The translations under genes and the position numbers were made by a program. DNA of 40,290 bases from Candidatus Solibacter sp. (GTDB lineage Bacteria > Acidobacteriota > Terriglobia > Bryobacterales > Bryobacteraceae), in assembly GCA_025361425.1 (NCBI GenBank), contig JANYAH010000202.1:1-40290 (forward strand), written 5' to 3'. The notes under the pieces were generated by a model, which was not told where the DNA came from, made no database searches, and worked only from the letters and a program-made list of their open reading frames with translations. Positions 1 through 40,290 of this stretch are shown one piece after another (within the stretch, counting starts at the first letter, position 1; each line of letters starts with the position of its first letter).

Positions 1-34
1 TTGCAGGGGTCACCGGCAAAGGGAAGGCGGATTT

Positions 35-340
35 GTGATTCATAAAGCCGAAACGCCGTTTGACAATATCGAGGGTTCGCACGAGTATGTGCGGATGCTC
101 GCCGAAGCCGTGAATGAAGCCCGCCGCGACGTGGAAGAAGAGATCGCCGCGGCCGAGCATGACCGCGCCGACCGCCGTAAAGAAGCGCTCCTGCTGGTTT
201 CCTACAACCTCGCTAAGATCAACCTTCACATCACCAGCAGCCGGCGCATCTTGAACGATCTGCGCACTCTGCGGCGCCTGCTTTTGGCGGAGCGCGGTTT
301 GCCCCTCGAAGACGAAAGCGAGGTCGGCGCGAGCGAGTAG
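35..340 (+). CDS. Small charged helical protein of unknown function
   Basis: The 101-residue product is not one I recognise. It is rich in Glu, Arg, Ala and Leu, with no signal peptide or membrane segment. Residues about 13-50 and 52-90 look like two long amphipathic helices, possibly a coiled-coil hairpin, followed by an acidic tail. The start is GTG at 35, preceded by a purine-rich GGGAAGG ribosome-binding site at 21-27, which is why I accept it despite the non-ATG start. The window begins only 34 bases upstream, so whether it is the end of an operon cannot be judged. A role as a small cytosolic helical protein is all that can be inferred. Confidence 0.65.
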   Translation: MIHKAETPFDNIEGSHEYVRMLAEAVNEARRDVEEEIAAAEHDRADRRKEALLLVSYNLAKINLHITSSRRILNDLRTLRRLLLAERGLPLEDESEVGASE

Positions 341-579
341 TACTTCGACCGCGAGATTCGTGCTACCGCGATAGCCTGCCACAAGAGCACGGTGTTGTCT
401 ACACCGTCGGGGCACTTCATCACTGACCACAACTCACCACCCAATGGGCGTGTGGTACTCTTCCAGCCTTCTTCCGGTAAGTTGTATATAAATCCCTCAA
501 CATCCTTCGATTCTGACGGCTACCGTTGCAAACTTGGTCAACACTCGCCGAGAATCGATGGATTATTGCACACTTTCGC
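341..579. other. Non-coding stretch upstream of the CarD-like gene
   Basis: No open frame here has a credible ribosome-binding site or family resemblance. The base composition drops locally (AT-rich around 480-500). The only signal I can support is the promoter that begins at 580. Confidence 0.4.
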
Positions 580-608
580 TTGACAGAAAGCGCCCGCCAG
601 CGTAGCAT
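580..608 (+). promoter_or_regulatory. Candidate sigma-70 promoter of the CarD-like gene
   Basis: A perfect -35 hexamer TTGACA at 580-585 is followed after exactly 17 bases by TAGCAT (4 of 6 matches to TATAAT) at 603-608. It lies 62 bases upstream of the start of the CarD-like gene and points at it. The role is inferred from position and spacing. Confidence 0.5.
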
Positions 609-670
609 TTAGTGGCGTTGCAGCAATAAGTAGGACGGCACTCGGTAGCGGTGGTTCGGGGGGACACCGT

Positions 671-1177
671 ATGACTTTTCAAATTGGCGAAAAGGTGGTG
701 TATCCCAACCAAGGCGTTGGCACCATCGAGAATATCAGCACGCGTTCGTGCGGCACCGCTTTGGAGAGATTCTACCTGCTGCGATTTGCCTGCAGCATGA
801 CGGTCCTGGTGCCACTGTCCAACGCCGCCAACATCGGGTTGCGGAGGATAACCAAAGACCGGGAGATCTCGCGAATTCTCTCGTACCTTGCGCTCGGCTG
901 GTGTTCCATCAACTCCGATTGGAAGGTCCGCTTTAAGGAAAATTGCGAAAAAATGCAGAGCGGGGACCTGCTGAAAGCCGCCGAGGTTTTCAAGGGTCTG
1001 ATGCAACTGCACACCGATAAGCCGCTCTCCTTCCGCGAGAAGAAGATGCTGGACCGGGCGCGCCACATGCTGGTTTCGGAAATCTCCATCGCGCGCGGCG
1101 TTCCTGAAATCCATGCCGTCGCCCTGACGCAGCGCGCCCTGGCCAAGAGCGGCCTGAGTTTGCCCGCCACTCAGTGA
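671..1177 (+). CDS. CarD/CdnL-family transcription factor
   Basis: The 168-residue protein starts with the typical CarD/CdnL/TRCF N-terminal fold: residues 5-20 hold the hydrophobic strand and the VVYPNQGVG turn, leading into the Tudor-like RNA-polymerase-interacting domain (about residues 1-60). The remaining ~105 residues are helical with many basic and acidic positions, as in the DNA-contacting helical domain of the family. Members bind the polymerase beta subunit and stabilise open complexes at promoters. The length fits CdnL/CarD (about 160-170). The start at ATG 671 keeps the conserved N-terminus intact. A TTGACA-type promoter lies just upstream. It is more divergent than housekeeping CdnL proteins, so it may be a paralogue. 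Confidence 0.85.
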   Translation: MTFQIGEKVVYPNQGVGTIENISTRSCGTALERFYLLRFACSMTVLVPLSNAANIGLRRITKDREISRILSYLALGWCSINSDWKVRFKENCEKMQSGDLLKAAEVFKGLMQLHTDKPLSFREKKMLDRARHMLVSEISIARGVPEIHAVALTQRALAKSGLSLPATQ

Positions 1178-1362
1178 ACGGCCGGCTTGGCTGCCGGGCT
1201 CGACCGCGCAAGCCAGGGATAAACCTTCATCTCGATCATGCCGATCTTCACGGAAGGCTCCTGACTGGCCCACTCGCGTGCTTCTTCCAGAGAGGCAGCT
1301 TTGAAGATGTACATGCCTCGTAAGTCTCCGCCGTCGAGAATGGGTCCATAGATCAGCAGTTT
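1171..1362 (-). pseudogene. YCII-family remnant, N-terminus missing
   Basis: Read on the minus strand, the frame ending with TGA at 1173-1171 encodes 63 residues. They match the C-terminal two thirds of a YCII-domain protein: a G-P-I-L-D-G-G turn, then a strand ending in M-Y-I-F, a SLEEAREW helix and a P-S-V-K-I-G segment. YCII proteins are usually about 90-100 residues, and the N-terminal strand with its conserved His is absent. An in-frame TGA lies immediately upstream at 1365-1363, and no start codon with a ribosome-binding site is present. It overlaps the end of the CarD-like gene by 7 bases, tail to tail. I read it as a truncated relic. A sequencing frameshift is the alternative. Confidence 0.55.
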
Positions 1363-1372
1363 TCATGATTCA

Positions 1373-1440
1373 ACTTGTGTTCAAAGCTGTCCGCTTAAAA
1401 TACGGGATTCGCGGCAAGGGGGCTATTTTCCCCGGATGCC
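1373..1440 (+). promoter_or_regulatory. Possible promoter and hairpin leading to the metal-transporter leader
   Basis: TAAAAT at 1396-1401 is a fair -10, with only a weak -35 (ACTTGT at 1373-1378, 17-base spacer). Just downstream a hairpin can form: GGC at 1413-1415 with GCC at 1438-1440, and a G-run at 1418-1422 with CCCC at 1430-1433. It lies in the transcript leader of an NRAMP-type gene, so a metal-dependent element is conceivable. I do not see the conserved yybP-ykoY manganese riboswitch core. Confidence 0.25.
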
Positions 1441-1537
1441 GGCTCCGTAGGGTCACCGTATTCTGTTTACACAAGGTGCTCCGTTTCTCCCGATTTCGCC
1501 CACTCGCTGCAAGCCATTGAAAGAGGGTGGTTTAACC

Positions 1538-1642
1538 ATGTATGATAGATCGTACGCATCTCGTAAAGATGCGTCGCTCTATGGCCTGGCCGTCCTGTTG
1601 GATGCCGAAGTGGTGGAGCCCGGGGATGCAGCCGCACAATAA
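1538..1642 (+). CDS. 34-residue leader ORF coupled to the metal transporter
   Basis: ATG at 1538 is preceded by a strong GAGGGTGG ribosome-binding site (about 1523-1530). The frame runs 34 codons and stops with TAA at 1640-1642, whose last A is the first base of the transporter's ATG (TAATG). The peptide starts M-Y-D-R-S-Y and ends in an acidic, Ala-rich tail, with no membrane segment. I know no family for it. The good ribosome-binding site in front of the leader and the weak one in front of the transporter suggest translational coupling. The peptide could be a regulatory leader or a real small protein. Confidence 0.5.
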   Translation: MYDRSYASRKDASLYGLAVLLDAEVVEPGDAAAQ

Positions 1643-2889
1643 TGCGAATTCAGAAATTCTTCAAGGAACTCGGCCCCGGCCTGATTACCGGTGCGGCGGA
1701 CGACGACCCCTCCGGCATTGCCACTTACTCGGTGAGCGGCGCCGCCTTCGGCTACGGTCCGCTGTGGACCGCGCTATTCTGTTTCCCCTTGATGGCGGCG
1801 GTGCAGTTGATGTGCTCGCGGCTGGGCATGGTCACGGGCCGCGGCCTGGCTGCCGTGGTGCGCCGGCGCTACTCGCGCTGGGTGCTGTGGGGCGCATGCC
1901 TGCTGCTGATTGTGGCCAACGTGATCAACATTGCGGCCGACCTGGGCGGCATGGCGGAAGCCACCCAAATGGTCACTGGCCTTCCCTCCGCGTGGCTTGT
2001 GCCGGTGTTCGCGGCGCTGATTGTCGCGGCCCTGTTCTGGACTTCCTACCGCTTCCTCGCACGCGTTTTCAAATGGCTCACCCTGGTGCTGTTCGCCTAC
2101 GTGATCACCGCGTTCCTGGCCCATCCGGATTGGGCCGCGGTTCTGCGCGCCACGTTTATCCCCGATATCCGCTGGTCCCGCGAGTATCTGGCGGTGCTGG
2201 TGGGAATTCTCGGCACCAGCATCTCGCCGTATCTCTTCTTCTGGCAGGCCGCGCAGGAAGTGGAGGAAGAGCGCTCTGAAGGCAAGAACACATTGGCAAA
2301 GCGCCAGGGCGCCACAGACGTGGAGTTGCGCCGGGCGCGCACCGACGTGCTGACCGGCATGTTCTTTTCCAACTTCGTGATGTACTTCATCATCCTCACG
2401 ACAGCGGCCACGCTGCACGCTCACGGCATCACGCAAATTGCCACCGCCAGTCAGGCGGCCGAGGCCTTGAAGCCGCTCGCCGGGAAGGGCGCCTACTGGC
2501 TGTTCACGCTCGCCCTCATCGGCACCGGGATGCTCGGTGTGCCGGTGCTGGCCGGGTCCAGCGCGTATGCCATTTCGGAGGCGATGTCCTGGGGCGCGTC
2601 GCTCGACCGCAAACCCAAGCTCGCGCCGAAATTCTACGCCGTCCTGGCCGTCGCCATGGTGCTGGGTGTAGCGCTGGACTACGTGGGTCTGGATGCGGTG
2701 AAAATGCTCTTCTGGTCGGCCGTGGCCAATGGAGTGCTCGCGCCGCCGCTGATCGTGCTGGTGGTGCTGCTGACCACCGACCGCTCCGTGATGGGCGACC
2801 TGGTGAATCCGCCGCTGCTTAAATGGCTGGGCTGGCTGGCCGCCGCGGTGATGACTGCCGCCGCTCTCGCCATGTTCCTGGCGGGGTAG
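1642..2889 (+). CDS. NRAMP-related divalent metal transporter, atypical metal site
   Basis: A 415-residue integral membrane protein with about eleven hydrophobic segments, in the NRAMP/LeuT-fold family that moves Mn2+, Fe2+ or related ions across the inner membrane. Canonical NRAMPs carry DPGN in TM1 and a MPHxLYLHS-like stretch in TM6. Here TM1 (residues 22-25) reads D-P-S-G and TM6 (195-202) reads SPYLFFWQ, so both the metal-binding Asn and the Met are replaced. That pattern marks the NRAMP-related subgroup, where Mg2+ or broader specificity has been described for some members. The N-terminus is short and the start overlaps the leader stop. A charged cytoplasmic loop (about 205-230) follows TM6. 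The transported ion cannot be assigned from sequence. Confidence 0.85.
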   Translation: MRIQKFFKELGPGLITGAADDDPSGIATYSVSGAAFGYGPLWTALFCFPLMAAVQLMCSRLGMVTGRGLAAVVRRRYSRWVLWGACLLLIVANVINIAADLGGMAEATQMVTGLPSAWLVPVFAALIVAALFWTSYRFLARVFKWLTLVLFAYVITAFLAHPDWAAVLRATFIPDIRWSREYLAVLVGILGTSISPYLFFWQAAQEVEEERSEGKNTLAKRQGATDVELRRARTDVLTGMFFSNFVMYFIILTTAATLHAHGITQIATASQAAEALKPLAGKGAYWLFTLALIGTGMLGVPVLAGSSAYAISEAMSWGASLDRKPKLAPKFYAVLAVAMVLGVALDYVGLDAVKMLFWSAVANGVLAPPLIVLVVLLTTDRSVMGDLVNPPLLKWLGWLAAAVMTAAALAMFLAG

Positions 2890-2904
2890 AATTGACTCTT
2901 TGCC

Positions 2905-3567
2905 ATGTCACGTACCCCTACTCCGATCACCGATGAGCTGGCGGACTACATCCGCCAGGTAACCTTGCGCGAACCCGAAGTGCTCCGCCGGCAACGCGAA
3001 GCCACCGATGTGCATCCGCAAGCGTCGATGCAGATCGCGCCCGAGCAGGGCCAGCTTCTGCATCTGCTGGCGCGCCTGGCGGGCGCGAAGAAAACGCTTG
3101 AGGTGGGCGTGTTCCTGGGCTACAGTTCCACCTGGGTGGCGCTGGCGCTGCCCGAAGGCGGCAAAATCATCGCCTGCGACCAAAGCCAAGAGTACACCAC
3201 GCGGGCGCGGCAGCTCTGGCGCACCGCCGGCGTGGAAGACAAAATCGAACTGCGCCTTGGCCCCGCCCTCGCCACGCTCGATGCGCTGATCGCCGAAGGC
3301 AACAGCGGCAGCTTTGACTTCGCCTTCATCGATGCCGATAAATCGAACTATCCGAACTATTACGAACGCGCCCTGTTGCTGCTGCGCCCTGGCGGCCTCA
3401 TCGTGATCGACAACGTGTTGTGGAAAGGCGCCGTGATCGACGCGAGCCAAACTGATTCCGACACGGAAGCCATTCGCGCTTTCAACTGCAAACTGCACGT
3501 CGATGGGCGCGTTTCGCTGAGCCTCGTGCCACTGGGCGACGGGCTGACACTGGCGTGCAAACTCTGA
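2905..3567 (+). CDS. SAM-dependent O-methyltransferase (catechol/caffeoyl-CoA type)
   Basis: A 220-residue cytosolic class I methyltransferase. The SAM-binding motif I is LEVGVFLGYSST at residues 65-76, the acidic motif II ends at residues 90-92 (ACD), and the metal-binding signature FIDADK (141-146) and VIDN (167-170) supply the Asp/Asp/Asn ligands of the Mg2+-dependent O-methyltransferase family. Length and motif order are those of bacterial family-3 O-methyltransferases. These enzymes methylate a hydroxyl of catechol-like substrates; the actual substrate is unknown. It starts 15 bases after the transporter gene, and its last 13 bases overlap the TIR gene, so the two products are probably translated from one mRNA. 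Confidence 0.9.
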   Translation: MSRTPTPITDELADYIRQVTLREPEVLRRQREATDVHPQASMQIAPEQGQLLHLLARLAGAKKTLEVGVFLGYSSTWVALALPEGGKIIACDQSQEYTTRARQLWRTAGVEDKIELRLGPALATLDALIAEGNSGSFDFAFIDADKSNYPNYYERALLLLRPGGLIVIDNVLWKGAVIDASQTDSDTEAIRAFNCKLHVDGRVSLSLVPLGDGLTLACKL

Positions 3568-4616
3568 CCGCGCCGACCATCTTCCCCTGCTACGCAGCGG
3601 CCGACCGCGCCATCGCGGAGCGCCTGGCCGCGCTGCTGGAACGCGCCGCCGACCTGCGCGTCTTCCTCGATGAAGGGCAAATGGCGGAGGGCGCGAACCT
3701 CGCCGAAAAGGCGCGCGAAGCCCGCATGGCCGATATCGTGCTTGTGCTGTTCTCGCGGAATTCGATGCCTTCGCGCTGGCCCCGCGCCCAGTGGGAGGAC
3801 GCGCTGGTGAAGGAACCGGTGGCCGAAGGCGTGCGCATCGCCTTCCTCAAATGCGACGATTGCATCCCCCCGCGCGTGCTCACCCCCCTGTTCGACGCCG
3901 CCCGCCTGCGCGACGTGAAGCGCTGGGTCCGCGGCTCCGAACCGGGCGAACCGCCCTCTGCCGAATTCTCCGCCGACCTGGAAGTGCTCGGCATCGCGCT
4001 GGCCGACCGTCCCGGCACGGAGACCGTGCAAAGTTTCGCGCTGGCCCGCGAATTCGCCGCCGCCTTTCGCGGCGATTTCGACGCCGTGCTCCGCCTCGAT
4101 TGCGCCACCGGCACGCTGGCCGACATGGCCGGCGATCTGGCCTGGCAGGTGGGCCTGCATCTCGAAGCCGAACTCACCGCCAATCTGGAGCACCTGCGCA
4201 TTTTCTGTTCCGCCCGGCGCTTTCTGGTGCTGCTCCAAGGCGCCGCCCCCGCCGACCTGATCTTTGGCGGCCGCTGTTCCACGCTGATTTCGAGCGAACC
4301 CGGCGAGCCATCCGCGGACGCCCTGCGCCAACTGGCACGCGCCTTCGATGCCGTGGAGGATTGGACCGAGGCCTGCCGGCTGGCGCGCCAGGCCCGCCGC
4401 GTGGCGCATGACCGGTTCCGCCTCGCCGAATGCTTCGAGATCATGAACCAATGGCGGGCCATGGCCGAAGAGAACCACGATCGCCCGGTTGTGGAGGAGG
4501 CCAGCCGCGAACTGGTCTGGATTCTGGATGGCTGGGGACGCACGGAAGAAGCTCGCCAGTTGGAGCAAACTCGCGCCATGGAATTCGACCAGCAACTGCC
4601 CCTCTTCTTCGAATAG
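3555..4616 (+). CDS. TIR-domain protein with degenerate NB-ARC-like region and TPR-like tail
   Basis: 353 residues. Residues about 8-130 look like a TIR domain: an opening strand at 9-13, VFLDEGQM at 36-43 (the TIR box-2 region), a hydrophobic IVLVLFS strand at 61-67, and SRW..WE around 73-81, where Glu81 is in the place expected for the NADase glutamate. Residues about 157-246 resemble the later half of an NB-ARC/STAND ATPase (FRGDFDAVLRLDC; RRFLVLLQ; a CSTLISSE sensor-like strand). The P-loop GxxGxGKT that should precede them is absent. Residues 262-335 are TPR-like helices. The GTG start at 3555 lies inside the methyltransferase gene; a later start would remove the TIR core. The function is probably NAD-linked signalling or defence, unproven. 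Confidence 0.65.
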   Translation: MQTLTAPTIFPCYAAADRAIAERLAALLERAADLRVFLDEGQMAEGANLAEKAREARMADIVLVLFSRNSMPSRWPRAQWEDALVKEPVAEGVRIAFLKCDDCIPPRVLTPLFDAARLRDVKRWVRGSEPGEPPSAEFSADLEVLGIALADRPGTETVQSFALAREFAAAFRGDFDAVLRLDCATGTLADMAGDLAWQVGLHLEAELTANLEHLRIFCSARRFLVLLQGAAPADLIFGGRCSTLISSEPGEPSADALRQLARAFDAVEDWTEACRLARQARRVAHDRFRLAECFEIMNQWRAMAEENHDRPVVEEASRELVWILDGWGRTEEARQLEQTRAMEFDQQLPLFFE

Positions 4617-4711
4617 GCTGAAACCAAGCGAATCTGCGGACGTCTTCCTGGCGGCGCGCGGCCCTCACTTTCCGTCTCGACGCGCGCGCAACTTCGTGTT
4701 ACTGTGACTGC

Positions 4712-5173
4712 ATGAAACCCCTTGCGCTTGCCCTGCTTCTGGCCGGCCTCGCCCTACCCGCGGGCGATCTCCCCGGCTTTTTCCTCTGGAAGTCCGCGGA
4801 ATTGAAAGGCTTCAGCAAAACCCTGGCGCCCAAGATGAACGACCAAAAGGCCGCTTTCCAGACCGTCGCCAACTATGGCAACTACAGCTTCATGGCGGCC
4901 CACCGTGAAGGCCCGGGCGAAGCCGAATATCACGCTACGCAGGCCGATGTCTTCATCGTCCAGAGCGGCGAAGCCACCCTGGTGGTGGGCGGTGATTTGG
5001 TGAATGGCAAGACCACCGCCCCCAACGAAATGCGCGCTGCTTCCATCAAGGGAGGCACGGAGAAGAAGCTCGCCGCGGGCGACGTGGTGACTATCCCAGC
5101 GAAAGTCGCCCACCAAGTCAAACTCGACGCCGGGAAACAGTTCACTTACTTCGTCGTTAAAGTGACGCAGTAG
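4712..5173 (+). CDS. Secreted cupin-domain protein
   Basis: 153 residues with an N-terminal signal peptide (MKPLALALLLAGLALP, cleavage near residue 17-19). The remainder is a single cupin beta-barrel. Motif 1 is around H-R-E-G-P-G-E-A-E-Y-H (residues 64-75), where His and Glu would be metal ligands. A glycine-rich inter-motif strand follows, and motif 2 is P-A-K-V-A-H-Q-V (129-136) with its His. Cupins of this form bind one divalent metal and may be isomerase- or dioxygenase-like; no reaction can be assigned. It is convergent with the decarboxylase gene, only 7 bases apart. The product should act in the periplasm. Confidence 0.8.
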   Translation: MKPLALALLLAGLALPAGDLPGFFLWKSAELKGFSKTLAPKMNDQKAAFQTVANYGNYSFMAAHREGPGEAEYHATQADVFIVQSGEATLVVGGDLVNGKTTAPNEMRAASIKGGTEKKLAAGDVVTIPAKVAHQVKLDAGKQFTYFVVKVTQ

Positions 5174-5180
5174 GCACTCT

Positions 5181-6542
5181 CTACCTCGCCTGTGCCGCGG
5201 CCCCCCGCGCGATCCGCAGCATGGCTTCCAGACTCCGGTCCACATCCGCCTCCGTCGTCGCCCAGCAGGAGACGCTGATCCGCATCGCCACGCGTCCCTG
5301 CCACAGCGTGGGGCCGCACCAGCAGGTGCCGTCCTCCTGTATGCCCGTGATCACGCACCCGGTCGCTTCCGGACTGCCGAAGGACACTAGCACCTGGTTC
5401 AACACCACGTCGTTCAGAATCTCAAAACCCGCCCCCGCGAGGCCGTCGGCGAACCGCCTAGCGCAGCGGCAATTGCGGTCGATCAACTCGCTCAGTCCAC
5501 TGCGCCCTAGCGATTTCAGCGCCGCCCAGGTATCCACGCCACGCGCCCGCCGCGAAAGTTCAGGGACATATTGCGAGGGTTCGCGGTGCTCGCCCTGCGG
5601 CAGATAGGCGGCCGTCAGGCTCATCGCACCGCGCAGGTGGTCCGCATCTCGCACAAACGCCAGGCCGCTGTCATAAGGCACGTTGAGCCACTTGTGCGCG
5701 TCGGTAGCCCACGAGTCCGCGCCGGCGACTCCCGCCACCAGATGCGCATGCCGCGGACTGGCGGCGGCCCACAATCCGAACGCTCCGTCCACGTGTACCC
5801 ACGCGCCCCCCTCGTGCGCTCGCCCGCAGATCTCCGCTACCGGATCGCACGATCCCGTATTCACGTTGCCAACCTGCACGCACACGATGCTCGGGCCATT
5901 CAACTCCGGAAGCGCGCCGGCCAGCATTCGCCCCTGCCCGTCCACCGGCACGCGTACCACGCGTTCCCGTCCCATCCCGAGCATGCCCAGCGACTTGATG
6001 ACCGAGGGATGCGCTTCCTCGCTGACCACCACTTGGATAGCCGGCGCGCCAAAGAGTCCTTGGGCTTCCACGTCCCAGCCCACGCGCCCCAGCACCGCGC
6101 GGCGCGCCGCCGCCAACGCCGTGAAATTGGCCACCGTCGCGCCGGTGACGAACGCGCCGCCGCATCCGGCCGGCAGGGCCAGCGCATCCAGCAGCCAGCG
6201 CAGCGAGACTTCTTCTAGCGTGGCGGAAATCGGCGCGGCCGCGAACAGACCCGCATTTTGATCCCACGCGGAGGCCAGCCAGTTCGCCCCCAACGCGGCG
6301 GGCAGCGACCCGCCCATCACGAATCCGAAAAACCGCCGCCCGGCGACGCCCATCGTGGCCGGCGAGCCCACTTCGTCCAGCATGCGGATGACGTCCGCCG
6401 CCGCCATCCGCCCTTCCGGCAACGGCTCGTGAAATTTCTCCACGTCGCGGACCGCCTCGGCGGTCGGGCTAACCCGGCGTTCCTGGATGTCTTCAAGATA
6501 TCGCGCGGCACGCAGCGCGACGGAGTGCAACAGTTCCCGCAT
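5181..6542 (-). CDS. PLP-dependent group II decarboxylase family protein
   Basis: 453 residues of the fold-type I, group II decarboxylase family (aromatic-L-amino-acid, histidine and glutamate decarboxylases). Visible active-site elements are FVTGATVANFTA (131-142, phosphate-binding loop), EEAHPS with the ring-stacking His178, VDGAFG with Asp252, and TDAHKWLN with the Schiff-base Lys284. The protein lacks a signal peptide and matches the usual ~450-480 residue length. Several bacterial relatives are annotated simply as aspartate aminotransferase family or pyridoxal-dependent decarboxylase, so the substrate amino acid is open. No good ribosome-binding site precedes ATG 6542, yet the N-terminal helix is family-like. 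It stands alone, convergent with the cupin gene. Confidence 0.88.
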   Translation of the reverse strand: MRELLHSVALRAARYLEDIQERRVSPTAEAVRDVEKFHEPLPEGRMAAADVIRMLDEVGSPATMGVAGRRFFGFVMGGSLPAALGANWLASAWDQNAGLFAAAPISATLEEVSLRWLLDALALPAGCGGAFVTGATVANFTALAAARRAVLGRVGWDVEAQGLFGAPAIQVVVSEEAHPSVIKSLGMLGMGRERVVRVPVDGQGRMLAGALPELNGPSIVCVQVGNVNTGSCDPVAEICGRAHEGGAWVHVDGAFGLWAAASPRHAHLVAGVAGADSWATDAHKWLNVPYDSGLAFVRDADHLRGAMSLTAAYLPQGEHREPSQYVPELSRRARGVDTWAALKSLGRSGLSELIDRNCRCARRFADGLAGAGFEILNDVVLNQVLVSFGSPEATGCVITGIQEDGTCWCGPTLWQGRVAMRISVSCWATTEADVDRSLEAMLRIARGAAAQAR

Positions 6543-6684
6543 CTACACATGGTAGCGAACGCGTGTGGGAACGGCCGGTTCTGTCCGGCGTTTCATTCTG
6601 CGCCAAGCCGTCGAAGCGCTCAGCACGGTTCCCCCCGGCGAGGTTTGCGCCCCGCCGTGAATCGTATGCACACTGTAGGCGCGA

Positions 6685-6774
6685 ATGGAGTTCGATTGGG
6701 ACGCGGCGAACGTGGCGCACATCGCACGGCACGGAATCACTACCGGGGAGTGGAATGATGCCAGCCAAGATTAG
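6685..6774 (+). pseudogene. BrnT-type toxin remnant, first ~20 codons only
   Basis: A 29-codon frame starts MEFDWDAANVAHIARHG, which is the hallmark N-terminus of BrnT toxins (RelE-fold ribonucleases of about 90 residues). After about residue 19 the homology ends, and the frame runs into TAG at 6772-6774 while already overlapping the antitoxin start. About 70 codons of toxin, with the catalytic residues, are missing, so no toxin activity is expected. The simplest reading is an internal deletion joining the toxin start to the antitoxin ribosome-binding site. Confidence 0.55.
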
Positions 6775-7045
6775 GATTCCGAACTTCAAATCGGAAAAAG
6801 AAGAAGCCGAGTGGTGGGACGCGCATCCAGAGGTCGTTACGGCGCTGTTTCTGAAGGCGAAGAGGGAAGGGAAGATCAAGCGTTTGCCCGTGATCCGCGG
6901 GGCTACCAGATCCACGACGATCCGCCTGCCAATCGCCGATATTGAAACGGCGCAGCAGATTGCGGAGAAGCGCGGGTTGCCGTACCAGACCTTTCTCAAG
7001 GGATTGCTCCATCAGGCTCTGGAACGCGAACGGAAGGCGGGATAG
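6758..7045 (+). CDS. CopG-type antitoxin (BrnA-like)
   Basis: 95 residues from ATG 6758 (a second ATG at 6755 is adjacent). The first part, M-P-A-K-I-R-I-P-N-F-K-S-E followed by E-A-E-W-W-D-A-H-P-E, is the conserved N-terminal tail of CopG_antitoxin/BrnA proteins that wraps the BrnT toxin. The C-terminal part (about residues 48-90: STTIRLPIADIETAQQIA, then RGLPYQTFLKGLLH) is a ribbon-helix-helix DNA-binding domain. GGGGAG at 6745-6750 is its ribosome-binding site. Such antitoxins repress their own promoter and neutralise the toxin. Here the toxin survives only as a stub, so this is an orphan antitoxin or pure repressor. Confidence 0.75.
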   Translation: MPAKIRIPNFKSEKEEAEWWDAHPEVVTALFLKAKREGKIKRLPVIRGATRSTTIRLPIADIETAQQIAEKRGLPYQTFLKGLLHQALERERKAG

Positions 7046-7178
7046 ATCGCCCTCAGGCTCGCAGTGGAGAAGCCCGCAAGATCCCCAGCGGTCTCATGAA
7101 GTCTTCCAGGAAGATCTCTCCAGAATGAATGGAAAGCAGCCCTTTGACAGCTTCATTGTCATCCCCACACTCCTCCCC

Positions 7179-7838
7179 CTACACCTTTAGCGCCAGCTCC
7201 GCATCCGTGCGCCGCACGTAGTTTGCGTCCAGTGCCGCCGCGTCGCTCGCCTCGCCGCGCGCCAGGCGCTCGCCCGCGATTCGCGCGATCACACTCGCCA
7301 GCGCGCGCGGCGCTGTCACAGTGTGCGCGCCCGCAAATCGCGTCCCTTCCAGCACCAGCGCGAGATCGTTCGACAGAAACTCTTCCACCCCGGCGGGCAG
7401 CCCTTCCAGCCACGGCGCAAGCTTCGCCACCACTTCCGAGGTGACCAACTTGCCTGCATCGTCGTACACCGCGCCATAAACTTCGCCGCGGCGCGCATCC
7501 AGCGCAACGCCGCGCAGCCGCGCCGTGCCGTATCGCGCCACCGCCTCCAGATTCGACACCGCCACCGCCGGACGTCCCATCGCCTCCGCCAACCCCTTCA
7601 CGCACCCCAGCGCCACCCGCACCCCAGTGAACGTGCCCGGCCCCGACGCCGCTGCGAAGCACCCCACCTCCGCCAGTTTCACGCCGTGCCGCTCCAGCAG
7701 GCGCTGCAACTCCTCGTAGAGCACCGGACTGAAACTGCCGGGCGCGTGCAGCAGCGCTTCCTCCAGCAGTTCGCCATCGCGTATCAGGGCCAGGCTGCCG
7801 TACTCGCTGGTGGTATCCACCGCCAAAATCAGCGGCAT
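7179..7838 (-). CDS. tsaB: tRNA t6A37 biosynthesis protein TsaB
   Basis: 219 residues from ATG 7838 (GTG at 7841 is in frame and possible). TsaB is the inactive-ATPase paralogue that dimerises with TsaD and, with TsaE, transfers threonylcarbamoyl to A37 of ANN-decoding tRNAs in the cytosol. The N-terminus ILAVDTTSEYGSLAL is the ASKHA phosphate-1-like strand, followed by H-A-P-G-S-F-S-P at about residue 32 and the diagnostic AASGPGTFTGVR around residue 68. The length fits (220-235). The start overlaps the last base of the upstream DUF5060 gene stop (TGATG), giving translational coupling. This partner is unexpected for a tRNA-modification gene. Confidence 0.92.
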   Translation of the reverse strand: MPLILAVDTTSEYGSLALIRDGELLEEALLHAPGSFSPVLYEELQRLLERHGVKLAEVGCFAAASGPGTFTGVRVALGCVKGLAEAMGRPAVAVSNLEAVARYGTARLRGVALDARRGEVYGAVYDDAGKLVTSEVVAKLAPWLEGLPAGVEEFLSNDLALVLEGTRFAGAHTVTAPRALASVIARIAGERLARGEASDAAALDANYVRRTDAELALKV

Positions 7839-9658
7839 CACTGATTAAGTCCGAACGCCCGGTCCAACGCGTACACCTTCCCGTTGGCGTTCATTCCATA
7901 CACGCGCAGGTGCATCACCGCGGGGAAATTTTTGGCGATGCCGCCCAGCGGCCGCATCGCGCCCTTCTGCCCCGTGGCCAGCACGCGATATCCCTGTCCA
8001 TCCGCCGAAACCTCCCCCGTCCACAACCACAGCATGGTGCGCGTGGCGCGCGTTTCCTTGGTGATTTTGGCGGCAAACGGCGGCGGCACCCGAACGTTCA
8101 AGTCCGCCACCGGCTGCTCGATGGTGAACGGCACCTTGGGACTGTTCGACTCCACCTCTTGCAGCACTATGTCGCGCGATTCGAACTTGTACGATTTATT
8201 CATGTCTTCCACGCGCCCCTCGCGCACTACGTGCAGCACCCAATCGTGCGACGCATCGGGCGGCGAACCCGTAAAATGGTCGCCCTTAAATTTCCCCTTG
8301 GTGAACTGGCCGTCAATCGGGTTGACCCAGTAGACGTCGTACCCGTGCTTCTCCACCACCAGTTCCAGCGGCCCCGGCTTCTCCATATAAACCACGTACT
8401 CCGTGTCCTCCAGCGCCAGCGCGCGTCCGCCGTCCACATCGTAGTACGGCTCCAGTTCCCAGTAGCGCGTATCGTTGAAAAAGAAGTCGAACCACACGGT
8501 CATTTGCTTCGCCCCGGGCGAGTTGGCATACGGTGCGCCCGTGCCGGTGTTGGCGTAGGTCACCGATTGGCCGTTCATGGTGGCATTCCACAGCCGCTTG
8601 CGGAAGCCCGCCGTGTCCACGTCTCCAGCGGCGCTTTTCCCCGCACCGCTGTCCTCGCGCCCGCTATCCAGATTGACGAACGGCACGCCGTAAAGCTGGT
8701 GCTCGATGGCGCCCGTCTGGTCGTCGGTGTTGCCGTAGGTGGCGAAGTCCATCCATCCATCGTCCAGCAGCGGCGCCGAGGTCACGCGCGCCCCCGTTGT
8801 GCGCGGATGCTGATATCCGTCCAGTTCCTTCAGTACCTTGCCCGCCTCTTTCAGCAGAGAGCGCGTGTCCGCGGAATCTTCGAAGTACCGTACGCCCTGC
8901 CACGTCACATGCATGGCCCCATAACGGCCCACCAGGTAGCGCAGGAAGCGTCGCCGCTGCTCCCACGATGGAAAGGCCTTGCTGAACGCGGCGCCGTCCG
9001 CCGCCAGTATCAGATCGGCCGTGATGCCCTTGGCGTTCAGGTAGCGTATGCGTTCATCCAGGCGCCGGACCTGTTCCAAATTCGGCGCGTCCGGCCCTTG
9101 GAATATGCTATCGGCGCCCTCGCCCCCGATGAATCCGCGCAAGTGGTTGAACTTCTGCAAAGCGCGCGCGTCGGCCACCGCGCGAAAGCTGGCGTCATCC
9201 TCCACCGCGAACCGCATCTCGGTGGCGCCCATCCAGAGGTGCGCCTGATATAGCCCGCGCGCATCGCGCTCCGCGTACACCCAGTGGTGCACGTTCTCCG
9301 CATGGATGAACCCCGGCGATGGCGACGCCGCCGCCGTGAAATTCCCGGTCTTGCCGTCGAACTCTGCGACGTTGCTGGTAACCCGGTAAGCCCACTCGCC
9401 CGCTTCGGTCGGCGCGAAACGCACCACCATCCGCCGCCCGCCGTCCCAGTACGCCGGCATCGCCAGGGTCCGGTGCCGCGGCGAACGGAATTCCGCCTTT
9501 AAATCGACCGTCTTATAAGGTTCGGGATTCTTCCCCGCCGCCGGCTCGCTCAACTCAAAGACCAGTTCGCAAGTGGAATAGGCGGGCGTGTTGTTGCACG
9601 GCGAAACTTCCTGCGCCCGCAGCGCCGCCGCCAGCAACGCCAAAGCAACTCTCCTCAT
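7838..9658 (-). CDS. Secreted glycosidase-like protein with DUF5060-type N-terminal domain
   Basis: 606 residues with a short signal peptide (cleavage near residue 15). Residues about 22-110 form a DUF5060-like Ig fold, with recognisable YWDGGRRMVVRFAPTEAGEW. About 130-400 resembles the (beta/alpha)8 region of DUF4038/apiosidase-like glycosyl hydrolases: an LWMGATEMRF strand, NHLRGFIGG, LILAADG, VGRYGAMHVTWQG and ATYGNTDDQ. The C-terminal ~200 residues are beta-rich, with VVYMEKPG and a PIDG turn as in putative collagen-binding C-terminal domains of such hydrolases. The substrate is probably a plant or microbial polysaccharide, by analogy only. Catalytic acids cannot be assigned with certainty. 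It is followed by tsaB, with coupled translation. Confidence 0.72.
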   Translation of the reverse strand: MRRVALALLAAALRAQEVSPCNNTPAYSTCELVFELSEPAAGKNPEPYKTVDLKAEFRSPRHRTLAMPAYWDGGRRMVVRFAPTEAGEWAYRVTSNVAEFDGKTGNFTAAASPSPGFIHAENVHHWVYAERDARGLYQAHLWMGATEMRFAVEDDASFRAVADARALQKFNHLRGFIGGEGADSIFQGPDAPNLEQVRRLDERIRYLNAKGITADLILAADGAAFSKAFPSWEQRRRFLRYLVGRYGAMHVTWQGVRYFEDSADTRSLLKEAGKVLKELDGYQHPRTTGARVTSAPLLDDGWMDFATYGNTDDQTGAIEHQLYGVPFVNLDSGREDSGAGKSAAGDVDTAGFRKRLWNATMNGQSVTYANTGTGAPYANSPGAKQMTVWFDFFFNDTRYWELEPYYDVDGGRALALEDTEYVVYMEKPGPLELVVEKHGYDVYWVNPIDGQFTKGKFKGDHFTGSPPDASHDWVLHVVREGRVEDMNKSYKFESRDIVLQEVESNSPKVPFTIEQPVADLNVRVPPPFAAKITKETRATRTMLWLWTGEVSADGQGYRVLATGQKGAMRPLGGIAKNFPAVMHLRVYGMNANGKVYALDRAFGLNQ

Positions 9659-9665
9659 ACACTTT

Positions 9666-9676
9666 AGAGTGGCATA
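9666..9676 (-). promoter_or_regulatory. 11-bp motif TATGCCACTCT, copy 1
   Basis: On the minus strand, TATGCCACTCT lies 7 bases upstream of the DUF5060 gene start. An identical 11-mer lies 5 bases upstream of the patatin gene start (14893-14903). Its function is unknown. It could be a -10-type element giving a very short leader. Confidence 0.3.
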
Positions 9677-9752
9677 AGTTGCTCTTGACGCGTGCGGCCT
9701 CTATTTTCGGGAGACGCCCCACCGTGTGCATCCGCGCCACGCTCCAGCGCCA

Positions 9753-10664
9753 TTACTTCTTCTCGCTCGCCGTAGTTTCCGTCGGCAGTTCCGGATGCTT
9801 GTTCCACTCATCCCACGAGGCGTCATAGAGCCGCGTGTCGTAGCCCAGGTATCGCGAAACCAGGTACAGCGCGCTCGCCTGCTGGCCGATGAAGCAGTAA
9901 GTCACCACTCGATCCCCCGGCTTCACCCCCGCATCGCGGAATTTCGCCTGAAGTTCCGCCACCGCCTTCAGCTTGCCCGTCTTCTCGTCCAGCAGCGAAT
10001 CGTAATGTACGTTACCCGCGCCCTGTATGTGGCCCGGCGGCATCCCGGCGCGCGTAGTTTTGCCGCTGTAGACCTTGGGATCGCGCGCGTCCAGAATGCG
10101 CACTCCGGCCTGATGTAAGTTGGCCTTCACAAAGTTCAGATCCGCGATCGCATCGCTCTGCGGGCACGGCGTCAGTTTCCCCGGCTGGACCACGGGCGCA
10201 TCTTTGGAGGTCGCCCGCCCTTCTTCCTTCCACGTCGCCAGACTGCCGTCCAGCAGGGCCGCATTCTTGCCGAGCCCCATCGCGTCCAGCGTCATGACGA
10301 TGCGCGCCGTCGGCGTCAGCGAGTCCTTAAGCCGGTAGACCACCACGCGCGAATCGTTGCCCACACCGAGCTTCGAAAACACTTCGGCCAGCTTGTCCAT
10401 CGGCGGCAGTTCCAGCGCAAGTCCGGTCTCTCCCTTCACGCCCACTGAACCGTATTCGATGAACTGGGACCCCGCGATGTGCTCGGCGTCGTAGTCGGCC
10501 TTCTCTCCCACCGCCAGCATTACGAGGTTGGCATCCTTGATGTGATCGGCCAGCCACGGGGTCGAAACGATCAGGCTCTCCCGTGTCCCGTGGTCTCCGC
10601 AAATCGCGGCCACCGCCGCGCCCGCCAGAAAGAGCGCCAGTGCCCCTACTCTCCGTATGTTCAT
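9753..10664 (-). CDS. Exported tandem-rhodanese sulfurtransferase
   Basis: 303 residues from ATG 10664, which follows GGAAAGGA at a spacing of 8; the TTG six bases earlier is less likely. A signal peptide occupies about residues 1-20 (ALALFLAGAAVAA). Two rhodanese domains follow. The N-terminal one (about 30-155) has lost its catalytic Cys (VYRLKDS at the loop). The C-terminal one (about 175-295) keeps it in YCFIGQQAS, Cys259 in ORF numbering from the upstream start. This is the architecture of thiosulfate or 3-mercaptopyruvate sulfurtransferases, which move a sulfane sulfur to cyanide or thiols. The export signal places it in the periplasm. It is probably monocistronic. Confidence 0.88.
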   Translation of the reverse strand: MNIRRVGALALFLAGAAVAAICGDHGTRESLIVSTPWLADHIKDANLVMLAVGEKADYDAEHIAGSQFIEYGSVGVKGETGLALELPPMDKLAEVFSKLGVGNDSRVVVYRLKDSLTPTARIVMTLDAMGLGKNAALLDGSLATWKEEGRATSKDAPVVQPGKLTPCPQSDAIADLNFVKANLHQAGVRILDARDPKVYSGKTTRAGMPPGHIQGAGNVHYDSLLDEKTGKLKAVAELQAKFRDAGVKPGDRVVTYCFIGQQASALYLVSRYLGYDTRLYDASWDEWNKHPELPTETTASEKK

Positions 10665-10756
10665 CTGCAATTCCTTTCCGACAGTAAGCGCATCCTCTGT
10701 GACAATCCATCACCTTGCACCCACCAGAAGTCCTTTCCAGAGTCACAGCCTGGTGG

Positions 10757-10776
10757 GGCAGGCGCTTTCGCCTGCC
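10757..10776. repeat. Perfect 8-bp stem hairpin (REP-like)
   Basis: GGCAGGCG at 10757-10764 and CGCCTGCC at 10769-10776 enclose a CTTT loop, flanked by TGGTGG on one side and CAAATCCC on the other. It sits 7 bases beyond the end of the glycosyltransferase gene. There is no T-run on either strand, so it is not a classic terminator. The form suggests a dispersed intergenic repeat or an mRNA-end stabiliser. Confidence 0.45.
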
Positions 10777-10782
10777 AAATCC

Positions 10783-11928
10783 CTAGCCCCTCGCCCCTCG
10801 CTTCAGCGCATAACGCCGCCCGCGCCATTCGATGCTCCGCGCAAAGCTTGACGACACCAGCGCGATCAGCCACACCCACGTGGACAGCGGGACCCAGATG
10901 GCGTGTACCCAGGCGTGCCGCTTGAACCACGCCTCGTACCCGGGCAGCGAAGCCTTGGCCAGCGCCGTGCGATTCAGGCCCTTCAGCATCCCGGGTGAAA
11001 GCTGCGCGATCAGCGCCCACTCCGCCAGACGGTTTCCACGCACCGACGCAATGATGGACGCCGCCATTCCTCCGCAATAGAAGAGGTGCGCGATCAGGCC
11101 GGGCCACCAGAGCCGCGGTGCGTAGAGCCGCGTGATCGCCATCTGGCGGCGAGTCCACCTCAAGAAACGGCCGCCGGTGGTGTGCTCCAGGCACGGCGTG
11201 AGCGCTCCGGGGGCGTAGGCGATGCTCAATCCGGCGGCATGTACCGCTGCGGTTAGCGCGTAATCGTCGCTCAACGCACCCTGCCAGAACTCGGGAACGC
11301 GCGCTTCGAAGAACACTTCCTTGCGGATCGCCATGGCGCCGCCCCACGCGAAACGGTTGTTGCCCGCGCCCAGCGTTCCCGCCGCCACCGCGTCCCAAAC
11401 CCCGCGCATCAGCGACCAGAAATCGGGCGGATCGGGTAGGAACCAGCGATAGCCGGTGGACGCGCCCACGCCGGGTTCGGCCAGCGGCGCCACCAGTGCG
11501 CGCAGCCAGCCGCTGGTCACCCGGCCGTCGGAATCGGCGAACGCCAGCACTTCCGTCCGTTTGCGCGCCGCGCGTACCGCGGCCGTCAGGTTCTGAATCT
11601 TCTCCGAGCAGCCGGCGGCCGTGCCGTGCGCCAGCACCACCCGAACGCGCGCGGGCAGCACGCCGCTCGGGATATCGCCGGCCGAGTGCGCCGTGATAAT
11701 CAACTCGTAGTCGGGATAATCCAGCGCGGCCAGCGCAGCCAGGTTTTCGCGCAAGCCTTCGTCGTACCCCTTCACCGGCACAATCACCGTGACCGGCGGC
11801 AGACCCTCCGGACGCTCGGCAAGCCGCCGCGCCACGTAGTCCGCGCGTTTGCGCTCGCCGCGCAGTGAGAGCGCCGCCAGCAGCAGCGCGGGGCCCGCGA
11901 AGAACCAGTAAAGGAAAACAAGGGGCAA
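10783..11928 (-). CDS. GT2/GT21-like glycosyltransferase (ceramide glucosyltransferase family)
   Basis: 381 residues if started at TTG 11928. The frame is open further upstream but only as a shadow of the fucosidase gene, with no ATG or GTG near. An N-terminal membrane segment (residues 2-20) precedes a GT-A domain: VTVIVPVKGYDE (46-57), AFADSD (129-134, the DxD-like site), SDDYAL (220-225, catalytic Asp) and R-F-L-R-W at 254-258, which fits the (Q/R)xxRW signature of processive and ceramide-type enzymes. Hydrophobic segments about 275-300 and 345-365 anchor the C-terminus. It would use a nucleotide sugar on a lipid acceptor at the inner membrane. It follows the fucosidase gene after 5 bases. 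The start codon is unsettled. Confidence 0.8.
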   Translation of the reverse strand: MPLVFLYWFFAGPALLLAALSLRGERKRADYVARRLAERPEGLPPVTVIVPVKGYDEGLRENLAALAALDYPDYELIITAHSAGDIPSGVLPARVRVVLAHGTAAGCSEKIQNLTAAVRAARKRTEVLAFADSDGRVTSGWLRALVAPLAEPGVGASTGYRWFLPDPPDFWSLMRGVWDAVAAGTLGAGNNRFAWGGAMAIRKEVFFEARVPEFWQGALSDDYALTAAVHAAGLSIAYAPGALTPCLEHTTGGRFLRWTRRQMAITRLYAPRLWWPGLIAHLFYCGGMAASIIASVRGNRLAEWALIAQLSPGMLKGLNRTALAKASLPGYEAWFKRHAWVHAIWVPLSTWVWLIALVSSSFARSIEWRGRRYALKRGARG

Positions 11929-11933
11929 GGCAA

Positions 11934-13409
11934 TTAACCCGGGGCGGCTTCCGCGAACACGGCGAACTCGCTGAGCGCGGGGCTGGCCGATGCCTGCGTG
12001 ATGCGCAGCCGCAATTGCGTCGCGATGATGGGTGCGGCCAGATGAATCAAACGTCGCGGCCCGATGCCGGTGGACGACACCAGTGGCTCCCAATACCCGG
12101 ATTGCCAGCGCTCCAACGTGAACGCGTCTACCCGTTGCCCGAAGCGGATGGCCTCTTTCAAGCGAATCACCTGGAGTTTCACCGGCCGTCCCAGATCCAG
12201 CGTCACGTCGGCGCTGGTCACTTTGTCGTCCGTCGCCCAATACGTATCGGGGCGGCCGTCCAGCAACTGCGCGGGGCCGAATTGCTTGTCATTGCCGCGC
12301 ACGTGCGTGGCATCGGCTCTCGCCCGCGCCGCCAGGTTCTGCGTAAAGGTTCCCCGCAGATATGCGCCGAAACCCTGGAGCGACGCGATATCCTCCGCCG
12401 CCAGCAGGCCATCGCGATTGGGCGGCACGTTCAGCAGCAGCGTTGCGCCGCGGCCTACCGATTGATAGTAGAGGCTGGTAAGCTGCGCCGGAGTCTTCAC
12501 GCGCGCGTTTTCCGCCTCGTGCCAAAACCAGCCCGGACGTATCGACACGTCGCATTCGGCGGGCAGCCATTTCGATGCATGGCGCTGCCCGCTGTTGGAT
12601 TCTTTCGTGCGCACGTTGCCCGGCGACGCCGCTCCGCCATCCTCGCCCACGGGGTCAAAAGTGGCCCAGCACGGGTCGCCCGCCATGCCGCGTTCGTTGC
12701 CCACCCAGCGCACATCGGGGCCCACGTCGCTGAACACCACCGCCTCGGGCTGCATGGCGCGGATCATTTCCCACGTGCGCGGCCAATCGTAGTAAGTGTT
12801 CTTATCGATCGTGCGTTTCTCCCGCGCCCCGCCATAGAAACCGTCGCCGCCGTTGGCGCCATCGTGCCACACCTCAAAGATGGGCCCGTATCCGGTGAGC
12901 AGTTCGCTCAGTTGCGCGCGATAAATCTTGAGGTACTCGGGCGTACCGTACTGCGCATTATTGCGGTCCCACGGCGAAAGATAGACGCCAAACTTCATCT
13001 TGCGGCGCGCCGCGGCTTGCGAGATATCGCGCACCACGTCGCCCTTCCCGCCGCGCCACGCGCTATGCAACACGGAGTGGACGGTGGTCTTGGTGGGCCA
13101 CAGGCAGAAGCCATCGTGATGCTTGCAGGTGAGAATCACGCCGCGCATGCCGGCGTCCGCCAGTGCGCCTACGATTGTCTCGGCATCGAACTTTTCGGGG
13201 TTGAACAGGTTCGGGTCTTCGTCCCCGTAACCCCATTCCTTATCGGTGAATGTGTTCACCGTAAAGTGGAGGAAGGCGGTAACCTCCAGCTCATGCCAGG
13301 CGAGCTGTCGCGGGCTGGGGACGGCTCCGTAGGGGGACGGGGGCGCAACCGTGCGTGCGGCCGCGAGCACCGCCGGAAAGCCGGCGAGTAAAGTGCGTCT
13401 GCTGATCAT
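11934..13409 (-). CDS. Alpha-L-fucosidase, GH29, with Tat-like leader and F5/8-type C domain
   Basis: 491 residues. The leader M-I-S-R-R-T-L-L-A-G is twin-arginine-like. GH29 features follow: FLHFTVNTF (46-54), TCKHHDGFCLW (94-104, substrate-binding His pair), and FEVWHDGANG (178-187) with Asp183 at the position of the catalytic nucleophile. The barrel ends near residue 355. The last ~130 residues form a jelly roll of the F5/8 type C (discoidin) kind, including AQLLDGRPDTYWA, LDLGRPVKLQVIRL and LRLRITQAS. It should remove alpha-linked fucose outside the cytoplasm. The gene lies 10 bases downstream of the zinc-ribbon gene and 5 upstream of the glycosyltransferase, within a five-gene minus-strand run. 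Confidence 0.9.
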   Translation of the reverse strand: MISRRTLLAGFPAVLAAARTVAPPSPYGAVPSPRQLAWHELEVTAFLHFTVNTFTDKEWGYGDEDPNLFNPEKFDAETIVGALADAGMRGVILTCKHHDGFCLWPTKTTVHSVLHSAWRGGKGDVVRDISQAAARRKMKFGVYLSPWDRNNAQYGTPEYLKIYRAQLSELLTGYGPIFEVWHDGANGGDGFYGGAREKRTIDKNTYYDWPRTWEMIRAMQPEAVVFSDVGPDVRWVGNERGMAGDPCWATFDPVGEDGGAASPGNVRTKESNSGQRHASKWLPAECDVSIRPGWFWHEAENARVKTPAQLTSLYYQSVGRGATLLLNVPPNRDGLLAAEDIASLQGFGAYLRGTFTQNLAARARADATHVRGNDKQFGPAQLLDGRPDTYWATDDKVTSADVTLDLGRPVKLQVIRLKEAIRFGQRVDAFTLERWQSGYWEPLVSSTGIGPRRLIHLAAPIIATQLRLRITQASASPALSEFAVFAEAAPG

Positions 13410-13419
13410 TGACGGTGAA

Positions 13420-13833
13420 TTACTTCTTGGGACGGCCGCGGCCTTTCTTCGGCTTCGCCTCTACTTCCACCGCCTGCACGGGTTCGGCGGCCTCGGCATC
13501 CACTTCCACTTCCACTCCGGCATCTCCTTCGGTTTCGTCATCCAGTTCGCCATCCAGTTCCGGGATGATCTCCGTTTCGGCATCGTCCACAACCGCCGGA
13601 ACCTCGCCCGGCGCCACCTTCCTCAACACTTCGTTGAACAGCGCCGCCTTGCGCGCATCCACCTTGGGCGGCGGCGCCTGCTCGTGCCGGAAATCGTGAT
13701 CGCTGTAACAGGTGCGACAGCGCACCTTCGCCGCCTCCCCGTTCAGCGCCGAAACCACATTGTGGTTCATCACACGCTTGCAGCGTACGCAGAAATCGTC
13801 GATATCGTCGCCCAGACGGATGTCGCGCGTCAT
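13420..13833 (-). CDS. Zinc-ribbon protein with acidic linker and C-terminal AT-hook
   Basis: 137 residues. The N-terminal 50 residues carry C15-x2-C18 and C39-x2-C42, a zinc-ribbon arrangement with intervening His. A basic-neutral helix follows (about 55-75), then a strongly acidic, low-complexity stretch (about 80-125). The last nine residues, KKGRGRPKK, are a textbook AT-hook (R-G-R-P core) that inserts into the minor groove of AT-rich DNA. The product should be a cytosolic DNA-associated protein. I know no named family, though acidobacterial genomes have similar small proteins. It is 9 bases downstream of the small unknown gene and 10 upstream of the fucosidase gene, so co-transcription is likely. 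Confidence 0.75.
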   Translation of the reverse strand: MTRDIRLGDDIDDFCVRCKRVMNHNVVSALNGEAAKVRCRTCYSDHDFRHEQAPPPKVDARKAALFNEVLRKVAPGEVPAVVDDAETEIIPELDGELDDETEGDAGVEVEVDAEAAEPVQAVEVEAKPKKGRGRPKK

Positions 13834-13842
13834 TAGGGTCTC

Positions 13843-14166
13843 CTAGGTGCTGACGGAGGAACTGGCGGACTCGGCCTCCACCGGAATGTGTAACTTGGGT
13901 TCGGGAAGTACCCACTGCGCTGGTTCGAATCCCACGTACTTGCAAATACGCAGTTGGCCATCCCCGGATTCCAATAGATCGCCCACTGCCAGCGGGGTGC
14001 TGGCTTCGCGCAGAATGCGCCACGCGTCATACTCGTGAAGCGCTTCCACTTCGCCCGCAGGTTCGAAATCCTTCGGCTTGGCGTTAGCAGGTCCGGAAAC
14101 GTGGGGCGCCCAACGGAACTGTTGCCGCGGCGAATCCTTCATGCGGAAGACTCGATAGTTCGGCAT
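13843..14166 (-). CDS. Small conserved-looking protein of unknown function
   Basis: 107 residues from ATG 14166 (M-P-N-Y-R-V-F-R-M-K). The frame is open upstream, but that part overlaps the patatin gene. The sequence has a basic start, R-Q-Q-F-R-W-A-P-H at about residues 15-23, a middle helix with Y-D-A-W-R-I-L-R, then beta-like stretches (VGDLLE, QLRICKYVGFEPAQW) and a Pro/Glu/Ser-rich tail. There is no signal, membrane segment or known motif. It begins 4 bases after the patatin stop and ends 9 bases before the zinc-ribbon gene, so it is probably part of that operon. I cannot suggest a function. Confidence 0.65.
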   Translation of the reverse strand: MPNYRVFRMKDSPRQQFRWAPHVSGPANAKPKDFEPAGEVEALHEYDAWRILREASTPLAVGDLLESGDGQLRICKYVGFEPAQWVLPEPKLHIPVEAESASSSVST

Positions 14167-14170
14167 AGCC

Positions 14171-14887
14171 TTACATTGTAATCGAACTTGCGATGCATTT
14201 CGCATCTTCCTCGCCTTGGGCGATCCAACGCTCGATGTTTCCCGCGTGCCAGCACACCGCGTCGCGCAGCCCTCCCAGGCGCCGCAAAGGCTCAATTCGC
14301 ACCACTTCCAACGAGGCTCCGGCCCGTTTGCCGCCCATCACACGATGCAGCAATCGGAAGCCCGGCGTATTAAGCACGTTGAGCGCGATCGCCCGCGTCG
14401 CCCCCAGTTCCTCCGCCGCCCAAAGCGGCAGCGCCCCGCGCAGGCCGCCATCCACGTAGCGCCGCCCCGCAATTTCCACCGCCGGAAACGCCAATGGAAC
14501 CGCGCAGCAGGCGGCCAGGTGTCGCCAGTTCATCTCGCCGTCCCGCACGATGTGGCGCTTCAGCCAGGGAATTTCCACCGTGGTGAGCGCGAACGGCACG
14601 CGCGGCGAAAACCGCTCGAACAACTCGCGGGCTTTCGCGTGCAGCGGCTCGCCCCGCAGGAAGCCGGTAGCGTGCAATCCGAAGCGCATCACGCCGCCCG
14701 TCGACGGGTCCAGCCACAGGCGCGCCAGTTCCCCCGGAGTGCATCCCCCGGCGATGGCCCACCCGTTCCACCCGCCCGCTGAGGCGCCCACAATCAGATC
14801 CGTCCGGAAGCGCTCGCGCAACACACTCCAGGCCCCCACTTCCCAAGCCGCCCACAATCCACCGGCAGAGAGCACAAGCGCAGTCAT
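14171..14887 (-). CDS. Patatin-like phospholipase
   Basis: 238 residues, cytosolic, no signal peptide. The patatin Ser-Asp dyad is visible: an oxyanion G-G-L near residues 9-11, nucleophile Ser36 in GASAG (34-38) and Asp146 in YVDGG (144-148). The size is at the small end of the bacterial patatin family (lipid acyl hydrolases or phospholipase A). A GAGG ribosome-binding site overlaps the shared 11-bp motif just upstream of ATG 14887. It heads a five-gene minus-strand run: small unknown, zinc-ribbon/AT-hook protein, fucosidase, glycosyltransferase. The adjacent lipid-type glycosyltransferase makes a membrane-lipid role plausible. Confidence 0.88.
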   Translation of the reverse strand: MTALVLSAGGLWAAWEVGAWSVLRERFRTDLIVGASAGGWNGWAIAGGCTPGELARLWLDPSTGGVMRFGLHATGFLRGEPLHAKARELFERFSPRVPFALTTVEIPWLKRHIVRDGEMNWRHLAACCAVPLAFPAVEIAGRRYVDGGLRGALPLWAAEELGATRAIALNVLNTPGFRLLHRVMGGKRAGASLEVVRIEPLRRLGGLRDAVCWHAGNIERWIAQGEEDAKCIASSITM

Positions 14888-14892
14888 ACCTC

Positions 14893-14903
14893 AGAGTGGC
14901 ATA
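14893..14903 (-). promoter_or_regulatory. 11-bp motif TATGCCACTCT, copy 2
   Basis: Identical to the copy at 9666-9676 and likewise placed a few bases (5) upstream of a minus-strand start codon, here the patatin gene. It lies in the 127-base divergent gap with the S46 peptidase gene. Confidence 0.3.
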
Positions 14904-15014
14904 CAGTGCCGAATTGTGCATCTGCGCGGCCACTCGCCCGCGGCCTCTCTGCGACTCTGCGTTGATGCGCATCGCCTCCCTAACTCAAGCTAAACTGGTC
15001 TTTTGGTGCGAATT

Positions 15015-17060
15015 ATGAAACTGCGCGGCATCTTACTCCTGTGCGCCTTGGCTCTGCCTGTTATGGCCGACGAAGGCATGTGGCTTTTCAACCAATTTCC
15101 CGGGAATCCGTTGAAGCAGAAGTACAGCATTGAGGTGACCGGCGCCTTCCTGGAACATCTCCGCCTCTCCTCCGTACGCATCGGCGGCGGGTCGGGTTCG
15201 TTCGTCTCGCCCAGTGGTCTGATCTTCACCAACCATCACGTTGCCAGCGATTGTATTTCCAAGGTCGGCAGCGCGCAGCACGACTATATGAAGCAGGGCT
15301 TTTCCGCCGCCGGCCCTCAGCAGGAGCTGCCGTGCCCCGACATGGAGGCCAATGTCCTGGTGGCGCTGACAGACGTGACACCGCAGGTCAAGGATGCCGC
15401 CAAGGGCGAAACCGTCCCGGCCGAGGCGCTCCAGAAGCGCCGCGCCGCCATCGCCCGCCTCGAAAAGGATTGCATCGATAAGACCGGCAATAACTGCGCC
15501 GTCGTCAAGTTCTTCTCCGGGGAGCGCTACGACCTCTATCAATATCGCCGCTACACGGACCTGCGCCTGGTATTCGCTCCGGAGTTCGGCATCGCCTTCT
15601 TCGGCGGCGACCCCGACAACTTCACCTACCCTCGCTTTGACCTGGATATCGCTTTCCTGCGCGCCTACGAAAATGGCCAGCCGGCCTCCACTCCGCAGTA
15701 CCTCGCGTGGAGTGCCGCCGGCGTCAAGGATGCCGAACTCGTGTTCGTGGCCGGGAATCCCGCAACCACGTCCCGCTTGGCCACCGCGTCCCAACTCGCC
15801 TTTTACCGCGATGCGCAATTGCCCCTGCAACTCGCGCGCCTCCAAACGCGCATCGCCATCCTGCGCCAATACGGAGCCCTGAACGAAGACAACCGGCGTG
15901 CCGCCGAGCGCAACTTGTTCGGTTTTTCCAATAGCTCCAAATCCCTCACAGGGAAGCTCACCGGCCTGAAGGATCAACGCCTCATGACGCGCAAGCTGGC
16001 CTTTGAAACGAAGCTGCGCAAAGCCGTGGAGAACGATCCCAAACTCGGCCCGGACGCAGCCAAAGTCTGGGACGACGTGGCCCTCGCCTACAAAACCTGG
16101 GCCCCCCTGGAGAAACCCTTCGAACTGCTGGAGCGCCCCGCCGCCCAGGGTTCTTCCCTGTTCCGCATCGCTCGCCAACTTGTGCGCCTCTCTGAGGAGC
16201 GCGCCATAGCCAACGACCGGCGCCTCACCGAGTTTCGCGATAGCTCCCGCAAGACGCTGGAACTCGCCCTCTACTCGCCGGCGCCCATCGATGACGGCCT
16301 GGAGATCGTTCTGCTCACCCAGTACTTCGAAGAGCTGAAGGCCCTCGGCGAAAAGCAAGCCCCGGTCAACGCGATCCTGCAAGGACGCACGCCCCGGCAG
16401 GCCGCCGAAGCCTACGTGCACGGCAGCATGTTGAAGGATGTCGCCGAGCGCAAGCGGCTGGCCGCAGATCCCGAGGCGTTGACCAAATCCGCCGACACCA
16501 TGATTCAGTTGGCGCGGTTAGTGGACCCGCCGGCGCGCAAGTTGCGCAAGAAATACGAAGACTCCATCGAATCGCTGGAGGCGTCCAGCGTAGAGCGCAT
16601 CGCGCAATATCGCTTCAAGGTGCTCGGCGCAACCGACTACCCCGATGCCACCTTCACGCCGCGCGTCTCCTTCGGCGTCGTCAAAGGCTATCGCGATAAG
16701 ACCCAGGCGCCCGTCCCCTACGCCACCACCTTCGGCGGCCTCTATCGGCGCGCCGGCAAGGCAGATCCATACATCCTGCCCGCGCGTTGGGTCGAAGCCA
16801 AAGCCGCGCTGGACCCCGTCGTGCCGTTCAACTTCGTCACCACCTGCGACATCACGGGCGGCAATTCCGGTAGCCCCACCGTCAACGCCAAGGGCGACAT
16901 TGTGGGCATCGTGTTCGACGGTAACATTGAGAGCCTGCCCATCACCTACCTGTACAGCGAAGAACAGGCCCGCAGCGTCCACGTGGCATCGCAAGGCATC
17001 GTGGAAGCGCTGAAGAAAATCTACCGGGCAGGCGCTTTGCTGAAGGAATTGGGCCAGTAG
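15015..17060 (+). CDS. S46-family dipeptidyl-peptidase (DPP7-like)
   Basis: 681 residues from ATG 15015; GTG 15003 is in frame but would put four extra residues before the signal peptide (MKLRGILLLCALALPVMA). S46 peptidases are periplasmic serine exopeptidases that release dipeptides. The chymotrypsin-like halves are seen as SGLIFTNHHVASDC (catalytic His) near the start, GIAFFGGDPDNFTYPRFDLD (catalytic Asp and N-terminus-binding Asn region), and TGGNSGSP near the end (catalytic Ser). The residue 18 positions after that Ser, which sets P1 specificity in the family, is Gly (VFDGN). Gly goes with DPP7-type hydrophobic or neutral P1; acid-specific DPP11 has Arg. The Asp-box protein gene follows after 50 bases. 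Confidence 0.9.
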   Translation: MKLRGILLLCALALPVMADEGMWLFNQFPGNPLKQKYSIEVTGAFLEHLRLSSVRIGGGSGSFVSPSGLIFTNHHVASDCISKVGSAQHDYMKQGFSAAGPQQELPCPDMEANVLVALTDVTPQVKDAAKGETVPAEALQKRRAAIARLEKDCIDKTGNNCAVVKFFSGERYDLYQYRRYTDLRLVFAPEFGIAFFGGDPDNFTYPRFDLDIAFLRAYENGQPASTPQYLAWSAAGVKDAELVFVAGNPATTSRLATASQLAFYRDAQLPLQLARLQTRIAILRQYGALNEDNRRAAERNLFGFSNSSKSLTGKLTGLKDQRLMTRKLAFETKLRKAVENDPKLGPDAAKVWDDVALAYKTWAPLEKPFELLERPAAQGSSLFRIARQLVRLSEERAIANDRRLTEFRDSSRKTLELALYSPAPIDDGLEIVLLTQYFEELKALGEKQAPVNAILQGRTPRQAAEAYVHGSMLKDVAERKRLAADPEALTKSADTMIQLARLVDPPARKLRKKYEDSIESLEASSVERIAQYRFKVLGATDYPDATFTPRVSFGVVKGYRDKTQAPVPYATTFGGLYRRAGKADPYILPARWVEAKAALDPVVPFNFVTTCDITGGNSGSPTVNAKGDIVGIVFDGNIESLPITYLYSEEQARSVHVASQGIVEALKKIYRAGALLKELGQ

Positions 17061-17110
17061 CGCGGCCCGCGGCACTCTTCCTCAAATCGCCAAACTGATA
17101 CCCTCAAGAA

Positions 17111-20100
17111 ATGCGTCCCGCTACTCTCGCCCTCGTTCTCTGTGGCGTCGCCCACACTGCCGCCTTGCCACCCAATCTCTTCGATCAACTCCAGTGGCGC
17201 ATGATCGGCCCTTTCCGCGGCGGACGCATCTCCTCGGTCGGCGGCGTGGCCGGCGACAGCGCCACCTTCTACTTCGGCAGCGTCGGCGGCGGCGTCTGGA
17301 AGACCACCAACGCCGGCGTCACCTGGTCGCCCATCTTCGATCGGCAGCCCATCGCTTCCATCGGTGCGCTCGCCGTCGCGCCGTCGAACCCCAGCGTGAT
17401 CTACGTGGGCACCGGCGAGGCTGATATCCGCAGCCAGATCGGCTTCGGCGATGGCGTCTATAAATCCACTGACGCCGGCAAGACCTGGCACCACGCCGGA
17501 CTCCGCGACACCCGCCAGATCGCCGCCATCCAAGTCGACCCGCGCAATCCCGATCTCGTCTACGTCGCCGCCCTCGGCCACGTCTACGGCCCCAACGCCG
17601 AGCGCGGCGTCTTCCGCTCCTCCAATGGCGGCCGCTCCTGGACCAAAATTCTCGACCGCGGACCCGAAACCGGCGCCGTCGATCTTGCCTTCGACCCCAC
17701 CACCTCCCAAACCATCTACGCCACCGTGTGGACCGCTCACCGCCCGCCATGGAGCACTTACGCCCCCATCGAAGGCCCCGGCAGCGGCCTCTTCAAATCC
17801 ACTGATGGCGGCGATCACTGGACTCAACTCACCGCCCACGGCCTGCCCGAGGTCCAATGGGGACGCAGCGGCGTCGCCGTGGCCCCCGGCGGACGCCGCG
17901 TCTACGCCCTCATCGATGCGCCCGGCGCCGGTGGACTCTATCGCTCCGATGACGCCGGCGCCACCTGGATCCGCGCCTCCGCCGACGCCCGCATCACCAG
18001 CCGCAACTGGTACTTCAGCGGCATCACCGTCGACCCCAGGAACGCCGACGTGGTCTACGCTCCCAACGTCGCCCTCTATCGCTCTACCGATGGCGGACGC
18101 AATTTCACCGTACTTAAAGGCGCCCCCGGCGGCGACGATTACCGCGCTCTTTGGATCGACCCCACCGATACCCGCCGCATGATTAGCGGCTCCGACCAGG
18201 GCACCAATATCAGCGTCGATGGCGGCCAAACCTGGAGCACCTGGTACAACCAACCCACCGCGCAGATGTACCACGTCATCACCGACAACCAGTTCCCCTT
18301 CCACGTCTACGGCTCCCAGCAGGATGCCGGCACCGCCGCCATTCCCAGCCGCACCGATCACGGCCAGATCGACGCCCGCGATTGGTATTCCGTGGGCGGC
18401 GGCGAGAGCGGCGCCATCGCCGTGGATCCCAAAAACCAGAACATCCTCTACGTCGGCAATACCAACGGCAGCCTCGCCCGCTTCGATAAACGCACCGGGC
18501 AATCGCAGAACATCACCCCCTGGCCGGTGCGCGGCGGCGGCGCCTTCAACAGCATCTCCACCCAAAAATATCGCTTCCCCTGGACCGCCCCGCTGGTCTT
18601 CTCCTCCATCGAGCCCGACACGCTCTACTACGGCTCGCAGTACCTGCTGAAGACTACCGATGGCGGCCTCACCTGGCAGGAGATCTCTGGCGATCTTACC
18701 GGCGACACCCGCCAGGATAAATCCGCGCCCACCGTCCCCGTGACCCCCGTAAACGCGCGCGAACTCGGCTTCGGCGTAATCTATTCCATCGCGCCCTCTC
18801 CGCTGCGCGCCGGCATGGTGTGGGCCGGCAGCGATACCGGCCTCATCCACCTCACGCGCGACGCCGGCAAGACGTGGACTAATGTCACCCCGCCCGGCCT
18901 CGCCGCCTGGAGCAAGGTCACGCAGATTGAAGCCTCGCACTTCGACCCCGCCACCGCCTGGGCCGCCGTGGATCGCCATCGCCGCGAAGACTACAAGCCC
19001 TACATCTACCGCACCCACGATTTCGGCAAAACGTGGACCCTCGCTGCCGATGGCCTCGCCGAGCCGGCCTACCTCAACTCCATCACGGAAGACCCCGCCC
19101 GCAAGGGCCTGCTCTATGCCGCCACCGAACTCGGCGTCGCCGTCTCCTTCGACGATGCCGCGCACTGGCAGTCGCTCCAACTCAATCTGCCCGCCGTCAG
19201 CGTGCGCGATCTGGTGGTCCACGGCGACCACCTGGTGATCGCCACCCACGGCCGCGGCTTCTGGATTCTCGACAACATCACGCCGCTCCGTCAGGTCGAC
19301 GAACGCTCTGCCGCCGCCGATGTCGTGCTCTACCGCCCCGCCGTCGCCGTCCGCCTGAATCCCGAGAGCTTCTTCGGCACACCCTTCCCGCCCGAAGAAC
19401 CCAAAGCCAAAAATCCGCCCGATGGCGCCATTGTCGATTTCTACCTGAAAGCCGCCCCCGCCGCCGACATCACCCTGGACATCCTCGATGCCAAAGGCGA
19501 GGTGATTCGCAGCTACTCCAGCCAGCCCCAGCCCGAAGCGCCGCGCCGTCCCGCTGCGGTCGCCGATATCTGGATTGCGCCGCCCTCCCGCCTCACCGCC
19601 AGGCCCGGCATGAACCGCTTCGCCTGGGACCTTCGTTATTCCAATCCCGGCCAGGAAGGCGCCGCCGGCCCGCAGGTGCTGCCCGGAACCTACACCGTCC
19701 GTCTCACCGCCGCCGGCCGCGGCACTACGCAGCCGCTCACCGTTATGCTCGACCCGCGTTCCACCGCCACCCCCGCGGAAATCCGGCAGCGCTTCGACCT
19801 CTCCCTGTCCCTGTGGCGCGACATGAACCGCGCCGCCGAAGCTTCCCGCGAAGGTGCCGCGCTACGTCGCGCGCTCGCCGATCGCCGCCAGGCCGCCGCA
19901 CCTGACGCCGCGGCGAAACTCAATGCGCTCGATGCCGATGCCGCCCGCATTCTCGGCGCCCCCCCCGGCGGCGGCAGAGCTGGACGCGGTGGAGCCGCCG
20001 CCGCGGGAACCACCATCGCTGGGGTGGCCGCGGAGCTCGCCACCGCTCTGGAAGTCGCCGAGAGCGCCGACCGCACGCCGCCTGCCACCGCCTACGAAAT

Positions 20101-20197
20101 CGCCCGCCAGGCAAGCCGCGAACTGGCTACCCTGCTGACCACTTGGAAGACCTTGCGCGACACTAGGTTCAAGGAACTCAACCTGCCGCCCCATTGA
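17111..20197 (+). CDS. Exported Asp-box/VPS10-like beta-propeller protein
   Basis: 1028 residues with a signal peptide (cleavage near residue 18-20). The first ~720 residues contain about eleven Asp-box repeats of the S/T-x-D-x-G-x-T-W type (for example STDAGKTW, SSNGGRSW, STDGGDHW, SDDAGATW, VDGGQTW, TTDGGLTW, RDAGKTW), typical of sortilin/VPS10-like and BNR propellers. Probably two linked propellers are present. It begins with the family signature W-R-M-I-G-P-F-R-G-G-R. The C-terminal 300 residues include an Ig-like region and a helical end with a Gly/Arg/Ala-rich linker (about 950-975). Asp boxes are structural, so no enzymatic role can be assumed despite frequent glycosyl hydrolase labels. 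It is probably co-transcribed with the S46 peptidase, and a joint role in peptide scavenging is possible. Confidence 0.85.
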   Translation: MRPATLALVLCGVAHTAALPPNLFDQLQWRMIGPFRGGRISSVGGVAGDSATFYFGSVGGGVWKTTNAGVTWSPIFDRQPIASIGALAVAPSNPSVIYVGTGEADIRSQIGFGDGVYKSTDAGKTWHHAGLRDTRQIAAIQVDPRNPDLVYVAALGHVYGPNAERGVFRSSNGGRSWTKILDRGPETGAVDLAFDPTTSQTIYATVWTAHRPPWSTYAPIEGPGSGLFKSTDGGDHWTQLTAHGLPEVQWGRSGVAVAPGGRRVYALIDAPGAGGLYRSDDAGATWIRASADARITSRNWYFSGITVDPRNADVVYAPNVALYRSTDGGRNFTVLKGAPGGDDYRALWIDPTDTRRMISGSDQGTNISVDGGQTWSTWYNQPTAQMYHVITDNQFPFHVYGSQQDAGTAAIPSRTDHGQIDARDWYSVGGGESGAIAVDPKNQNILYVGNTNGSLARFDKRTGQSQNITPWPVRGGGAFNSISTQKYRFPWTAPLVFSSIEPDTLYYGSQYLLKTTDGGLTWQEISGDLTGDTRQDKSAPTVPVTPVNARELGFGVIYSIAPSPLRAGMVWAGSDTGLIHLTRDAGKTWTNVTPPGLAAWSKVTQIEASHFDPATAWAAVDRHRREDYKPYIYRTHDFGKTWTLAADGLAEPAYLNSITEDPARKGLLYAATELGVAVSFDDAAHWQSLQLNLPAVSVRDLVVHGDHLVIATHGRGFWILDNITPLRQVDERSAAADVVLYRPAVAVRLNPESFFGTPFPPEEPKAKNPPDGAIVDFYLKAAPAADITLDILDAKGEVIRSYSSQPQPEAPRRPAAVADIWIAPPSRLTARPGMNRFAWDLRYSNPGQEGAAGPQVLPGTYTVRLTAAGRGTTQPLTVMLDPRSTATPAEIRQRFDLSLSLWRDMNRAAEASREGAALRRALADRRQAAAPDAAAKLNALDADAARILGAPPGGGRAGRGGAAAAGTTIAGVAAELATALEVAESADRTPPATAYEIARQASRELATLLTTWKTLRDTRFKELNLPPH

Positions 20198-20260
20198 GCG
20201 CCATCCACGCGGCTACCGTCAGTTTGTTGTGGTCGCCATACAAAAATTGATAGCCTACAC

Positions 20261-20286
20261 TCTATTGACACGTAAAAAACAATAGA
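20261..20286. promoter_or_regulatory. Inverted repeat overlapping the -35 region (candidate operator 1)
   Basis: TCTATTG at 20261-20267 and CAATAGA at 20280-20286 are perfect inverted 7-mers with a 12-base gap. They cover most of the -35 hexamer and the end of the spacer of the HTH/Fic promoter. This is the position expected for a repressor that occludes polymerase. The likely ligand is the HTH protein encoded just downstream (inference). Confidence 0.55.
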
Positions 20287-20293
20287 TTATACT
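20265..20293 (+). promoter_or_regulatory. Near-consensus sigma-70 promoter of the HTH/Fic operon
   Basis: TTGACA at 20265-20270, a 17-base spacer, then TATACT at 20288-20293 (5 of 6). This is the best promoter match I found in the window. It lies in an AT-rich island (about 20213-20330) that contrasts with the GC-rich surroundings, as expected for a mobile toxin-antitoxin-like module. The start codon follows 35 bases after the -10. Confidence 0.75.
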
Positions 20294-20314
20294 ATATTCA
20301 TTAGCCATAAAAAT

Positions 20315-20330
20315 ATAGGTTGTAACCTAT
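20315..20330. promoter_or_regulatory. Inverted repeat over the start codon (candidate operator 2 / RNA hairpin)
   Basis: ATAGGTT at 20315-20321 and AACCTAT at 20324-20330 are perfect inverted 7-mers separated by two bases. The right arm includes the first two bases of the ATG at 20329, and the left arm includes the only AGG available as a ribosome-binding site. It may bind the HTH dimer, or fold in the mRNA to mask initiation. Confidence 0.55.
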
Positions 20331-20784
20331 GAACAAACCTAGACTTGCTGCCCAATCCCGCTCGCATCTCGATCAACGCTTCAAGAATATAGGGCCGGGT
20401 ATCCGCTACGCTTCACCCGTACGCGGCTGGGTCAAGGCCATCCGCGTGGCGCTCGGCATGTCAACCGCGCAACTGGCGAAGCGGCTCGGCGTCAAACAAC
20501 CCTCAGTCGTCGCGCTCGAACAATCCGAAGCGAAGGGAACCATTGAGCTGGCAACATTGCGGCGCGCGGCCGAAGCGCTTGATTGCACTCTCGTGTATGC
20601 GCTTTTGCCCAACCAACCGCTGGAGGCCATCGTCCATGACCGGGCGCGTACCTTCGCGCGCCGGCGTCTTGCGCCGGTCGAACACTCGATGCTGTTGGAG
20701 GGTCAGGAGGTGACGGCGAAGGACGCCGACGCGCGCCTTCACGAAATTGTGCGCGAAACGAACCCGCGGCTGTTCTGGGACTAG
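20329..20784 (+). CDS. Mobile mystery protein A (HTH partner of the Fic protein)
   Basis: 151 residues. The central part (about 33-88) is a Xre/Cro-type helix-turn-helix: IRVALGMSTAQLAKRLGVKQPSVVALEQSEAKG gives the helix-turn-helix pair and the recognition helix. The N-terminal 30 residues are basic, and the C-terminal ~60 are helical. The order HTH then Fic, 3 bases apart, is the arrangement called mobile mystery proteins A and B, found in scattered genomes. By analogy with toxin-antitoxin modules it should repress its own promoter, and two inverted repeats are suitably placed. I see no (S/T)xxxE(G/N) Fic-inhibition motif in it, so direct antitoxin action is uncertain. Confidence 0.85.
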   Translation: MNKPRLAAQSRSHLDQRFKNIGPGIRYASPVRGWVKAIRVALGMSTAQLAKRLGVKQPSVVALEQSEAKGTIELATLRRAAEALDCTLVYALLPNQPLEAIVHDRARTFARRRLAPVEHSMLLEGQEVTAKDADARLHEIVRETNPRLFWD

Positions 20785-20787
20785 CCC

Positions 20788-21375
20788 GTGAGCGACCTTT
20801 TCGACCAGCCCGACGATGCCGCCACCCCGCTGACGCCGCGGGAAATGCGCGATCTGATTCCGGCCCATATCGCCTATCGCCGCGAGCTAAATGAAGCCGA
20901 GCAGGAGAACATCGCCCGCGCGCAGGAATGGGCGCTCAACCGCCGCCGTAATCTGCTCAGCGAGAAATTCGTCAAGAACCTGCACCGCCAGATGCTCGGC
21001 GACGTATGGCGCTGGGCCGGGAAGCTCAGGACCAGCCCACGGAATATCGGGATTGCATCCGCGGATATTCCCGTAGCCCTGCGCCACTTGCTTGACGACA
21101 CCAAAACGTGGATCGAATACACCACGTATCCGCCCGATGGGATCGCGGTGCGCTTCCATCACCGGCTGGTGCAGATTCATCTCTTCCCGAATGGCAACGG
21201 CCGCCACTCCCGCCTCATGGCGGATCTTCTGGTGATGAGCTTCGGGCGGGAACGGTTTCCGTGGGGCCGGCAGAGTTTGCGCGATGCCGGCGCCATGCGC
21301 CAGACCTATATCGCAGCCTTGCAGGCCGCCGACAATCATGATATCGTCCCGTTGCTTGCGTTTGCCCGGGCATAG
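20788..21375 (+). CDS. Mobile mystery protein B, Fic-domain protein
   Basis: 195 residues from GTG 20788, 3 bases after the HTH gene stop. The Fic core helix motif HLFPNGNGRHSR lies at residues 131-142 (nt 21178-21213). Compared with the canonical HxFx(D/E)GNGRxxR, the acidic residue that holds Mg2+ is Asn135; the catalytic His131 and the anion-hole GNGR remain. Upstream, F-V-K-N-L-H-R-Q-M-L-G-D-V-W-R-W-A-G (61-78) is the usual Fic fold entry. Fic proteins transfer AMP or other phosphate-linked groups to target proteins. The substitution is typical of this subgroup as far as I recall, so activity may be altered rather than lost. No inhibitory (S/T)xxxE(G/N) helix is evident. Confidence 0.88.
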   Translation: MSDLFDQPDDAATPLTPREMRDLIPAHIAYRRELNEAEQENIARAQEWALNRRRNLLSEKFVKNLHRQMLGDVWRWAGKLRTSPRNIGIASADIPVALRHLLDDTKTWIEYTTYPPDGIAVRFHHRLVQIHLFPNGNGRHSRLMADLLVMSFGRERFPWGRQSLRDAGAMRQTYIAALQAADNHDIVPLLAFARA

Positions 21376-21404
21376 ATATTCACAGTCGCCGCCTCAACCT
21401 GCGC

Positions 21405-22757
<1,353 letters not shown>

Positions 22758-22839
22758 TCACCGCCCCGAAGGTTCGCGCGCAGGCCTCCGTACTGTGCGC
22801 AAACGCTTCGCGGGTGGGCCCGTTGAACATCGCGAAGAT

Positions 22840-23539
22840 GGCAGGCCCAGCTTGCGTGGCTGCGTTTCTCCATCGACCTCTGCTGGGCGTGGAGATCGAA
22901 GGCAGTGGCGCCGCCCGCAATCGCCCAGGGCGTCCGCCGCACGCCATGCGGACCGCGGAACAGCGCCTGGCGGTGGTCCGCGAATCCGGGATTTCGTTCG
23001 CGATCGTGTTCCCCCTAACGTCCGCCAGCCTCGCGGAACTGGAATGGGCGGTGGAGTTCGCGGCTGCGCAGGCCGCCGCTCTGCTACAGGTGCGGCCGTC
23101 GGCGGAACTCCGCGACGAACAGATGGCGACGGCGTGGATGATGGTGGATTGGCTGAGCGAGCTACAGCGCGGTAAGTTGGCGATCCATGTCGACGCGGTG
23201 CCGTTACAGCTTGCCGGAGGCGGGAGCCCTAACGTCGTGAAGGCAGAATCTGGAGCGGGAGGCGCATTATCTGGGCGAGATTGTTTCGCCTCTGGTGATT
23301 GAAAACGATTGGCACGGTGACGCCCCTGCGCTACGGCTTTCCGCGCCGCTTACCTGCACACGAAACCGCTGGCTGGCATGACGCAGCGGTGGATAGAATC
23401 GCAGGGGGATGCGTTCTGCGAGGTGTACGGCACGGTGCTGCAAAAGGCGCGGACCGCCGACCGCGTGTTCGGGGATCTGTATCGAATGCTGGCCCTGGAA
23501 GTGCAGTGCGGCGAGACCGAAGTGGCGGTCGCCGGTTGA
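22840..23539 (+). pseudogene. Frameshifted radical-SAM/SPASM-like relic
   Basis: No single frame explains this stretch, but family-like pieces follow one another in three frames. First comes AWLRFSID at about 22855-22878. Next is a ~90-residue piece, M-R-T-A-E-Q-R-L-A-V-V-R-E-S-G-I-S-F-A-I-V-F to HVDAVPL (22946-23215). Then EIVSPLVIEND (about 23277-23309) changes frame inside the codon run to G-T-V-T-P-L-R-Y-G-F, and last a 63-residue C-terminal piece ends at TGA 23537-23539. The pattern, with the I-E-x-D-G-T-V-x-P-L turn, resembles the second half of radical-SAM/SPASM proteins. The N-terminal CxxxCxxC half is absent. The family call is tentative; the multiple frameshifts are directly visible. 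Confidence 0.45.
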
Positions 23540-23548
23540 CGCCAGACG

Positions 23549-23579
23549 AAAAAAGGGGGCCGGTTTCCCGACCCCCCTT
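23549..23579 (-). terminator. Rho-independent terminator of the Oar-type receptor gene
   Basis: Read on the minus strand, AAGGGGGG-TCGG-GAAA-CCGG-CCCCCTT forms a strong hairpin with a GAAA-type loop, directly followed by a T-run. It lies 23 bases beyond the receptor stop codon. Confidence 0.8.
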
Positions 23580-23601
23580 GAGGCTTACAGTTTGGTTTGC
23601 T

Positions 23602-26600
23602 TTAGAATACGAAGCGCACTGCCAGGCGCATGGAACGGCCAGTCTGGAAGAAATTCGCCATGCCGTAGCGGTTGGCCGAGGTTAGCTTGGTTTGGACTCC
23701 GGCAAACGCTCCGGCGCCGTTCAGCGCGTCCACGTAGTTGTAACCATTCATGACCTTGGCCCAGTCGGTTTGCGGATCGCCGGCGAAGCGGGGTGCCCGT
23801 GTGGGATTGATCAAGCTGGTCGGGATCGCAAATTCGTAGACACCCTGAACGGAGCGTTGGTTGAACACGTTGATGACGTTGGCTTCGAACTCCATGCGCT
23901 GTCCTTCGTGAACCGCGATCTCATGATGAATCGAGAGATCGGTCTGGATGAAGGGAGCGGTCCGCGCGTTCTTCTGGATGCTGCTGACCACGAAGTCGCC
24001 GTTGGCGGCGCGCGTGAAGTTGGCGAAATTGCCGCGCCCTTCGGCCCACTGGCAGGCCGAAGAGGTGCCCACCACGGGCAGGCAGGTGTTGAGCGGTGTG
24101 CCCTGGTAAGCGGACTGCGTGACGCCTAACAGGGTGGTGCCGACAAACGACTTCAGACGATAGAAGCCGTAGGCTTTGCCGGTGTGTGGGCGGTCGGTGG
24201 ACAGCGGACCGTCGTCGATCTTGCCGCTCGGCAGGTACGTCATGGTCGGAATATCGAACAAGCGGCTGTTGTTGGGAGCGTGGCGGCCCGTGGTACCATC
24301 CGTGGGATCGCTGTTGGTGAGGCCCGGATAGTTGCCGGTGAGTTTGCTGTAGGTATAGGAGAGCTTCCCAAACCATCTGCCGGTGGGTCTCTTGGCCAGG
24401 CTGAGTTCCGCACCGTCATATCGGCGGATGGCGGTCACTACTGGCGGGCACTCCGCGCAGAACGGCGTAGTGTTCAAGTAATTACCATCGGCATCGCTCT
24501 TGCAGCTAAACCCAGGCGTGGAGTTGTCGCAGGGGATGGACGTCGGGCGATGCAGCAGGTCCGCAAACTTGGTGCCCGGGTTGCCAATGTAAAAGCCCAG
24601 GTTGTCGGTGATCGACATATCTTCGATGGTCCGGTCCAGGCGCTTCCGCGAATAGCGGCTCTCGATGCTCCAGTTGGGAGTGATGGCCCAATCCAGGCCG
24701 GTCACAAACTCGTGTTGCATCATGGGCTTCATGTTCGGGGAGATTGCCGGGTCGCGGGGATCCGCCTTGGTCGCGCGGAAGTCCACGTTTTCGATGAAAC
24801 GGCCGGTGTTGACACCCGGCGCCGGGCCGGTGGCAGGGCAACCGCCGCCCAATGCATAAGTTGGCTTGATCTTGGTGTAATCGGGATCGTCCATGGCGTA
24901 CACGCAGTCGTGCCAGTAGTCGCTGCCGAACGAACCGCGTGCCAGGCCCATCTTCATGATGTCGTAAAACTTGCCGTAGCTGGCGTAGACCTTGACCTTG
25001 CCGTTGTGCAGCAGATCGTAGGCCCCGCCAAGACGGGGAGCGATCTTATCGCGCCAGCCGAAATGCACCGTCGGAAAGCGGGTTGGATCGTAGGCGGGCT
25101 GAGTCTCGTCGTCGAAACGCAGACCCAGATTGAGGGTCAGACCATGCCCTACCTGCCAGGCATCCTGGAAGTAAATCGCCTGCGCGGTCTGGCTGGCGCC
25201 TCCGGTGTTGGTGACATTCGTGCCGACGATGAAATATCCGTATCTGCCCTGACAAGCCCCTTGGGGATTCGACGCCTTCAGGGCATCGCACGCCGTGGTG
25301 CTGGTCACCGGAGTGTAGGCGTTATTTCCCAAAAAGAGGTTGACCGCGCCGCCGTTGAACGTGCGCAGAACCTCGTTAGACTGCGACTGCCAGAAATACC
25401 CGCCCTTGAAGGTGTGGGTACCCGCCAGATGGCCGATGAAGTAGGAAGCGTCTCCGTTGAAGCTCTTGCGTTTGTAAGCGTCGAACGCTGTGGCTAAGTT
25501 GCTCGGGATGTTGGCGAATCCGTTGGTGTTGAACAAGGAAGTGGGCATCACGGTGCCCGTCAGATCCGTGGTGGACGCGCTTACGCTGTTCTGATAGACA
25601 TAACGCGTGCCCACCGGGGTTCCGCGCTGTTCGGTGTTGTTGAAGAAATACCCGAACCGGGCGCTGACCACTAATTTGGCGGTCGGCGTCCAATCGCCAC
25701 CGAAGCTGTAAACGGCCAGCGGATTGACAGACCCTGCATCCGACCGCAGCGTATTGGGATCGGTCGAGGCTCCGGTGTTCCGTTGTCCGGCAATATTGCT
25801 GTCCTGGCCGCCCAGGGTGCCGGTGGACCGGAAGTAGCCGTAATTCCACGAGCCAAAGAGGCGCAGATTGTTGGTTACGCCGTAATCCAGCCGATTGTAT
25901 GCGTTGTGGGTGGTTGTGGTCTGCGTCAACGTCCGGGGTCCGGGGTTGTTGCCGGTAAAATTGGTGGTGCGGCGAGTGGTATCGATACTCGGGATATAGC
26001 TGCTGAAAATCCACAGTTTGTTCTTTACCAGCGCGCCGCCGATGGTGTATCCGGGTTCGACGATGTGGCGCTGATCCTTCTTCGCCGAGAAATACTCGGG
26101 AGTGCCATCCAGACGCGTGGTCGTGTTCGTCGTTGTGGCCGGGTTGATACGCAGAGAACGATCCCCCAGCGCCGGAGCGCCGTTCGCCCCGGCTATGTTG
26201 GCCGGGCTGTTGGCATTGAGCGCGTTGGTTTGGAAGTAAGTCAGCAGCGAACCGTGCCAGTTGTTGGACCCGCGCTTGGCGATGGCATTGATCACGCCCC
26301 CCAGTGCGCCGCCGAACTCGGCTTCGAAACTGCTGGATTTGACCTGAACTTCTTCCACGAAGTCCATCTGGAAATTCTTGCCGACGCCGCCGTTCTGAAT
26401 GTTGGTGGTGTTTACACCATCCACCATGTAAACGTTTTCGGAGTCGCTCGCCCCGTCAATCTGGAAGCCGGCACCGTTGGGCCCCTGCAAAGGCTCGTTC
26501 CGCGCACCCGCGGCGAAAGGAATCACCGACTGGAAGGACCGCCCCTTGGGGAGATTGTCCAGGAGTTCCTTTGCAACCGTTGCCTGCACCTTGCTCTGTG

Positions 26601-27000
26601 TGGTGTCCACGACGGAAGCATTGCTGGCAACCTCCACCGTCTCCGCCACCGCGCCCACTTCCAACCTCACATCCACATTCGGCAGCCGGCCCACCGCCAG
26701 GTCGATCCCGACCTGCTTGAAAGTACGAAATCCCGGTACCGTGACCGTCAAAGTGTAACTGCCCGAGGGCAGTGCCGCAAAGCGGTACGAGCCGGAATCA
26801 TCGGTCTGCACTTTCTTCATTCCGATCAGGTTAGAGCCGGAAATTTCAACGGTCGCATTAGCGACGGAAGCGCCCGAAGGGTCCTTAACGGTACCCTGAA
26901 GTCCAGCCGTCGTTTCCTGTGCGAACACACACGGCGAGACTAAAAGCGCAATCAATACTACCGGTAACAGCAGCCACTTTCCCTTGTCCGGATAGTGCAT
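23602..27000 (-). CDS. Oar-type TonB-dependent receptor with carboxypeptidase-regulatory domain
   Basis: 1132 residues, an outer-membrane protein. A signal peptide (cleavage after C-V-F-A-Q, about residue 28) is followed by a carboxypeptidase-regulatory-like Ig domain (about 30-110: GLQGTVKDPSGASVANATV ... GSYRFAALPSGSYTLTV). Next is the plug domain (about 125-240; L-P-K-G-R-S-F-Q-S-V), and then a very large beta-barrel with repeated aromatic strand ends. The C-terminal residue is Phe in A-V-R-F-V-F, the outer-membrane insertion signal. This Oar/OmpA-like receptor form is amplified in acidobacteria and takes up unknown large substrates. GGAG, six bases before ATG 27000, is the ribosome-binding site. 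The gene is monocistronic, with its own terminator. Confidence 0.92.
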   Translation of the reverse strand: MHYPDKGKWLLLPVVLIALLVSPCVFAQETTAGLQGTVKDPSGASVANATVEISGSNLIGMKKVQTDDSGSYRFAALPSGSYTLTVTVPGFRTFKQVGIDLAVGRLPNVDVRLEVGAVAETVEVASNASVVDTTQSKVQATVAKELLDNLPKGRSFQSVIPFAAGARNEPLQGPNGAGFQIDGASDSENVYMVDGVNTTNIQNGGVGKNFQMDFVEEVQVKSSSFEAEFGGALGGVINAIAKRGSNNWHGSLLTYFQTNALNANSPANIAGANGAPALGDRSLRINPATTTNTTTRLDGTPEYFSAKKDQRHIVEPGYTIGGALVKNKLWIFSSYIPSIDTTRRTTNFTGNNPGPRTLTQTTTTHNAYNRLDYGVTNNLRLFGSWNYGYFRSTGTLGGQDSNIAGQRNTGASTDPNTLRSDAGSVNPLAVYSFGGDWTPTAKLVVSARFGYFFNNTEQRGTPVGTRYVYQNSVSASTTDLTGTVMPTSLFNTNGFANIPSNLATAFDAYKRKSFNGDASYFIGHLAGTHTFKGGYFWQSQSNEVLRTFNGGAVNLFLGNNAYTPVTSTTACDALKASNPQGACQGRYGYFIVGTNVTNTGGASQTAQAIYFQDAWQVGHGLTLNLGLRFDDETQPAYDPTRFPTVHFGWRDKIAPRLGGAYDLLHNGKVKVYASYGKFYDIMKMGLARGSFGSDYWHDCVYAMDDPDYTKIKPTYALGGGCPATGPAPGVNTGRFIENVDFRATKADPRDPAISPNMKPMMQHEFVTGLDWAITPNWSIESRYSRKRLDRTIEDMSITDNLGFYIGNPGTKFADLLHRPTSIPCDNSTPGFSCKSDADGNYLNTTPFCAECPPVVTAIRRYDGAELSLAKRPTGRWFGKLSYTYSKLTGNYPGLTNSDPTDGTTGRHAPNNSRLFDIPTMTYLPSGKIDDGPLSTDRPHTGKAYGFYRLKSFVGTTLLGVTQSAYQGTPLNTCLPVVGTSSACQWAEGRGNFANFTRAANGDFVVSSIQKNARTAPFIQTDLSIHHEIAVHEGQRMEFEANVINVFNQRSVQGVYEFAIPTSLINPTRAPRFAGDPQTDWAKVMNGYNYVDALNGAGAFAGVQTKLTSANRYGMANFFQTGRSMRLAVRFVF

Positions 27001-27552
27001 ATGTTCTCCTCGTAGAATTCGGATTCGAAAAGTTCAAATCCAGTTAAGGTCAGGGCCGCGCCCTCGGCATGGGAACCGTACTTGACGAATTGGAAAGCAC
27101 ACCTCACAAGCGGCAACCCCTTAACCCCTAAGCAAAGCCCGCGATCAACGGGCCTGTAAAGTTTCGTAATAGATTGATTGCGTAAATTGTCCAGGATTTT
27201 ACGCGGGAAAGCAAGGGGTATTTAACGCAGTCCAGGTAAACTGACGCTCGGGATTCCTTGTGAGTGGCTGATAGTGAGTCACTTAACAGACAACCACACA
27301 ATAGTGGTGTATCTCAATTGTCCAGAAGCACCACGTTTACGTGTAAACCGGAACGGGGGTGCCCTGGGCTGCGGAAAAATCCCTCACCTCTACTCGTAGC
27401 GCTGGGTGATCGACGTGGCGGCACGGCGGGCCGGTCGTAGCAGGTGAGTAGCGATACTGCGCTCCAGGCCGCGAGCGCTCCCAGAGGAGGACGGTGCGCC
27501 GCAATTCCTCCTGCAGCCAGCGTCACGAAGGGGGTATCCGCACCGCGGTCCG
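27001..27552. other. Non-coding gap upstream of the Oar-type receptor gene
   Basis: This 550-base gap carries no convincing gene. Its left half is AT-richer and holds the candidate promoter and inverted repeat listed separately. A near-palindrome, AGTGAGTCACT, lies at 27273-27283. The right part (27310-27550) is GC-rich, and its one 70-codon frame lacks a ribosome-binding site and recognisable composition. Confidence 0.4.
27166..27204 (-). promoter_or_regulatory. Candidate promoter with inverted repeat upstream of the receptor gene
   Basis: On the minus strand, TGGACA (27193-27188) and TATTAC (27171-27166) are 16 bases apart. Inverted 7-mers GCGTAAA (27180-27186) and TTTACGC (27198-27204) flank the -35, so a repressor or activator site is plausible. 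The transcript leader would be about 160 bases. Confidence 0.35.
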
Positions 27553-29439
27553 CTATACCGTCTGCGGTTGCTGGATTTTCAGATAAGGACGGAGTTTTTT
27601 AACGGCCGCTTCAGCAGTGATCCCATACTTCGCGCGCAGGGCGTCCAGCTTTCCGTGCTCGATGAACCGGTCCGGCCAGCCGATGCGCACCACCGGCGTG
27701 TGCAGTCCCAGGCTGTTCAATTCCTCCAGCACGGCACTCCCGAACCCTCCACGGAGAACGTGGTCTTCGAGCGTCAGGATTACCTCCACCGTTCCCGCGA
27801 AGAACTCCAGCATCGCCACGTCGATCGGCTTGGCGAAACGCGCATTGATCACCGCTGCCGCGATACCTTCGCCCTCCAGCTTGCGGGCGATCTCTTCGGC
27901 CATCGGAACCAGCGAGCCCAGCGCGAAGATGGCGACCCGGTCGTGGTCGCTGTGCCGCAGCAGTTCGGCTTTGCCCACCGGGATGGCGCGCGGAACGTCC
28001 TTGACCGGCGTGTCCGGTCCCAGGCCCCGCGGATAGCGCACCGCGATGGGGCCGTCCCAATGCATGGCGGTGAACAGCATGTCCGCCAACTCGTCTTCGT
28101 CTTTCGGAACCATGTGCACCAGGTTCGGGATGGCGCGCAGATAACTGATGTCGAAAAGACCGTGGTGCGTTGGCCCGTCGTCGGCGGAGAGACCGCCCCG
28201 GTCCATGCAGAAGACTACCGGCAGGTTTTGCAGGCAGACATCGTGCACAATGGGGTCGAATGCTCGCTGGAGAAACGTGGAATAGATGGCGCAGAACGGC
28301 TTGAAACCCTTTGCAGCCAGTCCAGCGGCGAACAGGACCGCATGTTCCTCGGCGATCCCTACATCGAAGAATTTGTCCGGATGCTGCGCTTGGAAGCGGT
28401 CCAGGCCCGTGCCGTTGGGCATGGCGGCCGTGATGGCCACCACCTTCGGGTCGAACTCCGCCAACTTTACCAGGGTATCGGCAAATACCTCGGAATAGGT
28501 GCGCCGGCCCAGCGGTTTCGTCTCGCCGGTCTCGGGATCGTAGGGTCCAAGCCCATGAAACTTTTTCTGCTTCTGCATGGCCGGCTCAAAGCCTTTGCCC
28601 TTCTGCGTGAGCACATGCAGCAGGACGGGCCGGTCCTGCTTCTTCAGAAACTCAAACGTTTTGATCAGCGTGGCGATGTCGTGCCCATCGATCGGGCCAA
28701 AGTACTTCAGCCCCAGTTCCTCGAAGATGACGCTGGGCCACAGCATTCCCTTGGCCACTTCTTCCGCTTTTCGCGCCATCCGCAGGGCCGCCACTCCACC
28801 CACCTTCTCGACCAGTTTTACGGCGCGGTCATGCAGATAGTCGAACCGCGGGCTGGTGACAATCTTGTGCAGATAGCTCGCAATCGCGCCGACGTTCTTG
28901 TCGATGGACCACTCATTGTCGTTCAGGACCACAATCAGCCGCTTGGTGTGGTGGGCGATATTGTTCAGAGCCTCGTACGTAATCCCGCACGTGAAGGCCG
29001 CGTCTCCCGCCACCGCCACCACGTGTTCTTTCCCCCCCGACTTGTCCCGGGCCACGGCCATGCCGAGCGCCGCCGAAAGCGCCGTGCCGGCGTGCCCCGC
29101 GCCGTAGCAATCGTGCGGACTTTCCGTGCGCAGCATGAACCCGTTCAGCCCACCCGGAGTGCGTATGGTGTCGAACCGGTCCCGGCGCCCCGTCAGCAGC
29201 TTGTGCACGTACGCCTGGTGGCTCACGTCAAACAGGAAGCTGTCGCTCGGGGTGTGGAATACGTAGTGCAGCGCGATGGTGAGTTCCACTACGCCCAGGT
29301 TCGGCCCAAGATGCCCGCCGTTGTTGGAAAGAACGGTAATCAGCCGTTCACGTATTTCCCCCGCCAGTTGTTGGAGTTCGGAAAGAGAGAGCTTCTGTAC
29401 GTCCTCGGGCGAATCGATACCTTCCAGTATGCTTGCCAT
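27553..29439 (-). CDS. dxs: 1-deoxy-D-xylulose-5-phosphate synthase, divergent TPP site
   Basis: 628 residues, cytosolic. It condenses pyruvate and glyceraldehyde 3-phosphate to DXP, the first step of the MEP isoprenoid pathway. The order is N-terminal TPP-binding domain (HLGPNLGVVELTIALHYVF; FDVSHQAYVHKLL; YGAGHAG), central transketolase pyrimidine domain (IAEEHAVLFAAGLA, catalytic Glu; DDGPTHHGLFDISYLR) and C-terminal domain (VRIGWPDRFIEHG). The TPP/Mg2+ motif reads GDA rather than GDG (VAGDAAFTCG ... LNDNEWSI), and the usual G-H-Q-A-Y has S-H-Q-A-Y. These look like a lineage-specific subgroup rather than decay, since the metal-binding Asp, Asn and active-site His are kept. The upstream neighbour is the amber-interrupted small membrane gene. 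Confidence 0.92.
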   Translation of the reverse strand: MASILEGIDSPEDVQKLSLSELQQLAGEIRERLITVLSNNGGHLGPNLGVVELTIALHYVFHTPSDSFLFDVSHQAYVHKLLTGRRDRFDTIRTPGGLNGFMLRTESPHDCYGAGHAGTALSAALGMAVARDKSGGKEHVVAVAGDAAFTCGITYEALNNIAHHTKRLIVVLNDNEWSIDKNVGAIASYLHKIVTSPRFDYLHDRAVKLVEKVGGVAALRMARKAEEVAKGMLWPSVIFEELGLKYFGPIDGHDIATLIKTFEFLKKQDRPVLLHVLTQKGKGFEPAMQKQKKFHGLGPYDPETGETKPLGRRTYSEVFADTLVKLAEFDPKVVAITAAMPNGTGLDRFQAQHPDKFFDVGIAEEHAVLFAAGLAAKGFKPFCAIYSTFLQRAFDPIVHDVCLQNLPVVFCMDRGGLSADDGPTHHGLFDISYLRAIPNLVHMVPKDEDELADMLFTAMHWDGPIAVRYPRGLGPDTPVKDVPRAIPVGKAELLRHSDHDRVAIFALGSLVPMAEEIARKLEGEGIAAAVINARFAKPIDVAMLEFFAGTVEVILTLEDHVLRGGFGSAVLEELNSLGLHTPVVRIGWPDRFIEHGKLDALRAKYGITAEAAVKKLRPYLKIQQPQTV

Positions 29440-29460
29440 AGTCAGCGTGAATCTGCGCGT

Positions 29461-29754
29461 CTAGCCCGCCCCATTTGGCCTCAGCCTGCCTACCGGCCGG
29501 CTTCTACGACGGACCTTCTGAACCGTGAACAGTACCAAATGACAGAACAACGTCGTGACCAGCCACGAAAGCAGAAGCTCCAGGTAGCCCCGCAAAGCCA
29601 CGTGACCCACGCCGGAATCCCAAAATATTGCCGGCAAAGGGTTCTATCCCGGCACCGCGGGCTGGTCGCCGAACCACACGACCATTCCAACCATCGCGGC
29701 CACCACGAACGGATTCGCGAACCTCCGTCGCTTGCCGGTTGGTCTCATCGACAT
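29461..29754 (-). pseudogene. Two-helix membrane protein interrupted by an in-frame amber codon
   Basis: From ATG 29754 (or 29748) the frame reads 36 residues: a basic start (M-S-M-R-P-T-G-K-R-R-R) and a hydrophobic segment FVVAAMVGMVVWFG. TAG follows at 29646-29644. The same frame continues for 60 more codons to TAG at 29463-29461 with coherent membrane-protein composition: a P-A-I-F-W-D-S-G-V-G-H stretch, a second hydrophobic segment LELLLSWLVTTLFCHLVLFT, then a basic tail. The natural reading is one ~97-residue two-helix protein split by a nonsense mutation. Two separate peptides (second start TTG just after the stop) are an alternative. It ends 21 bases before dxs. Confidence 0.45.
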
Positions 29755-29830
29755 ATCGTACTTATCTACCTCTTATTTTCGCACGAAGGGCGCGACAAGA
29801 AGTAAGCCGGCCCGCGCCAGCTAAGAAGCG

Positions 29831-29959
29831 CCCCGCGCTCAGCCCGCGCTCAGCCCTGCGCGCAGCCCTGCGCTCAGCCCTGCGCTCAGCCGGCGCTCAG
29901 CCCCGCGCTCAGCCCCGCACCCAGCCCCGCGCTCAGCCCCGCACTCAGCCCGCGGTCAG
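29831..29959. repeat. Tandem array of a ~12-bp repeat, 11 units
   Basis: Consensus CCCCGCGCTCAG. Units are 11 or 12 bases, with variants in the first four and central positions (CCCT, CCGG, GCAC, GCGG). The last two units run into the 3' end of the CRTAC1 coding region and provide its stop codon (TCA on the plus strand at 29945-29947, inside unit 10). The array thus lies directly downstream of that gene, in the untranslated mRNA end. Confidence 0.85.
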
Positions 29960-31615
29960 CCCCTGGCCTTCGGTGCACTGGTACGAACCGGCGCGCACGT
30001 TTTTGAACTCCTGCACGGCGCCGCTGGGCCACTCGATGACCAGCCGGCTGGCAGCGTCGCGCTTGCCCAGCCCGAAGGTCAGGGTCAGTTCAGATTGCGA
30101 CAGGTAGCTGGAACCGGATTTGACCCGCCGGGATTGCGCGCCTTCGGGCGCGAAAACGCGGGCCACCGCACCGATGGCGTCGCGATTCGATTTGGTCCCG
30201 GTCAGGTGCAACCGCACCCCCCGGTTGCCGGACAATTGCTGGTTGCGATAGAGATACGCCGCGCCCTGGTTGGTGGTGATCAGTAGATCCGGAGAGCCAT
30301 CGCGGTCGAAATCGCCGTACGCCAAACCGCGCGCTACCTTGGGGGAAGCGAAACCCCCGCCCGCCTGCGCGGCAACGTCGCGAAACCCCCCCTTGCCGTC
30401 GTTGAGGAACAAGTGCGGTGCTTGCGCGTATCCCACGTTGCCGTGTATGCGGCGGACGGTCTCATCGATATGTCCATTCACGGCCACCAGGTCCAGGCGC
30501 CCATCCAAGTCGATATCCAGAAACGCGCAGCCGAATCCTAAGCTGGCGCGGGAAGCCTGGCCGACGCCTCCCGCCTGCGCCGCGTCCTTGTAAGTGCCAT
30601 CGCGGCCGGGCCGGTAGAGTGCCATCATCTCGTTATCGAAGTTCGTGATGGCGATGCTCTCGGCGCCAGAGTTGTCGAAGTCGGCGGTATCCACGCCCAT
30701 GCCGGCGCGAGCTTTGCCGTCGTCGCTGAAGGCCACGCCCGCGCGCACCGCAACGTCTTCGAACGTGCCATTCCGCAAGTTGTGATACAGCTTGTTGGGC
30801 TGCGTGTCATTCGCGATCAGGAGGTCTGGCCAGCCATCGCGGTCGTAATCCAGCAACGCGACGCCCAGCGATTTCGAACTGCTGTCGAAGATGCCACTCT
30901 TGGCCGTGACATCTTCAAAGGTGCCGTTGCCCCGGTTGCGGAAGAGCCAGCAGGTTTCGCCGTGATAAGCTTCGGGCGTGCAATACGACTTGCGCTTGCC
31001 ATCCACGCTGCAGAAAACGTCGTGCGCCGCCGACCACTTGACGTAGTTGCAGACCAGAAGGTCCAGCAGGCCGTCGCGGTCGAAATCGAACCACATGGCC
31101 GAGGTGCTGAACGCGCTGCGCCCTCCCAGCCCGGCCTTCTCGGTGACATCGAGGAAGCGCCCGCGGCCGTTGTTCTGAAAGAGGCGGTTCTGGCCCACCG
31201 CCGTCACCAACAGATCCGGGAAGCCATCGTTGTTATAGTCGCCGATGGCCACACCCATGCCGTACATTTCCACCGCCAGCCCGGCGCGCTCGGTGACGTC
31301 GGTGAAGGTGCCGTTACGGTTGTTGCGGTAGAGCCGCATGGTGGTGCGCTCGCGGCGGTGCCCGGCATTGTCCAGGCCCCCCCACCCCATGCCGTTGACC
31401 AGCAAAATGTCCAGCCACCCATCGGCATCGTAATCGAAGAAGGCGCAGCCGGGACCCATGGTCTCCGGCAGGTACTTGGCGCCGAATGCGCCGCTGTTGT
31501 GGCGGAACTGGATGCCCGCGGCCCCGGTCACGTCGGTCAGCCGGAAATCCGGGCTGGCGCCGGAGCCGGCAAGCGCCCGCGCCGCGGCGCCGCCCAGCAA
31601 CGTGCGCCGGGTCAC
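29945..31615 (-). CDS. CRTAC1-family protein: FG-GAP/VCBS repeats with ASPIC/UnbV domain
   Basis: 556 residues from GTG 31615. The leader T-R-R-T-L-L-G-G is twin-arginine-like, so export is expected. Seven FG-GAP-type repeats with Ca2+-loop D-x-D-x-D-G signatures follow (DYDADGWLDILLVNG, DYNNDGFPDLL, DFDRDGLLDLL, DYDRDGWPDLL, DFDNSGAESIA, DIDLDGRLDLVAVNG, DFDRDGSPDLL), forming a beta-propeller. Residues about 470-550 are the ASPIC/UnbV domain (RLHLTGTKSNRDAIGAVARV; LTLTFGLG; EWPSGAVQEF). The role is unknown; such proteins are abundant, secreted and probably adhesive or binding. It overlaps the response-regulator stop by four bases (GTGA), so it is part of the two-component operon. Confidence 0.9.
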   Translation of the reverse strand: MTRRTLLGGAAARALAGSGASPDFRLTDVTGAAGIQFRHNSGAFGAKYLPETMGPGCAFFDYDADGWLDILLVNGMGWGGLDNAGHRRERTTMRLYRNNRNGTFTDVTERAGLAVEMYGMGVAIGDYNNDGFPDLLVTAVGQNRLFQNNGRGRFLDVTEKAGLGGRSAFSTSAMWFDFDRDGLLDLLVCNYVKWSAAHDVFCSVDGKRKSYCTPEAYHGETCWLFRNRGNGTFEDVTAKSGIFDSSSKSLGVALLDYDRDGWPDLLIANDTQPNKLYHNLRNGTFEDVAVRAGVAFSDDGKARAGMGVDTADFDNSGAESIAITNFDNEMMALYRPGRDGTYKDAAQAGGVGQASRASLGFGCAFLDIDLDGRLDLVAVNGHIDETVRRIHGNVGYAQAPHLFLNDGKGGFRDVAAQAGGGFASPKVARGLAYGDFDRDGSPDLLITTNQGAAYLYRNQQLSGNRGVRLHLTGTKSNRDAIGAVARVFAPEGAQSRRVKSGSSYLSQSELTLTFGLGKRDAASRLVIEWPSGAVQEFKNVRAGSYQCTEGQGLTAG

Positions 31616-32241
31616 GCGATGCTCACCAGACCCTGGCGAATCGCATAGACCACCAGTTCGGCCGTGTTGTGAATGCTCAGAGTCTGCATGATATTGGCGC
31701 GGTGTACGGCCACCGTGTTGGCGCTCAGGCCCAGCACCACCGCGATCTCTTTGTTGGATTTGCCGTGTACAATCAACTGCAAGACTTCGAGTTCCCGCGT
31801 GGTCAACTGCAGCGGCGGCCCGGCGAGTGGGTCGAGCGACCCCAGACGCGGGTCCAGCACCTGCTTGCCCGCCGCCACCTGCTTCACCGCGGCCACCATT
31901 TCCAGATCCATCGCGTTCTTGAGAAGGTATCCGCGCACGCCCGCATCCAGGCAGGTGCGCACATACGAAGCCTCGGCGTGCATGCTCAGAATCAGGATCG
32001 CGGTTTCCGGCGCGCTCCGCAGAATGTGGCGCGCCGCCACCGCGCCGTTCATGCTGGGCATCGCGAAATCCATCACCACCACCCGTGGCCGGAGTTCGGC
32101 CGCCAGCTGTACGGCCTGGTGCCCGTCTTCCGCTTCGCCGACCACCGTAATCGCCGGGTCGTCCTCCAGCATGCGGCGGAAGCCGCGGCGCACCAGGCTG
32201 TGGTCGTCTACCAGAAGCACGGAAATGCGCGGTTCAAGCAT
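31612..32241 (-). CDS. NarL/FixJ-type response regulator
   Basis: 209 residues. The receiver domain (1-125) has acidic Asp12-Asp13, phosphoacceptor Asp58 in VVMDFAMPSMNG, and the conserved Lys in GYLLKNA. The C-terminal LuxR-type helix-turn-helix (about 145-205) reads LTTRELEVLQLIVHGKSNKEIAVVLGLSANTVAVHRANIM, with the usual Glu and Val landmarks. It would be phosphorylated by the kinase encoded immediately upstream, whose last eight bases it overlaps (ATGCTTGA), and would bind DNA as a dimer. The next gene downstream, the CRTAC1 protein, overlaps by 4 bases, so regulator and exported protein are produced together. Confidence 0.95.
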   Translation of the reverse strand: MLEPRISVLLVDDHSLVRRGFRRMLEDDPAITVVGEAEDGHQAVQLAAELRPRVVVMDFAMPSMNGAVAARHILRSAPETAILILSMHAEASYVRTCLDAGVRGYLLKNAMDLEMVAAVKQVAAGKQVLDPRLGSLDPLAGPPLQLTTRELEVLQLIVHGKSNKEIAVVLGLSANTVAVHRANIMQTLSIHNTAELVVYAIRQGLVSIA

Positions 32242-33559
32242 GGGCCTCCTGACCAGTGGCGGGCACGGTAAGGCGAACCAGCGCGCCGCCGGAGCTGCAG
32301 TTCTCCAAATCCAGGCGGCCGTTTACCAAATCCGCGCGCTCCCGCATGGAAACCAGTCCCATTCCATAAGCATGCGACCTTCCGAAGCCAACCCCGTGAT
32401 CTTCCACTTCCAATACGACAGCTTCCGGCAGAAACCGCAGGCGCACCTCCGCCCGGTTCGATTGCGAATGCTTCGCGATGTTGTTCAGCGCCTCCTGCAT
32501 GACCCGATACAGGTGGATGGCGACGGCGCGGTCGAGTTCGCACGCCGCGCCGGATTTCTCATAGTGTACCTCAATGCCCGTCTGTTTCTGGAAGCCCGGC
32601 AGGTATTGATCCAGCGCGCCTTCGAATCCGATTTCGTCCAGAATCACAGGATGCAGCGCGTGCGACAATGCCCGCACCTTGTCGAGCGTGGATTGTACAA
32701 TCTCCTGCACCTCGCGCAGATCGGCGCCCAGCGAGTCGGGGTCTGCTGGACGCCGGCTGGTGCGCTGCAGCATGGCTCCCACGGCGGTCAGAATCTGGCC
32801 GAAGTCGTCATGCAGGTCGCGCGAAATGGAGCGGAACGTGTTCTCTTGCATCGCGATCAGTTGCTGGGCCAATTCGCTGCGCCGCGCCGACAGAACCGCC
32901 ACTTCCTCAAACAGCCGCCGGTTGTAGTGCACCAGGTAGAGGCTGGTCAGTAGGATCAACACCAGCATGGCCGCCACAAATAGATAGACGTTGCGCTCCA
33001 CACCCGCATACACACCCCGAATGCGCGCGCCGGCCTGTTGCTCGCTTTCGTTGTTCTGCACCAGCAGCCGCGCCACCGCCGTGCTCAATGCTTCCTGGCG
33101 TGCCTGCAGCGAGAGGCGGATCAAGGTGCGCGCCTCCGCCTCCTGCCCACTCTGCGCCAGCCCGAAGATGCGGTCCAGCGCGTCCCAGAATTGCCCCAGC
33201 GAGTCGCTCAGGTACTTGCGCTGGTCCGCATCCCGGTCGAGCGGCGACGACTGGGCTTCGCGCGCAATCGCGTCTTCGAGATCGGTCCGTATCCGGCGGA
33301 ATTGTCCCTGCCATGCCGTCAGTGGATAGGGCTCGCTCCCCTCCAACATGTCCCGCATCGCCAAGCCGAGCGAATTCAGGTTGTTCTGTATACGCAGCAG
33401 CAGCAGCGAATCGGCGCGATTGCGGTCTATAATGCCGCCCTGCAGCCGCTCCAGTCCGTGCAGTTGCCTGACCGTGTAGCCCGAATAGAGGGCGACCGCG
33501 GACAGCGTGATGGCGAGTCCTGCGACCAAACGCACGGTAGGAGATCTGGGTTGGGGCAT
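32234..33559 (-). CDS. HisKA_3 sensor histidine kinase with four-helix periplasmic sensor
   Basis: 441 residues from ATG 33559 (AGAGCGG just upstream); the longer frame to 33625 has no ribosome-binding site. TM1 (about 9-27) and TM2 (about 190-210) enclose a ~160-residue helical periplasmic domain of the four-helix-bundle (MCP-like) type. The kinase core follows: a short coiled linker, SRDLHDDFGQILTAVG with the phospho-His of the HisKA_3 dimerisation domain, and the HATPase domain with EALNNIAKHS (N box), VEDHGVGF (G1) and GMGLVSMRERADLVNGRL (G2). The HPK7 class pairs with NarL-type regulators, as here. No other sensory domain is present, so the signal is probably a periplasmic small molecule. 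Confidence 0.93.
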   Translation of the reverse strand: MPQPRSPTVRLVAGLAITLSAVALYSGYTVRQLHGLERLQGGIIDRNRADSLLLLRIQNNLNSLGLAMRDMLEGSEPYPLTAWQGQFRRIRTDLEDAIAREAQSSPLDRDADQRKYLSDSLGQFWDALDRIFGLAQSGQEAEARTLIRLSLQARQEALSTAVARLLVQNNESEQQAGARIRGVYAGVERNVYLFVAAMLVLILLTSLYLVHYNRRLFEEVAVLSARRSELAQQLIAMQENTFRSISRDLHDDFGQILTAVGAMLQRTSRRPADPDSLGADLREVQEIVQSTLDKVRALSHALHPVILDEIGFEGALDQYLPGFQKQTGIEVHYEKSGAACELDRAVAIHLYRVMQEALNNIAKHSQSNRAEVRLRFLPEAVVLEVEDHGVGFGRSHAYGMGLVSMRERADLVNGRLDLENCSSGGALVRLTVPATGQEAHA

Positions 33560-33644
33560 TCCGCTCTTATGAAGGGAGACTAGCACGGTTGGCGGGGCCA
33601 CTGTCACTGGCGCCAAGTGAGGCACGCGGGCGCCCCTGCCCGGC

Positions 33645-34163
33645 TCACTCCAAATGCCTCACCAAGGCCCGCGGGGGCGGGGCCGACTTATCGCCCGTCA
33701 ACCAATCCAACCGCTCCTTCACTTCTTCGGGGCGGGCCTGCCCGAGGATGCGGGCTACAATGCGTCCCTCGGCGTCGAGGAAAGCGGTGGCCGGCACCGC
33801 GCCGCCCAGTTTGAGCTTCTCGAGATCGTCCCCCGTGGCGCCATACCACACCGCGAAACCCACCTTGTGTTCAACCAGAAACGCGGGGATTCTGGCCTTC
33901 GTTTTGGCATCGTCGAGCGACACACCGATGAACCGTACGCCGCGGGTGGCGTACTGCTTTTCCATCTCCACCAGCATCGGCATTTCACCGTTGCAGGGGC
34001 CGCACCAAGTGGCCCAGAAGTTGAGGACCACCGGTTTGCCGCGCAGGTCGCGCAAACGCTGCTTCTGGCCATTGGCATCCCGCAACGTGAGGTCGGCGAT
34101 GGGTACGCCGGCGCCTAGCGCCACCAGCGCCGGTATCAGTGTTGCCACGGCAAGCCGCCGCAT
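33645..34163 (-). CDS. TlpA/ResA-like thiol-disulfide oxidoreductase
   Basis: 172 residues from ATG 34163, which overlaps the upstream stop (TAATG). The 19-residue longer frame is a shadow. A signal peptide (R-R-L-A-V-A-T-L-I-P-A-L, cleavage about residue 20) is followed by a thioredoxin fold: VVLNFWATWCGPC with the redox Cys pair, F-I-G-V-S-L-D-D after the central helix, and cis-Pro in AVPATAFLD. The C-terminal GDKSAPPPRALVRHLE tail is disordered-looking. It should reduce disulfides, or deliver electrons, to envelope proteins or haem in the periplasm. It stands between the beta-barrel gene and the histidine kinase (85 bases), so an operon is likely. Confidence 0.9.
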   Translation of the reverse strand: MRRLAVATLIPALVALGAGVPIADLTLRDANGQKQRLRDLRGKPVVLNFWATWCGPCNGEMPMLVEMEKQYATRGVRFIGVSLDDAKTKARIPAFLVEHKVGFAVWYGATGDDLEKLKLGGAVPATAFLDAEGRIVARILGQARPEEVKERLDWLTGDKSAPPPRALVRHLE

Positions 34164-35257
34164 TACTTCTCCGCGTGCCCGCCCTTGCCCGGCAGGCGGA
34201 GGCTGTAGCTCAGCAGCCACACGTAATCGGCGAACGCGGCGTCGCCATGCGTGCCCAGCATCTTGTCGGGAACGCTCCGCGTCCGGTCCCGGTACACTGC
34301 CTTTCCGATGCTGGCCTGGATCATGTTCCGCCCGCGCGCATAGATCAGACCGGGCGCTGCCGATATCGCGAACCCAGGGCGCCGAAAACCCAGATCGTTG
34401 CCCCTCAGGTTACTCGCCGGCACACCTTCCATGCGTGGGCCAAACGTCACCGTCAGGCCCTTGATCGCCCCGATTGGGTGCGACACGCCGGCCTGGACCA
34501 AATACTGGTCCTGAATCGCGTTGTACGCCGTCAGCGGCTGGTTGATGGATGTGGCGCTGCGCTGCACATTGTTCGCGCCGCCCTGCGTGGCCAGGTAGTT
34601 GCCCGTCGTGTAAACGATCGTGTTGTGCCCCACGTCGCGGAAGGCCTGCCACTGGAATATCATGCCCCAACCGCCGCTGCCGGGCTGGATGGAGTAGTCC
34701 GCCGTGACCACCGTCGGCGTGGTTGCCGTAGCCGTGGTGAGCACATTGTTCTGCACGTTGTCCTTGCCGGTGGGCGCCTGCACTCCGAAGCCTACGCTGA
34801 CATTGCCCCGTTTGGCGCGACGCGGATTCCACACCCAGCCCTGCGCCACCAGCGCGCTGTCGCCAAGCCCCGCGCTGTGGGTAGTGTAGTAGGAGTTGTT
34901 CGAGCGGCGGCTGGCGAACAGCAGTGGCACGGTCAGTGTGAGGCTGATTCGCGGCGTGGCCTGGTAACTCAGGTTGATGTCCTGCAGGTTGATCTTATTC
35001 ATCACCTGAGTTCCCTGCTGTACCCGGTAGGTCTGTTCCACATCGCCCACGAAATGCTTATACGAAAACTGGTGCCGGTAACCTAACGTCAGCTCGAAGT
35101 CGCCTGACTGTAAATACCCGCCCTGGCTCTCCGGTGACATATCCATGGAACTCGACCGCGCCACGATGCAGCCCTGCCCGCGCGCCGGAACGGTTGCAAG
35201 TAATACCAGCGTCATGGGCCATACAACCACAGACAGACACTTACACAGATTTCGCAT
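34163..35257 (-). CDS. Outer-membrane beta-barrel-like protein of unknown function
   Basis: 364 residues from ATG 35257, ten bases behind a strong GGAGGG ribosome-binding site (35268-35273). The 14-residue extension to 35299 is unlikely. A signal peptide (CLSVVVWPMTLVLLATVPARG, cleavage near residue 28) is followed by one Cys (G-Q-G-C). The remainder is alternating polar/hydrophobic strands rich in aromatic residues at their ends (FELTLGYRHQF, ISLTLTVPLLFA, NVSVGFGVQAPTGKDN, LTVTFGPRMEG), typical of transmembrane beta-barrels of the MetA-phenol/transporter-like type. There is no plug or TonB box. Its neighbour, TlpA, starts at its stop codon. The substrate is unknown. Confidence 0.7.
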   Translation of the reverse strand: MRNLCKCLSVVVWPMTLVLLATVPARGQGCIVARSSSMDMSPESQGGYLQSGDFELTLGYRHQFSYKHFVGDVEQTYRVQQGTQVMNKINLQDINLSYQATPRISLTLTVPLLFASRRSNNSYYTTHSAGLGDSALVAQGWVWNPRRAKRGNVSVGFGVQAPTGKDNVQNNVLTTATATTPTVVTADYSIQPGSGGWGMIFQWQAFRDVGHNTIVYTTGNYLATQGGANNVQRSATSINQPLTAYNAIQDQYLVQAGVSHPIGAIKGLTVTFGPRMEGVPASNLRGNDLGFRRPGFAISAAPGLIYARGRNMIQASIGKAVYRDRTRSVPDKMLGTHGDAAFADYVWLLSYSLRLPGKGGHAEK

Positions 35258-35410
35258 CGGAAAACATCCCTCCAGGAATTGATGCGAGTATGCGGTCAAT
35301 CGCCTGACCAGGCAATAATCGAAATCTACTACTCTGGTGTCGCTCCGAGGGCGGCACTTGCCCCTGGCGAATCGCCGGAGTGTGCCCGAAACGCCTTAGT
35401 ACGTTTCCTC

Positions 35411-35453
35411 ACCCTACCCCTCCCATACCCCCTTTTGCCCCTGGCCTTACCCC
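35411..35453 (-). other. G-quadruplex-type tract (C-rich on the plus strand)
   Basis: The minus strand has six G-runs of 3-5 bases (35453-35450, 35441-35438, 35432-35428, 35424-35422, 35420-35417, 35414-35412) with loops of 1-8 bases. It can form an intramolecular G-quadruplex (i-motif on the plus strand). It lies seven bases upstream of the extended -10 promoter at 35460-35468. Confidence 0.5.
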
Positions 35454-35459
35454 TCATAG

Positions 35460-35468
35460 TGGTATAAT
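35460..35468 (+). promoter_or_regulatory. Extended -10 promoter upstream of the lysozyme-fold-like gene
   Basis: TGG directly followed by TATAAT (35463-35468) is an exact extended -10. There is no good -35, as expected for this class. It points to the gene at 35609, giving an untranslated leader of about 130 bases. Confidence 0.5.
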
Positions 35469-35608
35469 CTCTGCTTATGGACGCTCCGTAACTACCCGCT
35501 AGACTGGAGGGAACGCAGGCTCCCCCCCTCGATTCCACGCTTGGGTCCGCCTTGAACGGCGCGCACACCCCGGCATTTTCAAATCTTTGATTCTAAGGAG
35601 TTTCCAGC

Positions 35609-36079
35609 ATGATTAAACTGATTACCAGCGGTATGTTCGTAGTCGGAATGGTGGCTGTGCCCGTGGCGTTACCGCCCCATCAGGCGCCTGCCGCGGCTCC
35701 CGATTATCGCAACGATCCCAGACTAGAAACCCTTCGTTCCTTCTTCCGCAACTCCGATTGCCCCGCCGAACAATACGCCTCTGCCTTCCTGGAAGCCGCC
35801 GACCACAACGAACTCGATTGGCGCCTCTTGCCTAGCCTCTCCTACATCGAATCGACGGGCGGAAAGGCCGCCCCCTACAACAATTTGTTCGGCTGGGATT
35901 CCGGGCGCGCGCACTTTCCCTCCCCCATCGCCGGTATCCACGCCGTCGGCTATCGCCTTTCCCATTCGGACCTTTATAGGGACAAGGAACTGGACAAGCT
36001 CCTGGCCACCTACAATCCAAGTGTCGAGTATGGACGAAAGGTGAAGTCCGTCATGCGGCGGATTGCCCCCTCCGAGTGA
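35609..36079 (+). CDS. Secreted lysozyme-fold-like (glucosaminidase-type) protein
   Basis: 156 residues with a signal peptide (ITSGMFVVGMVAVPVALP, cleavage about residue 20-30). The mature part is helical: F-L-E-A-A-D-H-N-E-L-D-W-R-L-L-P-S-L-S-Y-I-E-S-T-G around 61-84, with Glu near 81 in the place of the catalytic Glu of transglycosylase or glucosaminidase folds. Then come N-N-L-F-G-W at about 90-96, a P-I-A-G-I-H-A-V-G-Y-R helix, and L-A-T-Y-N-P-S-V-E-Y-G-R-K-V, the usual C-terminal helix. It probably cleaves or binds peptidoglycan in the periplasm. AAGGAG at 35595-35600 is a good ribosome-binding site. The family call is by pattern only. Confidence 0.65.
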   Translation: MIKLITSGMFVVGMVAVPVALPPHQAPAAAPDYRNDPRLETLRSFFRNSDCPAEQYASAFLEAADHNELDWRLLPSLSYIESTGGKAAPYNNLFGWDSGRAHFPSPIAGIHAVGYRLSHSDLYRDKELDKLLATYNPSVEYGRKVKSVMRRIAPSE

Positions 36080-36098
36080 TCCGAACCGGTTCGTTTGC

Positions 36099-36242
36099 TT
36101 AAAGTTGTAAGAATTGGACGCCGAAGTACAGGCCCCCAAACAAAGCTACGGAAATTACCAGAACCGCCACCCACTTGATATACCGTTGGCTGGTGGTGAC
36201 TTGTTCGTCTGCCCTGATGCGGTCTGCGAGGCTATCAAACAT
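36099..36242 (-). CDS. 47-residue single-pass membrane protein
   Basis: ATG at 36242-36240 is preceded by a perfect AGGAGG (36253-36248, spacing 5). The protein starts M-F-D-S-L-A-D-R-I-R, has a polar stretch to about residue 22, then a single membrane helix (KWVAVLVISVALFGGLYFGV, 23-42), and stops at TAA 36101-36099. No family is known to me. The strong ribosome-binding site, clear membrane segment and upstream promoter make it a real gene despite its size. It lies tail to tail with the lysozyme-fold-like gene. Confidence 0.75.
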   Translation of the reverse strand: MFDSLADRIRADEQVTTSQRYIKWVAVLVISVALFGGLYFGVQFLQL

Positions 36243-36261
36243 GGAAACCTCCTAAAAGGCC

Positions 36262-36289
36262 GTTATAAAAAACCTACACAGGATGTTGA
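36262..36289 (-). promoter_or_regulatory. Candidate promoter of the 47-residue membrane protein gene
   Basis: On the minus strand, TCAACA (36289-36284) and TATAAC (36267-36262) are separated by 16 bases. They sit 20-50 bases upstream of the start codon of the small gene. Confidence 0.45.
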
Positions 36290-36390
36290 CCTGAGCAGAG
36301 TGTAGACCTAATTTGGCAAACTTTCCAGTAATCTTTCGGACTGCCGCCTCTGATTCGCTTGACAACCACGCAATCGAGGGGTTTTCACCG

Positions 36391-37668
36391 CTATTTGACG
36401 AACTTGGCGATATCGTCGATCACCACCGCCGCCACGTGGCCCGGCTTGCCGTATTCGGCCGGCATACTCTTGCCTTCACCCGCCACAAACAAATGATTCA
36501 GAGCCGGATAGCTCTTCATCACTACGCCTTTTCCGCTGCCCACCGCGCTCTTCCACAGCCCGAAATCGGTCATCGTCACCTGGTAATCCCGCTCGCCTTG
36601 CAGAATCAGCATGGGAATTCCCAGTCTCTTGGCCGCGGCCGCTGGGTCGTAGTCTTTTAGATCCACCCAGTAGGAAACCGGCACGCCGCCAAACGCCGGC
36701 GAATCCTCGTCGCCCGCTTCCAGTTTCTTTACTTTGGCCTGCAGCGCCTTGGCGTTATCCATCTGCTTGCCCGTGATCCCCATGTACATCACCTGCTCCA
36801 CCAAAAGGTCTTCAATCGGCCGCACATTCCCGGCCATCAGCACGATGCCCGCTAGTTTCCCGTCCGCTTCCGCGATCCTCGGCGCCACGTACCCGCCCAG
36901 GCTGTGACCCACCACGAACACCCGCCTACCGTTTACCTCCGCCTGCGTGCGCACCAGCGCGATGGCCTTCGCGGCATCTTCCACCGCTTCTTCCTGCACC
37001 GTGAATTTGCCGCCGATTCCCGCCAGCCGCGCCCGGTACTGCAGGGTGCGCTTCTCGTAGCGCAATACCACGACCCCACGCGAAGCCAGTCCCTCCGCCA
37101 GATCCTTGAACACCTTCGCGCCGCCCACCGTCTCATCGCGATCGTTCGGTCCCGAGCCGTGAACCAGCACTACCGCCGGGAACGGCCCCGCACCCACCGG
37201 CACCGTCAGCGTTCCCGGCAACTTCCATTCGCCTTCACCCACCGTAACGGCACGCTCCTTGAAACTGGCGGGCTGGCTATACGCCGGCCGCTCCCAGTTG
37301 ACTGCCCCCGGCAGTTGGAAAAAACCCGCCACCAGACCCGCCGAATTGATAATGATGCGGAAATTGATATTCTGCGTGGCGAATTTGGCCGGAAAGACCA
37401 CGATGCTGTTGGGCCCCGCCTTAGTCACCGAGGCGTCGCCAAGTTTCTCCATCGCGCCGTACGTCTTGATCATGGCGCCCACTTTGGCCAAATCCGCCGC
37501 CGGCAGACCCTTCTGCACGTCGGCAGTGGACATTTGCAGGAACTCAGCGTATTGCCCGGCCAGCACCAGGTCCAACGCTTTTCTGGCCAGCACGGTGGAA
37601 TCCTGGGCCGGCTGGGCCGCCAGCAGGATGGAAAGAAGCGGCAAAATGCGTAGCGCGCGATTGAGCAT
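36391..37668 (-). CDS. Exported alpha/beta hydrolase with DUF3887-like N-terminal domain
   Basis: 425 residues. A signal peptide (I-L-P-L-L-S-I-L-L-A-A, cleavage about residue 18) is followed by a ~90-residue NTF2-like/DUF3887 domain (about 25-115, V-L-A-R-K-A-L-D-L-V-L-A-G-Q-Y). The alpha/beta-hydrolase domain (about 150-425) has the oxyanion strand VVLVHGSGPNDRDE, nucleophile Ser in GHSLGG, Asp in ILQGERDYQV and His in NHLFV. Similar proteins are labelled dienelactone-hydrolase or acyl-peptidase-like esterases. The substrate is unknown; the product should act in the periplasm. It is transcribed alone, divergently from the TonB receptor gene (166-base gap). Confidence 0.9.
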   Translation of the reverse strand: MLNRALRILPLLSILLAAQPAQDSTVLARKALDLVLAGQYAEFLQMSTADVQKGLPAADLAKVGAMIKTYGAMEKLGDASVTKAGPNSIVVFPAKFATQNINFRIIINSAGLVAGFFQLPGAVNWERPAYSQPASFKERAVTVGEGEWKLPGTLTVPVGAGPFPAVVLVHGSGPNDRDETVGGAKVFKDLAEGLASRGVVVLRYEKRTLQYRARLAGIGGKFTVQEEAVEDAAKAIALVRTQAEVNGRRVFVVGHSLGGYVAPRIAEADGKLAGIVLMAGNVRPIEDLLVEQVMYMGITGKQMDNAKALQAKVKKLEAGDEDSPAFGGVPVSYWVDLKDYDPAAAAKRLGIPMLILQGERDYQVTMTDFGLWKSAVGSGKGVVMKSYPALNHLFVAGEGKSMPAEYGKPGHVAAVVIDDIAKFVK

Positions 37669-37834
37669 GACACTTCTATCCTACAGCGCCGCGGACCGGA
37701 ACTTTTCGCCCCTCGTGAATCGGCGCCTCCGCCCACGGTGACATCCTTCTGATGGTCGGCCGCCGCCAGCGCCCCCGGCGGTGGAATACTAGCTGTGGTA
37801 GTAAATCAATGAGGGCGCTAAGCTGCCCAGTACT

Positions 37835-39916
37835 ATGTCGTGCCTTCCCGTGCTGACCGGCCTGACCATGCTGTTGCTGGCCTCCGCTCAAACAACCCCA
37901 CCCGTGACGCCACAGCAATTGCCCACGGTTCATGAACGTATAGAGGTTACCGCCACGCGCCTTCCCGAATCGCCTGACCAGGTTCCGGCCGCCATCGAGG
38001 TGTTCACCGGAGATGAGCTCCGCGCCCGGGGAGTTCGCGACTTGCGCAGCGCCCTCGCCCTCGCGATCGGCCTGGAGATCGCGCCCGGTGGCGATGCCGG
38101 GCCGGCCAGCGCGGTGCCCGCCTTCTGGGGTCTCAAGGAGTTCGACGCCTTTCTGCTGGTTGTGGACGGCGTGCCTTTCGGTGGCGCCTTCAATCCGGCG
38201 CTCACCTCGCTCAACTTGACGGATGTGGAGCGCATCGAAGTGCTGCGTGGGCCGGCCCCCGTCATGTATGGCGCCACCTCGTTCGTCGGCGTCATTCAAG
38301 TGGTACATAAGGATGCCGCCGCAACCGGCAAGGAACTCGTCATCCGCGGCGGCAGTTTCGGAAGCGGTGGCCTCACATTCTCCACGCCGGTACCGCTCTC
38401 CCGCAACTGGACGTCGCGCCTCACCTTAGATGGTGAGCGGGAAGGGTTCAGCGATGCTCGTACCGCGTTCCGCCGCGGCCACGCGGCCTGGCGGGTGCAG
38501 CACAAGGGCGCAGACCACCAACGCCTCTGGTTTGGTGTGGATCTGAATTGGCTCAATCAAGATCCGGCCAGCCCTCGTCTGCGCGACGGCCAAGTCCTAT
38601 CTCCGCTCAATCCCCTGGATGCCAACTACAATCCGGCTGGCGCTTTTCGTAACGACCACCGGTTTGCCCTGATGGGCGGCTTCGACCGGCGCGCGGCGGG
38701 CGGCACCTGGTCCACTACGGCATCTTTGTCCCACAGCGCCCAGAATCTCTTGCGCGGCTTTCTCGTGGATCTTTCCGACACGCAGAATAATGCCCACGGC
38801 TTCCGCGAGAACATCGGCCTCACCGACGTCTACGTGGATTCCCACCTCTCGTGGAAGGCCCCTCATGGCATATCTTTTCTGCTCGGCGGCGACTACCTGC
38901 ACGGCCAAGGTAACGCCCGCGGCGCCGATTTCGACTACACCACTCTCTTGAGCGGAGCCACCGCCGCTCGCGTCACGTCCCCCAGCGTCCTCGATGTCTA
39001 CATCCACGACCGGCGCGACTTCGCCGGTGCCTATAGCTCCGTTGAGTGGAGCCCCGTGGAAAGGTTTCGCGTGGATGCCGGTGTGCGTCTCAACATCACC
39101 ACCGAGAACCGGGAAAGCGGCGACGCAGCCGGAACCGCCCCGGCCGCTCGCCAGACCAACCTGCGCGCCAGCGGCAGTGTCGGCGCAATTTTCAGCGCCT
39201 GGCAACACAACCAGGACGCCGTAAAATTCTTTGTCAACTATCGCGATACCTTTAAGCCGGCGGCCATCGATTTTGGCATCGGTGACACCGAAGCCGGTAT
39301 CCTCAAGCCGGAAACGGCGCGCAGCGTCGAGGGTGGCATCAAAGCCCGGTTTTTCGGTGGACGGCTCGGCGCTGAGGCGTCCCTCTTCCAAATGAACTTC
39401 GAGAACCTGGTGATTGCGACCAAAGTTAACGGGTCGCCCGCCCTGGCCAATGCCGGCACGGAAAAATTCCGCGGCTTTGAAACCGGCGCCTCCCTGTATC
39501 TCACCAGCAAGGTCATGGCGCGCGCCACCTATAGTTTCCACAACGCGGAATTCGTGGATTCCATTCAGTTGTTTGACGGGGTGCCGGCCCAACTCGGGGG
39601 CAAGAAGCTCGAGATGTCTCCCCGCCAGCTCGCCGGTTTTGGCGTGATGTACACCCCAGTCCGTGGCGTTTTCGGCGGCGTCGAAATGAACTACACCGGC
39701 AGCCGCTTCTTGAATAAACGCAACACGTCTCTGGCGGACGGATTCGCCACCGTGGGGTTCGGCATCGGTTATCGCACCCCGCGCTGGGAATTGCGGGTGG
39801 ATGGCCGCAATCTTACCGACCGGCGCGACCCCATAGCGGAGAGTGAGATTGGCGATGCACAGTACTATCTCATGACCAGTCGTCGGCTGGACATCAGCTT
39901 CGCAGTCAGGTTCTGA
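37835..39916 (+). CDS. TonB-dependent receptor
   Basis: 693 residues, outer membrane. A signal peptide (P-V-L-T-G-L-T-M-L-L-L-A-S-A, cleavage about residue 19) is followed by a TonB-box-like R-I-E-V-T-A-T-R (35-42). The plug domain (about 48-150) includes LDLVVDG-like FLLVVDGVPFG, V-E-R-I-E-V-L-R-G-P-A-P-V-M-Y-G-A and F-V-G-V-I-Q-V. The 22-strand barrel ends with R-R-L-D-I-S-F-A-V-R-F, terminal Phe. It is about the size of siderophore, cobalamin or copper receptors, shorter than the Oar type, and lacks the carboxypeptidase-regulatory domain. The ligand is unknown. It is preceded only by a weak ribosome-binding site and stands alone. Confidence 0.92.
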   Translation: MSCLPVLTGLTMLLLASAQTTPPVTPQQLPTVHERIEVTATRLPESPDQVPAAIEVFTGDELRARGVRDLRSALALAIGLEIAPGGDAGPASAVPAFWGLKEFDAFLLVVDGVPFGGAFNPALTSLNLTDVERIEVLRGPAPVMYGATSFVGVIQVVHKDAAATGKELVIRGGSFGSGGLTFSTPVPLSRNWTSRLTLDGEREGFSDARTAFRRGHAAWRVQHKGADHQRLWFGVDLNWLNQDPASPRLRDGQVLSPLNPLDANYNPAGAFRNDHRFALMGGFDRRAAGGTWSTTASLSHSAQNLLRGFLVDLSDTQNNAHGFRENIGLTDVYVDSHLSWKAPHGISFLLGGDYLHGQGNARGADFDYTTLLSGATAARVTSPSVLDVYIHDRRDFAGAYSSVEWSPVERFRVDAGVRLNITTENRESGDAAGTAPAARQTNLRASGSVGAIFSAWQHNQDAVKFFVNYRDTFKPAAIDFGIGDTEAGILKPETARSVEGGIKARFFGGRLGAEASLFQMNFENLVIATKVNGSPALANAGTEKFRGFETGASLYLTSKVMARATYSFHNAEFVDSIQLFDGVPAQLGGKKLEMSPRQLAGFGVMYTPVRGVFGGVEMNYTGSRFLNKRNTSLADGFATVGFGIGYRTPRWELRVDGRNLTDRRDPIAESEIGDAQYYLMTSRRLDISFAVRF

Positions 39917-39948
39917 TTCACCCATCCCAGGAGCCAACTTCCACTGAA

Positions 39949-39968
39949 TACCCGGGATTACCCGGGAT
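39949..39968. repeat. Perfect tandem duplication of TACCCGGGAT
   Basis: Two head-to-tail copies of the 10-mer TACCCGGGAT, each with a CCCGGG palindrome, lie 33 bases after the TonB-receptor stop. They could pair as a short hairpin or be a protein-binding site; no terminator T-run follows. Confidence 0.6.
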
Positions 39969-40074
39969 ATCTCCCTATATCGGACCTGTAAGCAGACGCT
40001 GGTACCGAGCCGGTACGGATAGGACTCGAATTGAAATGGAGATTGAGTTGAAATAGTGGCAGGAACAATTTACC

Positions 40075-40266
40075 ATGCACTCTATCGGAATCGTCTACTT
40101 CGCCGTCACACTATTTCTCGCGCTGGCCGTACTGATCAAGTGGAAGCGCCGCCATGACGTGCACGCCGCGAGGCTGAACCGAGGGCTTCGCGGCTATGTC
40201 GCCGGGACCACGGCAGGGCTTGCTGTGCCCGCACAGACGCCCCGCGAAAATCCGATTCCGGTATAG
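40075..40266 (+). CDS. Small single-pass membrane protein
   Basis: 63 residues. One membrane helix at 4-21 (I-G-I-V-Y-F-A-V-T-L-F-L-A-L-A-V-L-I) is followed by a very basic segment K-W-K-R-R-H and a polar cytoplasmic tail. AGGA at 40061-40064 is a usable ribosome-binding site, and the start at ATG 40075 keeps the helix at the N-terminus. No family is recognised. It follows the TonB receptor gene after 158 bases, which hold the TACCCGGGAT tandem duplication. The positive-inside rule puts the N-terminus outside. Confidence 0.5.
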   Translation: MHSIGIVYFAVTLFLALAVLIKWKRRHDVHAARLNRGLRGYVAGTTAGLAVPAQTPRENPIPV

Positions 40267-40290
40267 AGAATCTTCGATGACTCCCGCGTC

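What the first reader, a model, noticed from the sequence alone, without database searches (positions are those of the whole stretch)
20261..20330. Self-regulating promoter of the HTH/Fic pair with two inverted repeats
A TTGACA-N17-TATACT promoter in an AT-rich island is overlapped at -35 by TCTATTG/CAATAGA, and a second inverted repeat, ATAGGTT/AACCTAT, covers the only ribosome-binding site and the ATG. Two repression layers (transcription and translation) would fit a toxin-like module. I do not recall this layout being described for mobile mystery proteins.
Basis: partly seen in the sequence, partly recalled or inferred. Interest (0 to 1): 0.6.

Follow-up and report, generated by a model that had tools for sequence, protein, structure and literature searches.

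The report
Three-operator switch of a Fic pair
Upstream of an uncharacterised two-gene "mobile mystery" module (a DNA-binding protein plus a Fic enzyme) lie three repressor sites spaced three DNA turns apart, a layout kept in almost every relative across several bacterial phyla even though the sites' spelling changes in step with the repressor's DNA-reading residues.

Summary
The promoter and both inverted repeats are in the sequence, but they belong to a larger array. The window holds three copies of one 16-bp operator (ATAG-N8-CTAT; O2 has one mismatch): O1 20250-20265, O2 20282-20297, O3 20315-20330, starts 32 and 33 bp apart. Its first repeat is the right half of O1 plus the left half of O2, so it is not a separate site. 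TTGACA begins on the last base of O1; TATACT is the centre of O2.

A matrix trained on 22 relatives without the window ranks these sites 1-3 in the whole 40 kb (22.4, 16.4, 14.5 bits; next 5.5). Of 86 non-redundant mobile mystery A loci, 95-97% carry three palindromes at 32-33 bp. Other spacings, a control downstream of the A gene, and unrelated Xre promoters do not. Operator sequence varies widely, and the three protein columns that covary best with it are residues 57-59, the start of the recognition helix. Protein A is therefore very probably the repressor.

A hairpin-based translational layer is not supported. A's invariant C-terminal motif ([ST]MxLExQ; SMLLEG here) resembles Fic inhibitory helices, suggesting a self-repressed toxin-antitoxin-like operon. 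Toxicity and binding are untested.

The parts
20250..20265 (+). Operator O1, ATAGCCTACACTCTAT; its last base is the first base of the -35
   Evidence: Second-best matrix site in the 40-kb window, 16.4 bits, matrix trained without the window
20265..20270 (+). -35 hexamer TTGACA
   Evidence: Promoter scan; TTGACA at the same place after O1 in 7 of 23 acidobacterial loci including the window, TTGA[CAT]A in 11 of 23
20282..20297 (+). Operator O2, ATAGATTATACTATAT
   Evidence: Third-best matrix site, 14.5 bits; 32 bp from O1
20288..20293 (+). -10 hexamer TATACT, positions 7-12 of O2
   Evidence: a hexamer with at least 4 of 6 matches at this place in O2 in 20 of 23 loci; T at operator position 12 in 15 of 23 O2 but 3 of 23 O3
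20315..20330 (+). Operator O3, ATAGGTTGTAACCTAT, over the presumed Shine-Dalgarno (AGG 20317-20319) and the first two bases of the ATG
   Evidence: Best matrix site in the window, 22.4 bits; last site at -14 from ATG in 19 of 22 relatives
20329..20784 (+). Mobile mystery protein A (151 aa), Xre/Cro HTH; probable autorepressor and possible antitoxin
   Evidence: TIGR02612 157.9 bits, cut-off 122.6; HTH_3
20497..20505 (+). Codons of A residues 57-59 (QPS), start of the recognition helix
   Evidence: Top three of all protein columns for mutual information with the operator half-site; align with residues 28-30 of 434 repressor
20683..20706 (+). Codons of A residues 119-126 (HSMLLEGQ), inhibitory-helix-like motif
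   Evidence: M121, E124, Q126 invariant and S/T120 in 82 of 86 loci
20788..21375 (+). Mobile mystery protein B (195 aa), Fic domain
   Evidence: TIGR02613 256.4 bits, cut-off 124.4; Pfam Fic; fold close to VbhT, Z 18.0
21178..21213 (+). Fic motif of B, HLFPNGNGRHSR (N where the canonical motif has D/E; second arginine kept)
   Evidence: Read from the sequence; motif tally in relatives

Best explanation
The island is the control region of the mobile mystery A/B operon. Protein A (Xre/Cro HTH) binds as a dimer to three operators of one kind lined up on about one face of the DNA (32-33 bp, about three turns). O1 abuts the -35, O2 contains the -10, and O3 covers the early transcribed region and the start codon. 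Occupancy blocks initiation and perhaps elongation, so the operon holds itself down. Shown here by computation: the array, its conserved geometry, its fit to the promoter, and the covariation of operator sequence with recognition-helix residues 57-59. Inferred: that A binds, that it represses, and that the fixed spacing serves contact between neighbouring dimers, possibly bridged by B. Also inferred, at about 0.6: A is the antitoxin of the Fic protein B, obstructing its ATP site with the invariant C-terminal [ST]MxLExQ helix, so that loss of A both frees B and re-opens the promoter.
For: Motif-free self-similarity of 86 upstream regions peaks at 33 bp, z 24, and 32 bp, z 7.5. Matrix trained without the window ranks the three sites 1-3 in 40 kb; neighbour spacing 32 or 33 bp in 42 of 44 cases. 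Three-palindrome arrays at 32-33 bp in 95-97% of loci, median z 8.4, against medians of at most 1.0 for 11 other spacings and about zero in a control downstream of the A gene. 0 of 17 unrelated Xre promoters. 12 of 12 held-out plasmid loci have the array, z 4.4-12.3, and the four with a known helix class have the expected half-site. Residues 57, 58, 59 are the top three covarying columns; on a tree built without the helix, 8 of 11 changes at residue 58 coincide with operator changes, 2.0 expected. Promoter phase conserved. ATAG-N8-CTAT at only six places in the 5.3-Mb genome, two of them here. Antitoxin part: invariant motif, second Fic arginine kept in nearly all members, 48 of 73 loci with a 4-nt ATGA-type A/B overlap, A segment modelled next to the inhibitory-helix site at low confidence.
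Against: No binding or repression data exist. O2 in the window is imperfect (ATAT for CTAT). In about half of the close relatives no TTGANA -35 follows O1, so the promoter overlap is not universal. A full-length A-B model did not place the two proteins relative to each other (pTM 0.56). B has N for D/E in the Fic motif, so its chemistry may not be AMP transfer. Covariation is partly confounded by shared ancestry, and residue 59 ranks second, not first, in the tree-aware test.
Confidence: 0.85

Rival explanations
1. One reading: two distinct repression layers, a -35 operator (TCTATTG/CAATAGA) for transcription and an RNA palindrome (ATAGGTT/AACCTAT) that hides the ribosome-binding site for translation.
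For: Both repeats exist. The O3 element alone folds at -5.4 kcal/mol as RNA in the window. O3 covers the start codon in 19 of 22 close relatives.
Against: Same sequence recurs upstream of the promoter, where it is not transcribed. O3 symmetry is not above O1/O2 and the hairpin is weak or absent in about half of relatives. IR1 arms are O1 and O2 ends with its centre midway between them.
Confidence: 0.07
2. The array is real but is read by another regulator of the host, not by A.
For: Binding by A has not been measured; many Xre proteins exist in each genome.
Against: Operator sequence tracks A residues 57-59 across phyla and on plasmids. The motif is nearly confined to this promoter in the genome.
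Confidence: 0.05
3. A is only the repressor; B is an ordinary modifying enzyme or defence factor and the pair is not a toxin-antitoxin system (this concerns function and can be true together with the best explanation of the array).
For: The Fic motif has N in place of D/E in nearly all members. B matches candidate phage-defence models PDC-S04, E 2e-22. No toxicity report was found.
Against: A carries an invariant C-terminal [ST]MxLExQ outside the HTH, hard to explain by DNA binding alone; B keeps the second Fic arginine that pairs with the inhibitory glutamate in VbhTA and EcFicTA (PMC5033356).
Confidence: 0.35

Closest known systems
E. coli HipB and the hipBA operators (TATCC-N8-GGATA, four sites; PMC3376134)
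   Same: Xre-type antitoxin represses its own operon through several inverted-repeat operators; A has a weak match to couple_hipB and HipB structures
   Different: Partner is a Fic protein, not a HipA kinase; sites are ATAG-N8-CTAT-like and 32-33 bp apart, whereas the published O1O2 oligonucleotide has its two sites 28 bp apart (counted from its sequence in PMC3376134); operator spelling varies by clade here
Class I FicTA modules (VbhA/VbhT, EcFicA/EcFicT; PMC3667792, PMC5033356)
   Same: Small upstream partner with an [S/T]xxxE[G/N]-like motif next to a Fic gene; B's predicted fold is closest to VbhT (Z 18.0); second Fic arginine kept
   Different: Partner is a 151-aa HTH protein with operators; Fic motif has N for D/E; the G/N after the glutamate is met in the window but in only 11 of 86 loci
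Phd-Doc (PMC13034048)
   Same: Autoregulated operon with a Fic-fold toxin; in E. coli, complexes engage two adjacent palindromes
   Different: Phd is not an Xre HTH; that paper describes one or two operators, not three at three-turn spacing
434 repressor operators (established knowledge)
   Same: Same HTH class; covarying residues 57-59 align with 434 residues 28-30
   Different: Phage switch with different half-site and operator arrangement

Membership tests
Mobile mystery A/B (TIGR02612/TIGR02613) | Protein A above the curated model score | tested here: met
   157.9 bits, cut-off 122.6
Mobile mystery A/B (TIGR02612/TIGR02613) | Protein B (Fic) above the curated model score, directly downstream | tested here: met
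   256.4 bits, cut-off 124.4; B starts 3 nt after the A stop
Class I FicTA (VbhTA type) | Small partner gene immediately upstream of the fic gene | tested here: met
Class I FicTA (VbhTA type) | Inhibitory motif [S/T]xxxE[G/N] in the partner | tested here: met
   SMLLEG in the window; S/T 82 of 86, E 86 of 86, but G/N only 11 of 86 in relatives
Class I FicTA (VbhTA type) | Canonical Fic signature HxFx(D/E)GNGRxxR | tested here: not met
   HLFPNGNGRHSR: N for D/E, here and in nearly all relatives
Class I FicTA (VbhTA type) | Partner helix sits in the ATP site | tested here: inconclusive
   Truncated read-through model aligns A from residue 119 opposite the inhibitory helix of FICD and CdFic, at pLDDT about 47 and about one turn out of register; full model uninformative
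Class I FicTA (VbhTA type) | Toxin inhibits growth and partner relieves it | not testable with these tools
   Needs expression experiments
hipBA | Xre antitoxin with several inverted-repeat operators upstream | tested here: met
   Three operators, Xre HTH
hipBA | Partner is a HipA kinase | tested here: not met
   Partner is Fic
Type II toxin-antitoxin autoregulation | The partner protein binds its own promoter | not testable with these tools
   Indirect support only: operator/recognition-helix covariation and held-out plasmid loci

The most novel reading that the evidence does not exclude
The mobile mystery A/B family keeps one rigid regulatory geometry (three dimer sites, three turns apart) while rewriting operator spelling many times through a simple code of two or three residues (QPS with ATAG, QPR with ATAA, [PA]Q[ST] with ATCAG, QS[RN] with ATCAC/ATCAT and others). 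The spacing may be set by protein B bridging neighbouring A dimers, so that the Fic protein senses its own ratio to A through the DNA, and co-resident modules stay insulated from each other.
Probability: 0.35. Interest if true: 0.75.

Novelty: new variant of a known kind. Interest (0 to 1): 0.62.

Why it matters
Mobile mystery A/B is a widespread module (chromosomes of several phyla; 239 plasmid records, many from rhizobia and Agrobacterium) with essentially no characterisation in the open papers searched (four papers that name it). A conserved operator array gives its control logic, a handle to find and class members, and a direct test of how an HTH family changes DNA specificity while keeping promoter architecture. 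It also points to one residue (A glutamate 124) whose change would test whether A is an antitoxin.

Tried and rejected
RNA hairpin over the start site as a conserved device: no excess symmetry in O3, no conserved stability. TCTATTG/CAATAGA as a separate operator: it is made of O1 and O2 ends. Array as a general property of Xre promoters: 0 of 17 unrelated Xre loci exceed z 3. Array as an AT-richness artefact: dinucleotide shuffles and other spacings are negative. Docking of A on B in a full A-TAG-B read-through model: pTM 0.56, domains not placed relative to each other. The second, truncated fusion alignment was misaligned for the distant A rows, so the placement of A at the inhibitory-helix site is only suggestive. 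Viral contigs gave two relatives. Paper searches on Fic/Xre operators and on a recognition code found no description of this layout; most subscription journals are not in that library.

Full report
WHAT IS THERE. It lies in a 30% GC dip between GC-rich genes. Downstream are mobile mystery protein A (20329-20784, TIGR02612) and B (20788-21375, TIGR02613, Fic domain).

THE ARRAY. Upstream regions of relatives from other genomes of the phylum showed several copies of ATAGGYYATRRCCTAT before the A gene. A scan of genome contigs with the A alignment gave 80 more loci. After removal of near-duplicates, 86 upstream regions compared with themselves, without any motif model, show excess self-similarity at a shift of 33 bp (z 24), with smaller peaks, the largest at 32 bp (z 7.5) and 14 bp (z 7.3). 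A matrix trained on 22 acidobacterial relatives without the window finds 66 sites with consensus ATAGGCTATAGCCTAT. Neighbouring sites are 32 or 33 bp apart in 42 of 44 cases, and the last site begins 14 bp before the ATG in 19 of 22 loci. In the window the three best sites of all 40 kb are at 20315 (22.4 bits), 20250 (16.4) and 20282 (14.5); the next scores 5.5. O1, O2 and O3 are thus 32 and 33 bp apart, about three turns of B-DNA and so on roughly one face.

CORRECTING THE READING. TCTATTG/CAATAGA is not a separate site. Its arms are the right end of O1 and the left end of O2 extended by two bases, and its centre (20273.5) is the midpoint of the two operator centres (coordinates). The second repeat is O3.

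FIT TO THE PROMOTER. In the acidobacterial group TTGACA or a near form starts on the last base of O1 in 11 of 23 loci, and the -10 hexamer is positions 7-12 of O2. O2 carries T at position 12 in 15 of 23 copies, against 3 of 23 for O3 and 9 of 23 for O1, so O2 appears to be shaped by two functions at once. Five of the nine strong promoters found in other clades have the same phase; the other four share a second one. A transcription start near 20300 is inferred, giving a leader of about 29 nt largely under O3.

GENERALITY. A test for three palindromes of one kind at 32-33 bp succeeds in 95-97% of 86 loci (median z about 8.4). Eleven other spacings give median z of at most 1.0, and the control region downstream of the A gene gives values near zero. 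Seventeen unrelated Xre promoters fail. Twelve plasmid loci not used before (rhizobia, Agrobacterium, Vibrio, Sphingopyxis and others) all pass, z 4.4 to 12.3. Two of four distant A-like proteins also show repeats about 33 bp apart of yet other sequences.

OPERATOR CODE. Operator spelling differs greatly between clades (ATAGG, ATAAG, ATCAGG, AACAAC, ATCAC, GATGC, CATAT, GTGTA), yet the geometry stays. Mutual information between half-site bases and every protein column puts residues 57, 58 and 59 first, second and third. These align with residues 28-30 of the 434 repressor, part of its base-reading helix (established knowledge). QPS goes with ATAG, QPR with ATAA, [PA]Q[ST] with ATCAG, QS[RN] with ATCAC, ATCAT or GATGC. 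On a tree built without the helix, 8 of 11 changes at residue 58 fall on branches with an operator change (2.0 expected), the best of all columns; residue 59 is second best for half-site position 5. In the held-out plasmids the four loci of known helix classes have the expected half-site. This is the main reason to name A as the binder.

SPECIFICITY IN THIS GENOME. ATAG-N8-CTAT occurs at six places in 5.3 Mb, two of them here. The system looks self-contained.

TRANSLATION LAYER. The O3 hairpin is modest in the window (-5.4 kcal/mol for the element alone) and weak or absent in about half of the group. Symmetry of O3 is no greater than that of the copies upstream of the transcript. A protein roadblock at O3 remains possible.

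WHAT THE MODULE MAY DO. Outside the HTH, M121, E124 and Q126 of A are invariant and residue 120 is S or T in 82 of 86. This matches the core of the inhibitory motif [S/T]xxxE[G/N] known from VbhA and EcFicA, whose glutamate pairs with the second arginine of the Fic motif (PMC3667792; PMC5033356). B keeps that arginine but has N instead of D/E in the motif, as do nearly all members. B's predicted fold is closest to VbhT (Z 18.0, rmsd 2.8, 169 aligned). A model of A's C-terminal part read through into B begins its alignment to FICD and CdFic at A residue 119, opposite their inhibitory helices, but at low confidence and about one turn out of register if read without gaps. I hold the antitoxin reading at about 0.6. 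A published microarray lists a mobile mystery protein B gene (mll2066) among the 50 most heat-induced genes of Mesorhizobium loti (M value 4.02; PMC3989490), which would fit derepression on loss of A but is only one observation.

COMPARISON. The layout works like hipBA control (Xre antitoxin, several operators; PMC3376134) but with a Fic partner and a different spacing. It may work like class I FicTA, but it fails the canonical Fic signature, so I do not file it there. No description of the array was found in the open papers searched.

Noticed in passing
window 20198-21404; L128, L129: Two genomes of the same genus carry the upstream 1028-aa gene at 86-89% DNA identity up to about its stop codon, but what follows there has no match to the window, so the A/B pair appears to be a lineage-specific insertion.
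   Followed up: partly
L012-L015: A more distant A-like family (E. coli-like 'FFTEQI' N-terminus, [ST]-[AT]-L-E-x-Q motif) next to a Fic gene with HPFNNGNGRWAR in at least three of the four loci; two of the four also show repeats about 33 bp apart.
   Followed up: partly
L117-L120, L121-L122: Helix classes not in the training set (APS; RNQ) have their own half-sites (CATAT-type; GTAT), which could extend the residue-to-operator code.
   Followed up: no
L124: Agrobacterium pAt1 locus: no annotated A gene and no ATG found in frame, yet the operator array is intact; possibly a decaying copy.
   Followed up: no
window 20788-21375: B matches PADLOC candidate phage-defence models PDC-S04 (E 2e-22) and SoFic (E 9e-11).
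   Followed up: no
window 17111-20197: The 1028-aa neighbour belongs to a strongly expanded family: 12 matches in this genome and up to 24 in related genomes, many of them distant or partial.
   Followed up: no
PMC3989490: A mobile mystery B gene is among the 50 most heat-induced genes of Mesorhizobium loti.
   Followed up: no
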